DNA from: Chloroflexota bacterium
GTDB taxonomy: Bacteria; Chloroflexota; Dehalococcoidia; Dehalococcoidales; JACQON01
Length of the DNA stretch: 64,000 bases
Reading direction: 5' to 3'
Assembly (NCBI GenBank): GCA_016202545.1
Contig: JACQON010000012.1
Location: 62,001-126,000 of the forward strand
Under the pieces are notes generated by a model. That model was not told where the DNA came from. It did not search any database and worked only from the letters and a program-made list of their open reading frames with translations. The position numbers and the translations under genes are program-made. Of the stretch, positions 1 through 64,000 are shown piece after piece (positions within the stretch are counted from its first letter, which is position 1; each line of letters opens with the position of its first letter).

Positions 1-1659
1 GGGCATTGCCCCGGAATCAAACCAGCAGTCGATGACCTCGGGGACGCGCTTCATTTGCCCGCCGCACTGAGGGCAATCAAAGGTTACTTCATCAACAAAG
101 GGGCGGTGCAAATCCAGCGGCTCTTTAAGCCTGGAAATCCCCTTTTTCTCCGTGAGCTCGGTCAGGCCGCCCACACAATCAAAGTGGTTGCAGGACGGGC
201 AGCGCCAAACCGGCAGCGGCGTGCCCCAGTAGCGCTCCCGGGAGAAGGCCCAGTCCACGTTGTTCTCCAGCCAATCACCGAAACGACCGTACTTGATATG
301 CTCCGGATACCAGTTGATGTCGTGGTTGCCTTCGATGAGCCTGTCTTTCGCCGCCGTAGTTTTGATATACCACGTCTGCTTGGCGTAGTAGAGGAGGGGC
401 GCCTCGCAGCGCCAGCAGAAGGGATAGGTATGACGAATAGTCTCGCTTTTATAGAGCAAGCCTCTTGATTTCAGGTCTTCCAAGATAAGCGGGTCAGCTT
501 CTTTGACGAACAAACCAGAAAAGGGATATTTGCCGGTGATTTTACCCTGCAAATCTACCATGTGGACAAAATCCAGGTCATTATCCTGCCCCGCTTGATA
601 GTCAACCTCACCATAGGCAGGCGCGATGTGGACAATACCGGTGCCGTCTTCCATCGAAACAAAATCGCCGCTAATCACTGGATAACTGGGCGATGCTTTC
701 TTCATGTCCTTGCCGGCCCTGCCCATCCCCATTGTAGTAACCGGGACGTCAAAATCCGCCGGATTGAAGAGAGGCTTATACCTAAGGTTAACCAAGTCGC
801 TGCCCATGATTTTAGCAGCTACAGGTGCATCCCCCAGTCCTAGTTGTCCCAGTCGAGCCGAAGCCAAAATGAGGTATTCTCCACCAACTTCCACAATCAC
901 ATATTCGGCATCAGCAGCAACCGCCAGGGCGACGTTTCCGGGCAGCGTCCACGGTGTGGTCGTCCACACCAGGAAGCAAGCTGGCTTACCCAGGTTTAGC
1001 TTTAACTGCGATTCCTCCGTCAGCTTAAACTTGATATAAACCGACGGGTCTTCTACGTCATCCTGGTAGCCGAGGGCAACCTCGTGGGAGCTGAGCGAGG
1101 TGCCGCAGCGTGGACAGTGGGGGGTCACCCGGTAGCCCTGGTATACCAGCTCCCTGTCCCACATCTGTTTTATCGTCCACCAGACGCTCTCAATATATTC
1201 GTTCTTCATGGTGACATAGGCGTTGTCCAGGTCAACCCAGAAGCCGATGCGCTCGGTGAGCGCCTCCCACTCTTTGAGGTAGCTCTGGACGCTCTCCCGG
1301 CAGCGGGCGTTAAACCGGGCGACGCCGTACTCTTCAATCTGTGCCTTGCCGGAAAAGCCGAGCTGCTTCTCCACCTCCAGCTCCACCGGCAGCCCGTGCG
1401 TATCCCAGCCGGCAATACGTGGAGTATAATAGCCCTTCATAGCCTTGTAGCGGGGGATGATGTCCTTAAAGACGCGGGACAGCACATGGTGAATCCCGGG
1501 TTTGCCGTTGGCCGTGGGCGGGCCTTCATAGAGGACAAAGCGCTGGCCGCCCCGTCTGGCTTCAACGCTCCGCTTGAAAGTCTGCCTTTCCCGCCACAGC
1601 CTGAGTATATCCTCCTCAAGCTGGGGGAAGTTCACCCGGCTAGTTACTGGACGGAACAT
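1..1659 (-). CDS. ileS: Isoleucyl-tRNA synthetase, N-terminal part (runs off left edge)
   Basis: Charges tRNA-Ile with isoleucine in the cytoplasm and edits mischarged valine. The reverse strand is open from an ATG at 1659 to base 1, giving the first 553 residues; the 3' end lies outside the window. Visible motifs are GPPTANGKPGIHHV (the HIGH-type ATP site, near residue 50), GWDTHGLPVE soon after, and WFDSGAMP at the window edge, which is the class I synthetase block before KMSKS. The HIHHV-like form of the HIGH motif resembles the eukaryote-like IleRS group, from family memory. A GGGGAGA ribosome site precedes the start. The gene follows khpB on the same strand, but a terminator-like hairpin sits between them. 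Confidence 0.95.
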   Translation of the reverse strand, partial: MFRPVTSRVNFPQLEEDILRLWRERQTFKRSVEARRGGQRFVLYEGPPTANGKPGIHHVLSRVFKDIIPRYKAMKGYYTPRIAGWDTHGLPVELEVEKQLGFSGKAQIEEYGVARFNARCRESVQSYLKEWEALTERIGFWVDLDNAYVTMKNEYIESVWWTIKQMWDRELVYQGYRVTPHCPRCGTSLSSHEVALGYQDDVEDPSVYIKFKLTEESQLKLNLGKPACFLVWTTTPWTLPGNVALAVAADAEYVIVEVGGEYLILASARLGQLGLGDAPVAAKIMGSDLVNLRYKPLFNPADFDVPVTTMGMGRAGKDMKKASPSYPVISGDFVSMEDGTGIVHIAPAYGEVDYQAGQDNDLDFVHMVDLQGKITGKYPFSGLFVKEADPLILEDLKSRGLLYKSETIRHTYPFCWRCEAPLLYYAKQTWYIKTTAAKDRLIEGNHDINWYPEHIKYGRFGDWLENNVDWAFSRERYWGTPLPVWRCPSCNHFDCVGGLTELTEKKGISRLKEPLDLHRPFVDEVTFDCPQCGGQMKRVPEVIDCWFDSGAMP

Positions 1660-1679
1660 TATATCTCTCCCCGTAGCAT

Positions 1680-1709
1680 AAAAATCTCGTCCCGAAGGGC
1701 GAGATTTTT
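1680..1709 (-). terminator. Terminator-like hairpin between khpB and ileS
   Basis: AAAAATCTCG (1680-1689) pairs perfectly with CGAGATTTTT (1700-1709). The interior CCC-GAA-GGG extends the stem after one bulged T. The A-tract and T-tract flank the stem, so it could terminate on either strand. On the transcribed strand it ends about 20 bases before the ileS ATG, which leaves no room for a separate ileS promoter downstream of it. Confidence 0.75.
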
Positions 1710-1758
1710 ATCATCGTTTTCACGGTGAAGGTCGGCATACTCCCTGCGGGCAAATCTC

Positions 1759-2418
1759 CTATCTCTTCTGCCTGAGCAGCACCACTACCCTTCGGTATTC
1801 ACCCTCGCCGGTGCTCTGGGTGGTGACCAGTGGGTCACCGGACAGAGTCTGGTGGATGACACGCCGCTCATAGGCCGGCATCGGCTTCAGCGTGATTGGC
1901 GCCCGCCTCGTCCTTACCTGCTCCGCCACCCGCAGGGCGAGGTCCTGTAATGACTGAGAGCGACGCTTCTTATACCCTTCCACGTCAATGGTTATCGGGG
2001 CCCACACCCCGGTCCTGTGGCCGACAATAAGCCTGACCATATACTGAAGACAGGAAAGGGTCTGTCCATGCCGGCCAATTAAAATGCCCAGGTCATCGCC
2101 CTCTATGTCAAGGGCGACAGGGGCGACTTCCTCTTCTTCAACATCGAGGAAAGGCTGCGCCTCAGCTACCGAAGCTTCCAGGTCCATCAGGGGGAGCAGT
2201 TCCTCCAGGACTTCCCTGGCTGTCCGGGCGACGTCAGTCCTGGTCTCCGGCAACGGCTCCACTTCGACTATAGCATCCTCAGCGCCCATGCCCAGGATGC
2301 CTGATTTACCTTCTCTTATCACGGTGACCTTTACCTCTTCGCGGGCCACGCCTAATTGGTCTAGCGCCCTCTGGATAGCTTCGCCTACTGTCCTGGCTTG
2401 TACCTCCAGACGCTCCAT
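1759..2418 (-). CDS. khpB: RNA-binding protein KhpB/Jag (Jag_N, KH, R3H)
   Basis: A 219-residue cytoplasmic RNA-binding protein that in Firmicutes partners with KhpA and affects cell division and elongation. The first 50 residues form the Jag_N domain (ERLEVQARTVGEAIQRAL). An acidic linker follows, then a type II KH domain with the GRHGQTL loop near residue 115. A C-terminal R3H domain carries the R-x3-H signature (RRVIH) near residue 185. It lies downstream of yidC, the classical yidC-jag pairing. Its start lies 113 bases inside the yidC coding region. The start is fixed by the conserved Jag_N beginning. Confidence 0.93.
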   Translation of the reverse strand: MERLEVQARTVGEAIQRALDQLGVAREEVKVTVIREGKSGILGMGAEDAIVEVEPLPETRTDVARTAREVLEELLPLMDLEASVAEAQPFLDVEEEEVAPVALDIEGDDLGILIGRHGQTLSCLQYMVRLIVGHRTGVWAPITIDVEGYKKRRSQSLQDLALRVAEQVRTRRAPITLKPMPAYERRVIHQTLSGDPLVTTQSTGEGEYRRVVVLLRQKR

Positions 2419-3262
2419 GGGCTACCTCCTCCGGCGCGGGGCCGGTCTCAGCGACGCTGCTGCCGCCGCTCGGCGGTGAGGGTACTTGCTCCACCTGCGC
2501 GATACGCTTCAAGTACTTCTTGTCCTTGCCGCCAGCCGGCCTCCCGGTTGGTGACGGCACCAGACCGCCCCACCCGGTGGCAAAATATTGCATCACTATC
2601 CGGATGACGTTTGAAGTCACCCAGTATAAAGCCAGGCCGCTGGGAAATTGCAGAGTGAGGAAGGCAAACATCAGCGGCATCATCCACTGCATCATCCGGT
2701 TCATTGACTGCTGCCTGGGGTCGGTGCCCGACATAGTTGTCATTTTCTGCTGCAGCCACATCGTCCCTCCGACCAGTATGGCCAGCACAAAGTCGCCGGT
2801 GGCCAGGTTCAGCCACAGGAAGTTGTTGCCCAGCGGCAGCAGGGTGTACACTATCGGCCACGAATAGAGGTACTGCGACAGGCCGAGAAAGTCCTCCGGA
2901 GTCACCCCCAGCAGCTTCATGATGGAATAGAACAGGGCTATCCACACCGGCATCTGGAGCAGCATGGGCAAGATGCAGCCGGCAGGGCTTACTCCCGACT
3001 CCCGGTAAAGGCTCATCTGCTCCTGGGCCAGCCTGGCCCTGTCCTTGGCGTACTTCTTCTGGAGCTCGGCAAGCTTTGGCTGAAGCGCCTGCATGGACTT
3101 GGTGGCACGGAGCTGCTTCACGGTGAGCGGATACATCAGAAGGTTAATAACGATGGTGAGGGCGATAATAGCCAGGCCGAAGCTGCCGAACAGATAATGG
3201 GACAGCACGATAAGCACGTTTATCAGCGGCTTCATTATGACCAGGTCCCAGATTGCCCCCAT
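2306..3262 (-). CDS. yidC: Membrane protein insertase YidC/Oxa1/SpoIIIJ
   Basis: Inserts and folds membrane proteins, alone or with SecYEG. The 318-residue protein is the short Gram-positive/organelle form without the large periplasmic domain. Hydrophobic segments lie near residues 12-50, 95-118, 140-165 and 195-225. The conserved Arg of the hydrophilic groove sits in the first long helix (PLTVKQLRATKSM). The C-terminal 90 residues are hydrophilic and end in a very basic stretch (RRGPRRGKGHRDKRR), as in family members that bind the ribosome. The last 37 codons overlap the start of khpB in another frame. It starts 13 bases after the lipoprotein gene. Confidence 0.95.
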   Translation of the reverse strand: MGAIWDLVIMKPLINVLIVLSHYLFGSFGLAIIALTIVINLLMYPLTVKQLRATKSMQALQPKLAELQKKYAKDRARLAQEQMSLYRESGVSPAGCILPMLLQMPVWIALFYSIMKLLGVTPEDFLGLSQYLYSWPIVYTLLPLGNNFLWLNLATGDFVLAILVGGTMWLQQKMTTMSGTDPRQQSMNRMMQWMMPLMFAFLTLQFPSGLALYWVTSNVIRIVMQYFATGWGGLVPSPTGRPAGGKDKKYLKRIAQVEQVPSPPSGGSSVAETGPAPEEVAHGASGGTSQDSRRSYPEGARPIRRGPRRGKGHRDKRR

Positions 3263-3275
3263 CTTCAGAAAACCC

Positions 3276-4400
3276 TCACCTGCTCTTTATCCTGAATTCC
3301 CGCACTGCCCCGGTATCGGCATTCACGGCGTAAACGGTGTCTTTCATGGTATGAACGTATGCTACACCCTGGCCGCCGGCGAGGGGCGCGTGGACTTTCT
3401 CCTTCACGTCCCTCAGCTCGTCAACTCGATTGGTGGCGGTGTCCAGCGCGTATATCTTCCCCGCCTCGGTGGCAAAGACGACCCGCCCATCAATCAGGGC
3501 CGGCGAGGAGGCGATAGGACTGCCCAGGTCAATCGGCTCGGCCAGCTTTCCACCGCTTCTGGCATTCAAGATGTAGACCTTGTTGTCAAGGTTACCGGCA
3601 TATATGGCGTCACCATAAGCCACCGGCGTGGCCCAGAACCAGTTCCCCGCCGGGAACTTCCACTTAAGCCCGCCGCCGCTGGCGTCTATCGCATAAAGGT
3701 GCCGGTCGAAGGAGCCAACGTACACCGTGTCACCGTAGACCAGAGGGCTGGAAGCAATAGCCCCATCGGTATCAAACTCCCACTTTTTCTTGCCATCGGC
3801 GGCGCTCAGGGCATAGAGCTTCTTGTCGAAGGAGCCGACGTACAAGGTGTCCCCGTAGACCGCCGGCGTTGACCAGACTCTTCCCTCGACGGGAGCTACC
3901 CACACCCGGTCACCGGTAGCCGCGTTCAGGGCGTATACTTCCCCGCCGGAGGTGCCGAAGTACACCCTGTCTTGGGAGGCCGTCAGCGCGCCAACGAGAG
4001 GTCTAAGCGCGCCCTCGCGGGGATATACCCACCTCAATGCGCCTGTCTCGGCATTGATGGCATAGACCTTGCCGCTGTAAGTGGTAACGTAGACCAGGTC
4101 TCCCGCCACCGCCGGAGTGCTGTAAATTGCCACCGGCGCTGACGGCCTCGCACAGCCGAAACCGCCACCAGGGGTGGCTGCAGCCTCAAAAGGCACCTCC
4201 CATAATATGGCGCCCTGTGATATGTCAAGGGCAACCAGCTTGCCCTCCATAGAGCCCAGGAGCAAAGACCCATCTCTCACCGTCCCACCTGACCACCCCC
4301 GGGGCTGAACGCCGGTGGCGCAGCCGAGCAGGGTTACGCCGGCCAGTATAGCCAGTGACAGCATCAGCTTGCCTCTCCACGGTCTCCGGTTAAACTGCAC
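3276..4400 (-). CDS. PQQ-like beta-propeller lipoprotein
   Basis: A predicted surface-anchored lipoprotein of about 374 residues. A basic N-terminus and hydrophobic stretch lead to a lipobox (VTLLGC) near residue 27. The rest is a string of PQQ/YWTD-like blades, with repeated units such as VYVGSFDKKLYAL and ALNAATGDRVW, consistent with a 7- or 8-bladed propeller. The GTG at 4400 is preferred because GGAGGG lies 8 bases upstream; a GTG at 4418 would place that site inside the gene. The fold is that of BamB, but the location between yidD and yidC suggests a role linked to membrane-protein insertion or folding rather than a true BAM complex. Its ligand is unknown. Confidence 0.8.
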   Translation of the reverse strand: MQFNRRPWRGKLMLSLAILAGVTLLGCATGVQPRGWSGGTVRDGSLLLGSMEGKLVALDISQGAILWEVPFEAAATPGGGFGCARPSAPVAIYSTPAVAGDLVYVTTYSGKVYAINAETGALRWVYPREGALRPLVGALTASQDRVYFGTSGGEVYALNAATGDRVWVAPVEGRVWSTPAVYGDTLYVGSFDKKLYALSAADGKKKWEFDTDGAIASSPLVYGDTVYVGSFDRHLYAIDASGGGLKWKFPAGNWFWATPVAYGDAIYAGNLDNKVYILNARSGGKLAEPIDLGSPIASSPALIDGRVVFATEAGKIYALDTATNRVDELRDVKEKVHAPLAGGQGVAYVHTMKDTVYAVNADTGAVREFRIKSR

Positions 4401-4467
4401 TAATTCATCCCTCCACACAAATGGTCACCGTCCGGTTTAGCAGGGCTGGCAACTCCAGCGCCAGGCA

Positions 4468-4677
4468 TCACGGCACCGGGTCATAGCCCCCAGGGTGCAA
4501 CGGATGGCAGCGCGCCAGCCGCTTTATCCCCAGCCATCCGCCCTTCCAAAGCCCGAACTTCGATACGGCTTCATGGGCGTACCGCGAGCAGGAAGGGGTA
4601 AAGCGGCAAGACGGCAACATAAACGGCGATATAGCCAACTGATAAAACCTAATCAATCCCAAGGCCAACTTCTTCAT
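4468..4677 (-). CDS. yidD: Membrane protein insertion efficiency factor YidD
   Basis: A 69-residue small membrane-associated protein that assists YidC-dependent insertion. The family signature is present: RFYQLAISP, then [11 protein letters not shown] with the conserved cysteines, then the HPGGYDPVP ending. The ATG at 4677 starts the usual [13 protein letters not shown] beginning; upstream extensions have no family resemblance. It overlaps the end of rnpA by 29 bases, the standard rnpA-yidD coupling. Confidence 0.93.
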
Positions 4678-5011
4678 GTGCCCTCGCCAATAGCCGGGCC
4701 CGCTCCAGCAAGCGCCTGACCGCATTCCCCAGTGTGGCATAGTCGGCGGTGGCTGCCGAAGGGCGAACAACAAATACTATATCCCATCCCGGTTGCAGCG
4801 GCGTTGCCCGCACAATCTCCCGGAGCAATCGTTTCACCCTGTTTCTGACCACCGCATTGCCTACCCGCTTGCTGACTGAAAATCCATACCGGGACAGGTT
4901 GAGTCCGTTAGGCAAAGCCCTCATCACCAGCAAGCCGCTTGCCCACGAGCCGCCTCTTTTGTAGACCAGGGCAAACTGTTCTGGCCTGGTAAGATGACGC
5001 TCCCCCTTCAT
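4649..5011 (-). CDS. rnpA: Ribonuclease P protein component
   Basis: Protein subunit of RNase P, which trims the 5' leader of pre-tRNAs together with the catalytic RNA. The 120 residues contain the RNR signature ([15 protein letters not shown], about residues 51-65) and the upstream FSVSKRVG block. It lies 40 bases downstream of rpmH and overlaps yidD, the near-universal rpmH-rnpA-yidD order. The RNase P RNA gene is not in this window. Confidence 0.95.
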
Positions 5012-5051
5012 CGGCCCCGCTCCTGACCGGGCTGGCGGCGTTGCCCCATGC

Positions 5052-5192
5052 CTATACTACGGTCAATCTCTGGCGCCCTTTGAGCCGCCTGGCTTTCAAC
5101 ACGGCCCGTCCGCCCCGGCTGCTCATCCTGGCCAGAAAGCCGTGCTCGCGCTTGCGTGGAATCTTCTTCGGCTGATATGTCCTCTTCGGCAC
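5052..5192 (-). CDS. rpmH: 50S ribosomal protein L34
   Basis: A 46-residue very basic ribosomal protein. It begins with GTG (read as Met) followed by [18 protein letters not shown], and ends [11 protein letters not shown], which matches L34 over its full length. The usual family length is 44-46 residues. Instead of following dnaA/oriC on the opposite strand, it sits 32 bases downstream of rpsR and 40 bases upstream of rnpA, so it appears to be co-transcribed with the rpsF-ssb-rpsR genes. Confidence 0.95.
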
Positions 5193-5224
5193 TTCGACTC
5201 CTTGATACGGGAATAAAGGCAGGC

Positions 5225-5581
5225 CTAGCCTGTAACCGGGCCTGTAGTCGGACCAGCGGCGCTGCTGGCAACAGGCTGTTCGCTCATACCTGCGCCCCCG
5301 GCCTTATAGATATGCTCCGGCACATAGGGGAGCAAGGCCAGGAAGCGCGCTCTCTTCACCGCCAACGCCAGGACACGCTGATGCTTGGCGCAAGTCCCCC
5401 GCCTGCGGCGAGGCTCGATTTTTCCCCTTTCAGATATGTAGCGGCGCAGCTTGAATGGCTCCTTATAGTCTATAGCTTTAACTTTATCCACACAGAAGGA
5501 ACAGACCTTGCGCTTGAATTGATATCCCCTTCCCCGGTCTTCCCCTCTGCTCCTTGGTCTTCCAGTTCTCGGCACAGTCAC
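5225..5581 (-). CDS. rpsR: 30S ribosomal protein S18
   Basis: A small-subunit ribosomal protein of 118 residues that binds next to S6. The core ([28 protein letters not shown]) retains the zinc-binding C-x2-C and C-x2-H residues (the C+ type). The protein is longer than the usual 75-80 residues: about 20 basic residues precede the core, and an Ala/Gly/Thr-rich tail of about 25 residues follows. The GTG start at 5581 has AGGAGG upstream at a rather wide spacing; a second GTG six bases later is possible. Confidence 0.92.
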
Positions 5582-5624
5582 AATCGCTAACCAGCCTCCT
5601 GTCTATCAATTCTATCAATATTTA

Positions 5625-6038
5625 CTAGTAGCCGGCATCCTCTGCCTCAACGTCAACAGGCCCCGCCTCAGCCGCCCCCGTCTCTCCCTCTGAAAGCGGC
5701 GCTGCCCCTTTCCGGTCAAGAAATACCACCCTGTTGGCTATGACCTCAAGACTGGAACGCGTCTGACCGTCCTGGCCCTCCCAGGTGCGCATGTGAAGCC
5801 TCCCCTCGGCATAAACGAGCCGCCCCTTGTTCAGAAACTGGTTGCACTGCTCGGCCAGCTTGTTCCAGGCAACCACAGTGAACCACTCAGTCTCCTCCTT
5901 GCGCTCACCTTCAGCAGTAGTGTGTACCCGGTTGGTGGCCACACGAAAGCTGGTCACCGGCTTGCCGGTGGGGGTAAAGCGCATCTCGGGCTCGCTGCCA
6001 AGGTTACCGATTATTATCACCTTGTTTAAGCTTGCCAT
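5625..6038 (-). CDS. ssb: Single-stranded DNA-binding protein
   Basis: Coats single-stranded DNA in replication, recombination and repair. The OB-fold spans about residues 1-108 (NKVIIIGNLGSEPEMRFTP, WFTVVAWNKLAEQC). The tail is short and acidic and ends EAEDAGY; the usual DDDIPF-type tip that recruits partner proteins is not recognisable. The ATG at 6038 has AGGGGGAT upstream; a longer reading from a TTG would overlap rpsF and lacks family similarity. It lies between rpsF and rpsR as in most bacteria. Confidence 0.93.
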   Translation of the reverse strand: MASLNKVIIIGNLGSEPEMRFTPTGKPVTSFRVATNRVHTTAEGERKEETEWFTVVAWNKLAEQCNQFLNKGRLVYAEGRLHMRTWEGQDGQTRSSLEVIANRVVFLDRKGAAPLSEGETGAAEAGPVDVEAEDAGY

Positions 6039-6091
6039 CGTCGTGATATCCCCCTTTTCATCTCCCCAACCTTCGGGAAGGAGACAGATGC

Positions 6092-6430
6092 TCAATCGCC
6101 CAGTTTTACCAGCAGGTGCCGCAGGACCCCTTCAGAAACCCGTAGATTGGCCTCCATCTCCTTGCAGGCCACGGGCTTCAGTTGGAACCTGGATACCACA
6201 TAGTTGCCTTCCATAAAGTGCCGGATAGGATAGGCCAGCTTTCTTTTGCCCCACTGTTTCACTTCAGCAATGACGCCGCCGTTCCCGGTGATGAACTGGC
6301 CCACCTTGTTGAGAATGGCTTCAACATCCTTATCCACCAGCTCAGGGTTGAGGACCAGCACCAGCTCGTAATCACGGCCACGCCTCTCCTGCACTACGCT
6401 TACTTTTCGGGAAACCCTTTTAGCTGCCAT
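6092..6430 (-). CDS. rpsF: 30S ribosomal protein S6
   Basis: A small-subunit protein that pairs with S18. The 112 residues have the family blocks YELVLVLNPEL, WGKRKLAYPI and the GNYVVSRFQL strand. An N-terminal extension of about 20 basic residues precedes the conserved YELVLV start. It is the first gene of the operon and has a good promoter just upstream (-10 at 6457-6462). Confidence 0.95.
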   Translation of the reverse strand: MAAKRVSRKVSVVQERRGRDYELVLVLNPELVDKDVEAILNKVGQFITGNGGVIAEVKQWGKRKLAYPIRHFMEGNYVVSRFQLKPVACKEMEANLRVSEGVLRHLLVKLGD

Positions 6431-6456
6431 TTGCCTCCCCTGGAAACATTAGGAGA

Positions 6457-6465
6457 ATTATACCA
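6457..6465 (-). promoter_or_regulatory. Extended -10 promoter of the rpsF operon
   Basis: Reading the minus strand, TGG-TATAAT forms an extended -10 element. The predicted start point is near 6450, giving a leader of about 20 bases that holds the AGGGGAGG ribosome site of rpsF. No good -35 is seen, as is common for extended -10 promoters. Confidence 0.7.
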
Positions 6466-6558
6466 TATCGAAAGAAATCATACTACTGGCATAGGTGCTG
6501 TCCTCTTGCCACAGCCCCGCCCTGCGGCGACAACCGGGACAAATAGCCGATGAAGAAG

Positions 6559-8376
6559 TCAGGTCAGGCCCAGTTCCTTCAGCTTTTGTTCGGTGGGCCT
6601 TCCCTGGCTGTCCCAGCCCCTCAGCCGATAATACTCAGGCAGCATCTCGCCCAGCTTAAAGACGTGGCCTTTTGCCGGCCCTTCTGGCATTGGCTCTTTG
6701 AGAAACCTGCTGGGCGCGCCGTCATCGGCGCCGGTCAGCCCCGCTTTCAGGTCGAATAACCTCTCCAGGTTCCACACCCTCTCCCCGACCTTTCTAAAAC
6801 CATCCAGGCCATACTCGACCCCGGTGATAGCTTCAAGCTGAGACAGGATATTCCTGACGCCGACCTTATAGGCGGACAGGAAATTGCATATCCCCATGGA
6901 ATCGCTAACGGCGGACTCGTTCTGCAGCCCTATCAGCATAGCCGCCTTACCCTGGGTGGCGAATCTATCCGGTGCTGGTTTGTCCTTCCCCAGCCTGTCC
7001 TTGTCCACCCCGAACACCTCCAGGTTGGCCAAATGCCCGCGGACGTGGTCAGCGCCGATGCATGAAGTGACATAGCCCAGCCCCTCGCCCGAAGCGCCGC
7101 GCAGGTCGTACCCGGGAATCTCCTGCTTCTTTATGGACATGGAAAGCTCAGGGTGGCCATACTTCTCGGCCAGCCGGTATGACCCTTCGGCGAGGATATC
7201 CCCGAAGCCTTCCCGGTGGCCTATCATCTCAACAAGCTTGACCATGACTTCGGCGTTGCCGAAGTTCAATCTCATGCCCACGTCTTCCTGTGAGAGGAAC
7301 CCCCTCTCAAAAAGCTCCATGGCGCAGGCTATGGTATGCCCGCAGCCCATGGTGTCCATCCCCAGCTCATTGCACAGGTAGTTCGCCTTGGTAATGGCGG
7401 CCAGATTGTCTATGCCGCAGTTGGAGCCGAGGGAGCATATGGTCTCATACTCCGGGCCCGCCCCTTCACCGGCATAGGGGCCATCGGCAATCCTGGTTAT
7501 CCGGCCGCAGGCAACCGGACAGCGATAGCACGGGCTGCGCCTGACCAGCATCCGGTTGACCGCCTCACCGTCAATCTTGCTGGCGCCATCAAACACGCCG
7601 GTCTGCCAGTTTCTGGTGGGGAAGACCCCCGCCTCCTGGACATAGGCTACGGCCCCCGGCGTACCGTAGGTAGTCAGCATACCGGGCTTGGGCACATCAG
7701 CCCACGCCTTTTCCACTATCTCCCTGAGCTTTTTTTCGTCGGCTACTGGCACTTTCTTGCTGCCCCTCACTGCCACTGCCTTCAGGTTCTTGGATCCCAT
7801 CACCGCCCCGACTCCGGAGCGGCCCGCCGCCCGGCCCTCGTCATTCATAATAGCGGCAAACTTCACCAGCCTTTCTCCGGCCGGTCCAATACAGGCAACC
7901 TTAGCCTTGGCATCGGTCTCGCCGCGGATTATATCCTGGGTCTGGTTCGAGTCCTTTCCCCATAGGTGACCTGCCGGCCTCAGCTCAACCTTGTCATCTC
8001 CCACCCACAGGTAGACCGGCCCGGCGGCTTTCCCTTCGAAGATGACCATGTCGTAGCCGGCGAACTTGAGCTCCGGCCCCCAGAATCCGCCGGAGCTTGA
8101 GTTGGCAATCGCCCCGGTCAGCGGAGATTTGGTCATCACCTCGTACCGGCTGGAACCCAGCGCCCGGGTGCCTGTCGCCACCCCGGGGGCGAATATGAGC
8201 TTGTTTTCCGGGCTCAACGGGTCTACTCTCAGCGGGTCAATTTCATCATAGAGATACTTAGCGCCAAGCCCCCGCCCGCCGATATACTCACTGGCCAGCT
8301 TCAAGTTCAGGCCTTCAACGGAAACCTTGCCGCTGGTGAGGTCTACTCTGATTATCCTTTCCATCCATCCATTCAC
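6559..8376 (-). CDS. Aldehyde:ferredoxin oxidoreductase (tungsten/molybdenum pterin enzyme)
   Basis: Oxidises aldehydes to acids, or reduces acids, using ferredoxin in an oxygen-sensitive cytoplasmic reaction. The 605 residues match the AOR/FOR family in length. Near residues 30-110 lie GGRGLGAKYLYDE and the pterin-binding N domain. Near residue 280 lies CYRCPVACGR, which supplies three of the Fe4S4 cysteines, with a fourth likely in VTSCIGADH near residue 440. SDSMGICNF corresponds to the D-x2-G-L-C/D pterin motif. The GTG start has AAAGGAG eight bases upstream. No dedicated ferredoxin or cofactor genes are adjacent, so the physiological aldehyde cannot be inferred. Confidence 0.93.
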   Translation of the reverse strand: MNGWMERIIRVDLTSGKVSVEGLNLKLASEYIGGRGLGAKYLYDEIDPLRVDPLSPENKLIFAPGVATGTRALGSSRYEVMTKSPLTGAIANSSSGGFWGPELKFAGYDMVIFEGKAAGPVYLWVGDDKVELRPAGHLWGKDSNQTQDIIRGETDAKAKVACIGPAGERLVKFAAIMNDEGRAAGRSGVGAVMGSKNLKAVAVRGSKKVPVADEKKLREIVEKAWADVPKPGMLTTYGTPGAVAYVQEAGVFPTRNWQTGVFDGASKIDGEAVNRMLVRRSPCYRCPVACGRITRIADGPYAGEGAGPEYETICSLGSNCGIDNLAAITKANYLCNELGMDTMGCGHTIACAMELFERGFLSQEDVGMRLNFGNAEVMVKLVEMIGHREGFGDILAEGSYRLAEKYGHPELSMSIKKQEIPGYDLRGASGEGLGYVTSCIGADHVRGHLANLEVFGVDKDRLGKDKPAPDRFATQGKAAMLIGLQNESAVSDSMGICNFLSAYKVGVRNILSQLEAITGVEYGLDGFRKVGERVWNLERLFDLKAGLTGADDGAPSRFLKEPMPEGPAKGHVFKLGEMLPEYYRLRGWDSQGRPTEQKLKELGLT

Positions 8377-8454
8377 GACAGTGTCTCCTTTGTCTAAGAT
8401 TGGGAATGGCGAAGATACATCCGATTGTATAGTAGCCTTTTCAGCCTTCCCTTG

Positions 8455-9714
8455 TCAAGCTGCAGGCTCAGCCAGCAGCTGCTGTAGCTGACTGCGGGGG
8501 ACGCTTTTCTGCTGGGAGGTAGCCATATCACGCAGCACCACCGTGCCCGTCCTCGCCTCCTCCTCCCCGATAATCACCGCATAGCGGACGTCCAGGGCGT
8601 TGGCCTGCCTTAGCTGGGCCTTCAGGGTCTTGCCGCCCGAGGCCTGGATGACGCCGATGCCGGCCTGCCTCAGCGTGGCCCCCAGCTTTATCGCCTCCCC
8701 TCTGGCTTCGTCTCCGGCGTAGGCGATGAAGACCCGCGGTCGGGGCAGAGGCGGCACCGCGATACCTTGCCTCTTCAGGTTCAATACTATCCGTTCCATG
8801 CCGGCGGCGAAGCCGAGCGCCGGTGTGGGCTTGCCGCCCAGCTCCCCAATCAGGTTATCATACCGTCCCCCACCACCGAGGGTGCTCTGGGCGCCGTCTA
8901 CCTCAGGCTGGACCTCGAACACGGTCCTGGTGTAATAGTCCAGGCCGCGGACGAGGCGGTGGTCCATGACGAAGGCGAGGCCGAGCAACTCCAGGTATCC
9001 CTTCAACGAGCTGAAGTGCGCCTGGCACGGCAGACAGAGATAGTCGCTGCTGGCGGGGGCGGAATCGGCCAGTTGCTGACACGGCGGCTTTTTACAGTCA
9101 AGCAAGCGCAGCGGACTCCTTTGCAGCCTGGCCCGGCAGTCCGGGCACAAATCAGAGATGTGACCGGCATAATAGTCCTTGAGGGCGGCCATGTACCCCG
9201 GCCGGCACTCTTTGCAGCCAATGCTGTTCAAATGCAGAGATAGACGGCTGAGGCCGAGGGAGACTAGAAATTGCCAGGCCATATCAATGACCTCGGCATC
9301 CAGGGCGGGGTCATCATCACCGATAGCCTCATAGCCAAACTGATGGTGCTGGCGATACCTCCCCGCCTGCGGCCTTTCATACCTGAAAACGGGGGCGATG
9401 TAATACAGCCTCACCGGCCCGGGCAGGTTATGCATGCCGTGTTCCAGGAAGGCCCGGCACACCGAAGCAGTGCCCTCCGGTCTCAGCGTCAGACGGTTGC
9501 CACCCTTATCCTCAAAGGTGTACATCTCCTTTTGGACAATGTCGGTCTCTTCTCCTATGCTGCGACTGAAAAGCCGGGTGTCCTCAAAAGCGGGAAGGTC
9601 AATGCGCTCATAGCCGTAGAGCTGGCAGATAGCTACTGCCTGTTGCTCTACATAGCGCCAGTATACCTGCTCGCCGGGCAGGATGTCCGAGGTCCCCCGC
9701 GGTGCCTGATACAA
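8455..9714 (-). CDS. hisS: Histidyl-tRNA synthetase
   Basis: Charges tRNA-His. The 419 residues carry class II motif 2 (RPEGTASVCRAF), the two histidine-specific blocks (the second is RGLDYYTRTVFEV, around residue 260), motif 3 (GFAAGMERIVL) and a C-terminal HGTP anticodon-binding domain. A Cys-rich insertion near residues 165-220 (CKECRPGY, CPDCRARL, CLPCQAHF) looks like a zinc-binding segment seen in some HisRS. The TTG start is well supported: AAAGGAGG lies five bases upstream. The next gene upstream is divergent. Confidence 0.95.
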   Translation of the reverse strand: MYQAPRGTSDILPGEQVYWRYVEQQAVAICQLYGYERIDLPAFEDTRLFSRSIGEETDIVQKEMYTFEDKGGNRLTLRPEGTASVCRAFLEHGMHNLPGPVRLYYIAPVFRYERPQAGRYRQHHQFGYEAIGDDDPALDAEVIDMAWQFLVSLGLSRLSLHLNSIGCKECRPGYMAALKDYYAGHISDLCPDCRARLQRSPLRLLDCKKPPCQQLADSAPASSDYLCLPCQAHFSSLKGYLELLGLAFVMDHRLVRGLDYYTRTVFEVQPEVDGAQSTLGGGGRYDNLIGELGGKPTPALGFAAGMERIVLNLKRQGIAVPPLPRPRVFIAYAGDEARGEAIKLGATLRQAGIGVIQASGGKTLKAQLRQANALDVRYAVIIGEEEARTGTVVLRDMATSQQKSVPRSQLQQLLAEPAA

Positions 9715-9802
9715 CCTGGCCTCCTTTTAAGCTAGGATACAGTATCGGCCGCGGACTTGTAAAGGCAGATGGGCGCTGTCTTCCTATCAGCGGGGACGAC
9801 TA

Positions 9803-9811
9803 TGGTATAAT
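9803..9811 (+). promoter_or_regulatory. Extended -10 promoter of the MscS gene
   Basis: TGG-TATAAT lies 29 bases before the ATG at 9840, with predicted initiation near 9818. GGGGG sits at a normal ribosome-site distance in the resulting leader. Confidence 0.65.
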
Positions 9812-9839
9812 ATCTCAGCCGTTTCAGGGGGTAGTCATT

Positions 9840-11015
9840 ATGCGAGAATGGCTTGCTGCTAACAGCGTCTGGCTGCTTGCCGTCTTCGGTCTGCTGCTGG
9901 CCGTGCTTCTTTTCGCCGGAGGCCAGCTTCGAGATAGAATCATCAGGGCGGTGCCGGAGGAGGGGCGGAAGGCGGCGCGCAGAAAGGTCAGTGTTGCCCT
10001 TAGCAGCGTTGAGGCAGTAGCGCTGGGGATAATAGCCCTGACGCTGGCGGCAACGCTTTCTTACGGCGCTGGCGTTAAGAGTCTGATGTCCGTAGAGGCC
10101 ATACAGAGATGGCTGCTGGCACACGGCAGCCGAATCCTGGCCATACTGGTGGCCGGGATGGCGCTGTGGTATGCCCTGAAGAAGTTCGTCCCGCCGCTGG
10201 TACGCCGGGCCCTGGTTAAGACCACGGGAGAAAGCAAAGAGGGCATCAAGAAAAGAACGGATACCCTGGTCTTCGTGTTCATGGGGGCAGGCAAGATCGC
10301 CATCATCTTGTTTGTCATAGTTACCATCATGTCCGAGCTGGATATACCTGTCGGGGCGATGCTGGCCGGGTTCGGCCTTGCCGGGGTAGCCATCGGCTTC
10401 GGCGCCCAGTTCCTGATAAGAGACCTTATCGCCGGCATCTTCATCATCCTGGAGAACGAATACCGCGTAGGGGATGTAGCCAAGGTGGCTGACGTCGCCG
10501 GACTGGTGGAGGAGATAACCCTGCGCAAGACCGTGCTCCGTGACCTGGACGGCATAGTCCACCACGTGCCCAATGGCGAGATTAAGGTGGCCAGCAACTA
10601 CGCCAGGCACTTTGCCCGGGTCAACCTCAACATCTCTGTATCTTATAGCACCGACCTCGACCAGGCCATAAGCGTGATAAACCGGGTGGGGCAGGAACTG
10701 GCCGCTGACGAGAAGTGGCACAAGGTGATAAGGAGCGTACCCCAGGTGCTGAGGGTGGATAACCTGGGCGACTCCGGGATAGAAATCAAGGTCCTGGGCG
10801 ATGTCAAGCCCCTGGAACAGTGGTCGGTAATGGGGGAACTGAGGCTTCGCATCAAGAAAGCCTTTGACGCCGCGGGTATAGAAATTCCCTGGCCGCATGT
10901 CAAGGTGTATTTCGGCGACGGGCAGGCAGGTGTGACCTGTGACGCTTGCTCCCGCTTCAACCTTCCCGGCAGCCAGTTTTGCTCCGGCTGCGGGGCAAGG
11001 CTCACAGCCCGGTAG
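9840..11015 (+). CDS. MscS-family mechanosensitive channel with C-terminal zinc ribbon
   Basis: A 391-residue membrane channel predicted to open under osmotic downshock. Hydrophobic helices lie near residues 8-25, 58-85, 98-118 and 150-175. The pore-lining TM3 is followed by the MscS beta domain (QFLIRDLIAGIFIILENEYRVGD). After the alpha/beta domain, the last 25 residues form a zinc ribbon with two C-x2-C pairs (CDAC and CSGCG), which is unusual for the family. The ATG at 9840 has AGGGGGT upstream. It is a single-gene unit between hisS and lexA. Confidence 0.9.
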   Translation: MREWLAANSVWLLAVFGLLLAVLLFAGGQLRDRIIRAVPEEGRKAARRKVSVALSSVEAVALGIIALTLAATLSYGAGVKSLMSVEAIQRWLLAHGSRILAILVAGMALWYALKKFVPPLVRRALVKTTGESKEGIKKRTDTLVFVFMGAGKIAIILFVIVTIMSELDIPVGAMLAGFGLAGVAIGFGAQFLIRDLIAGIFIILENEYRVGDVAKVADVAGLVEEITLRKTVLRDLDGIVHHVPNGEIKVASNYARHFARVNLNISVSYSTDLDQAISVINRVGQELAADEKWHKVIRSVPQVLRVDNLGDSGIEIKVLGDVKPLEQWSVMGELRLRIKKAFDAAGIEIPWPHVKVYFGDGQAGVTCDACSRFNLPGSQFCSGCGARLTAR

Positions 11016-11075
11016 AGGGCCTGCTTGGCAGCCTGTCCGCTGACGTCCGGCAAGGCATTAAGGCATTAATGAGTA

Positions 11076-11104
11076 TTGACAAAATGCCAGGCATAATGTA
11101 CAGT
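11076..11104 (+). promoter_or_regulatory. lexA promoter
   Basis: TTGACA (11076-11081), a 17-base spacer and TACAGT (11099-11104). Initiation is expected near 11111, directly at the LexA operator. Confidence 0.65.
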
Positions 11105-11111
11105 CATAATA

Positions 11112-11123
11112 GAACACATGTTC
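11112..11123 (+). promoter_or_regulatory. SOS box (LexA operator)
   Basis: GAACACATGTTC is a perfect match to GAAC-N4-GTTC, the core of the Bacillus-type LexA/DinR operator. It lies at the predicted lexA transcription start, 27 bases before the lexA ATG, so LexA should repress its own gene. Confidence 0.85.
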
Positions 11124-11149
11124 AGAACAGGCCGTCTTCACAGGTAAGG

Positions 11150-11788
11150 ATGACGACACTATCATCAAGGCAGCAGCAAATCTTCAAGTTCATCCGCGAT
11201 TTCTGGGTGGACAAAGGCTACCCGCCAAGCATCAGGGACATCGCCGGCGGCTGCGGCGTCAGCTCGACATCGGTAGTTGACTATAACCTGAACGTGCTGG
11301 AGAGGAAAGGCTACATCCGCCGTCATCCCGATGTATCGCGGGGCATCGAGCTGCTGGACAGGCCGGTCAGGACATCATCCCGACTCGTCCCTATCATCGG
11401 GCAAATCGCCGCCGGCGGGCCGCTGCCGGTGCCGGCGGCCGACGCCTGGGATGCCGTCGCTTCTGCCGAGACGCTGGAGGTGACCAGCGAGCTGGTCGGG
11501 GAGAAGCAGGATGTCTACGCTTTGAGGGTGAAAGGCTTATCCATGGTGGACGCCCTGATAAATGATGGGGACATCGTTTTGATGCAGCACACCAGCGTGG
11601 TGGAAAACGGAGAGATGGCCGCCGTGTGGCTCAAGGTCGAGAAGGAGGCCACGCTGAAAAGGGTCTACCGCGAGCCGGGCCGCATCCGGCTCCAGCCGGC
11701 CAATAGCCAGATGCAGCCCATCTACGTTGCCCCGGATAACGTAGACATTCAAGGCAAGGTCATCGCCGTCATCAGGCGGCTGGCCTGA
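11150..11788 (+). CDS. lexA: SOS repressor LexA
   Basis: A 212-residue repressor of DNA-damage genes that self-cleaves when stimulated by RecA filaments. The N-terminal winged HTH starts LSSRQQQIFKFI and includes PPSIRDIAGGCGVSSTSV. The cleavage site is the Ala-Gly bond in GQIAAGGP near residue 87. The catalytic Ser lies in VKGLSM (usually RGDSM) and the Lys in ATLKRVY. The ATG at 11150 gives the family-typical beginning. It is autoregulated through the SOS box just upstream. Confidence 0.95.
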   Translation: MTTLSSRQQQIFKFIRDFWVDKGYPPSIRDIAGGCGVSSTSVVDYNLNVLERKGYIRRHPDVSRGIELLDRPVRTSSRLVPIIGQIAAGGPLPVPAADAWDAVASAETLEVTSELVGEKQDVYALRVKGLSMVDALINDGDIVLMQHTSVVENGEMAAVWLKVEKEATLKRVYREPGRIRLQPANSQMQPIYVAPDNVDIQGKVIAVIRRLA

Positions 11789-11834
11789 CCCTCTTCGTGT
11801 ACCGCTTAGCAAGCCCAAACAGAAGCCTTATTAT

Positions 11835-11918
11835 GTCATTGCGAGCGTAGCGAAGCAATCTCCGAATCGGCGCAGAGTACCGGTTGAGATTGCTTCGGGC
11901 TTCAGCCCTCGCAATGAC
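11835..11918. repeat. Palindromic intergenic repeat, GTCATTGCGAG family, full copy
   Basis: The ends GTCATTGCGAG and CTCGCAATGAC are exact inverted repeats. Inside are two more related arms (GCGTAGCGAAGCAATCTC and GAGATTGCTTCGGGCTT). Related copies lie at 32853-32880, 35061-35094 and 59022-59130. It occupies most of the gap between lexA and the aldolase gene; nothing else is seen there. Confidence 0.8.
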
Positions 11919-12012
11919 CAGCGTTCGTAAATAATCCCGGCACGGCATTTGACTTTTCCCGCCAATAGTTTTAGATTGAACATGGCTCCATTTAGCAGCC
12001 AGAGCAGAGGTC

Positions 12013-12582
12013 ATGATTTTATCCCAGTTTCAGAGCGTAGGACATAGTCTGTTTGCCCAGGGGGTGGTCTCTTCCAATAATAGCAACATGAGCATCAGGC
12101 TGGGGGACCGGCTGGTGATAACCCGCCGCGGCAGCCGGCTTGGCTGCCTGTATGAGTCCGACCTGATAGAGACCGGGGTTAGCACGAACGACCGGTCAAC
12201 GCCGCTGGCCTCAACCGAGCTGGCGGTGCACCGTGCCATCTATCAGGAGACACCGGCCCTGGCCGTTGTTCATGCCCACCCACCCCATGCCATTGCCCTA
12301 TCGCTGGTTGATACCGAGATTGTGCCCAGTGACATTGAAGGCCTGACGGTAATTGACCGGGTTCCGGTGCTGGGATGGAACATGGAGGTAAAGCCGGGCG
12401 GCCTGGCTGACGTCATCGCTCAGGCACTGAAAAGGTACAAGGTTGTCATGGTCCACGGCCACGGCAGTTTCGCCGTTGGCCAGCTACTTGATGAAGCCTA
12501 TGACTATACCGCCACGCTCGAGGAGAGCTGCCGGGTCATCTGTGTGTTGAGGTCAATGCAGGCGAGGGTGCCGGGCAGGTAG
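12013..12582 (+). CDS. Class II aldolase/adducin family protein
   Basis: Predicted zinc-dependent sugar-phosphate aldolase or epimerase of the FucA/AraD fold, 189 residues. The substrate and metal motifs are present: SSNNSNMS near residue 21, VVHAHPPHA near residue 76 with two metal-binding His, Glu in SDIEG near residue 99, and the third His in VMVHGHGSFAVG near residue 140. Specificity for fuculose-1-P, ribulose-5-P or methylthioribulose-1-P cannot be assigned; no sugar genes are adjacent. AGAGG precedes the ATG. Confidence 0.85.
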   Translation: MILSQFQSVGHSLFAQGVVSSNNSNMSIRLGDRLVITRRGSRLGCLYESDLIETGVSTNDRSTPLASTELAVHRAIYQETPALAVVHAHPPHAIALSLVDTEIVPSDIEGLTVIDRVPVLGWNMEVKPGGLADVIAQALKRYKVVMVHGHGSFAVGQLLDEAYDYTATLEESCRVICVLRSMQARVPGR

Positions 12583-12583
12583 C

Positions 12584-13492
12584 CTAGTCTTTATAGACCG
12601 GGGTACACCAGTCACGGTATTTGGGATTGTCGCCTCGTATTATCTCCAGGTAGAGATTCTGTAATCTGGCCGTTACCTCTCCGATTTCGCCGTTGCCTAT
12701 CGGGCGGCGGTCTATCTCAGCCACGGGAGTTATATGGGCAGCAGTGCCGGTCAAAAAGCACTCGCTGGCGGTATAAAGCTCAGCGCGCTCGATGGTCCTC
12801 TCTATCGTTTCTATCTCCAGCTCGTTTTTGGCTAGCTTCATGGTTGTATCCCGGGTAATGCCGAGCAGGATATTGTTATGGCTGGCCGGCGTCACCAGCT
12901 TGCCATTCATGACCAGGAATATGTTCTCACCGCTGCCCTCGGCCACATATCCCTGCGGGGTAAGCATAATCCCCTCGTCGAAGCCGTTTTCCACGGCTTC
13001 GGTCTTGGCCAGGGCATTATTGAGATAAAGTCCGGTGAGCTTGGCCCGCGGCACCTCGCCGGTGCAGCGCCACGATGTAACCAGGCACCTGGCCTTGTCC
13101 ACATCCAGATACCGCCCCCAGGGAATGGCAAAGACAAAGAAATCACACTCCAGGCCGTGGAGCCGGACGCCCAAAGCCTCCGAGCTCTTGTATGCCAGGG
13201 GACGGATGTAAATATCCTCCTTAAAGTCGCATCTCTGCGCCACCTCCACCGTTATCCGGCACATCTCGTCAACGGTGCAGGGCAAATCCATCTTCAATAT
13301 CCGGCAGCCCTGCTGCATCCGCTGGTAGTGCTCCTTGAGGCGGAACAGGTAAATCTGCTGTTGCTCGGCGTTCCAGTTGCCCCTGATGCCTTCAAAGACA
13401 CCCGTGCCGTAGTGAAAGGAGTTGGTCATAATCCCTATTTTAGCTTCGGATAGGGGGACAAACTCACCGCGAAAAAAGGCGTAAGATTGCAT
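12584..13492 (-). CDS. ilvE: Branched-chain amino acid aminotransferase
   Basis: PLP enzyme of the final step in Val, Leu and Ile synthesis. The 302 residues match IlvE in length. FHYGTGVFEGIRG lies near residue 25, the Schiff-base Lys in AKLTGLYLNNALAKTEA near residue 155, and the cofactor block EGSGENIFLV near residue 190. ATG with AAGGAGG upstream. It stands alone; other ilv genes are not in the window. It converges with the aldolase gene, with one base between the stops. Confidence 0.95.
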   Translation of the reverse strand: MQSYAFFRGEFVPLSEAKIGIMTNSFHYGTGVFEGIRGNWNAEQQQIYLFRLKEHYQRMQQGCRILKMDLPCTVDEMCRITVEVAQRCDFKEDIYIRPLAYKSSEALGVRLHGLECDFFVFAIPWGRYLDVDKARCLVTSWRCTGEVPRAKLTGLYLNNALAKTEAVENGFDEGIMLTPQGYVAEGSGENIFLVMNGKLVTPASHNNILLGITRDTTMKLAKNELEIETIERTIERAELYTASECFLTGTAAHITPVAEIDRRPIGNGEIGEVTARLQNLYLEIIRGDNPKYRDWCTPVYKD

Positions 13493-13520
13493 TGGGCTAA
13501 TCCTCCTTCAGATTGGGCTT

Positions 13521-13526
13521 ATTATA
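13521..13526 (-). promoter_or_regulatory. ilvE -10 box
   Basis: TATAAT on the minus strand, 29 bases before the ilvE ATG. A weak -35 (TTGTCC at 13545-13550) lies 18 bases further upstream. Confidence 0.55.
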
Positions 13527-13583
13527 GCGCATTGCCGCGTTGTCGGACAACTGGGCTGCCACATCACCCTCCCCAGCCTCTGA

Positions 13584-13612
13584 TTGACTAGACAGATTGC
13601 CCATGCTATCAT
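13584..13612 (+). promoter_or_regulatory. Promoter of the uracil-DNA glycosylase gene
   Basis: TTGACT (13584-13589), 17-base spacer, TATCAT (13607-13612) preceded by TGC. Expected start near 13619, 13 bases before the ATG. This argues against a TTG start at 13584, which is the -35 itself. Confidence 0.65.
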
Positions 13613-13631
13613 ACCTCAGAGGCGGAGACGT

Positions 13632-14243
13632 ATGCCGGCACTAGCTGAACTTTATCAAGAAGTCATCGTATGCCAGCGGTGTGACCTTGCCAAACAACGC
13701 ACCAGGGCAGTGCCCGGTGAAGGACGGGAAGACGCTGAGATAATGTTTATCGGCGAAGGGCCGGGCTGGCATGAAGACCAGCAGGGGCGTCCATTCGTCG
13801 GGCCGGCGGGGCAATTTCTTAACGAGTTGCTGGCTTCAGTTGGCCTGAAACGAGAAGAGGTTTACATCACTAACGTAGTCAAGTGCCGTCCACCCGGCAA
13901 CCGTGACCCGTTGCCCTCTGAAATCCAGAGCTGCCGGGAGTACCTGGAGCGCCAGACCAGAATTATCCGTCCCAGGGTAATCGTCACACTGGGACGTTAC
14001 TCCATGGCGCTGTTCTTCCCGGGAAAGAGCATCAGCAAAATCCACGGCACGGCACAAAAAGGTGACGGCGTCACCTACTTCGCCATGTACCATCCGGCGG
14101 CGGCGCTACATCAGCAGAGTTTGCGTCAGGCAATACAACAGGACATGCTCAAGCTGCCACCCCTTCTGGCTGAGACAAAACGAAGCGCCGCTCCAGAGCA
14201 GCCAGAGCAACAGCCCCGGCAGTTGACCATGTTTGAAATTTAG
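13632..14243 (+). CDS. Uracil-DNA glycosylase, family 4 type (Fe-S)
   Basis: Removes uracil from DNA in base-excision repair. The 203 residues carry the Fe4S4 cysteines (CQRCDL near residue 15, KCRPPGNRDP near residue 86, SCREYL near residue 103). GEGPGWHEDQQGRPFVGPAG near residue 43 is the glycosylase motif A region, and the late MYHPAAAL is motif B. The C-terminal tail (about 35 residues) is Gln/Pro-rich. ATG at 13632 has GGCGGAG upstream. It is followed by rnj with a one-base gap, so the two may be translationally coupled. Confidence 0.9.
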   Translation: MPALAELYQEVIVCQRCDLAKQRTRAVPGEGREDAEIMFIGEGPGWHEDQQGRPFVGPAGQFLNELLASVGLKREEVYITNVVKCRPPGNRDPLPSEIQSCREYLERQTRIIRPRVIVTLGRYSMALFFPGKSISKIHGTAQKGDGVTYFAMYHPAAALHQQSLRQAIQQDMLKLPPLLAETKRSAAPEQPEQQPRQLTMFEI

Positions 14244-14244
14244 G

Positions 14245-15903
14245 ATGATGAGACCAAAGTTAAGGTTAATTCCCCTCGGCGGCCTATCTGAAATCGGCAA
14301 GAACATGATGGTGGTGGAGTATGAGAACGATATCATCGTCATTGATTGCGGCCTGATGTTCCCCGAGGAAGAGATGCTGGGCATCGACCTGGTAATCCCC
14401 GATACCAGCTACCTGCTAGATAACAAGGAAAAGATAAGGGGCATTGTAATCACTCACGGCCACGAGGACCACATCGGCGCTCTGCCCTACGTGCTGCCCC
14501 AGTTCGATGTGCCGGTTTACTCTACCCGGCTCACCCAGGGGCTTATCTCGGTCAAGCTAAAAGAGCGCAAGGCGCTAGCAACAGCCAAGCTCAATGTGGT
14601 GCCGTTCGGCAGCCAGTTCACGCTGGGCAAGTTCAGGGTGGAGTTCTTCCCTGTCTGCCACAGCATACCCGACTCGGCAGGCCTGATAATATATACGCCG
14701 GCGGGTGTCATCATCCATAGCGGGGACTTTAAGCTTGACTATACCCCGGTTGGCGGCAAGCCGACCGACCTGTCCCGGCTGGCCCAGCTGGGGATGCAGG
14801 GGGTGTTGCTGCTTTTGGCTGACTCCACCTATGCCGAGCTGCCTGGCTACACGCCATCGGAGCAGGTGGTGGGTGAGACTCTGGACCGAATCATGGCCGA
14901 AGCTCCGGGAAGGGTGATTGTGGCCACCTTTTCCTCGCTTATCTCCCGCATCCAGCAGGTCATTGATGCCGCAGCCAGGTACCAGCGCCGTGTCTTCGTC
15001 GTCGGCCAGAGCATGAGCAATACGGTGAACATGGCCCTGGAGATGGGTTACCTGAAGGCTCCGGATGGAGTGCTGGGCCGGCTCGATGAGCTTCATAACC
15101 TGCCTCGCAATAAGGTGGTATTCGCCACCACTGGCAGCCAGGGGGAGCCTACCTCAGCCCTGGCGCGCATAGCCAATCGCGACCACCGGCAGCTACACAT
15201 AGTGCGCGGCGATACCGTGGTCATCTCGGCCACTCCTATCCCCGGCAACGAGGCGCTGGTCAACAGGATAGTGGACTCCCTGTTCAAGCAAGGGGCGCAG
15301 GTCATGTACGATAAGGTGGCACAGGTCCACGTCCACGGTCATGGCAGTCAGGAAGAACTGAAGCTGTTGCTGAACCTGGTCAAGCCGAGGTTCTTTGTGC
15401 CCATCCATGGCGAATATCGCCACCTGAGCCTTCACGCTAAACTGGCCCAATCAGTGGGGATACCCGAAGAGAACACCTTCGTCCTGGAAGACGGCGACAT
15501 CCTGGAGGTGAGCGCACAATTAGCCAAGAAGGCGGGCAAAGTCTCCGCCGGCAACGTGTTCGTAGATGGCCTGAGCGTGGGCGATATCGGCAGCGTTGTC
15601 CTTCGCAACCGGAGGATGCTGTCACGCGACGGCATTGTGGTGGTGATTATGGCGATTAACCGGCAGACCGGCAAGCCAGTGGGCCGCCCCGACATTATAT
15701 CGCGGGGCTTCGTTGATACCAGGGAATCCAAGGACATGATAGAGGAAAGCCGCGACCTGGTAGCCCGGATTCTGGAGCATAGCGGTGAGCGTGCCGCCGA
15801 GTGGGGGTTTATCAGCACCAAGGTCAGGGATGCCTTGAACAGGTTCTACTATGAGCAAACCAAGCGCCGTCCCATGATTCTGCCGGTCATGGTCCAGGTA
15901 TAG
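14245..15903 (+). CDS. rnj: Ribonuclease J
   Basis: A metallo-beta-lactamase-fold RNase with 5'-3' exo- and endonuclease activity, central to mRNA decay and rRNA maturation in bacteria lacking RNase E. The 552 residues match family length. LIPLGGLSEIGKNM at the N-terminus, the metal motif THGHEDHIGALPY near residue 70, SGDFKLD near residue 160, the beta-CASP region and PIHGEYRHL near residue 390. The start is either of two adjacent ATGs just after the glycosylase stop; no strong ribosome site is seen, consistent with coupling. Confidence 0.95.
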   Translation: MMRPKLRLIPLGGLSEIGKNMMVVEYENDIIVIDCGLMFPEEEMLGIDLVIPDTSYLLDNKEKIRGIVITHGHEDHIGALPYVLPQFDVPVYSTRLTQGLISVKLKERKALATAKLNVVPFGSQFTLGKFRVEFFPVCHSIPDSAGLIIYTPAGVIIHSGDFKLDYTPVGGKPTDLSRLAQLGMQGVLLLLADSTYAELPGYTPSEQVVGETLDRIMAEAPGRVIVATFSSLISRIQQVIDAAARYQRRVFVVGQSMSNTVNMALEMGYLKAPDGVLGRLDELHNLPRNKVVFATTGSQGEPTSALARIANRDHRQLHIVRGDTVVISATPIPGNEALVNRIVDSLFKQGAQVMYDKVAQVHVHGHGSQEELKLLLNLVKPRFFVPIHGEYRHLSLHAKLAQSVGIPEENTFVLEDGDILEVSAQLAKKAGKVSAGNVFVDGLSVGDIGSVVLRNRRMLSRDGIVVVIMAINRQTGKPVGRPDIISRGFVDTRESKDMIEESRDLVARILEHSGERAAEWGFISTKVRDALNRFYYEQTKRRPMILPVMVQV

Positions 15904-15979
15904 CTCAATGGCTTCGCCCTCACAAATATAAGCCAAATCGGCCATTGCTGAGGAGGCACTCTCAGGGCACGGAGCTTAT

Positions 15980-18169
15980 ATGGTCAAAGGGAAAGAGGAG
16001 ATAACAGGCAAGCGCGGGGCAAGGCCCAGGGGACGGTCATGGTGGCTCCGGTTATTCCGCCTGCTGACATTATGGCCGGTATGGATATTCCTGCTGCTCG
16101 TCGTTGCCGCCGCCGTAGTGTGGTGGCGATGGCCGGCGCTGACATCGTGGGCTGCCGGCGTCAGAGACGCCACCTTTAATCTGTTTGGCTGGGGGCTGAT
16201 TCTCCTGGCCATAGCGGTCGCCATCGCGCTGGGGATGATATGGCGGCGCCGGTTACTGGACTTTGTCTATCGCTGGAGGCTGCACCAGCTAAACAGGCTG
16301 CTGGGTGCCATCGCCTTTATCCTGTCGGTGTGGGGGGTACTGGCGCTTTTGCAGAAAGGCGGCGCCATCGGGCAGCGCATCATCGGGCAGCCGGATGCTT
16401 TCGGTGCCCTTCGCGTAGTAGGCTTGCTCATGGCTGGCGTTGTCCTGGTCGCCCCCCGGGGTTGCTTCCGCTTGCTGAAAAAACTCTTATCGCGGCTGGT
16501 CAGGCTGGTGATTGGCCGCCCGGCGCGCCGGCCGCCCAGGCCAGCGCCGTCTCGAAAGGAAGCGATGCCCGCGGCGGTGGTGGAGGCTCCTCCACCCGGC
16601 GCACCGGAGACAAAGCCGGCCGTACCAGCGTCCGCTCCTGCCCAGACCCAGCAGGAGCTAAGGCAGGTGGCCCAGGAGGTGTGGAGGAAGTACGGAGAGT
16701 CTTCGGCTGTGGTCATCGTAGATGGATGGCGGCTGCCGCCCATTGACATACTGGACAAATCGATTGATACCGAGTTCGGTCAGGCCGACAATATGCAGAG
16801 GGCGAAGCTCATTGAAGAGGCTATGGCCAGCTACGGCGTCGAGGCCAAGGTGGTGCAGGTAAACGCCGGGCCAACAGTCACCCAGTTTGGCGTGGAGCCG
16901 GGCTGGGAGAGGAAAACCAGGGAGATTAAGGAAAAGGATAAAGACGGGAATGTCAGGGTCAGGGTGGAGGAGGTCTCCAAGACCAGGGTCAAGGTGGACA
17001 AGATTACTGGCCTGGCCAATGACCTGGCCCTGGCCCTGGCTGCTTCCAGCATCAGGATTGAAGCGCCGGTGCCGGGGAAATCGGTGGTGGGCATTGAAGT
17101 GCCCAATACGGTTTCAAGCGTGGTCAGCCTGCGTGGGGTGATAGAGACCAGCGTCTTTCAGAAGCTGGAAGCCAGGTCCAAGATGGCACTGGCCCTGGGC
17201 AAAGGCGCCGGTGGCGAGGCGGTGGCCGCTGACCTGGCCAAGATGCCTCACCTGCTCATCGCCGGTGCTACCGGCAGTGGCAAGACGGTCTGCCTGAATA
17301 CCATTATATGCTGCCTGCTACTTCACAACACTCCCAATGATGCCCGTTTTTTCATGGTCGACCCCAAGCGGGTGGAGCTGACTCCCTATAACGGCATAGC
17401 CCACCTCGCTGCGCCGGTGATAGTTGACACCAGTAAAGCCCTGAGCACGCTGCGTTGGCTCAACCAGGAGATGGACAAGCGTTATCAGGAGCTGTCCAAG
17501 ACCGGGGCGCGCAACATCGAGAGCTACAATAAGACCAGGCAGGGGGCGGAAAGGATGCCCTATCTCGTACTGGTAATTGACGAGCTGGCCGACCTGATGA
17601 TGGCTGGCTTTGATGAAGTGGAACATATCTTGTGCCGGCTGGCCCAGCTTGCCCGGGCTACCGGCATCCATCTGGTGGTGGCCACGCAGCGGCCGTCAGT
17701 GGATGTGATTACCGGCTTGATTAAGGCCAACTTCCCCACCCGCATCAGCTTTGCCGTCACTTCCCAGGTGGACTCGCGCACCATCCTTGACATGGCTGGC
17801 GCTGAAAAGCTACTGGGCAGGGGGGATATGCTCTATATGCCCACTGAAGCTGCCAAACCCAAGCGCCTTCAGGGGTGCCTTGTCTCCGACGCCGAGATAG
17901 AACGGCTGGTCTATTTCTGGGGGAACCAGCGCCGCGAGGAAACGGCCGAGCTGAAGATTGACGGGCTGGTGACCTCTCCCACTGATACCAGGAGGGAAGA
18001 CCTCCCCCAGGACCCTCTCCTGGATGCCGCCAGGCAACTGGCGCAGCAGCACAAGCACATCTCCACCTCTTTCCTGCAACGCCGCCTGCGCATTGGCTAT
18101 CCCCGGGCGGCCCGCCTTATGGAGCAGCTTGAGGACGAAGGCGTCAAAGAGGAAGAGCAATCCGGCTGA
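15980..18169 (+). CDS. ftsK: DNA translocase FtsK/SpoIIIE
   Basis: Hexameric DNA pump that clears chromosome ends through the division septum. 729 residues: four hydrophobic segments within about residues 20-165, a Pro/Ala-rich linker of about 60 residues, the alpha domain, then the RecA-like motor with Walker A GATGSGKT near residue 430 and Walker B LVLVIDELADLMM near residue 530. The C-terminal winged-helix gamma domain (STSFLQRRLRIGYPRAARLME) recognises KOPS-like sequences. GGAG lies upstream of the ATG. A tRNA-like fragment follows directly after the stop. Confidence 0.95.
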   Translation: MVKGKEEITGKRGARPRGRSWWLRLFRLLTLWPVWIFLLLVVAAAVVWWRWPALTSWAAGVRDATFNLFGWGLILLAIAVAIALGMIWRRRLLDFVYRWRLHQLNRLLGAIAFILSVWGVLALLQKGGAIGQRIIGQPDAFGALRVVGLLMAGVVLVAPRGCFRLLKKLLSRLVRLVIGRPARRPPRPAPSRKEAMPAAVVEAPPPGAPETKPAVPASAPAQTQQELRQVAQEVWRKYGESSAVVIVDGWRLPPIDILDKSIDTEFGQADNMQRAKLIEEAMASYGVEAKVVQVNAGPTVTQFGVEPGWERKTREIKEKDKDGNVRVRVEEVSKTRVKVDKITGLANDLALALAASSIRIEAPVPGKSVVGIEVPNTVSSVVSLRGVIETSVFQKLEARSKMALALGKGAGGEAVAADLAKMPHLLIAGATGSGKTVCLNTIICCLLLHNTPNDARFFMVDPKRVELTPYNGIAHLAAPVIVDTSKALSTLRWLNQEMDKRYQELSKTGARNIESYNKTRQGAERMPYLVLVIDELADLMMAGFDEVEHILCRLAQLARATGIHLVVATQRPSVDVITGLIKANFPTRISFAVTSQVDSRTILDMAGAEKLLGRGDMLYMPTEAAKPKRLQGCLVSDAEIERLVYFWGNQRREETAELKIDGLVTSPTDTRREDLPQDPLLDAARQLAQQHKHISTSFLQRRLRIGYPRAARLMEQLEDEGVKEEEQSG

Positions 18170-18170
18170 G

Positions 18171-18195
18171 AAGGGTTCGAATCCCCCCGGCTCCA
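18171..18195 (+). other. 3'-end fragment of a tRNA or tmRNA (possible attachment-site remnant)
   Basis: GGGTTCGAATCCC is a T-arm core with the universal G-TTCGAAT-C loop, followed by CCGGCTCCA, which reads as the 3' acceptor strand plus discriminator A. There is no tRNA body upstream: the sequence is the ftsK 3' end. CGGCTCC would pair with a 5' GGAGCCG or GGGGCCG, and a tmRNA 3' end is a good fit. The DNA downstream is markedly AT-richer. Together this suggests an att site left by an element integrated at a tRNA/tmRNA gene. Confidence 0.6.
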
Positions 18196-18296
18196 TGTTA
18201 CATTTTGCGAACTTTTGTCAAACATCTGTCTACACTTAGTGAACTGAACGTAATCTACTCAAGATTATTTAATTCGCGTTACTTCTAAGAGGGTCG

Positions 18297-18305
18297 TGAT
18301 ATAAT
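18297..18305 (+). promoter_or_regulatory. Extended -10 promoter giving a predicted leaderless mRNA
   Basis: TGA-TATAAT ends six bases before the GTG start at 18312, so transcription should begin at or next to the start codon. No ribosome site precedes the GTG. Confidence 0.6.
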
Positions 18306-18311
18306 GCCATC

Positions 18312-19145
18312 GTGATCCCTCTTAAATCATGGAAACAAATTGAATACCGTGAAACCGGTAATGGGTCTAAAGTCATATTGCTATTTCACGGTGGTCACAT
18401 GCGGGCAATTTCTGATTCAAGCGAAGCATTCTTTGTTGAAAATGGCTATCGAGTTTTAATTCCATCCCGTCCTGGTTACGGTAAGACTCCACTAGATGTC
18501 GGTAGAAGTGCTGCTGACTTTGCTGATGTGATGGCAGAATTTATAGCAGACTTGAGTATAAAAAGTGTGACTGTTGTAGGTATTTCCGGAGGTGGACCTA
18601 CGGCCTTACAATTTGCACAACGCCACCAAAAACTAACAAACGCTTTGATTCTCCAATCGGCAGTTGGCCATGACGGATGGCCTGATACAAATACTCATCG
18701 TGGAGCTCACGTTATATTTAACTACATAACCGAAAATATAACTTGGGCTTTTATGCGCACCAGCTTTACACTATTCCCTCAGACTACTCTTAAATTTATG
18801 CTTCGAAGTCTATCTACTAAATCACCGAACGAGGCTCTAAAGACCATTAACGGTCAGCAACGAGCATCTCTAATACGGGTACTTAAACAACTACGTTCTG
18901 GACACGGTTTTCTAAACGATATCCACTATACAGTCGGTGAATTAAACGAAATAAGTGCACCTACTTTGATAATACACAGCAAGTATGATGGTAGTGTCGA
19001 CCTCAGTCATCCACGATTTTTAACAGACCATATACCGAATAACACACTTTTTATCTCGGAAGCAGAAAACCACATGTTTTGGTACAGTGATTATTATTCT
19101 GAAATAAAGGTTGAAATGAAACGATTTCTTGACTCTTTACCTTAA
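18312..19145 (+). CDS. Alpha/beta hydrolase, AT-rich
   Basis: Predicted esterase/hydrolase of 277 residues. The oxyanion strand is ILLFHGGHM near residue 25, the nucleophile elbow is VGISGGGPTA near residue 96, the Asp lies in HSKYDGSVD near residue 222 and the His in AENHMFW near residue 256, so the catalytic triad is complete. Base composition is clearly lower in GC than ftsK upstream and codon use differs (many A/T-ending codons), pointing to recent acquisition. The substrate is unknown. The start is GTG, placed directly at the predicted transcription start. Confidence 0.8.
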   Translation: MIPLKSWKQIEYRETGNGSKVILLFHGGHMRAISDSSEAFFVENGYRVLIPSRPGYGKTPLDVGRSAADFADVMAEFIADLSIKSVTVVGISGGGPTALQFAQRHQKLTNALILQSAVGHDGWPDTNTHRGAHVIFNYITENITWAFMRTSFTLFPQTTLKFMLRSLSTKSPNEALKTINGQQRASLIRVLKQLRSGHGFLNDIHYTVGELNEISAPTLIIHSKYDGSVDLSHPRFLTDHIPNNTLFISEAENHMFWYSDYYSEIKVEMKRFLDSLP

Positions 19146-19404
19146 GCTTAATGCCGGAACTCGTAACCAAGAATGCGACTTCAGATTAAGTTTTAAGACA
19201 AAAAGTGATGTCGAAGTCCTTGACGGTTCTACCTATTGATACCCCAGCTCCACCATATCAAGGTAATGATATTACCCTACTTTAGCTTGAAGCTTTCAAT
19301 AGTTCCATCTAGTCCCAGATGCAGTTTGGGTAATTGCATTACCATAGCAGTCATCACAAATCCTTGAAAACTCGCTAACAAAGGTTAAGTCAGTTTTGCC
19401 TGAC

Positions 19405-19695
19405 CTATTTTAGGGCGAGCACTAATGGGTATGCTTCTCTTGTAGTTTGTAGGCCTAATTTTTGTTCAAACGCAATGGGCTCTTTTATCAATACTCCTTC
19501 CCTGTACCTCTTAAGGCTTTTCTCATCTCCCCAAATTACAATTGTAGCTTCGTCTCCCTTTTCGGGTCTTTTGTAATGGTAGATAGCAATAACGCCAGGC
19601 TCTCGCTTGAAACGAGGAAGAAACTCCTGAAGGAATTTCTCTACCTCTGGAGCTTGTTCAGGGTTGACTTTACTTGATGTAATCGAAATAATCAT
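19405..19695 (-). CDS. Small ABM-like (ferredoxin-fold) protein
   Basis: 96 residues resembling the antibiotic biosynthesis monooxygenase/dimeric alpha-beta barrel fold: strand ISITSSKVNP, helix EVEKFLQEFLPRF, strand GVIAIYHYKRP, strand EATIVIWGDEKSLKRYRE. Such proteins bind small hydrophobic ligands or act as cofactor-free oxygenases, and no catalytic assignment is possible here. ATG at 19695 has GAGGAGG six bases upstream; longer readings put that site inside the gene. The 259 bases between it and the hydrolase stop hold no recognisable feature. Confidence 0.65.
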   Translation of the reverse strand: MIISITSSKVNPEQAPEVEKFLQEFLPRFKREPGVIAIYHYKRPEKGDEATIVIWGDEKSLKRYREGVLIKEPIAFEQKLGLQTTREAYPLVLALK

Positions 19696-19737
19696 ATTGA
19701 ACCTCCTCATCCCTTAGTTACGAAAGTTGTTGCCCAA

Positions 19738-20562
19738 TCAGGCCGGGTGCTGTATAGGATGGTATGCCCAGAAGTCTGCGAGCGCCACGGCCATGCCATG
19801 TGGGTTCTGCATCTGCAGCCCATGCGCGGCGTCCGGTAGTATAAACTCTTGTACGTGAGGCAACCACTCCAGAAGCAGCCGGTGTGTTTCCCCAAAACGC
19901 GCCCAGAGAGCGTTGCTTTCGCTGCCGAGGACTGCGAGAACTGGTTGGATGATACGCCTCGCCTCGACCTCACCAAAGCTCCAATCGAGCCATCCTGGTA
20001 ATTCTAATTCGAATGAAGTCGCCGAATCAGTCACTGCCTGCTCGAAGGCCCCAGGCAACCTCCGGTCCAAGGCGGCACGGTATCCTGCTCCGAATCGTGC
20101 CCGTAGGAATTCGTCCACAACAGTTTCTGCAGACCCCTCCCTATAACGCTGTTGGCCTCGCACTAACGCCTCCCGATAGGCCGGACCGGAGGACCCGACT
20201 ATCAACGCCGGCTCCAGTAAGGCCAGCGACTGGACGGTATCTGGATTGTCTAGCGTGAACTGAAGGGCGATACAGCCACCCAAGGAGTGTCCAACGATAT
20301 GCGCACGCTCCACGTCCAGATGACGTAGTAATTCTCGACAGTCAGCAGCCTGCTGAGCGAGACTGACGGGAACAGCGGCGTTGCTGCTGCCCATGTAGTC
20401 ACGGCGGTGGTACATGATGAGCCTGTATTTGTCTGGGGTTGGCTCGCCCAACAGCGGTCGGAAAGAGTCCGCGATAAGAGCACCGTGAATAAAGATCACC
20501 GGCTCACCCGTACCCGAGACCTCATATTCAAGAGCGATGCCGTTTACGGCTGCCTTATCCAT
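19738..20562 (-). CDS. Alpha/beta hydrolase
   Basis: 274-residue predicted hydrolase. VIFIHGAL near residue 22, nucleophile elbow IVGHSLGGC near residue 90, a helical cap around residues 120-190, and the catalytic His in PDAAHGLQMQNP near residue 250. The acid residue is probably the one in the VLGSES region but is not clear. ATG at 20562 has GAGGAGG five bases upstream. It lies 42 bases upstream of the small ABM-like gene on the same strand and probably forms an operon with it. Confidence 0.82.
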   Translation of the reverse strand: MDKAAVNGIALEYEVSGTGEPVIFIHGALIADSFRPLLGEPTPDKYRLIMYHRRDYMGSSNAAVPVSLAQQAADCRELLRHLDVERAHIVGHSLGGCIALQFTLDNPDTVQSLALLEPALIVGSSGPAYREALVRGQQRYREGSAETVVDEFLRARFGAGYRAALDRRLPGAFEQAVTDSATSFELELPGWLDWSFGEVEARRIIQPVLAVLGSESNALWARFGETHRLLLEWLPHVQEFILPDAAHGLQMQNPHGMAVALADFWAYHPIQHPA

Positions 20563-20696
20563 GTATCCTCCTCGCCAAAGCGAATCATCCCAGAGGGGGG
20601 CCTGCCCCACTTCGCTCGTAGGCAATAAGCGTTCCGTCTTTAGACTCCACTTTGTCCGTAGGCTTCACTCCTTAAAAGGAATTTTAGCACGACCCA

Positions 20697-21003
20697 TGAC
20701 CGGATACCAGCAACTGCTGTACCGCCGGAATCAGCCCCTTCTTCTCAAACAGGAGTTCGGGAACTGTTCCGAATGGCCCGTCAAAGGAGACGATGCTGTT
20801 TATGGTACGACCTGTTATGGAACCGGGGGCATGCCGACTATGTCATAGTGAACTCTAGAGGCTATATCGCTCCAATTAAGGAGAACGATGGTTGGTTGGT
20901 TGCCCAGGCAAGCTGGAAGAAAGAAGAACTGCTCATTGAGGATAACAAGCTGAGCTTCTCTTTAAGCGCACCTCACCTTGATAAGGGGCAAGAGAGAACC
21001 TGA
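20697..21003 (+). pseudogene. Possible decayed coding remnant, unrecognised
   Basis: Two frames look partly coding here. One reads from an ATG at 20697 to a stop at 20848. The second, overlapping frame runs to 21003 and encodes a protein-like stretch (GYIAPIKENDGWLVAQ, then LSFSLSAPHL). They could be one gene broken by a frameshift. No family was recognised and no ribosome site is convincing. The rest of the 20563-21063 gap shows nothing else. Confidence 0.25.
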
Positions 21004-21063
21004 CCTTACCCCGTTATTAGTATCACTACCGGTTAGAGTCCAACTAGAGCCTGTACTATTTTT

Positions 21064-21101
21064 TTAACACGATTGTAACATTGCCGTAATGTATTTGAAA
21101 C
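21064..21101 (+). promoter_or_regulatory. Four phased half-sites upstream of amtB (putative OmpR/GlnR-type operator)
   Basis: The pentamers TTAAC (21064), GTAAC (21075), GTAAT (21086) and GAAAC (21097) are direct repeats spaced exactly 11 bases apart, one helical turn each. This matches the architecture of OmpR/PhoB-family operators, and the second to fourth resemble the GTnAC-N6-GAAAC half-sites of actinobacterial GlnR. The last half-site overlaps the putative -35 box. The likely binder is the regulator encoded at 24341. Confidence 0.6.
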
Positions 21102-21124
21102 AATCTCAGAGTAAAGTAGACAAT
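21095..21124 (+). promoter_or_regulatory. amtB promoter
   Basis: TTGAAA (21095-21100), 18-base spacer, GACAAT (21119-21124). A weak -10 suits an activated promoter. The leader is about 15 bases and contains GGGAGG before the ATG. Confidence 0.5.
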
Positions 21125-21146
21125 GTAAGCTTGTTTTGGGAGGTCT

Positions 21147-22385
21147 ATGATGCCGACTAGTGCTGGTGACACCGCATGGATACTCATTTCTTCGGCATTG
21201 GTCATGCTGATGACTCCTGGACTGGCCTTCTTCTATGGCGGCATGGTAAGGCGGAAAAATTTTCTTTCGACGATAATGATGAGTTTTACCTGCCTCGCGC
21301 TGGTGGGTGTGCTGTGGGTACTCTTTGGTTACAGCCTCGCCTTCGGGCCCGACCACAGTGGCATAATTGGCGGTCTAGATTGGATTGGGTTGAATGGCGT
21401 AGGGCAAGACCCATCTTCAACCTACGCAACAACTGTCCCGCACCTGGCATTCATGGTATTTCAGGCGATGTTTGCCGTCATCAGCGTGGCTCTCATTACG
21501 GGAGCAGTTGTGGAGCGTATGAAATTCAGCGCACTGTTGCTTTTTGGGGCATTGTGGCTGACCTTTGTTTACGCTCCGGTCGCGCACTGGGTCTGGGGCA
21601 GCGGTGGGTGGCTGGCTAAACTCGGCGCTCTCGACTTCGCTGGCGGAGCGGTTGTGCACATCAACGCCGGTGTTTCTGCTATGGCGCTGGCACTGTTGCT
21701 GGGACCGCGCAATGGTTTCAAGGAAGGGCACTCCATGGAGCCAAACAATATTCCATTAGTGATATTAGGCGCCGGGTTGCTGTGGTTCGGATGGTTTGGG
21801 TTCAATGCCGGAAGCGCTTTAACGTCAGGTGGTCTGGCGGCAAATGCCTTTGTGACGACCAATACTGCAGCTGCGGCGGCGGCGTTCGCCTGGATGCTGG
21901 TAAGCTGGATTCACAGGCGTCCCAGTGCTCTTGGCACGGCGACGGGCGCGGTCGTAGGGTTGGTAGCAATTACCCCGGCAGCCGGATTCGTTGCTCCCAT
22001 GGCAGCAATACCAATCGGGGCAGGCGCTGCGGTAGCTAGTTACTATATGATGGTATTCCGGATGAAGCGAGGCGTGGATGAATCTCTGGACGTGTGGGCA
22101 TGTCATGGTATCGGCGGAACATTTGGCGCTCTTGCTACGGGTATCTTCACCAGTCTAGCAATCAACTCGGCCGGCGCAGATGGTCTGCTCATGGGAAATA
22201 CCATGCAGTTCCTGAAACAACTGCTTGTCGTCGTGGTGGTGTGGAGTTTCTCCTTCGGGATGACAATGCTGCTGGGGAAGCTGATTGATGTGACGGTTGG
22301 GCTGAGGGTAAGTGCGACCGAGGAAACCATAGGCCTGGACATCGCGCAGCATGGTGAAAAGGCTTACGGTGGGCTGTTGAGATGA
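21147..22385 (+). CDS. amtB: Ammonium transporter AmtB
   Basis: A trimeric membrane channel for ammonium/ammonia uptake. 412 residues with about 11 membrane helices. The first helix contains LMTPGLAFFYGGMVRRKN, typical of the family. The twin pore histidines are in GGAVVHINAGVSA near residue 168 and CHGIGGTFGAL near residue 314. There is no cleavable signal beyond the first helix. ATG at 21147 (or the next ATG) has GGGAGG upstream. Its stop overlaps the PII start by four bases (ATGA), so the two are translationally coupled, fitting PII control of the channel. Confidence 0.96.
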   Translation: MMPTSAGDTAWILISSALVMLMTPGLAFFYGGMVRRKNFLSTIMMSFTCLALVGVLWVLFGYSLAFGPDHSGIIGGLDWIGLNGVGQDPSSTYATTVPHLAFMVFQAMFAVISVALITGAVVERMKFSALLLFGALWLTFVYAPVAHWVWGSGGWLAKLGALDFAGGAVVHINAGVSAMALALLLGPRNGFKEGHSMEPNNIPLVILGAGLLWFGWFGFNAGSALTSGGLAANAFVTTNTAAAAAAFAWMLVSWIHRRPSALGTATGAVVGLVAITPAAGFVAPMAAIPIGAGAAVASYYMMVFRMKRGVDESLDVWACHGIGGTFGALATGIFTSLAINSAGADGLLMGNTMQFLKQLLVVVVVWSFSFGMTMLLGKLIDVTVGLRVSATEETIGLDIAQHGEKAYGGLLR

Positions 22386-22720
22386 AGAAAATCGAGGCGA
22401 TTATTCGGGAGGAAAAGCTCGAAGCGGTGCGAAAAGCCCTTGAAGACGAGAGCTATTTCGGCATGACTGTCAGCGAGGTGTCGGGTCGTGGGCGGGAAGG
22501 AGGCGTTGCCTTACAGTGGCGGGTGGGAGAATACAGGGTGGAGTTCTTGCCAAGGGTGAGGGTTGAAATCGTCATCCTGGATGAGGACTTGTCGAAAGTA
22601 TTGGCTACTATCATGATGAGTGCACGAACGGGAGAGAAGGGTGACGGCAAGATTTTCGTGCTGCCGGTGGAGGATGCTGTCCGTATCAGGACCGGCGATA
22701 CGGGCGATGATGCTATTTGA
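22382..22720 (+). CDS. PII nitrogen regulatory protein (GlnB/GlnK family) with altered ligand-site residues
   Basis: 112-residue trimeric signal protein that binds ATP/ADP and 2-oxoglutarate and blocks AmtB. It aligns without gaps to E. coli GlnB through the T-loop: MKKIEAIIR at the start, TGEKGDGKIF near residue 84, RIRTGDTGDDAI at the end. Tyr51 is kept (GEYRVEF). Position 39, normally Gln, is Glu; position 40, normally Lys, is Gly; and position 58, normally Lys, is Arg. Gln39 and Lys58 contact 2-oxoglutarate in studied PII proteins, so sensing may be altered. Coupled to amtB. Confidence 0.93.
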   Translation: MKKIEAIIREEKLEAVRKALEDESYFGMTVSEVSGRGREGGVALQWRVGEYRVEFLPRVRVEIVILDEDLSKVLATIMMSARTGEKGDGKIFVLPVEDAVRIRTGDTGDDAI

Positions 22721-22769
22721 AACAGGGCAAATGGCGTTAAAAATATAGTTTATGAAAAAAGGAGAGAGG

Positions 22770-24113
22770 ATGACAACCAAGAAGAGTAAAGAGGAAGCCA
22801 GGGAATATGTCCTTATGACAGCTAAGGAGCGTGATGTCAAATTTGTCCGCCTATGGTTTACTGACATCCTGGGCGTCTTGAAGAACTTTGCCCTCCCCGT
22901 GGAGCAGTTGGAAAGCGCTCTTAACGATGGTGTGGGGTTTGATGGCTCGTCAATTCAGGGCTTCGCCCGTATTGATGAAAGCGACATGATATGCATACCC
23001 GATGCGGATACTTTCCAGTTACTACCCTGGAGACCTCAGGAGCATGCGGCGGTAGCCCGGATGTTCTGTGATATCGTGAAGCCGGACCGCGAGCCGCTTG
23101 AAGCTGACCCCCGCTTTGTGCTGAAGATAAATCTGAAACGGGCAGCAGACATGGGCTTCGTTTATTACGTGGGTCCGGAACTGGAGTACTTCTACTTCAA
23201 GGATAACAAGGGGACCGAACCGCTTGACCAGGGTGGATATTTCGACATCATGCCAGATGCAGCCACTGACCTGAGGCGAGAGACAGTGCTCACTCTGCAG
23301 AAAATGGGCATTGCGATAGATAAATCCCACCATGAGGTAGCCATCAGCCAGCACGAGATTGACATGCAGTATTGTGATGCTCTAACCATGGCGGATAATG
23401 TGATGACCTATCGCCTGGTAGTGAAACAGATTGCCGAGAAATATGGGGTCTATGCCACCTTCATGCCTAAGCCCGCGTTCGGTATCAACGGCAGCGGCAT
23501 GCACGTGCACCAGTCATTGTTCAAGGGTGAACGCAACGCCTTCTTTGATAAGAGTGGCAAGTACCATCTTTCCAAACTGGCATTGAGCTTCGTTGCCGGT
23601 CTTTTAAAGTATGCTCCGGAGTTTACTGCCGTCACCAGTCAGTGGGTCAACTCCTATAAGCGTCTGGTGCCGGGTTATGAGGCGCCGGTGTACGTTTCCT
23701 GGGCACGGCGCAACCGTTCTGACCTAATCAGAGTACCCCAATATGAAGTGGGAAAGGAAAATGCCACTCGGTTTGAGATACGTTCTCCTGACCCGGCCTG
23801 TAATCCCTACCTATGTTTTAGCGTGTTGCTGGCGGCCGGTTTGCAGGGTATTGAGGAAGGCCTCGAACCACCAGAGCCAGTGGAAGAGAACGTCTACCAC
23901 ATGGCTGACGCGGAGCGGAAGAAGCGGGGCATCGGCACACTACCCGCTAGTCTTGGTGAGGCAATAGTCCTTACCGAGAATAGCAAACTGGTACGGAAAG
24001 CCCTCGGTGACACAGTCTTCGAGGCATTTATCGAGAACAAGAAAATTGAGTGGGACAAATACCGGGTACAGGTGAGTGACTATGAAATCGAGACATACCT
24101 ACCCTTATTGTGA
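22770..24113 (+). CDS. glnA: Glutamine synthetase type I
   Basis: Makes glutamine from glutamate, ammonia and ATP as a dodecamer. 447 residues. VGFDGSSIQGFARI near residue 55, the latch region EYFYFK, the ATP-site motif KPAFGINGSGMHVHQS near residue 235, and RFEIRSPDPACNPYL near residue 335. The segment where adenylylated enzymes have NLYDLP reads ENVYHMADAERKKRGI, as in the GSI-alpha group, so no adenylylation is expected. The ATG at 22770 is chosen because GGAGAGAGG lies just before it; the ATG at 22752 has no ribosome site. It follows PII by 49 bases. Confidence 0.95.
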   Translation: MTTKKSKEEAREYVLMTAKERDVKFVRLWFTDILGVLKNFALPVEQLESALNDGVGFDGSSIQGFARIDESDMICIPDADTFQLLPWRPQEHAAVARMFCDIVKPDREPLEADPRFVLKINLKRAADMGFVYYVGPELEYFYFKDNKGTEPLDQGGYFDIMPDAATDLRRETVLTLQKMGIAIDKSHHEVAISQHEIDMQYCDALTMADNVMTYRLVVKQIAEKYGVYATFMPKPAFGINGSGMHVHQSLFKGERNAFFDKSGKYHLSKLALSFVAGLLKYAPEFTAVTSQWVNSYKRLVPGYEAPVYVSWARRNRSDLIRVPQYEVGKENATRFEIRSPDPACNPYLCFSVLLAAGLQGIEEGLEPPEPVEENVYHMADAERKKRGIGTLPASLGEAIVLTENSKLVRKALGDTVFEAFIENKKIEWDKYRVQVSDYEIETYLPLL

Positions 24114-24244
24114 GGAACTGGGTGTTTGGGGGTAAGAATTCCTTGACTACGCATGGGCATGGCGCAGGGCTTTTTCGGGGGGCAGGTCAGGCGGATGTAC
24201 ACCAACTGAAATAGAATGGCTTCAGGTAATTGAGATACTTCCAA

Positions 24245-24276
24245 ATAGAGAAGGGGTTTTTAAATCCCTTCTCTAT
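24245..24276. repeat. Perfect 11-bp inverted repeat between glnA and the regulator gene
   Basis: ATAGAGAAGGG (24245-24255) pairs with CCCTTCTCTAT (24266-24276) around a 10-base T-rich loop. No U-tract follows, so it is not a classical terminator. It may still shield the end of the glnA message or separate it from the downstream gene. The remainder of the 227-base gap shows no other clear feature. Confidence 0.55.
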
Positions 24277-24340
24277 GGCTATTAGTGGGCCTTGTGTGCC
24301 TATTGCATAGTTATGATAATATTGAAACAGATTCCTCCAG

Positions 24341-25033
24341 GTGGAAGCAAACAGATTGAACTCATATCGGGTACTGATATTAGCGAAGGAAAGCCAAATC
24401 ATACGGGAGCTAATAAATGGGCTTACCCTAAAAGGTTATGCCTGCACCATCGTTTCCAGTGAAGAGGAGTTGGCGAGCAGCGAGTCTGCCGACCTGTTGC
24501 TGATTGAGACAAGAGATGGACTAGTTGGCTCCGTATTGAGGGACCTGACACAGCGTATCAAGCAAAAAGGACTTATTCTCATCGTCCTGCTTGCAGACAA
24601 AGAAACACTCCACGACATCGAAAATGACTCCGATATCGAAGACTTTGTGCTGAAACCGTATAGCCTCAATGAACTTTCAGTGCGGATAAAACGACTTCTA
24701 CAGAGAAGTAAGCCCAGAGAAGAATCGGCAGAATACGTTAGGTCCGGCGACCTTGCTATCAATTTGCCCCGGTGCGAAGTGACGGTGGCAGGCAAAACGG
24801 TTGACCTGACATTCAAAGAATACGAGCTGCTCAAGTTTCTCATAAGCCAGAAGGGCCGTGTCCTTACTCGTGAAGTGTTGCTCAATAAGATATGGGGCTA
24901 CGATTACTTCGGCGGTGACCGTACCGTCGATGTTCACATCAGGAGGCTACGCAGCAAGATTGAAGACGCAACTCATAGCTTCATTGAAACGGTGAGAAAT
25001 ATCGGCTACCGCCTCAAGACAAACGATGAGTAA
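24341..25033 (+). CDS. Atypical OmpR-family response regulator, GlnR-like
   Basis: 230 residues: a receiver-like domain (about 8-125) and an OmpR winged-helix domain (about 130-228; FKEYELLKFLISQKGRVLTR, DRTVDVHIRRLRSKIED). The site of the phospho-acceptor Asp reads LLLIETRDG, with Glu in place of Asp, and the usual acidic cluster near the N-terminus is missing. No sensor kinase is adjacent. This is the pattern of orphan GlnR regulators of nitrogen genes in Actinobacteria, and the gene lies just downstream of amtB-PII-glnA. The start is GTG at 24341, since a stop occurs upstream in frame; the ribosome site is weak. Confidence 0.8.
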   Translation: MEANRLNSYRVLILAKESQIIRELINGLTLKGYACTIVSSEEELASSESADLLLIETRDGLVGSVLRDLTQRIKQKGLILIVLLADKETLHDIENDSDIEDFVLKPYSLNELSVRIKRLLQRSKPREESAEYVRSGDLAINLPRCEVTVAGKTVDLTFKEYELLKFLISQKGRVLTREVLLNKIWGYDYFGGDRTVDVHIRRLRSKIEDATHSFIETVRNIGYRLKTNDE

Positions 25034-25120
25034 TGTGGACATCACTCCAACAGCGTCACAAATGGCGTTGGCGATAGCCGGCGGTCATTCGAGGGCGGCA
25101 CTGGTGTGCCCTTGACCTAT

Positions 25121-26473
25121 TTACCGACCCAGAGGTGCATGTTGCCGCGGGGTCCTCTTGCGGCTGCAGATATCCATGGCGATTAATGCATAGAGGCTCG
25201 CCGTGGTCTCCATTTCTTCAAAGGTAAAGAATTCTTCCTTCCCATAGTTCGCGTAGGCATCATAGGTGCGGGTAGGGGGACCATAGCTTACCGTCGGGAT
25301 GCCCGCTTGATTGAAGCAGCTAACATCCCGCCACATGCTGCTCAATGGCTGCGGCATTCCCCGGGGAGGCAGATTAGACCCGAACACCTTGCCATGTGCC
25401 TTATCTATAGACTTCAGTAGCGGTTCCACACCCTTACCAATCGCGCCCGGGGCTGAGGCATACATTTCTACCTCTGTTGTCACCCCTACGCCATGTAAAA
25501 AGGTCTCCAATTCCTCCCGCACCTGGTCCGTGGTAAGGTCCGGCGGGAAGTATATGTGGATGTAGAGGCTGCACACTCCTGGAGAGTGCACATTAAAATA
25601 AGGGAGGCCACCGCGAATGGCGGAAATATTCACCTTACCCCCGGAGACTCCGCTGTAGCCAGCGAGAGAGAACTCATAACGATGCTGGTTCTCAAACTCC
25701 CGGGCCCATTGGGTAAGAGCCTGGATTACTGGCGTCATCCTGATTACGGCACTGGGGTTTTCCTCCGGCTGGGCAGGGTGATATATCATCGGAGTATACA
25801 GCAGCTTGCCAAGCACAGTTATTTTGAATCGGGCGTCACCGCATTCTACCCAGGTGGGGATATACCCGGTCTGCTCAGCATTGATGCCATAGTCAGCAGT
25901 GATACCATGGTTCACCAGATAATAACTGCCAGCGCCAATGCCAGCATACCGGGGGCCCTGGAATTCATCCACCGGCGTGAAGCACATTTCGCCGACCACC
26001 ATGGTCAGGATGAGGTCTCCGGGTAGCTGGAGGCCGCTGTCTCTGATAGCCTTGGCCGCCATCATGAAACAGGCCATAGGCCCTTTGTCATTGATTACAT
26101 CCCGGCCGTAGACACGTTCACCATCTATCCAGCTATTGTAGTAGATTGGGTTGGTCTCTCTGTGGCGCCAGAGGTCGTCATCGCCGAACTGGAAGGCAGT
26201 GTCCATGTGGCTATTATAGAGGAGGCTGAGGCCGTCTCCAGAGCCGGAGAGGACACCGATGGCGTTATAACGTTTTGCGGCCACCTCCTGGCTGGTGGTT
26301 CTGAAGCCATTTGCCTGGAGCCAGCCCAGGATGAACTGGCCCACTTCTGCCTCGTGGCCGTCGGGGCTGCGCCGGCGGCCCAGTTCTAAGGCCAGCTCGG
26401 CTACTTCGCTGCCGCGGATGCGGTCGAGCACTTTCCTTTCTGTAGGTGAGAGTGTTATGGCTTCCTTTTTCAC
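25121..26473 (-). CDS. M20-family zinc metallopeptidase/deacylase
   Basis: A 450-residue predicted amidohydrolase or peptidase with a di-zinc site. Metal and catalytic motifs: NSHMDTAF near residue 88 (first His and Asp), GRDVINDKG near residue 123 (bridging Asp), and VGEMCF near residue 160 (Glu). A dimerisation-domain insertion lies around residues 220-350. The family includes carboxypeptidases, ArgE/DapE-type deacylases and aminoacylases, and the substrate cannot be assigned. The start is GTG. It stands alone between the regulator and the cyclophilin. Confidence 0.82.
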   Translation of the reverse strand: MKKEAITLSPTERKVLDRIRGSEVAELALELGRRRSPDGHEAEVGQFILGWLQANGFRTTSQEVAAKRYNAIGVLSGSGDGLSLLYNSHMDTAFQFGDDDLWRHRETNPIYYNSWIDGERVYGRDVINDKGPMACFMMAAKAIRDSGLQLPGDLILTMVVGEMCFTPVDEFQGPRYAGIGAGSYYLVNHGITADYGINAEQTGYIPTWVECGDARFKITVLGKLLYTPMIYHPAQPEENPSAVIRMTPVIQALTQWAREFENQHRYEFSLAGYSGVSGGKVNISAIRGGLPYFNVHSPGVCSLYIHIYFPPDLTTDQVREELETFLHGVGVTTEVEMYASAPGAIGKGVEPLLKSIDKAHGKVFGSNLPPRGMPQPLSSMWRDVSCFNQAGIPTVSYGPPTRTYDAYANYGKEEFFTFEEMETTASLYALIAMDICSRKRTPRQHAPLGR

Positions 26474-26568
26474 ATTTAGTATCTCAAAATGGAAAATCAG
26501 CCTGGCCCATTCTAGGTGATTGCGGCTTGGGTGTCAATGTCTTACGGCTAGCATCTTGCCGTGACTGG

Positions 26569-27171
26569 CTACTTCTCCTCTATGGTTATCCTCAGGATGG
26601 CATCGCCTCCTGTTATTTGTTTGAGGACCTCCATTCCGCCAATAAGCTGCCCGAAGACGGAGTGCTTGCCGTCCAGGTGGGGCTGCGGCGCGTAGGTGAT
26701 GAAGAACTGCGAGCCGTTGGTGTTGGCGCCGGCGTTGGCCATTGACAGGGCGCCGGTGGTGTGTTTGTGAGCGGTGAACTCGTCGGCGAACTGGTAGCCC
26801 GGCCCGCCACGGCCGGTGCCGGTCGGGTCGCCGCCCTGAGCCATAAAGTCGGGGATAACGCGGTGAAAGATGGTATTGTCATAGAACCCATCGCGCGCCA
26901 GGAACACAAAGTTGTTGACCGTCAGGGGGACGTCGCTGGCGAACAGCTCCAGCACCAGGTTGCCCTTTTCCGTCTCAATGGTGGCGGTGTATTTCTTGGC
27001 CGGGTCTATCACCATTGGCGGCGGTGCGGAGTAGGTCTTGGATTTAGGCTGAGGAGGCTCAGCGGGAGCGGGTGAAGGCTCCTGTTTTGGAGGCTGGCCG
27101 GCGCATGCTGAGAAGAAAAGTGCTGCGGGTAACATTATGGCGCAGACTGCCTTGAGCCAGGTTCTGTTCAT
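26569..27171 (-). CDS. Cyclophilin-type peptidyl-prolyl isomerase, lipoprotein
   Basis: Accelerates cis-trans proline isomerisation outside the membrane. 200 residues: lipoprotein signal with lipobox FFSAC near residue 22, a Pro/Lys linker to about residue 45, then the cyclophilin domain ([35 protein letters not shown] is split here as [14 protein letters not shown] near residue 105, and GSQFFITY near residue 155). The active-site Arg is in FHRV. ATG with AAAGGAG upstream. It probably aids folding of exported proteins. Confidence 0.93.
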
Positions 27172-27247
27172 CGGGTTTCTCCTTTCTCATAAGTGCGCGT
27201 ATTTGTGTCTACTGTTGGGATAACCTGCGTAGTGACGTGCGTCATGT

Positions 27248-27706
27248 TTACATGGGTGCTATTTCCATCCAGAGCCAGGCGACCGTAATGCCCAGTGCGC
27301 CCCCGACAATGACCTGAAATGGCGTATGCCCGATTAGCTCCCGCAGGTCGGCTTCCAACCTGGTTATGGGGAGCTTGAGTCTAAGCTCACGTATGATACG
27401 GTTTAGAACGGCTGACTGCCGGCTGACTGATTGCCGCACGCCCGCCGAGTCATACATTACTATTAAAGCCACGATAGTCGCAAACCCAAAGAGTGCTGAC
27501 CCGAAACCCTGTACTATGCCGACCGATGTAGCCAGCGCGGCGACCATCGCCGAATGCGCGCTGGGCATGCCGCCACTCCTGACGAAGAGGCGCAGTTCCA
27601 GTCCCTTGCCCTGTAATAGCGCAACCAATATCTTTGCCGCCTGTGCTATCGCCCACGCAGAAATGGAGATAACCAGGACTTTATTGGTGATAATATCATA
27701 TAGCAC
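27248..27706 (-). CDS. Divergent PAP2 family membrane protein (DUF212)
   Basis: 152 residues related to acid phosphatase/vanadium haloperoxidase proteins. It has the family hallmarks RSGGMPSAHSA near residue 43, MYDSAGVRQSVSRQ near residue 84 and IGHTPFQVIVGG near residue 128. There are four hydrophobic segments. Family members probably act on membrane lipid phosphates, but function is not established. The GTG start has a weak ribosome site. It is the second gene of the HAD/DUF212 pair, with a 21-base gap after the HAD gene. Confidence 0.88.
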   Translation of the reverse strand: MLYDIITNKVLVISISAWAIAQAAKILVALLQGKGLELRLFVRSGGMPSAHSAMVAALATSVGIVQGFGSALFGFATIVALIVMYDSAGVRQSVSRQSAVLNRIIRELRLKLPITRLEADLRELIGHTPFQVIVGGALGITVAWLWMEIAPM

Positions 27707-27727
27707 CTTATGGCCTGCTCCTCTTGC

Positions 27728-28549
27728 TTACAACAAAAATTTCTCAATCGCCGCTGCCACGCCGCTGTGGTCGGTGTCGAGTGTGACATGGTCGGCGACC
27801 GCCTTGACCTCGTCGGGGGCGTTGCCCATGGCTACGGCCAGTCCCACCGGGGAAAACATTGAGACATCATTGTTCCCGTCACCTATGGCCATGACCTCAG
27901 TCATGGCTATGCCCAGATGTGAGACTAGAGCTTGCAGGGCCTCGCCCTTGGATGCCCCCGGGGCAACCAGGTTGATGAAATCAACGCCGGGATAGGCTGG
28001 CGTCCTCACCCATGATAGTCGGAGGCTGCCATCAAAGTGACGGCAGAACTGCCGTATCCTGGATGCCTCCGCCTCATTGGTGGCTACTACCATTCCCTTT
28101 ATGATTTTCTCCTGCTCCCATAGGCCGGTGAAGTCCACAATAGTCGGGGCGATATCAAAGTAATGGCGGTGCGCTTCGGTAGACCATGATTCCCGCTCGG
28201 CAAAGTAACCCATTGCTGAATAAAGTTCGAGGTCAATTTGCTGCCGGTGGGCGGCTGCGACCATTCTCTCCGCTACGGCAGCCGGAATCGGCCTGATGTA
28301 AATCTCGCCGTCATCCTTAAGGCTGCTTACTAGGGCGCCTTCAAAGAATATATGATGACCGTCCAGCGCCAGTTCGTCTATTATACCCCGGCAGGCCATG
28401 GCAGCCCGGCCGGTGGACAAGGCCACCTGCACTCCTGAGCTCTCAGCTCTGGCCAGCGCTTCCCTGTCCTCGGCCGAGATAGTCCCGGCCGCACCCAGGA
28501 GCGTGCCATCTATATCTATGACCAAAAGCCTGTAATTATGATTGACCAC
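27728..28549 (-). CDS. Cof-type HAD-superfamily phosphatase
   Basis: A 273-residue cytoplasmic phosphatase, probably of sugar phosphates or similar. Motif I DIDGTLLG near residue 10 (nucleophile Asp), motif II ALSTGR near residue 57, motif III Lys in SKGEALQAL near residue 203, motif IV AIGDGNNDVSMF near residue 228. The C2b cap lies between motifs II and III. GTG start; the beginning overlaps the end of the DUF72 gene by 14 bases, so the two are coupled. Confidence 0.9.
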   Translation of the reverse strand: MVNHNYRLLVIDIDGTLLGAAGTISAEDREALARAESSGVQVALSTGRAAMACRGIIDELALDGHHIFFEGALVSSLKDDGEIYIRPIPAAVAERMVAAAHRQQIDLELYSAMGYFAERESWSTEAHRHYFDIAPTIVDFTGLWEQEKIIKGMVVATNEAEASRIRQFCRHFDGSLRLSWVRTPAYPGVDFINLVAPGASKGEALQALVSHLGIAMTEVMAIGDGNNDVSMFSPVGLAVAMGNAPDEVKAVADHVTLDTDHSGVAAAIEKFLL

Positions 28550-29339
28550 CCTGACCCTCTTGAAGCCTGTCTGGATATGAGCCGCCGAAAGCCTCCGCTC
28601 CTGTGGCAGCGCCTCTTTGCAGGTAATCGCGCAGGGTCAGGGCGTTCCTTACGGCGAAAGCCTCGGCATCGTTATTAAAGTAGATATACACCGCCTTCAG
28701 ACTGGTTGCCACAGCCACCAGGCGTTCCGCCCACTCAGCCAGCTCCTGGTCCGGGTAGCAGCTAGAGTAGAGCCCGGTGCTGCCGTGGAACCTGATATAG
28801 GCGAAATCAGCAGTCGCCAGCAGAGGACAGCTCACGCCGGGCATGTCAAAGACGCACAGCCCGGCATTATATTTGCGCAGAATATCAAAGACCCCCTGTT
28901 CCAGCCAGGACTGGTGCCGGAACTCAAAGGCGTGCTCCATCCTCGGCGGTAGGCTCGACAGGAACGATTCCAATGCCTCATCGCTGCGGGACATGTTGGG
29001 CGGGAGCTGGTACAACAGCGGTCCCAGTTTGTCTCCCAGGATGCTGGCCCTGGCAATAAAATTATCGACCGGCTTCTCCACGTTCCTCAGGCGCTTGATA
29101 TGGGTGATAAAACGGCTCACCTTTATCGCAAAGGTAAAATCGTCTGGCGATGAGTCCCGCCAGGCGGCGAAGGCTGCCTCCGAAGGCAGCCGGTAGAAAC
29201 TATTGTTCAACTCGACGGTACCCAAATGGGTGGCATAAAACTCAAGCCATTTCGCCTTGGCCAGGCTCTCAGGATAGAACCTGCCTCGCCAGTGGTCATA
29301 ATGCCAGCCTGAAGTACCGACGTAGTATTTCGGCGACAC
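28536..29339 (-). CDS. DUF72 (YecE-like) protein
   Basis: 267-residue TIM-barrel-like protein of unknown function. The family start YVGTSGWHYDHWRGRFYPE lies near residue 6, with TVELNNSFYRLPS near residue 36, FAIKVSRFITHIKRL near residue 67, and FIRFHG-type and IYFNND blocks late in the protein. The GTG at 29339 has GGAG seven bases upstream; an ATG at 29384 would add 15 residues without a ribosome site. It is coupled to the downstream HAD gene. Confidence 0.87.
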   Translation of the reverse strand: MSPKYYVGTSGWHYDHWRGRFYPESLAKAKWLEFYATHLGTVELNNSFYRLPSEAAFAAWRDSSPDDFTFAIKVSRFITHIKRLRNVEKPVDNFIARASILGDKLGPLLYQLPPNMSRSDEALESFLSSLPPRMEHAFEFRHQSWLEQGVFDILRKYNAGLCVFDMPGVSCPLLATADFAYIRFHGSTGLYSSCYPDQELAEWAERLVAVATSLKAVYIYFNNDAEAFAVRNALTLRDYLQRGAATGAEAFGGSYPDRLQEGQGGQS

Positions 29340-29464
29340 CAGCCATCTCCGTCTGTACCGGCATTCTAGTAACCATTCTAACATCGCTACGGCTAAATTT
29401 CCACAGCATTCCCTCGACGCATCGGATAAACGCTCAGGATTTGCCTTTGGCTTCAGGCGCGGGC

Positions 29465-29470
29465 TATAAT
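29465..29470 (+). promoter_or_regulatory. -10 box of the plsC-ispH operon
   Basis: TATAAT, with TTGCCT (29443-29448) 16 bases upstream. The predicted leader of about 30 bases includes GGAG before the GTG start. Confidence 0.5.
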
Positions 29471-29505
29471 TTAAGTGCTGGTTTGCTTTTTCGGAGATAG
29501 AGGCA

Positions 29506-30150
29506 GTGCCCTGGTTCTATTATGTCGCCAGAGCCACAATGAGGATGCTCCTGTTCCTGCTTTGCCGGTGGCAGGTCAGGGGGAAGGACAATGTCCCCAG
29601 CCACGGGCCGCTGCTGATTGTGTCCAATCATCTCAACCTGGCTGACCCGCCGTTGCTCGGTGTCAGCATCGGGCGGAAAATGATGTTCATGGCCAAGGAA
29701 GAGCTGTTCGGCTCCAGGGTGGGCGCTTATTTCATACGGGGCTTTGGCGCTTTTCCGGTGCGCCGGGGGCGGCTGGACCGGCTGGCGCTGCGGCAGGCAG
29801 ACCAGGTGCTGGCCAGAGGCTTTGCCCTGGCCATGTTCCCTGAGGGGATGAGGAGCCAAAGCGCTCAGCTGCGGCCCGCCTTTTTGGGCTCGGCAATGAT
29901 AGCGGCGCGGAATAACACTCCGCTGCTGCCGGTGGGCATCACCGGCACGGAGAAGATAAGGGGGCTCACCTGGATGCTGCGGCGACCCCGGATAACGGTC
30001 AATATCGGCCGTCCCTTCCTTTTACCGGTGTGCAATTGCAAGCTGACCCGTGAAGAGCTTGCCAGGCTCACCGACATGCTGATGCTGCGCATTGCCGAGC
30101 TGCTTCCGCCTGAATACCGGGGGGACTATGCGGCACGGGAGGCCAGATGA
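29506..30150 (+). CDS. plsC: 1-acyl-sn-glycerol-3-phosphate acyltransferase
   Basis: Adds the second acyl chain to make phosphatidic acid at the membrane. 214 residues with the acyltransferase blocks: I, SNHLNLADPP near residue 40 (NHx4D); II, GAFPVRRG near residue 82; III, FPEGMRS near residue 112; IV, LLPVGITG near residue 141. A hydrophobic N-terminal helix is present. GTG start with GGAG upstream. The stop overlaps the ispH start (ATGA), a plsC-ispH pairing also seen elsewhere. Confidence 0.9.
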   Translation: MPWFYYVARATMRMLLFLLCRWQVRGKDNVPSHGPLLIVSNHLNLADPPLLGVSIGRKMMFMAKEELFGSRVGAYFIRGFGAFPVRRGRLDRLALRQADQVLARGFALAMFPEGMRSQSAQLRPAFLGSAMIAARNNTPLLPVGITGTEKIRGLTWMLRRPRITVNIGRPFLLPVCNCKLTREELARLTDMLMLRIAELLPPEYRGDYAAREAR

Positions 30151-31001
30151 AGCTGAAGATTGAAAAGGCGAAGGGCATAGGGTTTTGCTACGGGGTCAAG
30201 CGGGCCATTGACATCCTGGAGAAGGCCGCCCAGGAGCGTGGCATGGTGGAAACGCTGGGGCCTGTGGTGCATAATGAGCGGGTGTTATGCAGGCTGGGCC
30301 AACTGGGGGTTAAAGTAGTCGGAGGGCTGGACGAATTGCAGGGTGACACGGTGACCATTAGCTCTCATGGCGCGACTCCCCAGATGGAGAAGGAGATGCG
30401 GGCGCGGCAGCTCCATATAGTCAATACCACCTGCCCCTTTGTTCACCGGGCACAGGTCGCCGCCCGGCGTCTGGCCGAGGCCGGCTTCTTCGTCATCATC
30501 TATGGTGACGCCAACCATACGGAGGTCAAGGGCATACTCGGTTGGGCCGGCGGCAAGGGGCTGGCCACGCTGGACGAAAAGGCGGTTGCCGCTCTTGAGC
30601 CCCTGCCCCGCCGTCTTGGCCTTCTAGCTCAGACGACTCAGGTGCCAGCCCAGTTCGCTGAATTTGCCAAGAAGCTCATTGACCATGCCTTCAAGCGCAA
30701 CTCGGAGCTGCGCATAATTGATACCATCTGTCACGATATTAGACTTCGCCAGGAGGCGGCGCTTGAGCTGGCCGGTAGAGTGGGCTTGATGTTCGTCGTC
30801 GGCAGCCATACCAGCGCTAACACAAACCGCCTGGCGGAGCTATGCTCCGCGCTCACGCAGACATATCTGATTGAAACCGCCGCCGAAATACAACCCTCCT
30901 GGCTCCAGGGGAAATGTCACATAGGTGTAGCCGCCGGGGCCTCCACTCCTGAGGAAGCCATTGATGAGGTGGTGGCAAAGCTGGAGACACTGGAGTGCTA
31001 G
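30147..31001 (+). CDS. ispH: 4-hydroxy-3-methylbut-2-enyl diphosphate reductase
   Basis: Last step of the MEP isoprenoid pathway, producing IPP and DMAPP with an Fe-S cluster. 284 residues. The three cluster cysteines are in GFCYGVKRA near residue 13, NTTCPFVH near residue 95 and DTICHDIRLRQ near residue 195. SSHGATP near residue 73 and GSHTSANTNRLAE near residue 220 are also conserved. ATG overlaps the plsC stop. Confidence 0.95.
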   Translation: MKLKIEKAKGIGFCYGVKRAIDILEKAAQERGMVETLGPVVHNERVLCRLGQLGVKVVGGLDELQGDTVTISSHGATPQMEKEMRARQLHIVNTTCPFVHRAQVAARRLAEAGFFVIIYGDANHTEVKGILGWAGGKGLATLDEKAVAALEPLPRRLGLLAQTTQVPAQFAEFAKKLIDHAFKRNSELRIIDTICHDIRLRQEAALELAGRVGLMFVVGSHTSANTNRLAELCSALTQTYLIETAAEIQPSWLQGKCHIGVAAGASTPEEAIDEVVAKLETLEC

Positions 31002-31019
31002 AGCCGGGAGATGAGCGGC

Positions 31020-31259
31020 TCAGCTAGTCTGCAGCGCCAGGCAGGTCACCGTCCTGGAAATGCCGGGAACGGGGTGGATTTCGCTGGTAACTATGTCCCC
31101 GATATTATTCAGGTTCCGTCCTTCTACCACGGCGATAATATCATAAGGACCGGTGACCACATCAACTGACCTTATCCCTTCCACGTTTTTGAGGGCGGCG
31201 GCGACCTCCTTGTTTTTGCCAACGGCGGTCTCGATTAAGACGAAGGCTTTTGCTGTCAT
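31020..31259 (-). CDS. Stand-alone Lrp/AsnC ligand-binding (RAM) domain protein
   Basis: 79 residues: only the alpha/beta RAM domain of Lrp/AsnC regulators, with no DNA-binding domain. It starts AFVLIETAVGKNKEVAAALK and includes VTGPYDIIAVVEG near residue 36, the family core. Such proteins form oligomers that bind amino acids and can modulate partner proteins. The ATG overlaps the cca stop by four bases (ATGA), so it is co-expressed with cca. Confidence 0.88.
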   Translation of the reverse strand: MTAKAFVLIETAVGKNKEVAAALKNVEGIRSVDVVTGPYDIIAVVEGRNLNNIGDIVTSEIHPVPGISRTVTCLALQTS

Positions 31260-32563
31260 GGCTCATGTCTCCTTTCCACGTTTGATTTATCTGCAGGCAC
31301 TTTTATCCTGTTTCTGGCCAGCCAGTCGCTGACCATAGCTTGCTCGTCCCGTTTGGCGGTGGCTTCTCCATTCAGCCTTGCCTGGCGCAGCAGGTCCAGG
31401 ACCTGTTTTACGCCGGGGCCGGGAGCGACTCCCATCAGTATCAGGCTGTCTCCGGTAAGCGCTGGTTTAACGTAGCGCAGCTTATCCAGAAACAGATGTA
31501 TGTGCTGGCTGGCCGTGGAGGCCTCACAGGCCAGCAGATTGACCGTTATCGCCGGCAATGAGCAGCCGTGCAGCATCTGATAAACCTGGCTCGGTTTGAG
31601 CTCGGGGTCGGCCAGCGCCTGGAGGGTGTCCTTGAGGCTGATGGTATCTCGGAGTACCTGCGATAGCGACTTCGGCAGTCTGAGGTACGAGATGAGGCAT
31701 TCAAGTTCCTGTCCGCTCAGGCGATAGGTCAGCAGGGCCAGATAAATCCCGATGGAGGGGGGGCTGGTATGGCTCAGATGGCGAGCTTGGGCCAGCTTTT
31801 CCGACAGCCAGCGGTTGCCTTTTAAGGATGGATGCAGCCGCTGCAGCACGCCCAGCTCTTCAGCGCGGCGAAGGACTTTTTCCGGGAGTTTCTCTTTCAG
31901 CACCAGCTCCAGTTCATTCCGTATGCGGTCGCCGCTGATGGTATCCAGCATGGAGACATCACGCTGGAGCAACCTCAGCGTGTTTTCCTCCAGCTGGAAG
32001 TCCAGTCGCTGTTCGTAGCGAAGCCCCCGCCAGATGCGGGTAGCGTCGTCAATGAAGCTCCTGTCGTGGAGAACGCGGACGAGCTTGCGCTCCAGGTCGG
32101 CCCTCCCGCCGTATAAGTCGATAAGCTCTCCGTAGCGGCCCGGGCTGAGATAGACAGCCATGGCGTTGATGGTGAAGTCGCGGCGAGAAAGGTCTTCCTG
32201 GATGCGGCCCGGTTTCACGTCTGGCAGGGCCCCTGGCCTGGCATAGGACTCTGAGCGGGCGGTGGCTATATCAACGCTCCATCCGTCCCACTGCAGCTTG
32301 GCGGTATTGAAGCGGGGGTGGGCGGTGATTTTCGCCTGCCTGGCTTGGGCCAGCGCCTGGCCCAGGGCGATAGCGTCGCCCTCCACCACCAGGTCGAGGT
32401 CAAGATTGGTCTGTCCCAGGAGGAGGTCGCGGACCACGCCGCCGACAAGGTAAAAGCCCTGCTTCCGGCCGGCAGCCGCCTCGCCGGCAAGCCGCATGAA
32501 CCCGCCCAGCTCTGCGGGCAGGTATTTTTCTATGGTGTCGGACAGATTAATCGCTCCAGACAT
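31256..32563 (-). CDS. cca: CCA-adding tRNA nucleotidyltransferase/poly(A) polymerase family
   Basis: Builds or repairs the 3' CCA of tRNAs. 435 residues: LVGGVVRDLLLG near residue 40, the catalytic DLDLVVEGD just after, RRDFTINAMAV near residue 125, the head-neck block DDATRIWRGLRYEQRL near residue 170, and a C-terminal helical body. The one complete tRNA gene in this window (tRNA-Ser) does not encode CCA, so such an enzyme is needed. ATG with a promoter about 30 bases upstream and no clear ribosome site. Confidence 0.9.
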   Translation of the reverse strand: MSGAINLSDTIEKYLPAELGGFMRLAGEAAAGRKQGFYLVGGVVRDLLLGQTNLDLDLVVEGDAIALGQALAQARQAKITAHPRFNTAKLQWDGWSVDIATARSESYARPGALPDVKPGRIQEDLSRRDFTINAMAVYLSPGRYGELIDLYGGRADLERKLVRVLHDRSFIDDATRIWRGLRYEQRLDFQLEENTLRLLQRDVSMLDTISGDRIRNELELVLKEKLPEKVLRRAEELGVLQRLHPSLKGNRWLSEKLAQARHLSHTSPPSIGIYLALLTYRLSGQELECLISYLRLPKSLSQVLRDTISLKDTLQALADPELKPSQVYQMLHGCSLPAITVNLLACEASTASQHIHLFLDKLRYVKPALTGDSLILMGVAPGPGVKQVLDLLRQARLNGEATAKRDEQAMVSDWLARNRIKVPADKSNVERRHEP

Positions 32564-32595
32564 GGTTGACCGATAACAGAACGTTGGTGATTGAA

Positions 32596-32604
32596 ATTAT
32601 AGCA
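32596..32604 (-). promoter_or_regulatory. Extended -10 promoter of cca
   Basis: On the minus strand TGC-TATAAT precedes the cca ATG by 32 bases, with expected initiation near 32589. Confidence 0.55.
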
Positions 32605-32676
32605 CAGGTTTTGGTGCCGGTCATTCGGGGCGCATGAGATTGTTTAGGAACTCACCTGTAATTGCTTGGTAAACCC

Positions 32677-32731
32677 ATCCCCCTTTGTCTCCCTTCCCCT
32701 GCTTATAGGAGAAGGGGACTAAGGGGATGAG
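32677..32731. repeat. C-rich/G-rich palindromic repeat copy
   Basis: CCCTTCCCCT and GGAGAAGGGG arms with the tail ACTAAGGGGATGAGG. Similar copies lie at 49641-49745, 51763-51813 and 53779-53878, and a single arm at about 35376-35394. It fills part of the 365-base gap between cca and the EamA gene. Confidence 0.65.
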
Positions 32732-32852
32732 GTCACACTTCTAAGCGGCGTTTAGATTGGAGCATTTTTCCCCCTTTGTGGGGCTGGTTATCCAGCATGA
32801 TAGATTGTGAGGGTGAAAACCCGAATCTCAACTGACACTCTGCACCGATTCA

Positions 32853-32880
32853 GAGATTGCTTCGCTAGGCTCGCAATGAC
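32853..32880. repeat. GTCATTGCGAG-family repeat, single arm
   Basis: GAGATTGCTTCGCTAGGCTCGCAATGAC is one half of the palindrome seen complete at 11835-11918. The copy at 59022-59130 shares flanking sequence as well: in both, GGG(A/G)TTGCTAAACG follows 15-30 bases downstream, so the repeat unit extends beyond the palindrome. Confidence 0.7.
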
Positions 32881-32928
32881 ACATGGGCTTTTGTCTTGGG
32901 ATTGCTAAACGGCCTCGGTGGATAACGC

Positions 32929-33840
32929 TCAGCTCAACTGGATGATGGCGATGCCGCCGACGACCAGGGCGGTGGCAATGATGCGGACGGTCAGCCTCCC
33001 TTTGCCCGGCTGCCATTCAAGGAAGCCGGGCATGACGCGGCTCAGGATAAGGGCGTATGCCAGCACGAAGATGGGGCGGCCGCCGGTGATGGTGGAGACC
33101 AGCGATACCGGCCCTTCCGCTATCGCCTGGTAGACCAGTACTACGCCCACTGGCGACAGGAGCTCGTTGAATCCCATCAAGGCAAGGGAGGAATTTCTCC
33201 GCTTCATACCGGCTAGCTGTTTGAAGACGCGGGCGCGCAGCGATAGCAACAGTGCGATTCCACCTAGGGAGAAGCAACCGAGCCAGAGCAGGTTCCAGAA
33301 TGAGAGATAACCCAGCACGTACTTGGTGGTGATGTCTCCCACCGCCATGAGCAAGCTGGCGCCGAGCAGGATGAGGAACATCTTGCCCGGCCAGGTGGCG
33401 GAGCCAGACGGACTCTGCCTGAAGGAGACAGCCATGGCGCCGGCCACTACGGATATTATGGCCAGCCATTCCAGGTATCCCAGGCGCTCTCCCAGCAACG
33501 GCATCGCCATGAGGGCCACGAAGATGGGGTAAGTGTAAGCTACCGGTATTACCCGGGATATCTCCTCCTTCTGGAAGGCATAGAGCACGATGGTGACGGC
33601 GAGGGAGCGGATGGTGCTTGAGGCTATAGCCACCAGCAATATGTTCGTCCCAATGTCCCGGGGCAGGGGGAACACAGGCAGCAGCACCAGGCCGTATATC
33701 AGGTAGATGATGCCTATCGGCAGGAGGTAGACCTGCAGGCTGGGGAAACGCTTGGAGAGCAGGTGGCTGTCAATTACGTTTACGGCAGCAAAGACAATGC
33801 CGCTCAGTATCGCCGTGCTTATCCAGCTCAAGGGACTCAC
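32929..33840 (-). CDS. EamA/DMT-family transporter
   Basis: 303-residue inner-membrane permease with ten hydrophobic helices in two homologous halves (EamA repeats). The half-ends carry the typical loops (PVAYTYPIFVALMAMPLLGERL near residue 105, shown here only in part, and PVGVVLVYQAIAEGPVSL near residue 230). Family members move metabolites, amino acids or drugs; the substrate is not predictable. Start is GTG with a weak ribosome site. Confidence 0.87.
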   Translation of the reverse strand: MSPLSWISTAILSGIVFAAVNVIDSHLLSKRFPSLQVYLLPIGIIYLIYGLVLLPVFPLPRDIGTNILLVAIASSTIRSLAVTIVLYAFQKEEISRVIPVAYTYPIFVALMAMPLLGERLGYLEWLAIISVVAGAMAVSFRQSPSGSATWPGKMFLILLGASLLMAVGDITTKYVLGYLSFWNLLWLGCFSLGGIALLLSLRARVFKQLAGMKRRNSSLALMGFNELLSPVGVVLVYQAIAEGPVSLVSTITGGRPIFVLAYALILSRVMPGFLEWQPGKGRLTVRIIATALVVGGIAIIQLS

Positions 33841-33930
33841 TTTCCGGGGAACGCTTGATAATTAGCTTACACCATCCCAGGCTAAATGAAAAGCCGGGCT
33901 GAATTCCCCAGTTTCGCGAGAAGCTGCACA

Positions 33931-33959
33931 TTGTCATTTCTGGCGCAGTTATTTATAAT
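33931..33959 (+). promoter_or_regulatory. Promoter of the UPF0200-like kinase operon
   Basis: TTGTCA (33931-33936), 17-base spacer, TATAAT (33954-33959). The predicted leader is only about 9 bases and includes AGGG before the ATG. Confidence 0.65.
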
Positions 33960-33974
33960 AAAGGCCACAGGGAC

Positions 33975-34526
33975 ATGAAGGTTGTATCAATCGTAGGTAT
34001 GCCCGGTGCCGGCAAGTCGGAAGTGGCCAGGATGTTTGAGGCGAGTGGCTTTATCCGGGTGAGGTTTGGCGATATCACCGATGACGGGGTAAAGAAGAGG
34101 GGACTGGAGCTTAACGAGGACAATGAACGGCGCATCAGAGAGCTTCTCAGGAAAGAGCATGGCATGGCAGCCTACGCCAAGCTTAACCTGCCCCGGATTG
34201 ATTCGGCGCTGAAGCATGCGGACGTGGTGATTGACGGGCTTTACTCCTGGGAGGAGTACACTTTTCTCAAGGCTAATTACGGGGATGAATTCCACGTTGT
34301 CGCCGTCTGGGCCTCGCCGGGGACGAGATATGCCCGGCTGGCGGCCAGGCCGAGCCGGCCACTGACCCTGGAGGAAGCCGTCAGCCGCGACCGGGCCGAG
34401 ATAGAAAACGTCAATAAGGGCGGCCCCATAGCCATGGCTGATTTCACCATCATAAACGAGTCCTCCCTGGAAAACCTGAGGCAGGGAACCGAAAAGGTTA
34501 TCTCGAAGTTGAGATGGAAGGAATGA
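33975..34526 (+). CDS. Dephospho-CoA-kinase-like P-loop protein (UPF0200 type)
   Basis: 183-residue predicted nucleotide-binding kinase. The P-loop VGMPGAGKSEVAR lies near residue 7, a Walker B-like VVIDGLYSWEEY near residue 84, and a Lid-like RDRAEIENVNKGG near residue 138. It resembles the archaeal UPF0200 group, distant from true CoaE. The next gene, dCMP deaminase, overlaps its end by 13 bases, so a role in nucleotide metabolism is plausible but unproven. Confidence 0.75.
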   Translation: MKVVSIVGMPGAGKSEVARMFEASGFIRVRFGDITDDGVKKRGLELNEDNERRIRELLRKEHGMAAYAKLNLPRIDSALKHADVVIDGLYSWEEYTFLKANYGDEFHVVAVWASPGTRYARLAARPSRPLTLEEAVSRDRAEIENVNKGGPIAMADFTIINESSLENLRQGTEKVISKLRWKE

Positions 34527-34996
34527 CCCGCCCCGATATTGACCAGTACTTTCTCAAGATAGCCTCGGTGGTAGCCGAGCGCTCCACCTGCCGTCGGCAC
34601 CGCGTCGGTGCCGTGGCGGTGCGGGACAAGCAAATACTGACCACTGGCTACAACGGCGCTCCCTCCGGGTTCAAGGACTGCCTTGAGCTGGGCTGCTTGA
34701 GGGACGAGAGGGGTATACCCTCCGGAGAGCGGCACGAGATATGCCGCAGCATCCACGCCGAGCAGAACGTGATTATTCAGGCCGCCCTCCACGGCGTCAG
34801 CCTGGAGGAGAGCACTATTTACTGCACCCACACACCGTGCGTGTTATGCGCTAAGATGCTGCTCAACGCCAAGATAAAGCGCTTCGTCAGCTTCAGAGAG
34901 TACGATGATAACTCGTTTAGGGAGCTATTCAAAGATGCCGGCATCCAGGTTGAAGTGCATGACAGGCCTCCTTCCACCATAACCTACCTGGACTAG
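34514..34996 (+). CDS. dCMP deaminase (ComEB-type zinc deaminase)
   Basis: Converts dCMP to dUMP for thymidylate synthesis. 160 residues; zinc ligands in SIHAEQNVI near residue 78 (His and catalytic Glu) and TPCVLCAKML near residue 106 (two Cys). TGYNGAPSGF near residue 44 is the substrate-site block. Start at the ATG at 34514 or 34523; neither has a well-spaced ribosome site, consistent with coupling to the overlapping kinase gene. Confidence 0.92.
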   Translation: MEGMTRPDIDQYFLKIASVVAERSTCRRHRVGAVAVRDKQILTTGYNGAPSGFKDCLELGCLRDERGIPSGERHEICRSIHAEQNVIIQAALHGVSLEESTIYCTHTPCVLCAKMLLNAKIKRFVSFREYDDNSFRELFKDAGIQVEVHDRPPSTITYLD

Positions 34997-35060
34997 CACC
35001 AACCTGCATAAATGCCTGTGATTACGTGTAAAATCCCTCTTGGTCTGCCTTTACAAAGGT

Positions 35061-35203
35061 GTCGTTGCGATGAGCGCAGCGACGAGGCAATCTCATGTCT
35101 AATCATATTAACCCTTTGAGAAAGGGGGAGCCTTGCCTCAAATGTCATTCTGAGGAGCACATTCACTACGTTCAGTGTAAACTCCACGACTGAAGAATCT
35201 CGG
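35061..35203. repeat. Cluster of degenerate palindromic repeats in the deaminase-dcd gap
   Basis: A degenerate GTCGTTGCGA...GCAATCTC arm (35061-35094) and a GTCATTCTGAGG...GAAGAATCTC element (35144-35203). Further related arms with CGAGA and CGCTACGCTCA lie up to about 35340, and a GGGGGACTAAGGGGGA arm near 35380. No gene is seen in this 389-base gap between the convergent dCMP deaminase and dcd genes. Confidence 0.6.
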
Positions 35204-35385
35204 TATGGGGCTGGTGCCGCCCGAATATTCCCCATTCACTCTGACCTCGGTCTGAACTCGGTCTGAAGACGAGAATCGGAACGAGCCACTCCGAGACCAT
35301 TCGCTACGCTCACCTGTGGCGAGGTTCGGTGACGAGTCAGGGTGACATCGAAGAGGGTACTTTTAGGGCAGCGCTGAAAGGGGGA

Positions 35386-35922
35386 CTAAGGGGGATTCTG
35401 AAAGTCCCTGATGATATTCTCTCCCTGGTATGTGCCCCGGTAGCCTTCTGTCTGGCCGGTCAGCCGCAGGAAGATAAGCTGCGTTATTCTGGCGTTTTTC
35501 TGAAGGCGAAAACCCTGGGGATTGTAGACCACCATCAGGGACTGGGAGCGACCATGATAGCCGGCGTCCCACACCGCCGTGCCCACGTTGACGCCGCAGC
35601 GGAGCAGGCTCGACCTGGGCCTGCCCAGCGCCATAACATCGTTGGGCAGGTGGACTATCTCGTTGTAGGTGATGATATAGGGGCCGGGCATAAGCTCGAT
35701 GGCGCCGAGCCCGTCAAAGGCCAGCGGCGCCAGGCCGGGAATCAGCCGTTGCTCATTGGTGGCTGCTATTCTGCCCCAGGACTGGAGCATAGCTACCTCA
35801 CGCAGGGTGAGGTCGATGCCGTTGGGCTGTAGCTGCTCTTCCAGGTTGACGTAGCCTTCCACCAGCGGCGGCTCCTGTTTCAAAAGCTCACGGATGTACT
35901 CTCTGGATAAGACTGCCGTCAT
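35386..35922 (-). CDS. dcd: dCTP deaminase/dUTPase family protein
   Basis: Trimeric nucleotide enzyme that deaminates dCTP and/or hydrolyses dUTP. 178 residues. QPNGIDLTLREV near residue 33, the signature GRPRSSLLRCGVNVGTAVWDAGYHG near residue 103 (Ser/Arg plus the Asp-Ala-Gly-Tyr loop), and QLIFLRLTGQ near residue 150. ATG at 35922 has AGGGAGG upstream; a longer reading would start in mtaB. Together with the nearby dCMP deaminase it covers two routes to dUMP. Whether this protein is monofunctional or bifunctional cannot be told. Confidence 0.87.
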   Translation of the reverse strand: MTAVLSREYIRELLKQEPPLVEGYVNLEEQLQPNGIDLTLREVAMLQSWGRIAATNEQRLIPGLAPLAFDGLGAIELMPGPYIITYNEIVHLPNDVMALGRPRSSLLRCGVNVGTAVWDAGYHGRSQSLMVVYNPQGFRLQKNARITQLIFLRLTGQTEGYRGTYQGENIIRDFQNPP

Positions 35923-35939
35923 TTCCTGGCCTCCCTGTT

Positions 35940-37226
35940 TTATCGCGCCGGGGCAATCATCTCTCCCCACACCCCATCTCTTCTGACTTCCCCCAGCTTT
36001 ACCGGCAATAGTCTATTTCGCAGGTCCTGGTCGCTTTTGACGTATACCTTGATATAGTTGTCGGTGAGACCCGACCAGATGCCATCAGTCTGCTTCTCCC
36101 ACAATACCGGCATAATCTTGCCCAGAAATTGCTGCCTGAAATTTTGGGCGCTCACTTCAGCTAATGCCAGCATCTTCTGGCTGCGCCGCTTCTTGATTCT
36201 ATCAGCCACCATCCCGGGCATCCCGGCGGCCTCGGTGTCCTGGCGCGGCGAGTAGGGGAAGACGTGAATCCGGGCAAAATCCATCCGCCGGCAGAAATCA
36301 TAGCCCTGCTGAAATTCACTCTCGGTTTCGCCGGGAAAGCCGACGATGACGTCCGTGGTGATGGCCGCCTCCGGCAGCGCCGCCCGGATAAGGGATACCG
36401 ACCGCTCATATTCACCGACCGAGTAGCGCCGCCTCATCCGGGCGAGCACACCATCGCTCCCGCTCTGCAAGGCCAGGTGGAAGTGGCGGCACAGCCTGTC
36501 GTCCTGCCACAGCCTGATAAGTCCGGGGGTGATTTCCTGCGGCTGGAGGGAGGACAGCCTCAGCCTGGCTACGCCGGTATCCGCCAGGATGTGCTCCAGC
36601 AGCCCTTTCAGGCCGTCCCCGTTGTGGCTGTAGGAGCCAATCTTGGTCCCGGTGAGCACCACTTCTTTGTAGCCGGCGCTGACCTGGCGCCTGACCTCAG
36701 CGAGGACATGGTCGACGGGCGAGCTTTTCTCACCGCCTCGCACCACGGGCACAATGCAATAAGAGCAAAAGCTGCTGCAGCCCTCCTGAACCTTGATGAA
36801 GGTGCGGGTCCTGAGGACGCTGACGGTCTGGCCGGTCGGATGCCGGTCGGCGTGGGGAGTGGCCTCGCAGCCGGACTTGCTCAGGGACTGCAGCAGGCGA
36901 GATTTGTGGTCGTTGCCCAGGACAAGGTCAACGCCTTCAATCCGGCCCAGCTCCTGGGGCGCTCGCTGGGCGAGGCAGCCGATGGCAACCAGCCGGGCAT
37001 TGGGGTTGTGGCGGCGGGCCAGGCGGAGCCGGTGGCGGCACTTGCGGTCCGCCAGGCTGGTAACCGTGCAGGTGTTCAGCACATAGATGTCAGCCTCATC
37101 GTCCGGGGACACCAGCCTGTATCCCGCCTCAGCCAGTTGTCTGGCCAGAAGCTCCGCCTCAGCCTGGTTGAGCTTGCATCCCAGGCTGTCTACCGCGATA
37201 GTGGCGGCTTCACTTCCATTGTTCAT
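35940..37226 (-). CDS. mtaB: tRNA (t6A37) methylthiotransferase MtaB
   Basis: Radical-SAM enzyme that adds a methylthio group to t6A37 of tRNAs. 428 residues. The N-terminal MTTase domain has cluster cysteines in SLGCKLNQAEAE, VLNTCTVT and AIGCLAQR (near residues 17, 53 and 84). The radical-SAM motif is GCSSFCSYCIVP near residue 150, and a C-terminal TRAM domain binds tRNA. The LGCKLNQ-type beginning distinguishes it from MiaB/RimO. It is followed by dcd with a 17-base gap on the same strand. Confidence 0.92.
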   Translation of the reverse strand: MNNGSEAATIAVDSLGCKLNQAEAELLARQLAEAGYRLVSPDDEADIYVLNTCTVTSLADRKCRHRLRLARRHNPNARLVAIGCLAQRAPQELGRIEGVDLVLGNDHKSRLLQSLSKSGCEATPHADRHPTGQTVSVLRTRTFIKVQEGCSSFCSYCIVPVVRGGEKSSPVDHVLAEVRRQVSAGYKEVVLTGTKIGSYSHNGDGLKGLLEHILADTGVARLRLSSLQPQEITPGLIRLWQDDRLCRHFHLALQSGSDGVLARMRRRYSVGEYERSVSLIRAALPEAAITTDVIVGFPGETESEFQQGYDFCRRMDFARIHVFPYSPRQDTEAAGMPGMVADRIKKRRSQKMLALAEVSAQNFRQQFLGKIMPVLWEKQTDGIWSGLTDNYIKVYVKSDQDLRNRLLPVKLGEVRRDGVWGEMIAPAR

Positions 37227-37399
37227 GCGGAGACCCTGCTGTCGCTTCGTTTGCTTTCCCTGTAGTTAAAGAAGGAATAGGGTGAATAAACAACCTGTCA
37301 CACTCAATGTTGACTACTGTGCCCCAAGGCATTATACTTTCGATAGCTTAACATGGTCAAATGGAACCTTTCCCAGGGCAGAAGTCCCCGGGTTATTTT

Positions 37400-38653
37400 A
37401 TGACGAACACTAGCAGGCGGGTTGTAATTACCGGCATAGGTATTGTGAGTCCCCTTGGCCTGACTGCCTCAGTTACCTGGGATAGCCTTATCGCCGGAAA
37501 GTCTGGCATTGATTACATTACCCTGTTTGATGCCTCCCAGATGGAGACCAGGTTCGCTGGCGAGGCCAAAGGGTTTGACCCCACCGAATATATCAGCCGC
37601 AAGGATGTCCGCCGCATGGACCGCTTCGCCCAACTGGCGGTGGCCGCTGCCCGGCAGGCGGTGGAGCATGCCCGGCTGGAGATTAACTCCAGCAACCACG
37701 ACTGTATTGGCGTAATAGTCGGCAGCGGCATCGGCGGGCTGACTACCCTGTTTGAGCAGATAAAGGTGCTGCTGGAGAAAGGGCCGGGCCGGGTGAGCCC
37801 GTTCCTGGCGCCGATGATGATAGGAGACATGGCGGCGGCCCAGGTATCAATAGCCATGGGGGTGAAGGGGCCGAATCTTTGCACCACCACCGCCTGTTCC
37901 AGCGGCTCGGATGCCGTTGGCGCTGCCTTCGAGCTTCTCAGGCTTGGCGATGCCGAGGTGGTGCTGGCCGGCGGCGCAGAGGCAATAATAAACCCCGTAG
38001 GCATCGCCACCTTCAATGCGCTCAATGCTATTTCAACAAGAAATGACGACCCGCAGCGGGCCTCGCGCCCGTTCGATATTGACCGGGATGGCTTTGTCAT
38101 CAGTGAAGGCTCTGGCATCCTGGTACTGGAAAACCTGGACCACGCCCGCAGCCGGGGAGCCAACATAATGGCTGAAATCATCGGCTATGGCGCCAGCGGT
38201 GACGCCTTCCATATTACTCAGCCGGACGAAAATGGGGACGGCGCGGCCAGGGCCATGCGAATAGCGCTTAGAAAGGCCGGGCTGCAGCCAGACCAGGTTG
38301 ACTATATCAATGCTCATGGTACCTCTACCCCTCTTAACGATAGGGTGGAGACCATGGCCATCAAGGCGGTGTTCGGCGACCATGCCCGCCGCGTCCCCAT
38401 CAGCTCTACCAAGTCAATGACCGGGCACATGATAGGCGCTGCCGGTGCCGTTGAGGCGGCGATATGTGTCATGGTTATTCAGCATGGGGTCGTACCGCCG
38501 ACGATAAACCTCATCCAGCCAGACCCCATGTGTGACCTGGACTATGTGCCCAATGTAGCTCGCCGGGTCAAAGCCAAGACAGCCCTGTCCAATGCCTTCG
38601 GCTTCGGCGGGCATAATTCGGTTCTTGTCTTCAGAGAATATTCTGAGGCATAA
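37400..38653 (+). CDS. fabF: Beta-ketoacyl-ACP synthase II
   Basis: Condenses malonyl-ACP with acyl-ACP in fatty-acid elongation. 417 residues starting TSRRVVITGIGIVSPLG. Catalytic Cys in TTACSSGSDA near residue 165, His in NAHGTSTPLND near residue 306, His in TGHMIGAAGAVEA near residue 342, GFGGHN at the end. Start chosen by family alignment; an ATG at 37361 would add 13 unrelated residues. No acyl-carrier or other fab genes are nearby, so its pathway context is not visible. Confidence 0.92.
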   Translation: MTNTSRRVVITGIGIVSPLGLTASVTWDSLIAGKSGIDYITLFDASQMETRFAGEAKGFDPTEYISRKDVRRMDRFAQLAVAAARQAVEHARLEINSSNHDCIGVIVGSGIGGLTTLFEQIKVLLEKGPGRVSPFLAPMMIGDMAAAQVSIAMGVKGPNLCTTTACSSGSDAVGAAFELLRLGDAEVVLAGGAEAIINPVGIATFNALNAISTRNDDPQRASRPFDIDRDGFVISEGSGILVLENLDHARSRGANIMAEIIGYGASGDAFHITQPDENGDGAARAMRIALRKAGLQPDQVDYINAHGTSTPLNDRVETMAIKAVFGDHARRVPISSTKSMTGHMIGAAGAVEAAICVMVIQHGVVPPTINLIQPDPMCDLDYVPNVARRVKAKTALSNAFGFGGHNSVLVFREYSEA

Positions 38654-38654
38654 G

Positions 38655-40349
38655 TTGGGCAATTATCGCTGGAACCTTCTGCCGCCCGCCCCCGCCGAAT
38701 ATCTAGCCGCCGCTTCAGGTTTCCCGCCGCTGCTCGCCCAGCTCATGTACAACCGCGGCCTTACCGAGTCATCTCAGCTGGAGCCGTTCCTCGCCGGCGA
38801 TGAGCGTTTGTCAGGCGACCCGTTTCTATTGCCTGACATGGAGCGGGCGGTGTCCCGGATTTACCGTGCCTTGCTCTGCGGCGAAAGAATCGCCGTATAT
38901 GGCGATTTTGATGTTGACGGTATCTCCAGCACCGCTGTGCTGGTAGAGGGACTGTCAGCCCTGGGCAGCCAGGCTATTCCCTACATACCGAACCGCCTGA
39001 CTGAGGGCTATGGGCTCAGGACGGCGGCACTGGAAAGCCTTTATCAGCAGGGCGTCAGTCTGGTGGTCACCGTTGACTGCGGTATCACCGCCCTGGCCGA
39101 GGTCAGGCGGGCAAAAAAGTTGGGGCTGGACATCATCATCACTGACCACCACATTCCCCTGGCGGAAATGCCGCCTGCCCTGGCGGTGATAGACCCCAAG
39201 CGGAGCGATTCAGACTATCCCTTTTCCGAGCTGGCCGGCGCGGGCGTAGCGCTCAAACTCGTTGAAGCCCTGTTCCGCGGCATTGGCAGGGGGGAGATAG
39301 ACGGGTTGTTTGACCTGGTGGCACTGGGGACGGTGGCCGATAGGATGCCCCTGCTGGGTGAGAACCGCTACCTGGTCAAGCGGGGGCTGGGCCGGCTCAA
39401 CGCCTCCCCTCGCCTGGGCGTCAGGGAAATAATGGCGCGGTCAGGCCTGGAGGTGGGCGGCATTGATTCGGACAAGATTTCGTGGACGGTAGCGCCGCGG
39501 CTCAATGCTGCCGGCAGGCTGGCGCATGCCTGGACCAGCTACAGGCTTCTGGTAACTGACTCTCCGGAGGAGGCTCAGGAGCTATCAGTGTGGCTGGAGG
39601 AGAAAAACGACGAGCGGCAGAAGTTGACTACCATGGCGGTGGCCAGGGCCAGGGAACAGGTGCTGTCCCAGGAGATTTCGCCCCTGCTCATGGCCTGCGA
39701 CAGCGGCTATCCTGTCGGAATCGCCGGCCTGGTGGCGAGCCGGCTGTCGGAGGAGTTCTACCGTCCGGCGGTGGTGGCCAGGGTAGGCGAGCGGATGAGC
39801 AGCGGCAGTTGTCGCAGCATCCCCGAATTCAATATTACCCTGGCCCTGTCCAGGTGCAGCCATCTGCTGTCTCACTTTGGCGGGCATTCCCGGGCCGCCG
39901 GTTTTAGCCTGCCGACTAAAAACCTGCCTCGCCTCCAGCAGCTTCTCGTGGAGATAGCGACTGCCGACCTGGCCGGTGTTGACCTCCGCCCGCGCCTGGA
40001 TATTGACGCCGAGCTTTCCCTGTCCCGCCTCAGCGGCAATGTCTTCCCGGCGATGCAGCGGCTCGCCCCCTTCGGTCAGGGTAATGCGGCGCCCGCCTTC
40101 CTCAGCCGTGGCATAGAGGTACTCGATTGTCGCACCATGGGCGGTGACGGCGAGCATCTGAGGTTGAAGCTGAAGCAGGGCGGGACGGTGTGGGACGCGG
40201 TAGGCTTCAGGCTGGGTAACTACCGGTCGGAGATATCCTCTGTTCTTGATGTGGTGTATAACCTGGAGGTTGACTCCTGGGGAGGGGCGGAAAGGCTGAG
40301 GCTTAATATCCTGGACTTCGCTCCGGGACAAGGCCGCCCATCAGCTTAG
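38655..40349 (+). CDS. recJ: Single-stranded-DNA exonuclease RecJ
   Basis: 5'-3' ssDNA exonuclease for recombination and mismatch/base-excision repair. About 564 residues. DHH-domain motifs: YGDFDVDGISSTA near residue 78, VTVDCGITA near residue 136, TDHHIPL near residue 160. The DHHA1 domain has SGSCRSIPEFNI and SHFGGHSRAAGF near residues 385-415, and an OB-fold follows. The TTG at 38655 lies right after the fabF stop with TGAGG upstream and begins near the conserved WNLLPP; an alternative ATG at 38592 lies inside fabF. Confidence 0.88.
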   Translation: MGNYRWNLLPPAPAEYLAAASGFPPLLAQLMYNRGLTESSQLEPFLAGDERLSGDPFLLPDMERAVSRIYRALLCGERIAVYGDFDVDGISSTAVLVEGLSALGSQAIPYIPNRLTEGYGLRTAALESLYQQGVSLVVTVDCGITALAEVRRAKKLGLDIIITDHHIPLAEMPPALAVIDPKRSDSDYPFSELAGAGVALKLVEALFRGIGRGEIDGLFDLVALGTVADRMPLLGENRYLVKRGLGRLNASPRLGVREIMARSGLEVGGIDSDKISWTVAPRLNAAGRLAHAWTSYRLLVTDSPEEAQELSVWLEEKNDERQKLTTMAVARAREQVLSQEISPLLMACDSGYPVGIAGLVASRLSEEFYRPAVVARVGERMSSGSCRSIPEFNITLALSRCSHLLSHFGGHSRAAGFSLPTKNLPRLQQLLVEIATADLAGVDLRPRLDIDAELSLSRLSGNVFPAMQRLAPFGQGNAAPAFLSRGIEVLDCRTMGGDGEHLRLKLKQGGTVWDAVGFRLGNYRSEISSVLDVVYNLEVDSWGGAERLRLNILDFAPGQGRPSA

Positions 40350-40350
40350 C

Positions 40351-41265
40351 TTACCTGCCTCCTATCTGGACGGCCAGGCCGTGGCACCCCGCCAGCTTTT
40401 TCAGATGGTTCAGGTGGTCTTCTGAAGGAGGCGGCACGCCTTCCAGAGGGTATTCCCTGCCCAGGGCGCTATACCTGGCGGTGCCCAGCCTGTGGTAGGG
40501 CAGCAGCTCTATCCTCTGAATGTTAGGAAGCTCACTGGCGAAGCGGGCGGTATCGGCTATATTCTGGTCGCTGTCGTTGTAGCCCGGTATGACCGGGACC
40601 CGGATGATGAAGAGCACATTCGGAAAGGCGTGGCACGCCCGCCTGATGTTGCTCAGGATGAGGCTGTTCCCCCTGCCGGTGAGCCTTTTGTGCTGCGCCG
40701 GGTCCATGTGTTTGATGTCCACATGGGCCAGGTCGGTGTATTTCAGGGCCGCGCGCAGGATATGCCAGTCGGCATGGGCGCACGTTTCAATGGCGGTATG
40801 AATGCCCTCCCGCTGACAGGCTTTGAGAAGCTCGATGGAGAACTCCGGTTGCAGCAGAGGCTCGCCGCCGCTGAGCGTAACGCCGCCTCCGGAATACTGG
40901 TAAAAGACTGAGTCCCTCCGTACTTCACCCAGCACCTCCATCACCGTGGTCTTCTTCCCGGCCATCTTCCTCGCCCCGCCGGGACACACCTCGACGCATT
41001 TCCCGCAGTTGTCGCAGCCAGTCCGGTCGGTCAATATCTCGCCGTCCGATACCAGGATTGCCCCGGTGGGGCAGGCCTCCGCGCATTTTTTGCAGGCGAT
41101 GCACCTATCAATGAAGTACTCCATCTCCGACGAGGCAAGCTCGGCATCCGGGGTGGAGCACCACAGGCATCTCAGCGGGCAGCCTTTGAGGAACGCCACC
41201 GTCCTCAGGCCGGGGCCATCGTCAATTGAGCCTCGTTCAATGCTGAGCAGAAGCCCCGGAGTCAT
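40351..41265 (-). CDS. Glycyl-radical enzyme activating enzyme (radical SAM)
   Basis: Installs the glycyl radical on the partner enzyme encoded upstream, using SAM and Fe-S clusters. About 304 residues. The radical-SAM motif CPLRCLWC lies near residue 30. Two ferredoxin-type clusters (CIACKKCAEACP and CDNCGKCVEVCP) are inserted near residues 55-95, as in activases of GRE dehydratases and lyases rather than of pyruvate formate-lyase. GGVTLSGGEPLLQ lies near residue 128. The ATG at 41265 matches the usual family start; a TTG at 41310 overlapping the GRE stop is the alternative. Neither has a good ribosome site. Confidence 0.92.
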   Translation of the reverse strand: MTPGLLLSIERGSIDDGPGLRTVAFLKGCPLRCLWCSTPDAELASSEMEYFIDRCIACKKCAEACPTGAILVSDGEILTDRTGCDNCGKCVEVCPGGARKMAGKKTTVMEVLGEVRRDSVFYQYSGGGVTLSGGEPLLQPEFSIELLKACQREGIHTAIETCAHADWHILRAALKYTDLAHVDIKHMDPAQHKRLTGRGNSLILSNIRRACHAFPNVLFIIRVPVIPGYNDSDQNIADTARFASELPNIQRIELLPYHRLGTARYSALGREYPLEGVPPPSEDHLNHLKKLAGCHGLAVQIGGR

Positions 41266-41302
41266 GAGGCCGGTTTCAGGGGGGACTATTTCCTGGACAC
41301 GG

Positions 41303-43711
41303 TTAAGCAAAGGACATGTGCTCGGTTCTGGCTATAATATCGTCCTGGACGTCCCGGCGTAGCTCCACGAAATAGGCGCTATAGCCGGCTACCCTGACCA
41401 GCAGGTCGCGATACTGCTCAGGACGCTTTTGGGCTGCCTTGAGCGTCTCTGCCGACACCGCGTTGAACTGGACGTGGTATATCCCCAGGGCGAAAGCCGC
41501 TTTAAGCAGGCTGACGAAATGCATCAGTCCCTTCTCGTCTTTCAGGAGCGAGGGGCTGAGCTTCATGTTCAGCAATGTGCCGGCTCTGTGGGCGGCGTGG
41601 TCTACCGCTGAGGCCGACTTGAAGACGGCGGTGGGCCCTTTGACGTCAGTGCCCTGGTTTGGCGACATGCCATCCGCCAGCGGCTGCCCCGCTTTCCTCC
41701 CCGACGGCAGCGCTCCCAGGGCTTTGCCGAAGGGCATGTGGGTGGTCACCGGGTATAGCCCGCAGACAATCTCGGCTCCGCTCAGCCCGGTGTATCTGCC
41801 AGTCTCTTCAGCGACGAACCGGGCTATTTCGGCTGCGAGACGGTCAACTTCCTCGATGTCATTGCCATATTTGGGGGCTGACAGGCACATCTGCCGGATT
41901 TCCTCATACCCATCGAAGTCTTTGTCCAGCGCCTCCAAAAGCTGGTCCCAGGTAAGTTTGCCTTCATCGTATATCAGCTTCTTGACTGCCGCCAGACTAT
42001 TGGCGATGTCGGCCAGCCCGACCAAGACGATGGCCGGTGGCGACCAGTATTTTGGCCCGCCCCACTGATAGTCCAGCCCTTTCTCGATGCATTCCGGGTA
42101 GGTGAGCGAGGCAGCCAGCACCGGCCTCAGTTCACGGGACGCCTGGTCCAGGATACGGCCGCCTTCCACCATTTTCTTTATCTGGTACGCCAGTATGTCC
42201 TTCACCGCTGACTTGAACTCAGCGAAGGTCTTAAAGCTTTCGGGGTCGCCGGTGTCGGGGAGGGGCCTGGGCAGGCCAGTCAGTCTCTGGACGCCGCGGG
42301 TCAGGGTTAGTTCAACCGTGGCGCCGAGGTTGATGTGGCCGCCATCGCTCCAGTAGGCCAGCTTGGCCGGGACAAGGGGTTCGACGCAGCCGGAGACGCA
42401 CCAGTCACGGGCATCGTCGCTGGAGACGCCGTGCCCCATGACCATCTTCATGCCGACTTCGTCATTGAAGATGGCCGGGTTGCCCGTGCCCAGCGAAACC
42501 AGCTCGGCGACCTTGTGCATAAAGGAGTCGGGATTTTTCTCCTTGTTATACCTGATTGACAGGGTAGGCTGGTTTAACCTCACATCCATCTGCGCCTGTA
42601 CCATCATGTAGGACAGCTCATTCACGGCGTCTTTGCCCTTTCCATCTATGCCGGCCAGGGTTATGTTCTGGAACGGCATATAGCCGGAGTAGTAGATGGC
42701 CGACCACCGGGTGTAGAAGGAGACGATTTCGGCAAACTTCACCCAGAGGAGGTCCAACAGGTCTTGCGCCCTTTCCCTGGTGAGTCTCCCCTCTTCCACG
42801 TCCCTCTTAAAATAAGGATAGAGGTACTGGTCCATCCTGCCCGGGCAGTAGGCGGAGCCTTTGAGGTCCATGTGGAGGCAGCAGTGGTAGAGCCAGCAGG
42901 ACTGAAGGGCTTCCCAGAAGTTCCTGGCCGGGTTGGCGGGCACCCGCTCGCAATTTCCGGCTATTTGCTCCAGCTCCGCTTTCCGTTGCCGGTCGGTCTC
43001 TGTGGCGGCCTCCACCCTGGCAAGCTCGGCATACCGGCGGGCCAGGGTGATTATGCCGTCGCATACAATCAGCAGAGCTTTTAGATATGTGATTCTGTCC
43101 CGGTGCTCCGGCACGGCCGGGGCAAAGGAGGCCAGCCGTCTCTCGATGGTCTTTTTTATGCCGTTGATGCCGCTGTTGAGCACCCACTGGTAGCCGGCGG
43201 CAAGCTCACCGGGGCCGTTCTCGTCTTTTCCGCTGAAATCAATAATCGACGTCCCCACGGCAAGCTGGCGCAGGTTATCGGGTATCCTGGCCATCCAGGC
43301 GTCCTTTAGCGATTTCCCCTTCCAGTAGGGCCGGATAAGCTCGGTGAACAGCTTCTTTTGCTCCTCGGTGATGAGGAAGGGGTCCTGCACCCGTGTGGAG
43401 ATGGTGTCCAGCTCCTCGTCAAGCTGCTGGTAGCAGACCTCGGGACAGATGATGCCGGCGCGTATTCTGCTTCCCGGAGTGCCAACGATTAGCTCGCCGT
43501 CCTGGATGAAAATAGTCCTTCGCTGGCATATCTCTTTGAAGGCTTTGGCCCTTCTTATCACCAGAGGCTCGCCCTCAGTGGTCATGAAGCTCTGGGTAAA
43601 GATTTGCGCCCGCTCCAGGTCTATGCTGGGGCGGGTCTGGAGCACCCTTTCCCTTGCCTGCCACACCCTGTCGGCCAAGCGTGCCTTGCTGTCGGATACT
43701 GCGGTTGCCAT
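41303..43711 (-). CDS. Glycyl radical enzyme of unassigned substrate (dehydratase/lyase group)
   Basis: An oxygen-sensitive enzyme of 802 residues with the full PFL-like fold. The active-site loop reads CVSGCVEP near residue 442: the thiyl Cys is followed two residues later by Glu, the C-x-E signature of GREs that eliminate water, amines or sulfonate. The glycyl radical motif RVAGYSAYF lies near residue 775. It is therefore not a pyruvate formate-lyase. Substrate specificity cannot be read by eye. ATG at 43711 has GGGGGTG six bases upstream. Operon with a 96-residue upstream gene and the activase; a consensus promoter lies at 44117-44144. Confidence 0.9.
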   Translation of the reverse strand: MATAVSDSKARLADRVWQARERVLQTRPSIDLERAQIFTQSFMTTEGEPLVIRRAKAFKEICQRRTIFIQDGELIVGTPGSRIRAGIICPEVCYQQLDEELDTISTRVQDPFLITEEQKKLFTELIRPYWKGKSLKDAWMARIPDNLRQLAVGTSIIDFSGKDENGPGELAAGYQWVLNSGINGIKKTIERRLASFAPAVPEHRDRITYLKALLIVCDGIITLARRYAELARVEAATETDRQRKAELEQIAGNCERVPANPARNFWEALQSCWLYHCCLHMDLKGSAYCPGRMDQYLYPYFKRDVEEGRLTRERAQDLLDLLWVKFAEIVSFYTRWSAIYYSGYMPFQNITLAGIDGKGKDAVNELSYMMVQAQMDVRLNQPTLSIRYNKEKNPDSFMHKVAELVSLGTGNPAIFNDEVGMKMVMGHGVSSDDARDWCVSGCVEPLVPAKLAYWSDGGHINLGATVELTLTRGVQRLTGLPRPLPDTGDPESFKTFAEFKSAVKDILAYQIKKMVEGGRILDQASRELRPVLAASLTYPECIEKGLDYQWGGPKYWSPPAIVLVGLADIANSLAAVKKLIYDEGKLTWDQLLEALDKDFDGYEEIRQMCLSAPKYGNDIEEVDRLAAEIARFVAEETGRYTGLSGAEIVCGLYPVTTHMPFGKALGALPSGRKAGQPLADGMSPNQGTDVKGPTAVFKSASAVDHAAHRAGTLLNMKLSPSLLKDEKGLMHFVSLLKAAFALGIYHVQFNAVSAETLKAAQKRPEQYRDLLVRVAGYSAYFVELRRDVQDDIIARTEHMSFA

Positions 43712-43796
43712 GGCTATCACCCCCCTGTCCTGGCGGCTGGCTGCCCTGCCATCCTGCGCTCCAGGACCCTACTTTCACATGGCGCCCGGGCTGTCT

Positions 43797-44087
43797 CTAG
43801 TCGGCTTTGCCTTCGGGGATGAGCTTGAGCGCCTGTTTGAATTCTATCACCCCGTAATGCTCCGCGTTCATCAGGTTGGTGAAATGGCGGTAGACCTGAA
43901 ACTCCATCTCAGGGATACCGGGGTTGTCTATGTCAATAAGCTCAAAGGCCCGGTTATTGTAGATGTCCAGCCAGATGTTGACTATCTTCCTGCCTTCACG
44001 GGGCTTGGCTGCGAGGGCCTGAGCAAGCGTTTTGAGAACAGCATCCCTCTCCTTCGGCTCCCAGGTGATAACGTTCATAAACTGCAT
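43797..44087 (-). CDS. Small hypothetical protein, first gene of the GRE operon (DUF3303-like)
   Basis: 96 residues with no Cys, predicted cytoplasmic. It resembles small ferredoxin-fold DUF3303 proteins (start NVITWEPKERDAVLKTL, then strand IVNIWLDIYNNRAFELIDID). GGAGG lies eight bases before the ATG and a consensus promoter is upstream. It is clearly not the Cys-rich small subunit of hydroxyphenylacetate decarboxylase. Its constant-looking position before the enzyme suggests a role in the pathway, but function is unknown. Confidence 0.7.
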   Translation of the reverse strand: MQFMNVITWEPKERDAVLKTLAQALAAKPREGRKIVNIWLDIYNNRAFELIDIDNPGIPEMEFQVYRHFTNLMNAEHYGVIEFKQALKLIPEGKAD

Positions 44088-44116
44088 CGGCTCGCCTCCG
44101 TCTTCGTGGTACTAAA

Positions 44117-44144
44117 ATTATATACCCTGGGGCGGGAATGTCAA
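44117..44144 (-). promoter_or_regulatory. Consensus promoter of the GRE operon
   Basis: On the minus strand TTGACA (44139-44144), 16-base spacer, TATAAT (44117-44122). Both hexamers are perfect. Initiation is expected near 44110, 23 bases before the first gene. Confidence 0.8.
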
Positions 44145-44183
44145 GGTGCGGTGGCTTCGGAGTCAATCTGGCCACCCCTTTTC

Positions 44184-44192
44184 TGCTATAAT
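44184..44192 (+). promoter_or_regulatory. Extended -10 promoter of polA, predicted leaderless
   Basis: TGC-TATAAT ends exactly six bases before the GTG of polA at 44199, so the expected +1 coincides with the start codon. No good -35 and no ribosome site are visible. Confidence 0.6.
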
Positions 44193-44198
44193 AAGTGC

Positions 44199-46907
44199 GT
44201 GGAAAAGCCGCTCCTGGTGCTGTTTGACGGCAATGCCCTGGTGCACCGTGCCTATCACGCTCTGCCTCCGCTGACGGTGAGCAAGACCGGAGAAATGGTG
44301 AGCGCCGTGTACGGCTTTGCTGTCATGCTGCTCAAGGCGCTGAGTGAGCTTAAGCCTACCCACTACGCCATTGCCTTTGACCGTCCGGTCCCCACCTTCA
44401 GACACCAGCTTTTCGAGCAGTATAAGGCGCAGCGTCCCAAGATGCCAGACGAGCTGGCCAACCAGCTGGGACGGGTAAGGCAACTGGTGGAAGCTTTCCG
44501 CATCCCCATCTTTGAGCTTGACGGTTACGAGGCCGACGATGTCCTGGGTGCTCTCAGCCAGCAGGCCAGCCAGAAGGCCATTGATACCATCATTGTTACC
44601 GGTGACGCTGACATTATGCAACTGGTGTCGCCCAGGGTAAAGGTGTTTTACTCCAAGCCGAAGGGGAGCTTCAGTGATACCATACTCTACGATGAGGCCG
44701 CCGTCACTGAGAAATATGGCGTCAGTCCAGAGCATATCGCCGACCTCAAAGCGCTGGTTGGCGACACCACCGATAATATCCCTGGTGTCCCTGGTATTGG
44801 TCCAGTCAATGCAGCCAAGCTTATCCAGCAATTTGGTTCTATAGAGCAAATCTATGCTCATATTGACGAGGTCACTCCGGCTAGAATCCAGACTATACTC
44901 CGAGAAAATGAGGCCATTGCCCGCCAGAGCAAAGAGCTGGCTACCATTGTCACCCAGATGCCGGTGGCCCTCAACCTCGATGATTGTCAGGTCAGCCGCT
45001 ATGACCGCAACCAGGCGGTCGAGCTCTTTCGCGAGCTGGAGTTTTTCAGCCTGCTGCCTAAGTTGCCCGAAGCGGAGGAGGCGGCACCGGCGCGCGTGGC
45101 CGAGGTCAAGCGGGAGTGCCATATTGTGAATACCGCCCCGGCCCTCGATGAGCTTATCAGCCGCCTGTCGCAGGACGGGCCGTTTGCCTTTGACGTGGAG
45201 ACAACGAGCTTGAACGCCATGACGGCCCAACTGGTCGGCATATCCCTGTCGCCGGCTCCGGGCGAGTCCTCTTACATCCCCGTCGGCCATATCGGCCTGG
45301 GGCAGATGGAGCAACTGCCTCTTGAACAGGTCACCCACAGGCTCAGGACTGTTCTTGAGGACGCCGCTCCGGCGAAGTACGCCCATAATGGCAAGTACGA
45401 TATGACCGTGCTCGCCGGGCACGGAGTGCAGGTAAAAAACCTGGCCTTTGATACCATGATTGCTGCCCACCTGCTGGGTGAAAAATCGCTCAGCCTGGAG
45501 GCACTGGCCTTCGGCCGGCTGGGCATCGAGATGACCCCCATCACCGCTCTTATCGGCACGGGCAGCAAGCAGATTTCGATGTCTCTGGTTGACATAAAAC
45601 TGGCCGCCGATTACTCCTGCGCTGATGCTGACACCACCGTGAGGTTGGCCGGGCTGTTCGAGACGGAGCTTCACCAGCAGGGCTTGTGGCAGCTATTTGC
45701 CGAGGTCGAGATGCCGCTGGTGCCGGTGCTCATGGCCATGGAGCGGAACGGGATAGCCCTGGATATGGAGCTGTTGAGGCAGATGTCACGCCAGCTCGGA
45801 GAGCAACTGCTGAAGCTGGAGGCCGACATATACGATAGCATTGGTCACCGGTTCAATATAAACTCGCCCCAGCAACTGGGTTCCGTCCTTTTCCAGGAGC
45901 TAGGGCTTCCGCCAGCCCGTAAAACTAAGGGCGGCTACTCTACTGAGGCCTCGGTGCTGGAGGAGCTGCGCGGTGTCCATCCGGTAGTCGAGCTTATCCT
46001 GGAGTACCGCCAGCTAATCAAGCTTAAGTCAACCTATATTGACGCTTTGCCTGGCCTGATTAACCCCAAAACGAAGCGGGTGCACACCACCTTTAACCAG
46101 ACCAGGACGGCTACCGGGCGGCTTTCCTCCAGCGACCCCAATCTCCAGAACATTCCGGTGCGTGGTGAGCTGGGGAAGCAGTTGAGGCAGGCCTTTATTG
46201 CTCCGCCCGGCTCGGTCCTTGTCGCCGGGGACTACTCCCAGATTGACCTCCGCGCCCTGGCCCACCTCTCCCAGGACCCCACCCTGCTCAGCGCCTTCCA
46301 TCGTGATGAGGACATCCATGCCGCTACCGCCGCTCTTCTCTTCGGCGTGGACGCCTCCCGGGTAACTCCTGATATGCGCCGCCTGGCCAAGACGGTCAAT
46401 TTCGGCGTCATCTACGGCATGAGCGACTACGGCCTGGAGCAGGCCACCGAGCTTTCACGCGAAGAGGCCAGCCGGTTTATCGAGGCCTACTTTGAGAAAT
46501 ATCCCGGAGTGAAGCAATACCTTGAGTCCACCAAAAGGCAGGCCAGGGAGCTGGGCTATGTTCAGACGCTCCTGGGCAGAAGGCGCTACATTCCTGAGAT
46601 AACCTCTGCCAACCGGCAGGTGAGGGAAGCTGCCGAGCGCATGGCCATAAACATGCCGGTGCAGGGGACGTCTGCCGACATCATAAAGGTGGCTATGGTC
46701 AAACTGTACCGGGAGATGGAAGGACGCCGGTTAAAGAGCAAGCTCCTGCTCCAGGTACATGACGAGCTTATCTTCGAGGTGCCCCCGGAGGAGTTTGCTG
46801 AGATGCGCCAGCTTGTTCCCGGCGTCATGTCCACAGCGCTCGAACTCAGTGTCCCGCTCAAAGTGGACATCAAGACAGGCCGTAACTGGGGCGAGATGGA
46901 ACCCTGA
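44199..46907 (+). CDS. polA: DNA polymerase I
   Basis: 902 residues. The 5'-3' exonuclease domain (about 1-290) starts LLVLFDGNALVHRAYHALPPL, with YEADDVLGAL and TGDADIMQL. The 3'-5' exonuclease domain has an intact DVETTSL near residue 331, so proofreading is likely retained. Polymerase motifs: A, AGDYSQIDLRALAH near residue 677; B, RRLAKTVNFGVIYGMS near residue 727; C, LLQVHDELIFEVP near residue 850. GTG start by family alignment: the open frame continues 250 codons upstream antisense to the GRE operon but without similarity. Confidence 0.95.
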   Translation: MEKPLLVLFDGNALVHRAYHALPPLTVSKTGEMVSAVYGFAVMLLKALSELKPTHYAIAFDRPVPTFRHQLFEQYKAQRPKMPDELANQLGRVRQLVEAFRIPIFELDGYEADDVLGALSQQASQKAIDTIIVTGDADIMQLVSPRVKVFYSKPKGSFSDTILYDEAAVTEKYGVSPEHIADLKALVGDTTDNIPGVPGIGPVNAAKLIQQFGSIEQIYAHIDEVTPARIQTILRENEAIARQSKELATIVTQMPVALNLDDCQVSRYDRNQAVELFRELEFFSLLPKLPEAEEAAPARVAEVKRECHIVNTAPALDELISRLSQDGPFAFDVETTSLNAMTAQLVGISLSPAPGESSYIPVGHIGLGQMEQLPLEQVTHRLRTVLEDAAPAKYAHNGKYDMTVLAGHGVQVKNLAFDTMIAAHLLGEKSLSLEALAFGRLGIEMTPITALIGTGSKQISMSLVDIKLAADYSCADADTTVRLAGLFETELHQQGLWQLFAEVEMPLVPVLMAMERNGIALDMELLRQMSRQLGEQLLKLEADIYDSIGHRFNINSPQQLGSVLFQELGLPPARKTKGGYSTEASVLEELRGVHPVVELILEYRQLIKLKSTYIDALPGLINPKTKRVHTTFNQTRTATGRLSSSDPNLQNIPVRGELGKQLRQAFIAPPGSVLVAGDYSQIDLRALAHLSQDPTLLSAFHRDEDIHAATAALLFGVDASRVTPDMRRLAKTVNFGVIYGMSDYGLEQATELSREEASRFIEAYFEKYPGVKQYLESTKRQARELGYVQTLLGRRRYIPEITSANRQVREAAERMAINMPVQGTSADIIKVAMVKLYREMEGRRLKSKLLLQVHDELIFEVPPEEFAEMRQLVPGVMSTALELSVPLKVDIKTGRNWGEMEP

Positions 46908-46950
46908 GGGCTATCGGGCCCTTTAGCTTTTTAAGAGGAACCAATCTGAA

Positions 46951-47769
46951 GTGCCTGAGCTTCCTGAAGTAGAGACGATAAAGAACGAGCTGCTGCCTCA
47001 TGTAGTCGGGCGGACGGTTACGGGCATCGTCCTGTTCTGGGAGAGGATGGTGCGCCGGCCCGCGGTCGGGGAATTTCGCTCTCGCCTCGTCGGTCAGAGG
47101 ATAGCCGGACTGGCCCGGCGCGGCAAATACCTCCTTTTCGGTCTAAGCGGCGGTGAAACGCTGGTCATCCATCTTAGGATGAGCGGCTCGCTGCTGGTCA
47201 AGCCAGCCTCCGCTGAGCTTGACCGGTTTACCCGCGCCGTAATCCGTCTCGACGAGGACACGGCGCTTCACTTCCGCGACGTGCGCAAGTTCGGGGCGAT
47301 GTGGCTGGTGAAAAGCAGCGACGAGGTCGTTGGCAAGCTCGGCCCCGAGCCGCTGGAAGCCGGCTTTACTCCCGAAGTCCTTGCTGAGCGACTTCACCGG
47401 CGCAAGGCGCCGATAAAGGCCATCCTTCTTGACCAGGACTTCCTTGCCGGTGTGGGCAACATGTATGCTGATGAGGCGCTGTTTGCCGCCGGGATTCACC
47501 CGTTGCGGCCGGGCGGCAGCCTCTCCCGTGAAGAGGTGGAGCGCCTTTTTAGCGCTGTCAGGCGGGTGCTTCAAGCCGCCATTGACAATAAGGGGGCCAG
47601 CGTGAATACCTATCTCCGCCCCGGCGGCGAGTTGGGGACGGCCCACTTACAGTTCCAGGTCGCCCACCGCGGCGGCCGGCCTTGCCCGGTATGCGGTACG
47701 CCGGTCCAGCGCCTTCCCATCCGCAATCGCGGCAGCTACTTCTGCCCCCGCTGCCAGCCGGAGCAATAG
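46951..47769 (+). CDS. mutM: Formamidopyrimidine-DNA glycosylase
   Basis: Removes 8-oxoguanine and formamidopyrimidines and cleaves the abasic strand. 272 residues. It begins GTG then PELPEVETIKNEL, with the catalytic Pro and Glu at positions 2 and 3. LVIHLRMSGSLLV near residue 71, helix-two-turn-helix DQDFLAGVGNMYADE near residue 165, and the C-terminal zinc finger with CPVCG and CPRC pairs. It is 43 bases downstream of polA and may be co-transcribed. Confidence 0.95.
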   Translation: MPELPEVETIKNELLPHVVGRTVTGIVLFWERMVRRPAVGEFRSRLVGQRIAGLARRGKYLLFGLSGGETLVIHLRMSGSLLVKPASAELDRFTRAVIRLDEDTALHFRDVRKFGAMWLVKSSDEVVGKLGPEPLEAGFTPEVLAERLHRRKAPIKAILLDQDFLAGVGNMYADEALFAAGIHPLRPGGSLSREEVERLFSAVRRVLQAAIDNKGASVNTYLRPGGELGTAHLQFQVAHRGGRPCPVCGTPVQRLPIRNRGSYFCPRCQPEQ

Positions 47770-47771
47770 TC

Positions 47772-48947
47772 CTAGATTACCCCTTGCCGCTTGAGGTCGG
47801 CTATTTCAGCTTCGCTCAATCCCAGTAGCTGCCGGTAAACGTAGTCGTTGTCCTGGCCGAGAGCGGGAGCGGCGCGTTTATATCTGGCCGGGGTGCCGGA
47901 TAGCTTTATCGGTGTGGCATCAGACACGGTCTTGCCCATCTCCGGGTGGTCCAGCTCGACGAAGAAGCCCCGCGCCCTGAGCTGAGGGTCGTGGGCCAGG
48001 TCGCTGGCATTTTGCACCACCCCGGCGGCTATCCCGTGCCGCTGGAGCAGGGCCATCACTTCCTCGGCGGTATGCTGTGCCGTCCACTCCGCTATCAGCC
48101 TGTCCAGCTTTTCCCTGTTCTCCAGCCGGCCGGCCAGGGTATCAAACCTGCCTCCGGCCCAGCCGGGGTTGCCCAGGGCCTGCCGAAACCTCTGCCAGTC
48201 ATCATCGCTGAGCACGGCGATGGCGCACCAGCGGTCGTCTCCCCGGCAGCGGTAGACGCCGTGAGGCGCGGCTCCTTCTGAGGCGTTGCCCACCGGCTGC
48301 GGAGGGTCTCCGCTGAGGGTGTAGTCCATGATAGCGTTTCCCAGCAGGCTGGCCATGGACTCCACCTGCGAGATGTCGATATGCTGTCCCTCGCCTGTCC
48401 TCCGCCGATATTCCAGCGCTCCGAGCAGGGCTAAAGCCGCCGTCAGGCCGGCCACGTGGTCGGCATAGGCGGTGCCCGGTCCCGCCGGCAGCCTGTCCGG
48501 GAAAGAGGTGAGGCGGGTTATGCCGGAAAAGGCCTGGATGGTGGGCCCGAAGCCGACATAGTCCCGCCACGGCCCGGTCTGTCCCATGGTCGACATGCTG
48601 ACCATGATGAGGTCGGGCTTCAGCGTCTTTAAACTATCGTAGTCCAGCCCCCAGTTGGCCATCACCCTGGGGGAGAAGTTCTCCACCACGGCGTCGCTGA
48701 TGGTCGCCAGCTTTCTCGCCAGGGCTACACCCTGCGGCTTGCCCAGGTCCAGGGTGATGCCCAGCTTGTTGCGGTTCCAGGTGTTGTAGTAGCCCCGGCT
48801 GAACCTGTCCTCCGCCTGCGGCAGAGTTGGCTGCACCTTAATCACCTCCGCCCCGAAGTCAGCCAGTACCCTGGTGGCATACGGCCCCGCCAGCACCCAG
48901 GTGAAGTCCAGGATGCGGATATCACTTAATACAGGTTGGTTAGTCAC
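47772..48947 (-). CDS. Class III (CaiB/BaiF-type) CoA-transferase
   Basis: 391-residue enzyme that moves CoA between carboxylic acids in an interlocked dimer. ILDFTWVLAGPYATRVLADFGAEVIKV is the family start (residues 9-35, shown as its hallmark only). The catalytic Asp lies in HIDISQVESMAS near residue 170, preceded by GEGQ. The C-terminal half has LRARGFFVELDHPEMG. Substrate unknown; neighbours give no pathway. GTG start, overlapping the stop of the upstream hypothetical gene by 8 bases. Confidence 0.88.
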   Translation of the reverse strand: MTNQPVLSDIRILDFTWVLAGPYATRVLADFGAEVIKVQPTLPQAEDRFSRGYYNTWNRNKLGITLDLGKPQGVALARKLATISDAVVENFSPRVMANWGLDYDSLKTLKPDLIMVSMSTMGQTGPWRDYVGFGPTIQAFSGITRLTSFPDRLPAGPGTAYADHVAGLTAALALLGALEYRRRTGEGQHIDISQVESMASLLGNAIMDYTLSGDPPQPVGNASEGAAPHGVYRCRGDDRWCAIAVLSDDDWQRFRQALGNPGWAGGRFDTLAGRLENREKLDRLIAEWTAQHTAEEVMALLQRHGIAAGVVQNASDLAHDPQLRARGFFVELDHPEMGKTVSDATPIKLSGTPARYKRAAPALGQDNDYVYRQLLGLSEAEIADLKRQGVI

Positions 48948-49620
48948 TTTGCTTCTTCCTATCTATCCAGGCCTTTGCATTTCTGAAGGTATCGTGAATT
49001 GCTACAGAAATATCTTTGAAATTTTGTCCTCCCCAGATTATACCCACGTACTTCGTTTCTGGGGCAACATTATCTCCATAAATTCTGATATGCATTATGT
49101 AGCTACCAGGCTTCAAAGTATTTCTAACGCCCCTTTGCTCATACTTTGCCCATGGGAACTGGTCACCACAGATATATACCTTTTCATCTCCTTGCTGAGT
49201 TGCAAAGACATCGAGATACTCATATTCCTGACGCTTCAGGCTAATATCGCGAAAAGGCACTTCTTTCCAACTAGTACTAACCCATAAAAGCTGAGTGGGA
49301 TCAAATTGGTCTATTGCTTTTCCTTCATTACAATTCCATATTTCTATTGATTTACCAATACATCGATTAGCCACAGACCTTCCGGAATTGCTGATTCTTA
49401 TTCTAAACCAATGTGTGCCCGCTACGTCGTCACTTTGGTCAGCACGAGTAAACTTATCAAATATGGTGCTCATAGTCGTTCTACAAAATGGCTCGTCCAT
49501 ACTAAAGTCTACAGATAATTTAGGTTTTTCGCTCCACAGTTTAATTAGCAGATATATATTAAAACCAGCTATAACTGCTGTAGCCACTGAGCCAAGCGCA
49601 ATCCAAATACTTGTATCCAT
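48940..49620 (-). CDS. Hypothetical membrane-anchored protein, AT-rich
   Basis: 226 residues with one N-terminal membrane helix (about 5-27, WIALGSVATAVIAGFNIYLL) and a soluble region rich in aromatic residues and predicted beta strands (THWFRIRISNSGRS, GSYIMHIRIYG). No family recognised. Base composition is far lower in GC than the flanking CoA-transferase and endonuclease V genes, suggesting acquisition. AGAGGGGAAG precedes the ATG. A palindromic repeat (49641-49745) lies just upstream. Confidence 0.7.
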   Translation of the reverse strand: MDTSIWIALGSVATAVIAGFNIYLLIKLWSEKPKLSVDFSMDEPFCRTTMSTIFDKFTRADQSDDVAGTHWFRIRISNSGRSVANRCIGKSIEIWNCNEGKAIDQFDPTQLLWVSTSWKEVPFRDISLKRQEYEYLDVFATQQGDEKVYICGDQFPWAKYEQRGVRNTLKPGSYIMHIRIYGDNVAPETKYVGIIWGGQNFKDISVAIHDTFRNAKAWIDRKKQSD

Positions 49621-49640
49621 TAGTGCTTCCCCTCTTTATC

Positions 49641-49745
49641 TACCAAACCCCTCACCCTTTATCCCTATCCCTCTCCCCTTTATTAAGGGGAGAGGGAAGA
49701 TAATTTTTAAAATGGGCGAAGCCCCTTTTAATCCCCTCATTAAAC
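49641..49745. repeat. C-rich/G-rich palindromic repeat with a second hairpin
   Basis: CCCTCTCCCCTT (49669-49680) pairs with AAGGGGAGAGGG (49685-49696) across a 4-base loop. It is followed by a GGGC-GAA-GCCC hairpin ending in CTTTT. The copy at 53779-53878 has the same two-part design. The element fills much of the gap upstream of endonuclease V. Confidence 0.7.
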
Positions 49746-49811
49746 GCAACTCGGACATCTATCTTAACTCTTTCTTGCCCTTTTCACAACAGAACCGGCT
49801 CACCCGGGCAG

Positions 49812-49840
49812 TTGCCAGGGTATTGCATTCTGGCTATAAT
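49812..49840 (+). promoter_or_regulatory. Promoter of endonuclease V gene, predicted leaderless
   Basis: TTGCCA (49812-49817), 17-base spacer, TATAAT (49835-49840), then six bases to the GTG at 49847. The expected +1 is the first base of the start codon. Confidence 0.7.
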
Positions 49841-49846
49841 CGGGAT

Positions 49847-50566
49847 GTGAAGGTGGAGAGATTGCATGGCTGGCAGGTCAGCACTGCCGAAGCCAGGGAG
49901 ATACAGGCCAGGCTGGCAGCGAAGGTATCGAGGAAGAACGAGGTCGCCCGCCCCGGCTTTATCGCCGGCGTGGACATATCGGTGGAGAGGGGACAAGGTG
50001 CGGCCACCGCGGCCGTGGTCGTCCTGGACTATCCCGGTCTCAGGCTGGCAGAGGTGAAAACGGTCAGCGGCCAGCCGGGATTCCCCTATATCCCCGGCCT
50101 GCTGTCTTTCCGCGAATCGCCACTGGCGCTATCCGCCTTCGAGGCGCTCTCCATCACACCCGACCTTATCCTGGTCGATGGCCAGGGGATTGCCCATCCC
50201 CGGCGGCTGGGCCTGGCCTCCCATATCGGGCTGCTGCTGGACACGCCGACCATCGGCTGCGCCAAGTCCCTGCTCATCGGTCGCCATGAGGAGCTTGGCC
50301 AGGAGCCGGGCAGCTATGCCGAGATAGTTGATAATGGTGAAGTGATTGGGGCGGCCCTGCGCACCAGGCGCGGGGTGAAGCCGGTCTATGTCTCCATAGG
50401 TCACAAGGTTGACCTTCAGGCGGCCATTCGCTGGGTGCTGGAATGCTGCCGTGGCCATCGTTTACCGGAGCCTACCCGACTTGCTCACATGGCGGCGGGA
50501 GGCGACCTCAAGTTAGAAGCTGCCCTATCGCCCGGCGCGGGGCGCCAGGGCAAATCGCCGGATTAG
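49847..50566 (+). CDS. nfi: Endonuclease V
   Basis: Cuts DNA (and RNA) next to deoxyinosine from adenine deamination. 239 residues. Catalytic residues are in FIAGVDISVE near residue 42 (Asp), LLSFRESP near residue 85 (Glu) and LILVDGQGIAHPRRLGLASH near residue 107 (Asp). The wedge PYIPG precedes the FRE motif. The GTG start gives a length close to E. coli Nfi; the frame is open far upstream through repeats but without similarity. The start coincides with predicted transcription initiation. Confidence 0.92.
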   Translation: MKVERLHGWQVSTAEAREIQARLAAKVSRKNEVARPGFIAGVDISVERGQGAATAAVVVLDYPGLRLAEVKTVSGQPGFPYIPGLLSFRESPLALSAFEALSITPDLILVDGQGIAHPRRLGLASHIGLLLDTPTIGCAKSLLIGRHEELGQEPGSYAEIVDNGEVIGAALRTRRGVKPVYVSIGHKVDLQAAIRWVLECCRGHRLPEPTRLAHMAAGGDLKLEAALSPGAGRQGKSPD

Positions 50567-50587
50567 GAGAATCAGAGAGGACGAGAT

Positions 50588-51692
50588 ATGACTGGACTGA
50601 GGGACAAACTAGAGGACTTGCGCTCCAGGGTGGCCATGGCGCTGGAGCATCTTTGATGTCGCTGTCAGGGAGGAGAATATAGCCCGGCTGGAGAAGCAGT
50701 CAAATGCTCCCGGTTTCTGGTCGGACCAGGCCACGGCGCAGGAGGTCATGCGCCAGTTAGCTGAGGATAGGAAGGTAGCGACCAAGTGGCGGGATATGGA
50801 GCAAAAAGTGGCTGAGGCGGCTGAGCTGCTCTCCCTGGCTGAAGAAGAAGGTGACACCTCCCTCGAGGCCGACATCGAGTCCCGCCTGGATGAGCTGGCT
50901 GCCCGGCTCGATGAGATGGAGCTTGAGGTAGCCTTTGGCGGTGAGTACGATGCCAGGAATGCCATCTTGGCCGTTCACGCCGGGGCCGGCGGCACCGAGT
51001 CCCAGGACTGGGCGCAGATGCTGATGAGGATGTACCTTCGCTGGGCGGAGCGCCACGGTTACAAAGCTGAGGTCCTGGACGTTTCCCCTGGAGAAGAAGC
51101 GGGGATAAAGAGCGCCGTCATCGAGATTAGCGGCGATTACGCTTATGGTCGTCTGAAGTCGGAGCACGGCGTTCACCGCCTGGTCCGCCTGTCTCCTTTT
51201 GATGCCGACCATGCCCGGCACACCTCCTTCGCCCTGGCTGAGGTCATGCCCGAAGCCGAGGCGGACGTGGATGTCAAAATCGGCCCCGATGATTTGAAGG
51301 TGGAGACGTTCCGGTCAAGCGGGCCTGGCGGGCAGCATATGCAGAAGACGAGCAGCGCGGTGAGGATTACCCATCTTCCCACCGGCCTGGTGGTCACCTG
51401 TCAGAGCGAGCGTTCCCAGCACCAGAATAAGGACATCGCCATGAGGATACTTCGCTCCCGGCTGCTGGAGCGGGAGCTGGTTAGGAAGGCCGAGGAAAGG
51501 GCCAAACTCAAGGGGAAGCGCATAGTGGCCGGCTGGGGCAATCAGATTAGAAGCTACGTGCTTCAACCCTACAGGATGGTCAAGGACCACCGCACCGACT
51601 ATCAGACCGGCGATACTGATGCGGTGCTGGATGGAGACCTGGACGGGTTCATCACTGCCTATCTCCGCTCTGGCCTGGGGATGGCGGAGTGA
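50588..51692 (+). CDS. prfB: Peptide chain release factor 2 with programmed +1 frameshift
   Basis: Releases peptides at UGA and UAA stops. Frame 0 starts at ATG 50588 and reaches CTT-TGA at 50651-50656; the ribosome then shifts +1 (CTT-T-GAT) and reads on from 50655 to 51692. Total about 367 residues. An internal Shine-Dalgarno-like GGAG lies four bases before the CTT, somewhat weaker than the usual AGGGGG. The GGQ motif (SGPGGQHMQKTSSAVR) lies near residue 245. The stop-recognition SPF motif is present (LSPFDADHARH). AGAGAGG precedes the ATG. Confidence 0.95.
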
Positions 51693-51762
51693 TTAATAGC
51701 TTCCGCGAAGCTAATGTCTGTTATGTGGTAGCTAGCCTCTTATGGAGAAAGCCTGCAATCTA

Positions 51763-51813
51763 TCCCCCTGGCCCCCTTCCCTTGGTAAGGGAAGGGGGAC
51801 TAAGGGGGTGAGG
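51763..51813. repeat. C-rich/G-rich palindromic repeat copy
   Basis: CCCCCTTCCCTT pairs with AAGGGAAGGGGG around a 4-base loop, followed by ACTAAGGGGGTGAGG. This is the clearest copy of the family also seen at 32677, 49641 and 53779. It lies between prfB and the gluzincin gene. Confidence 0.75.
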
Positions 51814-51861
51814 TTCGTTGACGGTCTCCCCAAGGGGTGAAATTAGTTTGGATAATGAAGG

Positions 51862-53079
51862 ATGATTAAGAAGCTCGGCCTGCTGGCGCTGGCTGCCTCC
51901 TTGCTCGTCGCCGCTTTAAGCCCCGTTCTGGCCCATGCCCAGGCCGGGCTGACAGTGCTGGATAGCTCGGCCTCGGTGCAGTTTCCTTTGAAGCTTGACT
52001 TCAGTTTATCGGCCCGGAGCGATGCCGACATCGCTGACATTCGCCTTCGCTACGTGGTTGAGCGGGAGAGCTTCGCCCCGGTGACCAGCGAGGTCGATAT
52101 CGAGTTTGCGCCTGCCAGTGAAGTTGACGTCGGCTGGACGTGGGACATGAGGAAGAGCGGCGGATTGCCGCCGGGGACTGCTGTGGACTACTGGTGGGTA
52201 GTGCGGGACACCCTGGGCCGCCAGCTTGAGACCGCTCCAGCCGTGGTCCGCTTTGATGACATCCGTTACCTTTGGCGCAGCCTGGCCGAGGGGAAAGTGA
52301 CCCTGTACTGGTATCAAGGGGAGGAGTCTTTTGCCCATGAGCTTATGGCAGCGTCCCAGCGCGCGCTGGAGCGGCTGGCTGAAGATACCGGCGCTGAACT
52401 GGAGAGGCCGGCCAAACTGTACATCTACGCCAGCACCCAGGACCTGCAGGGGGCAATGGTCTATCCGCAGGAGTGGACGGGAGGGGCCGCCTTCACCAGG
52501 TACAGTACCATCGCCATTGGCATCGCCCTAACCGACCTGGAGTGGGGCAAGCGGACCATCGCCCATGAGCTGGCGCACCTGGTGGTGTATCAGATGACGT
52601 CCAATCCCTATGGTGGCCTGCCCACCTGGCTGGAAGAGGGCCTGGCCATGTATGCCGAGGGGTCGCTTGAGTCGGGCTATATCGCTTATCTCAACCGGGC
52701 CATCGCCGGGGACAGCCTTATCTCGGTACGCAGCCTGTCCAGCCCCTTTTCGGCTTACGCCGAGCAATCCTTGCTTTCCTATGCCCAGAGCTACCGCCTG
52801 GTCGAGTACCTCATTGGCCAGTACGGCAGGACCAAAATGCTTGAACTGCTCGGCGCCTTCAGGCAGGGCAGCGGCTATGACGGTGCCCTGGAAGCGGTCT
52901 ACGGCTTTGATATGGATGGCCTGGATGAACTATGGCGGCGCAATATCGCGCCGGCCCAGGCTTCCCAGGAGCAGCCGGGGATTTCACCGGTGCTGCTCGG
53001 AGTGCTGATTGCCCTGGGGGCGGGGTTCCTGGTCGGGCTGGGGGTGGCTATCAGGTATAAGGTCGGGAGTAAAGGGTAG
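51862..53079 (+). CDS. Peptidase MA family metallohydrolase (gluzincin), membrane-anchored
   Basis: 405 residues: signal peptide (about 1-27, ending AHAQA), a beta-rich extracellular domain (about 30-135), then a metallopeptidase domain with HELAHL near residue 235 and the third zinc ligand in PTWLEEGLAMY near residue 258. A C-terminal membrane helix (about 376-398) is followed by a short basic end. It is predicted to act outside the cell, tethered to the membrane. AAGG precedes the ATG. The stop overlaps the radC start by one base. Confidence 0.85.
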   Translation: MIKKLGLLALAASLLVAALSPVLAHAQAGLTVLDSSASVQFPLKLDFSLSARSDADIADIRLRYVVERESFAPVTSEVDIEFAPASEVDVGWTWDMRKSGGLPPGTAVDYWWVVRDTLGRQLETAPAVVRFDDIRYLWRSLAEGKVTLYWYQGEESFAHELMAASQRALERLAEDTGAELERPAKLYIYASTQDLQGAMVYPQEWTGGAAFTRYSTIAIGIALTDLEWGKRTIAHELAHLVVYQMTSNPYGGLPTWLEEGLAMYAEGSLESGYIAYLNRAIAGDSLISVRSLSSPFSAYAEQSLLSYAQSYRLVEYLIGQYGRTKMLELLGAFRQGSGYDGALEAVYGFDMDGLDELWRRNIAPAQASQEQPGISPVLLGVLIALGAGFLVGLGVAIRYKVGSKG

Positions 53080-53765
53080 TGGACAAGTCGTTTACCATCC
53101 ATGACCTGCCGCCGTCTGAGCGGCCCAGGGAGCGGCTGCAAAAGCTGGGAGTGGCCGCTCTGTCAGCGCAGGAGCTCCTGGCCCTGATTCTGGGCCGCGG
53201 CGTTGCCGGCGAGTCGGTGATGGTGACCGCCCAGAGGCTGCTGTCACGCTTCGGCGACCTGAGGGGCATTGCCGGCGCTTCGGTAGAAGAGATGTCCGAG
53301 CTAAAGGGGATTGGCCTGGCCAAGGCGTCCCAGATTAAGGCGGCCTTCGAGATGGCCAACCGGCTGGACGGCCCGGAGCCGGGTGATGCGGCGGTGGTAA
53401 AGACCCCTGAAGATGTGGCCGGGCTGGTGAGGGGCCGGCTGAGCGGCAAAAAGAAGGAGCATTTCCTGGCCCTTATGCTGGATACCAGGAACCGCCTGAT
53501 AAAGGTAGCGGAGATTTCCATCGGCAGCCTGGATACCAGCATCGTTCACCCCAGGGAGGTGTTCAAGGAAGCCATTTCAGCCAGCGCCGCCTCGGTTATC
53601 TTCGTCCACAACCATCCTTCCGGGGATACCGCGCCTTCGGAAGATGACGTAAAGCTGACCAAGAGGCTGGCCGAAGCCGGTCAGATTATAGGCATAGACG
53701 TGCTCGACCATGTCATCATCGGCGGCAAGAGCTATCTCAGCCTGAAGCGGGAAGGGCTGTTTTGA
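53079..53765 (+). CDS. radC: RadC family protein (JAB/MPN domain)
   Basis: 228 residues: an N-terminal UPF0758/HhH region (RLQKLGVAALSAQELLALILGRG, LKGIGLAKASQIKAAFE) and a C-terminal JAB metalloprotease-like domain with the zinc motif HNHPSGDTAPSEDD near residue 177. Despite the name, the role in DNA repair is unproven in the family. GTG start overlapping the preceding stop. Confidence 0.93.
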   Translation: MDKSFTIHDLPPSERPRERLQKLGVAALSAQELLALILGRGVAGESVMVTAQRLLSRFGDLRGIAGASVEEMSELKGIGLAKASQIKAAFEMANRLDGPEPGDAAVVKTPEDVAGLVRGRLSGKKKEHFLALMLDTRNRLIKVAEISIGSLDTSIVHPREVFKEAISASAASVIFVHNHPSGDTAPSEDDVKLTKRLAEAGQIIGIDVLDHVIIGGKSYLSLKREGLF

Positions 53766-53778
53766 GGTGGTTTATCTA

Positions 53779-53878
53779 CTCTATCCCCTGTATCCCCCGC
53801 CTGCCAAAGCTTGGCGGGCAGGCCTTTCCCTTCAAAGGGAAAGGGGAAGAAAAAGAAAGAGGGGCGTAGCCCCTCTTA
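53779..53878. repeat. Composite palindromic repeat upstream of the HTH/ATPase cassette
   Basis: Three hairpins in a row: CCTGCC...GGCAGG around AAAGCTT, CCTTTCCCTT pairing with AAAGGGAAAGG, and AGAGGGGC-GTA-GCCCCTCTT ending in a short U-run. The last could terminate radC transcription. The design matches the repeat at 49641-49745. Confidence 0.7.
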
Positions 53879-53924
53879 GACACCACAGATATGGGATTGA
53901 TTTAAAAGTGAAGGAAGGCATGAG

Positions 53925-54410
53925 ATGACTGAGAATGAAAAGAAGATTTTAGAGGAGAGAGCACAACAAGTGCTATCCCGCTTAAGTACCTATGCCAAAG
54001 TAAATAACCTTTCTAATAGAGAGGTTGCTCAAGAAATTGGCGTTTCTTATAACACTCTGAGGCGCTGGCGGTTTTTTACGCAAGGAAAACACGTTCACAC
54101 GCCATCCGAGATAGACATAAAGAAGATCAGCGAGTTTTTGGAAGGCAAGGAAAGACCTGAAATATATAGTCAGATTGAAGAAGCCAGGCATAGAACAGAA
54201 AAAATTAAGTATCTCTTACTTCTGCTCGAAGATGAATTACGGTGGTTTCGAGATAATAACCCTAGAGCAAGAGAGGAATTTCGTAAAGAACTTGATGCCT
54301 CTGATATCGGCTATATTTCTAGTCTTCTTACTATGCTAACAGAGGAAGACAGATTTAAGAGATGGCTTGCCCTTACCACAACTCGTTTTCAATCCTTTAA
54401 GAGGAGGTAA
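53925..54410 (+). CDS. HTH-domain protein, first gene of the HTH/GHKL cassette
   Basis: 161 residues. A helix-turn-helix lies near residues 28-50 (LSNREVAQEIGVSYNTLRRWRF). Beyond it the protein is helical and charged (EIYSQIEEARHRTEKIKYLLLLLEDEL), suggesting a coiled-coil or dimer region. AT-rich compared with radC. GAAGGAAGG precedes the ATG. The gene ends five bases before the ATPase start, and its 3' end carries the ATPase ribosome site (AGAGGAGGT), so the two are coupled. It may autoregulate the pair; this is inference. Confidence 0.7.
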   Translation: MTENEKKILEERAQQVLSRLSTYAKVNNLSNREVAQEIGVSYNTLRRWRFFTQGKHVHTPSEIDIKKISEFLEGKERPEIYSQIEEARHRTEKIKYLLLLLEDELRWFRDNNPRAREEFRKELDASDIGYISSLLTMLTEEDRFKRWLALTTTRFQSFKRR

Positions 54411-54415
54411 AAGGT

Positions 54416-56185
54416 ATGGCGAAGAAGAAAATCCGCGGAAACCTGGGGGTGCTCCTTACCCTTTTAGGAACGCTTTATGGTCGTCCTGACAATGCTATTA
54501 AAGAGTATACTAGCAACGCCTTGGATGAATGGATAAAAGCTAAAGAAAAGGGTGAAATGGAGGGTGCGTGTGAGGTAGGCTACTTGCTTGAGAAAGAAAG
54601 AATAACGATTAATTACAACTCCCCCGGGATGGATGAGAGGGAATTTGATGATGCCCTTAACAGGGTGGCGGATTCGATAAAACGAGAATCAACCATACGC
54701 CAGATTGGCAAACTGGGTATAGGAATCTTTGCCTTTAATCAGGTGGGAAGCACCTGCACCTTTTATAGTAAGAAGGCGAAGGGGACGCCTACTATTAAAG
54801 TTGTCCTTATAAGTAACTCCGATGGCTATGATATTGATACCGCTATTAAAAGGGAATCTCGGCTAAATCCCGGAATGACTATTGTCATCACTCGCTTGCA
54901 CCACGACCCAACAAAGCCACGAGGCCCTTTGGCTCCGGGCTCACTACAGCGGTTCTTTGCCGAGCAGTTTGACTCTGACCTAAGGGAAGGGAATTTGAAA
55001 GTTAGTATAAATTGTGATGACAAAATCTATGAAGTAGAGCCACCCGAAATAAACCTTCCCAGGGTTGGAGAAACCTTTTTTAGGGAAGTGCCCCTTTCTA
55101 CTGATCGGCAGAAGAAATTTAATTGCCAATTCTGGTTTGACCCGTCAGGGAAAAGCCATGTCTCGATTCGCCACATGAGGGTTCCTATAATTAAGGATTT
55201 GAAGAACTACTCAGCTTATGGGCTTGAAGAAAGCATCTATGCAAGTAGCTCTCTTAAGGGTTACATTGATGCCGATTTCCTTAAACCGCTACCGTCTAGG
55301 ACAAGCTTTGAAGAGAATCAGGACTGGGTTCAGTTCCTGGTAGAGCTTAACGAAAGACGCCCTTCACTTGAAGCGGAAATAGAAGAATTGCGTAGGGAGG
55401 AAGAAGAGAAAAGGTTAACAGAAGTCCAAAAGAGGGCTATCGAATTGGCAAGAGACATCTTAAATACAGAGGAATTCAAAGACTTAGACTTATTGAAAGG
55501 ATTGGGACGAAAACCTCCTGAACCAAGACTTCCACCTAACGGATTTGATTTTGTGCCTTCTTCAATCAGGATCGAACCCAGAAAAACCGGAACTCTTCCG
55601 TTAAAGGCTTTCGTGCCCAGGGCAGTTCCAGACAATAGCCTGGTAAAACTCAGTATTAGCGATTCTTCTTCAGTTGAATTGAAAGCAAAGAGCCTATTTC
55701 TCAGAGCATCTGAAGCTGATGAGGATGGCGTTGTTACTGTGCATGTTTCCTTTGAGGGTAAATTGAATACCACCGTTCCAGCAATTTTAACGGCAATAAC
55801 GGGAAAATTAAAGGCAGAAGCTCATATTCGAGTCGCTAAACCACAGCAAACAAGAGGACCAATTATTATTGGAAAAGAAAAGGAAGGTCGCGGAATCAGC
55901 TATACAGAGGACTATTTTGAAAACGGACCTCGTCTACATAGCGAGTTTGTGGCTGGGATAGTGCGAGTTAACAAACTTAACCCAGATTTTATTCGGCAGA
56001 AGGAAGGTTCAGAGCAGCAGAAAATCGGCTATGGCGCGCTTATGATTGGCAAGGAAGCTATTGCTCATAGTGATGGATCGGGAGTGTCAGAAAATTTTCT
56101 TGAAAGGCTACTTTCTTACCTGTTTCAAGTGCAAGTTAAAGCACGCCAAAGTCCGTTGAAGATGAAGAGACTTAGAAAAGACTAA
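54416..56185 (+). CDS. GHKL (Hsp90/MutL-like) ATPase-domain protein with altered G1 motif
   Basis: 589 residues. The N-box is KEYTSNALDEW near residue 27 (Glu, Asn and Asp conserved). The G1 box reads NYNSPGM near residue 63, where the adenine-binding Asp of D-x-G-x-G is Tyr. G2 is IGKLGIGIFAF near residue 100. A transducer-like middle region follows, with a charged coiled coil (about 315-350). Residues 375-470 look like an Ig-like beta domain (PSSIRIEPRKTGTLPLKAF). No membrane segment. Relatives include MORC-type and defence-associated ATPases, but no exact family was recognised. AT-rich. Confidence 0.75.
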   Translation: MAKKKIRGNLGVLLTLLGTLYGRPDNAIKEYTSNALDEWIKAKEKGEMEGACEVGYLLEKERITINYNSPGMDEREFDDALNRVADSIKRESTIRQIGKLGIGIFAFNQVGSTCTFYSKKAKGTPTIKVVLISNSDGYDIDTAIKRESRLNPGMTIVITRLHHDPTKPRGPLAPGSLQRFFAEQFDSDLREGNLKVSINCDDKIYEVEPPEINLPRVGETFFREVPLSTDRQKKFNCQFWFDPSGKSHVSIRHMRVPIIKDLKNYSAYGLEESIYASSSLKGYIDADFLKPLPSRTSFEENQDWVQFLVELNERRPSLEAEIEELRREEEEKRLTEVQKRAIELARDILNTEEFKDLDLLKGLGRKPPEPRLPPNGFDFVPSSIRIEPRKTGTLPLKAFVPRAVPDNSLVKLSISDSSSVELKAKSLFLRASEADEDGVVTVHVSFEGKLNTTVPAILTAITGKLKAEAHIRVAKPQQTRGPIIIGKEKEGRGISYTEDYFENGPRLHSEFVAGIVRVNKLNPDFIRQKEGSEQQKIGYGALMIGKEAIAHSDGSGVSENFLERLLSYLFQVQVKARQSPLKMKRLRKD

Positions 56186-56245
56186 GGGATGAGTTAAAAC
56201 TGGCGATGATTTGAGGATATTTAAAGGTGTTGCAAAAAGACATAG

Positions 56246-57820
56246 ATGATGAGAAAAATCGCGCTTGTCCTTTTCCTGCTGGCCGCGCTGGGCAGCCTGT
56301 TTACCGGCGGCTGCCAGCCCGCCGCTCAAGGGGGCACTCTCAACCTTTATGACATTGACCCCATCACCCTTGACCCGGCCGTATCTGGCGAGATGACCTC
56401 CAACAACTACGTGATGCAGCTCTTCAGCGGGCTGGTCCGGCTCGATAAAGACCTGGAGCCGGCGCCTGATATCGCCCGCTCCTGGGAGGTCAGCAAAGAC
56501 GGCCTGACCTTCACCTTTTACCTGCGGCGTGACGTCAGGTTCCATGACGGACGCCAGGTCACCGCCGGCGACTTCAAGTATTCCTGGGAGCGGGCCGCTG
56601 CCCCTGAGACCGGCTCGCGGACGGCGGCCACCTATTTGGGGGACATCGTCGGCGTAAAGGAGGCGCTGGCCGGCCAGAGGCGGGATATCAGCGGCGTCAG
56701 GGTGGTTGACGATTATACCCTTGAGGTCACCATAGATGCGCCCAAGTCCTACTTCCTATCCAAGCTGACCTCTCCCGTTGCCTTTGTCGTGGACAGGGCC
56801 AGTGTGGAGTCGGGAGATGACTGGTGGCGCCATCCCAACGGCAGCGGCCCCTTCAAGCTCAAGCAGTGGGACGAGGGCAGCCTGCTCGTCCTGGAGAAGA
56901 ACGAGACCTACTACGGGAAGCAGGCTTTGGTTGACCAGGTGGTCTTTCATCTCTGGGCTGGCGTGCCCATGAACATGTATGAGACGGGCCGGATTGATGT
57001 CACCGGCGTTTCCAGGGAGGATATTGACCGCGTTACCGATGAGGCGGGGCCGTTTTACCGAGACTTGAGGATAGTTCCCGAGCTGAGCTTTTTCTACATC
57101 GGTTTCGACCACAGCCGTCCGCCCTTTGACGATGTCAATATCCGCCGCGCCTTCTCGCAGGCCATTGACAAGGATAAGCTGGTCTCCCTGGTGTTCAGGG
57201 ACATGGTGCAGCGCGCTGATGGCATCCTGCCGCCGGGAATGCCCGGGTTCAATAACGACTTATCCGGGCTGGGCTTTGACCCGCTCCGGGCGAGGGAGCT
57301 GATTGCCGCTTCCAGGTATGGCAGCGTCTCTGCTCTGCCGCCCATCACCATTACCGTCGACGGTTGGGGAGGAGAGATTTCGTCGGGATTGGAGGCCATC
57401 ATTCAGGAGTGGCGGCAGAACCTGGGGGTGGAGGTCAGGGTGCGGCAGCTGGAGCCGCAGAGGTTTCTTTATTATCTCAAAGAGGAGAGGGACGAGATGT
57501 TCTCCACGGGCTGGGTGGCTGACTATCCACACCCGCAGAACTTTCTGGAGGTCCTGTTCCGTGGCGGCGCCGAGAATAACTACGGCGACTACCATAATCC
57601 CGAGGTAGATGCCTTGCTGGATATGGCAGGCGTGGAGACGGACACCGGGCGCAGCCTGGAGCTTTATCGCCAGGCCGAACGGAAACTGGTTGACGATGCC
57701 GCCGTCATCCCGCTATGGTTCGGGCAGAACTACACCCTGGTAAAATCCCATGTCAAAGGGTACGAACTGAACCCGATGGGTTATGCCATGCTGAACGAGG
57801 TGTCTATTCAGGCCCGGTAG
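56246..57820 (+). CDS. ABC transporter oligopeptide-type substrate-binding lipoprotein (SBP family 5)
   Basis: 524-residue extracytoplasmic binding protein. Lipobox FTGGC near residue 23. Family 5 hallmarks: LNLYDIDPITLDPAVSGE at the start, ARSWEVSKDGLTFTFYLRRDVRFHDGR near residues 78-105 (core ending GRQVTAGDFKYSWERA). RRAFSQAIDKDKLV lies near residue 298. No permease or ATPase genes are adjacent, so it is an orphan or works with distant partners. GC-rich, unlike the ATPase gene upstream. Confidence 0.9.
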   Translation: MMRKIALVLFLLAALGSLFTGGCQPAAQGGTLNLYDIDPITLDPAVSGEMTSNNYVMQLFSGLVRLDKDLEPAPDIARSWEVSKDGLTFTFYLRRDVRFHDGRQVTAGDFKYSWERAAAPETGSRTAATYLGDIVGVKEALAGQRRDISGVRVVDDYTLEVTIDAPKSYFLSKLTSPVAFVVDRASVESGDDWWRHPNGSGPFKLKQWDEGSLLVLEKNETYYGKQALVDQVVFHLWAGVPMNMYETGRIDVTGVSREDIDRVTDEAGPFYRDLRIVPELSFFYIGFDHSRPPFDDVNIRRAFSQAIDKDKLVSLVFRDMVQRADGILPPGMPGFNNDLSGLGFDPLRARELIAASRYGSVSALPPITITVDGWGGEISSGLEAIIQEWRQNLGVEVRVRQLEPQRFLYYLKEERDEMFSTGWVADYPHPQNFLEVLFRGGAENNYGDYHNPEVDALLDMAGVETDTGRSLELYRQAERKLVDDAAVIPLWFGQNYTLVKSHVKGYELNPMGYAMLNEVSIQAR

Positions 57821-57823
57821 CGG

Positions 57824-57908
57824 CGGAGGGGGTGGGATTCGAACCCACGGTCGCTTGCGCGACAACGGTTTTCAAGACCGTCACCATAGGCCGCTCGGTC
57901 ACCCCTCC
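57824..57908 (-). tRNA. tRNA-Ser (TGA anticodon)
   Basis: 85 bases on the minus strand. Acceptor GGAGGGG pairs with CCCCTCC, discriminator G. The D-arm contains GACCGAGCGGC. The anticodon stem ACGGT/ACCGT encloses CTTGAAA, giving anticodon TGA. A long variable arm (TGTCGCGCAAGCGACC) and T-arm GTGGG-TTCGAAT-CCCAC follow. The class II variable arm and G73 fit serine. CCA is not encoded (CCG follows). Confidence 0.95.
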
Positions 57909-57985
57909 TGGCTGTTTTATGAAGCTAATTTAGCCCCTTGAAGGCTTGAGATGAGTTTATATAAACCATTGTCGCTAACGGATAG

Positions 57986-58993
57986 CTAACTAAACTTTTC
58001 AACGGCCTTATTTTCAGGCTTATTATACTTTGTGGTAAAAGCCTCGTCAAAGCGTTTGGCTGCCGCCTCTTGAAGCCCAGGAGTAACGTGGCTGTAGGTA
58101 TCAAGGGTTATCTGTATACTTGAGTGCCCTAATCTCTCTTGTACTACTTTCGGGTGTATACCCTGTTTGGGCATAAGCGAGGCGTGGGTGTGTCTGGCAT
58201 CGTGAAGTCTGATAACTTTGACACCGGCACGGGCAGCCAGTATGGTCCAGGCGCGGGTAACCGTATTGGGGCGTATGGGCTTCCCGTCCAGGTGGCTAAA
58301 AACTAGGTCACCATCAGTTAGTGGTATCCCCAGCATAACCCGCTCCAGCTTCTGCTTTTCCCGGTGTTCTGTGAGTAGCAAGGTAGCTGAAGGGGGTAAT
58401 GCTACCGTTCGCCTTCCTTTAGCCGTCTTGGGTTGTCTGAAAACAATGCTGCCGTCCCTCAAATGATGCAGGCTGCGTGTTACCGAGACCTCGCCAAGTA
58501 TGATGCCCGCAACAAATCTATTTACCATTCGCTCTATAATGTCTTTCTCTTTGCTGCCTTTCTTGAGTTTCTGTGAGAGTTGCTTCTGCTCAATGATATT
58601 GTGCATTACATTACGTGTCTCTTGCTGAAGTTGCTTCAAGGCGGATTCACATTTATCCCATGCCTGTTCCCATTCATTCAAGGCATCCCACCGTACTTTA
58701 GCTATGGTATGAGTTTTAAGCGATGTAAGCAACAGTTTACGGGCATTTTGGGTAGCTCCCACATCGCGCATCCCATACGGCGAACAGTCTCGAAAGCTAT
58801 CAAGTCGCCACATTTTATCAAGAACATCCGCCGCGAGTGGCATGGAATTTGGTGAGTCGGGTACGTCCAATATCTGATTTAGCGTCCCCGCCAATGTGAT
58901 GAGGCAATGCAGGTGGTTACGGAATTCTTCCGCAGCTACATCTTTGCGAGCCGCCTTGAGTTCGTCTACGGATTTACTACGTTGCCATTCTTC
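57986..58993 (-). pseudogene. Decayed tyrosine recombinase/integrase remnant
   Basis: The C-terminal 130 residues are a phage-type integrase catalytic domain: beta-hairpin Lys in PKTAKGRR, HDARHTHAS (H-x2-R), LGHSS and the Tyr in TLDTYSHV. The segment that should carry the first catalytic Arg is missing: unrelated helical sequence runs directly into GEVSVTRSL. The frame is open upstream to a stop at 58994-58996 without a plausible start (TTG at 58894 is the only one), and the GTCATTGC repeat lies 26 bases beyond. It sits 78 bases from tRNA-Ser and marks an old integration. Confidence 0.75.
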
Positions 58994-59021
58994 TTACTGA
59001 GATTGTTTATAAATATGCCCT

Positions 59022-59130
59022 GTCATTGCAAGGGCTTCAGCCCGAGTTCAGCCCGAGGGCGAGAGCCCGAAGCAATCTCGCTCGTTGCTGCGCGCGTTAC
59101 TTGAGATTGCTTCGCTACGCTCGCAATGAC
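59022..59130. repeat. GTCATTGCGAG-family palindromic repeat, full copy
   Basis: Begins GTCATTGCAAGGGCTTCAG and ends GCTACGCTCGCAATGAC, with nested arms GGGCTTCAGCCCGAG and GCAATCTC/GAGATTGC. It lies between the integrase remnant and the nitroreductase. The remainder of this 309-base gap holds the nitroreductase promoter. Confidence 0.75.
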
Positions 59131-59199
59131 ATAATGATGCTTCTGTTTTGGGGTTGCTAAACGACTTCTTCTTAGCTGGCACTGAACCAGTACAGGTAC

Positions 59200-59230
59200 T
59201 TGACAAAGGTGGGGAGCAATGTTGTATACT
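59200..59230 (+). promoter_or_regulatory. Promoter of the nitroreductase gene
   Basis: TTGACA (59200-59205) and TATACT (59225-59230) with a rather long 19-base spacer. A leader of about 65 bases follows, ending in TAGGAGG before the GTG start. Confidence 0.5.
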
Positions 59231-59302
59231 CTTCTACCTTATCCTCAAATAATCAATTTTGAATTCTACGCACGGCTATATTAAAAATAGGAGGTTATCA
59301 AG

Positions 59303-60058
59303 GTGAAGTATGACGAATTACTCGAGCTAATAAAATATAGAAGAAGCATCCGCAGATTCAAGCCAGACCTCGTTCCTGATGAATATATCACCAAAATACT
59401 GGACGCCGCTCATTATGCGATGTCTGGAGGCAACTCACAGCCCTGGGAGTTTATCGTAGTCAAAGACCCGGAAACCAAAGGGAAAATCTTCAATATATAC
59501 CGTGAACATGACCAGATGATGGTCTGGTACTTGGAGCAACAGCGTATCCCCAGGTATAGACATCCAGCATTCAATCTGCCTGATGAAGAGGAGTACAAGC
59601 ACCGAGACATGATAGCGGCCTGGAAAGATGCTCCGGTATTGATATGCCTGCTTGAGGACCCGAGAAAGCAGTACGGCTCCACTCTTTGCAGAGGGTTGGA
59701 ATTTGGCCCTAACCTGGATGTGCTGGCGGCCACCATGGGCCATGTCTCCATGCTTATACACCTTGCTGCCGCCTCGCTTGGACTGGGGTCACAGCGGATG
59801 GAAGTAATGACTCAGGAACCCTACAGACAAATCCTGAAGTATCCAGAGCCGCTGCACTTAGACACTCTGGTGCCGGTGGGATACAGAGCGTATGAGCCAG
59901 GGCCTCCGCATCGCTTGCCCCTGAAAGAGCTAGTGCACTACGGGCAATATGACATGAAAAAGTATATGCGTAATGAAGATTTTTTGAAATACATAGAGAA
60001 GATAAGAGAGCTCGGTAGACCGGGGTACAGGGTAGCTATAGGAGAGGAAAAAGGCTAA
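59303..60058 (+). CDS. Nitroreductase-family flavoprotein
   Basis: 251-residue FMN-dependent oxidoreductase. It starts LLELIKYRRSIRRFKPDLVP, the FMN phosphate-binding RRS block, with AMSGGNSQPWEFIVV near residue 38 and a late AAASLGLGSQRME near residue 152. Its C-terminal region is longer than in minimal nitroreductases. GTG start with TAGGAGG upstream. It lies upstream of the TAXI/TRAP genes on the same strand but with a 140-base gap. Confidence 0.88.
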   Translation: MKYDELLELIKYRRSIRRFKPDLVPDEYITKILDAAHYAMSGGNSQPWEFIVVKDPETKGKIFNIYREHDQMMVWYLEQQRIPRYRHPAFNLPDEEEYKHRDMIAAWKDAPVLICLLEDPRKQYGSTLCRGLEFGPNLDVLAATMGHVSMLIHLAAASLGLGSQRMEVMTQEPYRQILKYPEPLHLDTLVPVGYRAYEPGPPHRLPLKELVHYGQYDMKKYMRNEDFLKYIEKIRELGRPGYRVAIGEEKG

Positions 60059-60135
60059 ATACAGTAGCGCAGCGCACGTGGTGAAAAGCAATGCAAAGTC
60101 CTTCAGCTATGAAGCTATAAAAGGAGGCGGTGCTT

Positions 60136-60171
60136 ATGGTGGTAAAAATCATTAATTTTTGTAAACCATAG
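60136..60171 (+). CDS. Possible 11-codon leader ORF before the TAXI gene
   Basis: ATG to TAG encodes MVVKIINFCKP, preceded by AGGAGG at an ideal 8-base spacing. It lies 27 bases upstream of the TAXI start, with weak inverted repeats (TATGGT/ACCATA) around it. It could be an upstream regulatory peptide or a chance match. Confidence 0.35.
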   Translation: MVVKIINFCKP

Positions 60172-60198
60172 GTAAAATGTACAAGGAGAGGATGGAAA

Positions 60199-61317
60199 AT
60201 GAAAAAGTCGCTAACACATCTACTGGTTGCACTCAGTATCTTATCGACTATGGTCGTTGTCTCTTGTGCCCCCAAGCCGACCCCGGCGCCTGCGCCAACA
60301 GTCACGGTGACGGCCCCAGCGCCGGCACCAGCGCCGCCAGTCACGGTTACAGCGCCGGCACCAGCGCCACCCAAGCCGGCAGAAAAAATCAAGATACAAT
60401 TGATAGGCGGTAGGCCGGGTGACCCGTGGACGGTGTTCCAGTATGCGTTGAGTTCTTTTATTAACGAAGAATCGGAGATGCTGAGGTCCTCCGTCCTGCT
60501 TACGGGAGGAGTAGGCGACTACTATCCCATCGCCGCCGAAAAGCCAGAGAATAAGGCACTCTCCGTAGGTACCGGTCTGCACACAGGGACGGTTACTCTC
60601 ACTGGAAAACCGTTGGGGCTTAAGACGAAGTTCCTCGCAATGCAGGCTATGCAACCCTATGTGTGGGTCACTTATAACAAAGACATAAAGACCCTTGCAG
60701 ACTTCGCCGGTCGCACCGTGGCCGGTCCCCGGGCCGTGCCTGGCTGGCAGGACCATTTCCGCATTCCGCTGGAGCTGGTTGGCGTCTGGGACAAGATAAA
60801 ATTTGCTGCCGCCGGCGAGAGTGCAGCAGCAAGCTCTCTTACCGATGGAACAGTAGAGATAGCATACGGCAGCCTGAACTACGTCTATCCAGATAAAATC
60901 TCGCTTAGTAGTTACCTGGAACAGGCTAAAGTAAAGGCTCCCCTGTACTTTGCAGACTGGGGCAAGGATACTATCGAGGTAGGGCTGTCAGGCAAGGTGG
61001 AGTGGAAACCCATCCTTTCCTTCGAAGTCCCACCCAAGGCCCTGGGAGCAACCCAGCCGGAAAGAATCTATGTCTGGCTGTTGCCTCTATTCTGGGCGGC
61101 TGACCTGGCGATGGATGAAAAGGTAGCCTACGAGATAACTAGGATAATATACACGCGGGCCAAAAAAGGGGACTTCGCCGGTTTTCATGCCCAGGGGGCA
61201 GGCATTGTTCCCGGAATGGTAGAATACGGGCCCTGGAAGACCAAGCAAGAGATTGAAGAGTGGTACCATCCGGGAGCGTTAAAGTTCTACCGGGAGATAG
61301 GAATCAAGGGCCTATAG
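60199..61317 (+). CDS. TAXI-family TRAP transporter substrate-binding lipoprotein
   Basis: 372 residues. Lipobox VVVSC near residue 23, then a Pro/Ala/Thr-rich linker with near-identical internal repeats (TVTVTAPAPAPA and PVTVTAPAPAPP), then the periplasmic-binding fold. TAXI hallmarks: GTGLHTGT near residue 131, FAGRTVAGPRAVPGWQ near residue 172, LTDGTVEIAYGS near residue 213 and a late AGIVPGMVEYG. It captures an organic anion for the permease encoded next. ATG with AGGAGAGG upstream. Confidence 0.9.
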   Translation: MKKSLTHLLVALSILSTMVVVSCAPKPTPAPAPTVTVTAPAPAPAPPVTVTAPAPAPPKPAEKIKIQLIGGRPGDPWTVFQYALSSFINEESEMLRSSVLLTGGVGDYYPIAAEKPENKALSVGTGLHTGTVTLTGKPLGLKTKFLAMQAMQPYVWVTYNKDIKTLADFAGRTVAGPRAVPGWQDHFRIPLELVGVWDKIKFAAAGESAAASSLTDGTVEIAYGSLNYVYPDKISLSSYLEQAKVKAPLYFADWGKDTIEVGLSGKVEWKPILSFEVPPKALGATQPERIYVWLLPLFWAADLAMDEKVAYEITRIIYTRAKKGDFAGFHAQGAGIVPGMVEYGPWKTKQEIEEWYHPGALKFYREIGIKGL

Positions 61318-61376
61318 CCTGACAAAAGCTCCCCCGCTTGCTCTCTGAAGCATAAACGGCAGGACTTGGCAAAGGG

Positions 61377-61482
61377 GTAACTGCTCCGGGCTGCTGCTCC
61401 GTGCGTTGAGCCTGACATGAATGGAGCGATAAACCAGGCATGGTATTCGGAAAGTGAACCATACCGGGCCTGGAGCAGTTAC
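61377..61482 (+). promoter_or_regulatory. Structured leader RNA between the TAXI and TRAP permease genes
   Basis: GTAACTGCTCCGGGC (61377-61391) pairs with GCCTGGAGCAGTTAC (61468-61482) over 15 bases with one G-U. Enclosed are GCTCC/GGAGC (61396-61400, 61423-61427) and GGTAT/ATACC (61442-61446, 61461-61465), making a three-way-junction layout. CCAGGC (61434-61439) can instead pair with GCCTGG (61468-61473), which excludes the long outer stem, so two states compete. The permease ATG follows 12 bases later. Confidence 0.55.
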
Positions 61483-61494
61483 TTTTAACGGGCG

Positions 61495-63441
61495 ATGAAA
61501 TTTCTCCGCTGGCTGAAAGGTAGCGAAGCATGGCTGACAATAGCGGTTGTCGCCATGCTGGCCTACCAGCTTTTCTATACCCGGTACTTCTTGTATGACC
61601 CAGGGATGCACCGGATTACCTTCCTCGGCTTCAGTTTTATCGTGGTCTTCCTAGCCGCGCTCGTCGCCATCCCGAAAATTAAAAGCGTCGCCTCAAAAAT
61701 TAAACGGCTTTTTCTGGTTCTGCTACTGCTGGTTGGCATAGGACTTACAGTCCAGCTTCTGGCCATATATCCCAAATCGCTGACCCAGCAATTTCTTCCC
61801 CTCCCTCAGGCTATGGTTGCCGGAACCATCGCTCTTATTTTCTGCTTTGCGCTGACGTGGTGGCGGATCGGGAAGGTCTTCGGCGTGGTCATCCTACTCG
61901 CTTTCGCCTATGTGATTTTGGGACCTTATATTCTCCCCGAAGATATTCAGCCCCCGAGAGTATCGCTTTTGCGTCTGCTTGCTTGGACGGCGGGTGACAT
62001 CGTTTCCGACCAAGGGGTATATGGCAGCATACTGAGCTTTCTGGCTAACTATATGTGGCTGCTTATGCTTCTAGGCAGCTTCTTGCAGGCCTTTGGCGGG
62101 CTGAGGTTTATTGAGAAGATAGGCATGTTGGCGAGCACCAGGCTGGCCAGCGGCCCGGCGGCGCTATCTGTGGTCACCAGTTCACTGGTGGGCATGGTAA
62201 CCGGCGTCACTGCGGCCAACATCGCCATTACAGGCTCATTCACCATCCCCATGATGAAACAGCGGGGTTACACCCGTGAGCAGGCGGCTGGCATTGAAGA
62301 AGCCGCTTCAAACGGCGGGCAAATTATGCCGCCGATAATGGGGGTGACCGCCTTTATACTGGCCGAGTTTATCGGCATACCATACATAAAGGTGACCTAC
62401 CATGCCTATATTCCCGCCTTTATTTACTTCTTTTGTGTCTTTTTATATGTCCAGCTTCAGGCCATGAAGCGGGGTTTTACCCCGCTGCCGCCGGTTAAGA
62501 TTAGCGGTAAAGAGCTACTCCTTGATGCACCTCTTTTTATCCTCCCGCTTCTGGTTCTGGTGCTGTTGATGATAAAAGGGAACACCCTAGTCTTCACCAG
62601 TTTTTGGGCGATAATAACTGTCATTGGTACTGGTCTTATATCCAGCCTCGCCAGAAAAAAAGCTAGAATAGACTGGAAGGAGGCCAGACAAAGGCTGGTT
62701 GGCGGTGCGGTAAGTGCCTGTGATATGGCAATCATAGCCGGACTGCTGGGTGCCCTAACCGGGATATTGGAAATGTCGGGGTTGGCCTTTATGATTGGGG
62801 AGTTTTTCCTGAAGCTGAGCGGCGGGAACCTGTTTTTGCTCTTGATGTTTACAGCTATAACCTGTCTTATCCTGGGCACTGGACTGCCGACAATAACAGC
62901 CTATGTTCTAACTGCCATGGTGCTGGCGCCGCCCCTAATCGCTCTCGGTGTCCCCGTTCTGGCAGCGCATATGTTTATATTTGTTTACGCTATCTCAGCC
63001 AATGTCACGCCGCCCATAGGCATAGGCATCATCGTCGCCCAGAGGATAGCCGGCGGCACTTTCTGGGGCACTGCCTGGGAAGGCGTAAAGGCTTGCTTTG
63101 TTACCTTCTTCTTGCCTTTCTTCTTTATTTATGCTCCAGCGGTGATGTTATTGTTCGAGGGACTTTCGGTGCCATCCATAATTATGCACTTGCTCATCGC
63201 TTTGCTGTTCACCATGTCTGTCTCTTTCGTACTTTCCGATTACTGCCTGGCCAAGCTCAGCCTGCCTGAGAAAATGCTCTTCGGCGTCGGCGGGCTATTG
63301 CCTTTACTGGCGCTGGCTTTCAAAGCACAGGGCTGGCTGCTGGTCACAATCGCCCTGGCAGCTTTTCTATTTGGCCTTATGTTGAGCCGCCAGCGTTCCA
63401 GGGTGCTAAGTCTGGCTGTAGGTTCGCCAGGTGATGGATAA
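61495..63441 (+). CDS. TRAP transporter fused permease (DctQ-DctM type, 4TM/12TM)
   Basis: 648-residue membrane protein, sodium-coupled importer for the TAXI-bound solute. About 16-18 helices: the short DctQ-like part (about 1-130) is fused to a DctM-like part, with motifs GMVTGVTAANIAITGSFTIPMMKQRGY near residues 240-265 (core ITGSFTIPMMK) and EEAASNGGQIMPPIMG near residue 270. GTGLPTITAYVLTAM lies near residue 462. ATG at 61495 has no strong ribosome site, which fits control by the leader structure. Confidence 0.9.
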   Translation: MKFLRWLKGSEAWLTIAVVAMLAYQLFYTRYFLYDPGMHRITFLGFSFIVVFLAALVAIPKIKSVASKIKRLFLVLLLLVGIGLTVQLLAIYPKSLTQQFLPLPQAMVAGTIALIFCFALTWWRIGKVFGVVILLAFAYVILGPYILPEDIQPPRVSLLRLLAWTAGDIVSDQGVYGSILSFLANYMWLLMLLGSFLQAFGGLRFIEKIGMLASTRLASGPAALSVVTSSLVGMVTGVTAANIAITGSFTIPMMKQRGYTREQAAGIEEAASNGGQIMPPIMGVTAFILAEFIGIPYIKVTYHAYIPAFIYFFCVFLYVQLQAMKRGFTPLPPVKISGKELLLDAPLFILPLLVLVLLMIKGNTLVFTSFWAIITVIGTGLISSLARKKARIDWKEARQRLVGGAVSACDMAIIAGLLGALTGILEMSGLAFMIGEFFLKLSGGNLFLLLMFTAITCLILGTGLPTITAYVLTAMVLAPPLIALGVPVLAAHMFIFVYAISANVTPPIGIGIIVAQRIAGGTFWGTAWEGVKACFVTFFLPFFFIYAPAVMLLFEGLSVPSIIMHLLIALLFTMSVSFVLSDYCLAKLSLPEKMLFGVGGLLPLLALAFKAQGWLLVTIALAAFLFGLMLSRQRSRVLSLAVGSPGDG

Positions 63442-63465
63442 AATTTCTGGTTGAAGGTTAACCAA

Positions 63466-64000
63466 TTGGCAAAAAGAATCGACGAAGAAATAGAAGTGAC
63501 ATTGCAGGCATTAAAGCGCAGAGGCCTAGACGCCAGGTTTGCCGAAAACAGGCGGGTTGCGAGGCAGATGGTGGCGGCAATGGTGCCGGAGCACTGGATA
63601 GTCGGCTGCGGCGATTCGGCCACCATTAGGTCGATTGGCGTTCTCCAGGACCTCATGGATATGGGGAATAGGGTACTAGACTACCATATTTGGCCCAAAA
63701 TTATGAGAGAAAAGCCGCAAAGGGTGCCCTTGCGGGTGATGAAGCAGACATCGCAGGGTTGCGACGTGTTCCTGTCCAGTTCAAACGCCGTCACGATGGA
63801 CGGGAAGCTGGTAAATATAGATGGCGCCGGTATAAGGGTGACCGGGATGGTTTTTGGCCCGCTACTTTCGATTGTTGTGGTGGGCAAGAACAAGATTGTC
63901 AGGGATGTTGACGCAGCGCTTCACCGCATAAAGAACGTCATCGCCCCGTTCCACCTAAAGACTATAGGCTGGGACTCTCCGTGCGTGGCTGCGGGTCAAT
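63466..64000 (+). CDS. LUD-domain (LutC/DUF162-like) protein, partial at right edge
   Basis: 178 residues visible. The domain shows VGCGDSATIRSIG near residue 47, TMDGKLVNIDGAGIRVTGMVFGP near residues 108-130 (core DGKLVNIDGAG), VVVGKNKIVRDVDAALHRIKN near residue 135, and a late Cys in DSPCVAAG. The family includes lactate-utilisation subunit LutC and related ligand-binding proteins. TTG start at 63466 with GAAGG upstream; an in-frame TTG at 63451 is possible. It lies 24 bases downstream of the permease and is probably co-transcribed, so it may act on the imported solute. Confidence 0.82.
   Translation, partial: MAKRIDEEIEVTLQALKRRGLDARFAENRRVARQMVAAMVPEHWIVGCGDSATIRSIGVLQDLMDMGNRVLDYHIWPKIMREKPQRVPLRVMKQTSQGCDVFLSSSNAVTMDGKLVNIDGAGIRVTGMVFGPLLSIVVVGKNKIVRDVDAALHRIKNVIAPFHLKTIGWDSPCVAAGQ

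Follow-up and report, generated by a model that had tools for sequence, protein, structure and literature searches.

In a Chloroflexota genome of the class Dehalococcoidia, radC and a gene for a family 5 solute-binding protein (Pfam) flank two AT-rich genes, one for a small HTH protein and one for a GHKL protein, and we asked what kind of module these two form and what it might do for its host. A sequence-only reading of the window, by which we mean the whole stretch of 64,000 nucleotides that was analysed, had presented the pair as a candidate undescribed accessory or defence system. Its description of the layout held up well. The tight coupling that it claimed is there, with a gap of 5 bases between the genes (54411-54415 in the ORF list) and the AGGAGG of the second gene placed inside the first. 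The same is true of the lower GC, which is 0.40 in the HTH gene and 0.44 in the GHKL gene against 0.60-0.61 in radC, the solute-binding protein gene and prfB, while GC3 is 0.37 and 0.41, respectively, compared to 0.74-0.77 in neighbouring genes (0.77 in both flanking genes). The positions of all features are collected in Table 1.

Table 1. Positions in the window of the gene pair, its sequence features and nearby elements
Feature	Position	Strand	Basis or remark
HTH gene	53925-54410	+	ORF, 161 aa
C-terminal domain of HTH protein, residues 86-159	54180-54401	+	alignment of 5 sequences
AGGAGG, ribosome site of GHKL gene	54402-54407	+	within HTH gene end
GHKL gene	54416-56185	+	ORF, 589 aa
N-box, residues 30-37 (E30, N34, D37)	54503-54526	+	intact in 8/8 clade sequences
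G1 region NYNSPGM, residues 66-72	54611-54631	+	Tyr67 at adenine-binding Asp column; Met72 kept
G2 glycines GKLGIG, residues 98-103	54707-54724	+	alignment
Motif IV, Gly153-Met154	54872-54877	+	Met, where 12/12 relatives have Thr
Charged helical stretch, residues 302-349	55319-55462	+	sequence; helix in low-confidence model
Beta-rich insert, about residues 374-476	55535-55843	+	alignment
C-terminal helical domain, about residues 491-575	55886-56140	+	alignment; common to wider GHKL family
Three successive palindromes 5' of HTH gene	53798-53822, 53823-53844, 53857-53877	.	sequence, folding
tRNA-Ser	57822-57908	-	beyond solute-binding protein gene
Incomplete tyrosine recombinase, 302 aa	57986-58894	-	residues 153-271 match Phage_integrase, E 4.4e-16

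Residues 27-139 of the GHKL protein match Pfam HATPase_c_3 above its cut-off (E 1.2e-7), and among the PHROGs one family of unknown function was found (E 0.00087). The protein alone matched no chain in the PDB, and a 15-sequence profile found the N-domains of Hsp90, HtpG and TRAP1, with a best E of 2e-9, as bearers of the same GHKL fold. When compared by hhalign to GHKL relatives with canonical motifs, the full-length alignments reached probabilities of 99.6% (E 8e-24) and 99.8% (E 5.8e-30). Membership in the GHKL superfamily, as read from sequence comparison, rests on this fold and on the other motifs, since the G1 Asp itself is absent. The structure model of the GHKL protein, built from an alignment of 3 sequences, is very poor (pLDDT 40); it contains a predicted long helix at residues 315-349, and the charged stretch around it is probably a coiled coil, as the sequence-only reading had proposed. 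What that reading took for an Ig-like domain is a beta-rich insert present in only 2 of the 7 full-length clade members (the window and L006), and as it has neither a Pfam nor a PDB match we regard it as an optional add-on, which might perhaps bind a client. Clade GHKL proteins range from 477 to 589 aa, and no nuclease or toxin domain was detected by Pfam in either protein of the pair.

A first contig scan found relatives at two loci: L006, in a Dehalococcoidia MAG (G310) of the window's own class, where the GHKL protein is 75% identical and the same HTH gene precedes it, and L007, in an Acidobacteria MAG, where the GHKL protein is 42% identical. Profile searches added L020 (G248), L043 (G489), L033 (G479) and L047 (G855), together with a copy in G456 that is split over two contigs (L044, L045) and a C-terminal piece in G760 (L046). 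The clade that these sequences represent is one group against four outgroups in the tree, with a split support of 100. Its distribution is sparse. Within the window's class, profile search places it in 7 of 393 genomes; 12 genomes matched there, of which five (G014, G115, G467, G542 and G585) were excluded from the clade as keeping DNG at G1. In the phylum of L007, 2 of 297 genomes match. Across the window's phylum, 12 of 400 genomes matched at E 1e-8, 3 of them with clade members and 9 not counted. No relative was found on plasmids with three clade members as queries in turn, in phages with the window protein as query, or on viral contigs, where both the clade and the wider canonical relatives were sought.

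Comparison of synonymous and non-synonymous changes indicates that the GHKL gene is under purifying selection, with a dN/dS of 0.12 between the window and L006 and of 0.15 between L007 and L047, both of which are solo copies. Given this ratio of 0.12 and relatives at 75%, about 50% and 42% identity, the frame is more than a chance ORF. For the beta-rich insert dN/dS is 0.25, and for the HTH gene it is 0.24 between L043 and L068, while dS is saturated between the window and L006.

In gyrase, MutL, Hsp90 and MORC, adenine is classically contacted by the Asp of motif G1 together with the Thr of motif IV. The sequence-only reading had noted that the GHKL protein retains the N-box (E, N, D) and the G2 glycines but carries Tyr in place of the G1 Asp, and this was borne out by MAFFT, with 15 and again with 20 sequences, and by hhalign, all of which align Tyr67 to the Asp column. 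The motif-IV Thr (GT step) proved to be replaced as well. Among the 8 clade sequences that cover the region (G456 as an N-terminal piece only, the C-terminal piece of G760 being left out), the G1 column holds Tyr in seven and Cys in one (L033), and the motif-IV column Met in seven and Leu in one. By contrast, all 12 relatives outside the clade, including two MORC-like proteins, keep both the Asp and the Thr. All 8 clade sequences retain E30, N34, D37, the G2 glycines and Met72. The Tyr placing is less sure in L007 and L047, where the alignment opens a gap of one residue at G1 (DY-PYGM) and an Asp could be placed there instead. The residue before the Tyr or Cys is Asp in 5 of the 8 sequences, L007 and L047 included, and a neighbouring Asp shifted in this way might still read adenine, which counts against an altered pocket.

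In MORC2, as described in PMC5811534, Asp68 forms a bond with N6 of the adenine, which is further supported by Thr197 and stacked upon by Met73, while Glu35 is the general base, Asn39 holds Mg and Lys427 is contributed by the S5-like domain. The equivalence of these residues with their clade counterparts is our own reading of the alignment. Both adenine contacts are thus exchanged in genes that dN/dS shows to be maintained, and the N-box, G2 and stacking Met are kept, a pattern that suggests altered base recognition in the clade rather than decay. Precedent for a changed G1 comes from histidine kinases, in which Asp to Asn is known; PMC10017428 describes VanS proteins with Asn that bind ATP weakly and cites a report of GTP preference in another kinase. 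A double exchange of Asp and Thr as in the clade was not found described in the titles and abstract openings of the literature searched. The loss of both contacts in all clade members, together with the weak ATP binding of the VanS proteins, would also fit a pseudo-ATPase scaffold with a degenerate nucleotide site. We consider this unlikely, as decay would not spare the catalytic Glu, the Mg-binding Asn and the G2 glycines, which are invariant in 8/8 sequences.

Other stand-alone GHKL proteins (L048, L049, L050 and L003 in the same phylum; L024, L025 and L027) share with the clade the homologous stretch from the GHKL domain to the C-terminal helical domain. Unlike the clade, these canonical-G1 relatives have both adenine-pocket residues, Asp and Thr, in place, and tblastn found no HTH partner of this family alongside them. 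In six of six such or similar sequences (L048, L049, L050, L003, L002 and L022) the N-box Glu column holds Gln (KQFVEN), with a Glu three residues later, a further unusual form of GHKL protein in the class.

The pairing of the two genes, which the sequence-only reading had called a cassette, is real but not invariant. A full-length HTH gene stands directly 5' of the GHKL gene in 4 loci (window, L006, L020 and L043). No HTH gene was detected by tblastn beside the GHKL gene in L033, L044, L045, L046 and L047, nor in the 455 upstream bases covered in L007, and the GHKL copies without an adjacent HTH gene in L033, G456 and L047 indicate that the HTH protein is not obligatory. In the tree the members with an HTH gene are not grouped together, with support of 33-77 at the deciding nodes. 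The reverse case is found in G472 (L068), where the HTH frame is intact and only a short stretch resembling the start of the GHKL gene, read by eye, follows it; this stretch has no Pfam match, and a search of the G472 genome, which is 71% complete, gave no hit to the GHKL profile.

Neighbouring genes differ in every genome and are mostly housekeeping genes; their names were read from translations unless given by a Pfam or TIGR02249 match. The pair in L006 lies beside an MFS-like transporter gene, after tyrS- and serA-like genes, that in L020 between genes for ribonucleotide reductase and a purL-like protein, and that in L043 beside a leuB-like gene and a gene for an M50-like peptidase, while the solo copy in L007 adjoins cysD/cysN-like genes. 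An M50-like gene is near the HTH gene in both L043 and L068, which come from one family. A site related to that of L020 is available in L084 (G500, of the same family as G248), the only one of 11 other loci examined for the reductase-purL site that covered the purL-like gene. There, the reductase and purL-like genes face each other across 824 bases that hold neither HTH nor GHKL, which implies that two relatives carry different content at the same place. This AT-rich gap (L084:671-1500) contains broken pieces weakly like DUF433 and DUF5615/PIN.

Composition follows the pairing: GC3 lies below that of the flanking genes in the paired copies of the window, L020 and L043, and slightly so in L006, and is close to a flanking gene's in the solo copies L007 and L047. 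The claim that the pair is accessory and has no match in the family libraries therefore stands, given its patchy occurrence, AT-rich composition where HTH-paired, new site in each genome and one related site without the pair. Judged from the sequences compared, it is a stand-alone accessory module of a small, patchy clade. The neighbours read are mostly of the housekeeping kind and do not make up a defence island, nor is there a fixed neighbourhood. The same data bear on whether the GHKL protein is a chaperone-like or nucleoid-structuring clamp of general function, spread by transfer and only tuned in its expression by the HTH protein. Its best matches in the PDB are to Hsp90 and HtpG, the broad relatives are likewise stand-alone genes, and the GC3 of the solo copies is near that of their surroundings. 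Even so, the presence in 7/393 and 2/297 genomes without fixed neighbours makes such a general role distinctly improbable, as does an NCBIfam HSP90-family score of 27.2 where the cut-off is 455 (the MutL score was weak as well).

Two mobile-element contexts were considered and rejected. In L047 the GHKL gene lies next to an integron integrase gene (L047:309-1304, TIGR02249, 447 bits against a cut-off of 265), which is divergent from it and 127 bases from its start, as for a first cassette. Only 31 bases separate the GHKL stop from the next frame, too little for a typical attC, and the integron cassette reading was dropped. In the window, the tRNA-Ser gene and recombinase (57822-58894) look like what is left of an integrated element, at a distance of about 1.6 kb from the pair. 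An integrative element at tRNA-Ser that includes the pair was rejected, as the GC-rich solute-binding protein gene separates them.

The HTH protein has an XRE-like HTH at about residues 10-75, followed by a conserved helical C-terminal domain. Its Pfam matches are to HTH families and all fall below the cut-offs. The predicted structure has a pLDDT of 68 overall and about 80 in the HTH part; Foldseek returned 0 matches at E 0.001, and the likeness of the model to HipB, SinR and C proteins includes none below E 0.05. Among 5 HTH proteins, the C-terminal domain has 33 invariant columns out of 75 and the HTH part 7 out of 83; the former is the more identical in 10/10 pairs. In our reading, the HTH part binds DNA and changes to suit local sites, and the C-terminal part serves for docking and is kept by a conserved partner.

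Gene order and coupling are also those of a toxin-antitoxin system, with the HTH protein as antitoxin and autorepressor and the GHKL protein as toxin. The resemblance of the HTH model to HipB, SinR and C proteins, weak as its E values are, would agree with this, as would the retention of the HTH gene alone in G472 and the fragments weakly like DUF433 and DUF5615 in the G500 gap. Nevertheless, we judge it very unlikely. GHKL copies occur without an adjacent HTH gene in L033, G456 and L047, where an unlinked antitoxin is possible, but a toxin without its antitoxin should not persist, and purifying selection acts on the solo copies in L007 and L047. At 477-589 aa, the GHKL protein is also large for a toxin.

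We then weighed the defence role proposed for the pair by the sequence-only reading and found no support for it. Neither window protein matches a model in PADLOC-DB 2.0.0. A further set of 10 proteins comprised 5 window neighbours, one L006 neighbour, the L069 fusion described below, two HTH proteins and L033. There was no match for L033 or for the L043 HTH protein, a weak Orf5 match for the L020 HTH protein (E 0.00043) and a weak JAB match for RadC (E 0.0021). Run on 15 GHKL sequences, PADLOC returned weak matches to TmtA (best 8.7e-6), REase_II (0.0065), MzaB (0.0039) and PDC-S05 (0.038), none of which was for the window's protein. No defence gene was seen beside the pair among the neighbours examined, and no description of this pair was met in the parts of the GHKL and defence literature that were searched.

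Known systems resemble the pair only in part. Prokaryotic MORC and paraMORC1-5 proteins, as described in PMC2292703, are likewise patchy and mobile; theirs is a GHKL domain followed by an S5-like region. The S5 signature GhXhhpXXRhl given there is present in 0/15 of our sequences, and the sole Morc6_S5 match in Pfam is weak (L047, E 0.026). The clade also differs in its altered G1, and no helicase, methylase or nuclease neighbours were seen. PMC13373217 describes CapK, an HTH-STAS-GHKL kinase, beside the DNA-binding protein CapS, a STAS-wHTH repressor, which recalls the arrangement here; in contrast, Pfam matches of the pair down to E 1 include no STAS domain, and its GHKL domain is of the HATPase_c_3 type. 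Similarly, VcSduA (Shedu) has an N-terminal GHKL domain and then a proposed clamp-like middle region (PMC12137116), whereas no DUF4263 nuclease match was found in the pair, again up to E 1. By the features compared, which are all of sequence, the pair is not MORC, HtpG, CapK or Shedu; with Hsp90 proteins the clade shares the fold, but its Asp and Thr are replaced, and neither Pfam nor NCBIfam gave an Hsp90 family match above cut-off.

An anti-phage system, in which the HTH protein represses the operon and the GHKL protein detects a product of infection, either a nucleotide or a state of the DNA, and then blocks replication or kills the cell, would account for an accessory, patchy and AT-rich pair. 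It would have company in VcSduA and in CapK as a regulator, and in the MORCs and paraMORCs that occur beside restriction systems (PMC12137116, PMC13373217 and PMC2292703). A similar HTH is, in addition, fused to a dGTPase-like HD domain in L069:5574-7185 (Pfam HD 7.1e-7; PADLOC dGTPase 3.4e-8). The PADLOC results, the mostly housekeeping neighbours, the lack of a Pfam nuclease or toxin domain and of relatives in the phages, plasmids and viral contigs searched all speak against such a system, and we rate it as fairly unlikely in this specific form. More broadly, a defence role of the pair is possible, and its biological role would most likely lie in some conflict with mobile DNA. The L069 fusion adjoins a frame with a weak Peptidase_M78 match.

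The best explanation of the whole, to which we assign a probability of about 0.45, is an HTH plus GHKL nucleotide-gated clamp module that is gained and lost among genomes. The HTH protein would bind DNA through its HTH, most likely at its own promoter and perhaps at other sites, and would dock on the GHKL protein by its conserved helical C-terminus. The GHKL protein would be a homodimeric clamp of GHKL and S5-type domains, of the broad Hsp90/MORC/MutL kind, in which Mg-nucleotide closes the N-terminal domains. The charged helix, together with the C-terminal domain, would keep the dimer joined and grip a client, either DNA or protein. The nucleotide that gates it may be other than ATP, or no base may be read at all, as the adenine-reading residues are replaced and the phosphate and Mg machinery is kept. 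Through the HTH protein, the switch of the clamp would be tied to DNA or to operon expression. In this model the clamp is suggested by the family, the nucleotide switch by the residue pattern and the docking by the conservation pattern.

A bolder version is that the clade has switched its nucleotide with catalysis kept, such that the clamp is closed by GTP, by a modified nucleotide or by one used in signalling, and the HTH partner turns this into a response at the level of DNA, possibly against phages or plasmids. We put it forward tentatively, with the odds against it. If the clade has lost both contacts and yet kept its catalytic site, nucleotide choice in GHKL proteins becomes testable with one purified protein, and with the pair the accessory genes known from little-studied bacteria would gain a possible sensor module.

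Finally, we examined the composite palindromic repeat that had been reported before the pair. Palindromes are there, three in succession. Of 200 shuffled versions, 198 fold less well as RNA than the region itself (z -2.69); the third palindrome has a T-run and looks like a minus-strand terminator. A REP-like repeat family was rejected, since the first palindrome has only 2 sites in the 1.74-Mb genome with up to 3 mismatches, the other one imperfect. No palindrome common to the upstream regions of five HTH genes was found. Elsewhere in the window, a hydrolase-like gene at 18312-19145 (GC 0.40, GC3 0.30) forms an AT-rich island among GC-rich neighbours, and an AT-rich stretch with no evident gene (49000-49750, GC about 0.40) precedes an endonuclease V-like frame.

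What the first reader, a model, noticed from the sequence alone, without database searches (positions are those of the whole stretch)
61377..61482. Switch-like structured leader RNA before the TRAP permease
A 15-bp outer stem encloses two smaller hairpins, and CCAGGC at 61434-61439 can capture part of the closing strand to give a competing long hairpin. CTGCTCC occurs twice (61381-61387 and 61394-61400), so the strand GGAGCAG has two possible partners. The structure ends 12 bases before the permease start, which lacks a strong ribosome site. This arrangement suggests ligand- or protein-controlled expression of the permease relative to the TAXI protein, possibly a new riboswitch class.
Basis: partly seen in the sequence, partly recalled or inferred. 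Interest (0 to 1): 0.62.

Follow-up and report, generated by a model that had tools for sequence, protein, structure and literature searches.

The report
Hairpin between transporter genes, not riboswitch
A large RNA hairpin sits between the genes for a transporter's binding protein and its membrane channel; relatives carry a differently-sequenced hairpin at the same place, so it most likely helps the cell make more binding protein than channel rather than sensing a molecule.

Summary
The structure is real. A 15-bp stem (61377-61391/61468-61482, extendable to 20 contiguous pairs with G-U) encloses two hairpins, MFE -50 kcal/mol. It is the best perfect helix of span under 130 nt on the + strand of the window; 9 of 300 shuffled windows do as well. 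The "switch" is weak: the CCAGGC hairpin is 7 kcal/mol worse, and pairing GGAGCAG with the second CTGCTCC is 16 kcal/mol worse.

A riboswitch class is not supported. There is no Rfam match, no second copy in the genome, and no credible DNA or covariance-model match in 156 genomes of the order. Instead, a strong hairpin of unrelated sequence follows most TAXI genes: 73 of 100 have a helix of at least 9 bp, against 36 of 176 control genes. In the order, 27 of 39 TAXI 3' flanks fold with z below -2, against 3 of 67 controls. The hairpins sit about 30 nt after the TAXI stop and occur even where the next gene is not the permease, including two other TAXI genes of this genome.

Best reading: an intercistronic stem-loop of the malE-malF kind, raising binding protein over permease, mainly by protecting the upstream mRNA. 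This copy is unusually large and branched. The mechanism is inferred; expression was not testable.

The parts
60199..61317 (+). TAXI-type TRAP substrate-binding protein gene (372 aa, lipoprotein-like signal), good Shine-Dalgarno
   Evidence: NMT1_3 22.9 bits (cut-off 27) and TIGR02122 TRAP_TAXI 31.5 bits (cut-off 84), so a divergent TAXI; AAGGAGAGGA before ATG
61373..61486 (+). Branched intercistronic stem-loop: outer helix 61373-61392/61467-61486 (20 pairs with G-U, 15-bp core)
61395..61428 (+). Inner hairpin 1 (61395-61402 / 61421-61428)
   Evidence: pair probability 0.92-1.0 for 61396-61402
61434..61467 (+). Inner hairpin 2, interrupted; its first six bases (CCAGGC) could alternatively pair with 61468-61473, 7 kcal/mol worse
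61483..61486 (+). TTTT at the base of the outer stem; short, not a canonical terminator tail
   Evidence: no terminator-like site called here
61495..63441 (+). TRAP fused permease gene (648 aa), no Shine-Dalgarno in the 12 nt before ATG
   Evidence: TIGR02123 413.7 bits (cut-off 320.7), DctM PF06808

Best explanation
It is an intercistronic stem-loop at the 3' end of the TAXI binding-protein gene inside a TAXI-permease operon. The inferred mechanism: after the polycistronic mRNA is cut in, or degraded from, its permease part, the strong stem blocks 3'-to-5' exonucleases, so the TAXI message outlives the permease message. Together with the permease's poor ribosome site this gives the excess of binding protein over channel that such transporters need. 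Shown: the structure, its place, the recurrence of unrelated hairpins after TAXI genes, and the lack of a homologous element. Inferred: the operon transcript, mRNA protection, and the protein ratio.
For: TAXI-permease gaps fold far better than gaps before the same permease family with another gene upstream (median z -3.3 in 54 against -0.5 in 35, p 1e-7). Of 100 TAXI 3' flanks, 73 have a helix of at least 9 bp against 36 of 176 control genes (Fisher p 7e-18). In the order, 27 of 39 against 3 of 67 have z below -2 (p 4e-8). Hairpins lie a median 29-30 nt after the TAXI stop (quartiles 19-38), while the distance to the permease varies widely. 20 of 30 TAXI genes not called as followed by the permease still have the hairpin, including two in this genome (L117 AGAGAGGGGGC/GCCCCCTCTCT and L118, 18 bp). 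Only 8 of 73 have a T-rich tail, unlike terminators. PMC5927463 reports the same architecture in E. coli: protective hairpins without a U tract after the stabilised gene, and five ABC transport operons in which the stabilised gene is always the binding protein.
Against: This copy is atypical: branched, about 110 nt long (TAXI hairpin spans have a median of 34 and a 90th percentile of 49 in 110-nt flanks), 55-58 nt from the TAXI stop and close to the permease start. No RNA data exist. No close relative is held, so covariation of this very stem could not be tested. The RNase repertoire of this organism was not examined.
Confidence: 0.68

Rival explanations
1. Partial transcription attenuator: the stem with TTTT causes some polymerases to stop after TAXI, lowering permease mRNA (leaky termination rather than mRNA protection).
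For: TTTT at the base of the 3' arm; 8 of 73 TAXI hairpins elsewhere have at least 5 T in the next 8 bases; some Thermotogota gaps are terminator-like (L022: GAGGGGGC/GCCCCCTC then TTTTC).
Against: The stem here is very wide (74-nt interior), the U run is short and itself pairs, and the terminator scan did not call it; most related hairpins lack a T tail.
Confidence: 0.13
2. Ligand- or protein-controlled leader of the permease (riboswitch or translational switch).
For: Branched three-way shape, closeness to the permease start, lack of a Shine-Dalgarno, and an alternative hairpin that can form while the RNA is being made and is displaced once 61480 is transcribed (prefix folds).
Against: No Rfam match, single copy, no credible model match in 156 genomes, alternative folds 7-16 kcal/mol worse. 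The 73%-identical paralogous permease of this genome lacks the element.
Confidence: 0.07
3. A degenerate small mobile palindrome (MITE- or REP-like) that happened to insert in the gap.
For: Long terminal inverted repeat with a branched interior.
Against: No second copy in the genome, no target-site repeat visible at the ends, no plasmid match, and the position agrees with a general rule for TAXI genes.
Confidence: 0.07

Closest known systems
malE-malF intercistronic structure (E. coli malEFG; described in PMC5927463)
   Same: Strong stem between the binding-protein gene and the membrane-subunit gene; binding protein needed in excess.
   Different: From general knowledge malE-malF is a REP repeat present in many copies; this element is single-copy, branched and in a TRAP rather than an ABC operon. 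No expression data here.
Protective 3' hairpins of differentially decaying E. coli operons (PMC5927463)
   Same: Stable hairpin after the stabilised upstream gene, without a U tract; ABC binding-protein genes are prominent among them.
   Different: There shown by RNA half-lives and term-seq; here inferred from sequence of an incompletely assembled genome without expression data.
puf intercistronic stem-loop (Chen et al. 1988, cited in PMC5927463)
   Same: Intercistronic stem-loop acting as an mRNA decay terminator.
   Different: Photosynthesis operon; measured.
Riboswitches (Rfam)
   Same: Branched fold before a transporter gene.
   Different: No family match and no conserved core across relatives.

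Membership tests
Intercistronic stabilising stem-loop (malE-malF kind) | Strong stem between a binding-protein gene and the next transporter gene, same strand | tested here: met
Intercistronic stabilising stem-loop (malE-malF kind) | Recurs in relatives next to the binding-protein gene more often than next to other genes | tested here: met
Intercistronic stabilising stem-loop (malE-malF kind) | No strong U tract after the stem | tested here: inconclusive
   TTTT present but largely within or at the foot of the stem; no terminator called
Intercistronic stabilising stem-loop (malE-malF kind) | Upstream mRNA longer-lived than downstream mRNA | not testable with these tools
   needs RNA half-lives or term-seq
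Riboswitch | Match to a described family | tested here: not met
   Rfam 15, gathering and E-value modes
Riboswitch | Conserved aptamer sequence and structure in relatives or other copies | tested here: not met
   single copy, no credible model or DNA match in 156 genomes of the order; no other genus or family relative is held
Riboswitch | Two mutually exclusive folds of similar stability | tested here: not met
   alternatives 7.1 and 16 kcal/mol worse
Intrinsic terminator | Compact G+C-rich hairpin followed by at least 5 T in 8 | tested here: not met
   sequence
MITE or REP element | Several copies in the genome | tested here: not met

The most novel reading that the evidence does not exclude
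A lineage-specific branched RNA switch in which a transient CCAGGC hairpin and the long outer stem compete during transcription, controlling permease expression in response to the TRAP substrate or a protein.
Probability: 0.06. Interest if true: 0.6.

Novelty: new member of a known kind. Interest (0 to 1): 0.22.

Why it matters
It removes a candidate riboswitch and replaces it with a testable rule: TAXI binding-protein genes tend to end in a strong hairpin of no fixed sequence. That extends the binding-protein-stabilising hairpin known from ABC operons to TAXI-TRAP operons, in this order and in other phyla. The few paper searches run here found no description of it for TRAP operons, which does not prove there is none.

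Tried and rejected
Rfam at gathering and E-value thresholds gave nothing relevant (mir-3478 and snoRNA matches far below cut-off). DNA search of own genome, order and plasmids found only 20-25 nt chance matches or nothing. A covariance model made from the single sequence found only itself and a chance match of 18 bits; the minus-strand match in the window is the palindrome itself, and the L049 match is the outer stem only, on the strand opposite or palindromic to a TAXI hairpin. Covariation of this element could not be counted because no homologue is held: genus and family contain only this genome. A viral contig scan for the permease gave nothing. Paper searches for dctPQM or TAXI with stem-loop found no paper describing such an element. 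An alignment of six phylum-level post-TAXI hairpins shows conserved arms with variable loops but too few paired changes to argue from.

Full report
Observation. The core is 15 pairs with one G-U, and 20 contiguous pairs if terminal G-U pairs count. Two inner hairpins are predicted, and the whole 112 nt folds at -50.0 kcal/mol with outer-stem probabilities near 1. The 161-nt surround has z -2.8, 1 of 200 shuffles being as stable. As the best perfect helix of span under 130 in the 64-kb window, 9 of 300 shuffled windows reach its score. So it is unlikely, but not wildly so, on sequence alone; the full 177-nt gap has z -1.9. Its position is what makes it convincing.

The switch. CCAGGC can pair with GCCTGG and CTGCTCC does occur twice, but the forced alternatives are 7 and 16 kcal/mol worse than the MFE. 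The second CTGCTCC is occupied by its own hairpin. Prefix folds show the CCAGGC hairpin forming transiently and being replaced when 61480 is reached; that is expected of nested inverted repeats and is not evidence of regulation.

Genes. The upstream gene is a divergent TAXI protein (TIGR02122 and NMT1_3 below their cut-offs, E 8e-8 and 7.6e-5). The downstream gene is a fused TRAP permease (TIGR02123, above cut-off). Then follows a LUD-domain protein; upstream of TAXI is a nitroreductase. The permease lacks a Shine-Dalgarno, whereas TAXI and the nitroreductase have good ones.

Relatives. Genus and family contain only this genome in the set. The genome has four further permeases, at 73, 59, 43 and 34% identity. 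The two nearest have an oxidoreductase-like gene and a nitroreductase-like gene directly upstream instead of TAXI (read from the translations, not scanned against families), and no equivalent of the element before the permease. I collected permease loci from the order, the phylum and a broad genome set and read the upstream gaps. In TAXI-permease gaps strong hairpins are the rule; with other upstream genes they are not (median z -3.3 against -0.5). The window's gap has no sequence relative among them (nhmmer).

Which gene does the hairpin belong to? Hairpins lie a median 29-30 nt after the TAXI stop with a narrow spread, and at very variable distances from the permease; the start calls of some distant permeases are uncertain, but the stop codons are not. 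Of 30 TAXI genes not called as followed by the permease, 20 still have a helix of at least 9 bp. A few of these may be permease-followed genes missed by the simple gene calling (for example L100 and L114), and some alphaproteobacterial flanks are G+C-rich. The two in this genome are clear: L117 and L118 have 11-bp and 18-bp hairpins 34-36 nt after TAXI. Against 176 control genes of the same loci the excess is strong (73 of 100 against 36 of 176), and within the order 27 of 39 against 3 of 67 by z. In that 110-nt test the window's own flank scores z +0.6, because the 110-nt cut severs its long structure. Related sequences are not independent, so these p-values are optimistic; the size of the contrast is the point.

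Mechanism. PMC5927463 describes differential decay in E. coli operons: the maltose operon and four other ABC operons stabilise the binding-protein segment, and stabilised upstream genes usually end in a stable hairpin without a U tract. The TAXI hairpins match: same place, usually no T-rich tail (8 of 73). I therefore commit to mRNA protection of TAXI as the main effect, with partial termination as the main rival. The lack of a ribosome site at the permease works in the same direction. None of these steps was measured.

How this copy differs. It is larger, branched, and further from the TAXI stop than most. That leaves a small space for an additional, lineage-specific role, rated 0.06.

Noticed in passing
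57822-57908 (-) and 57986-58894 (-): tRNA-Ser (anticodon TGA) next to a tyrosine recombinase/phage integrase gene, suggesting an integrated element or its remnant at a tRNA gene.
   Followed up: no
60280-60390: The TAXI signal-peptide linker is a repetitive Pro-Ala/Val-Thr-Val tract (PAPAPTVTVTAPAPAPAPPVTVTAPAPAPP), which also produces strong inverted repeats on the minus strand.
   Followed up: no
L116 (G000:C28): Three TAXI-like genes in tandem before one permease; by the simple test, the two further from the permease lack a strong 3' hairpin (helix 8 bp).
   Followed up: partly
L004/L117 and L005/L118: In this genome the permease nearest to the window's is preceded by an oxidoreductase-like gene, and another by a nitroreductase-like gene, with a TAXI gene further upstream; the window too has a nitroreductase next to TAXI, so TAXI-TRAP and redox enzymes are repeatedly linked here.
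   Followed up: partly
63451-63999: A LUD-domain protein begins 9 bases after the permease, probably in the same operon.
   Followed up: no
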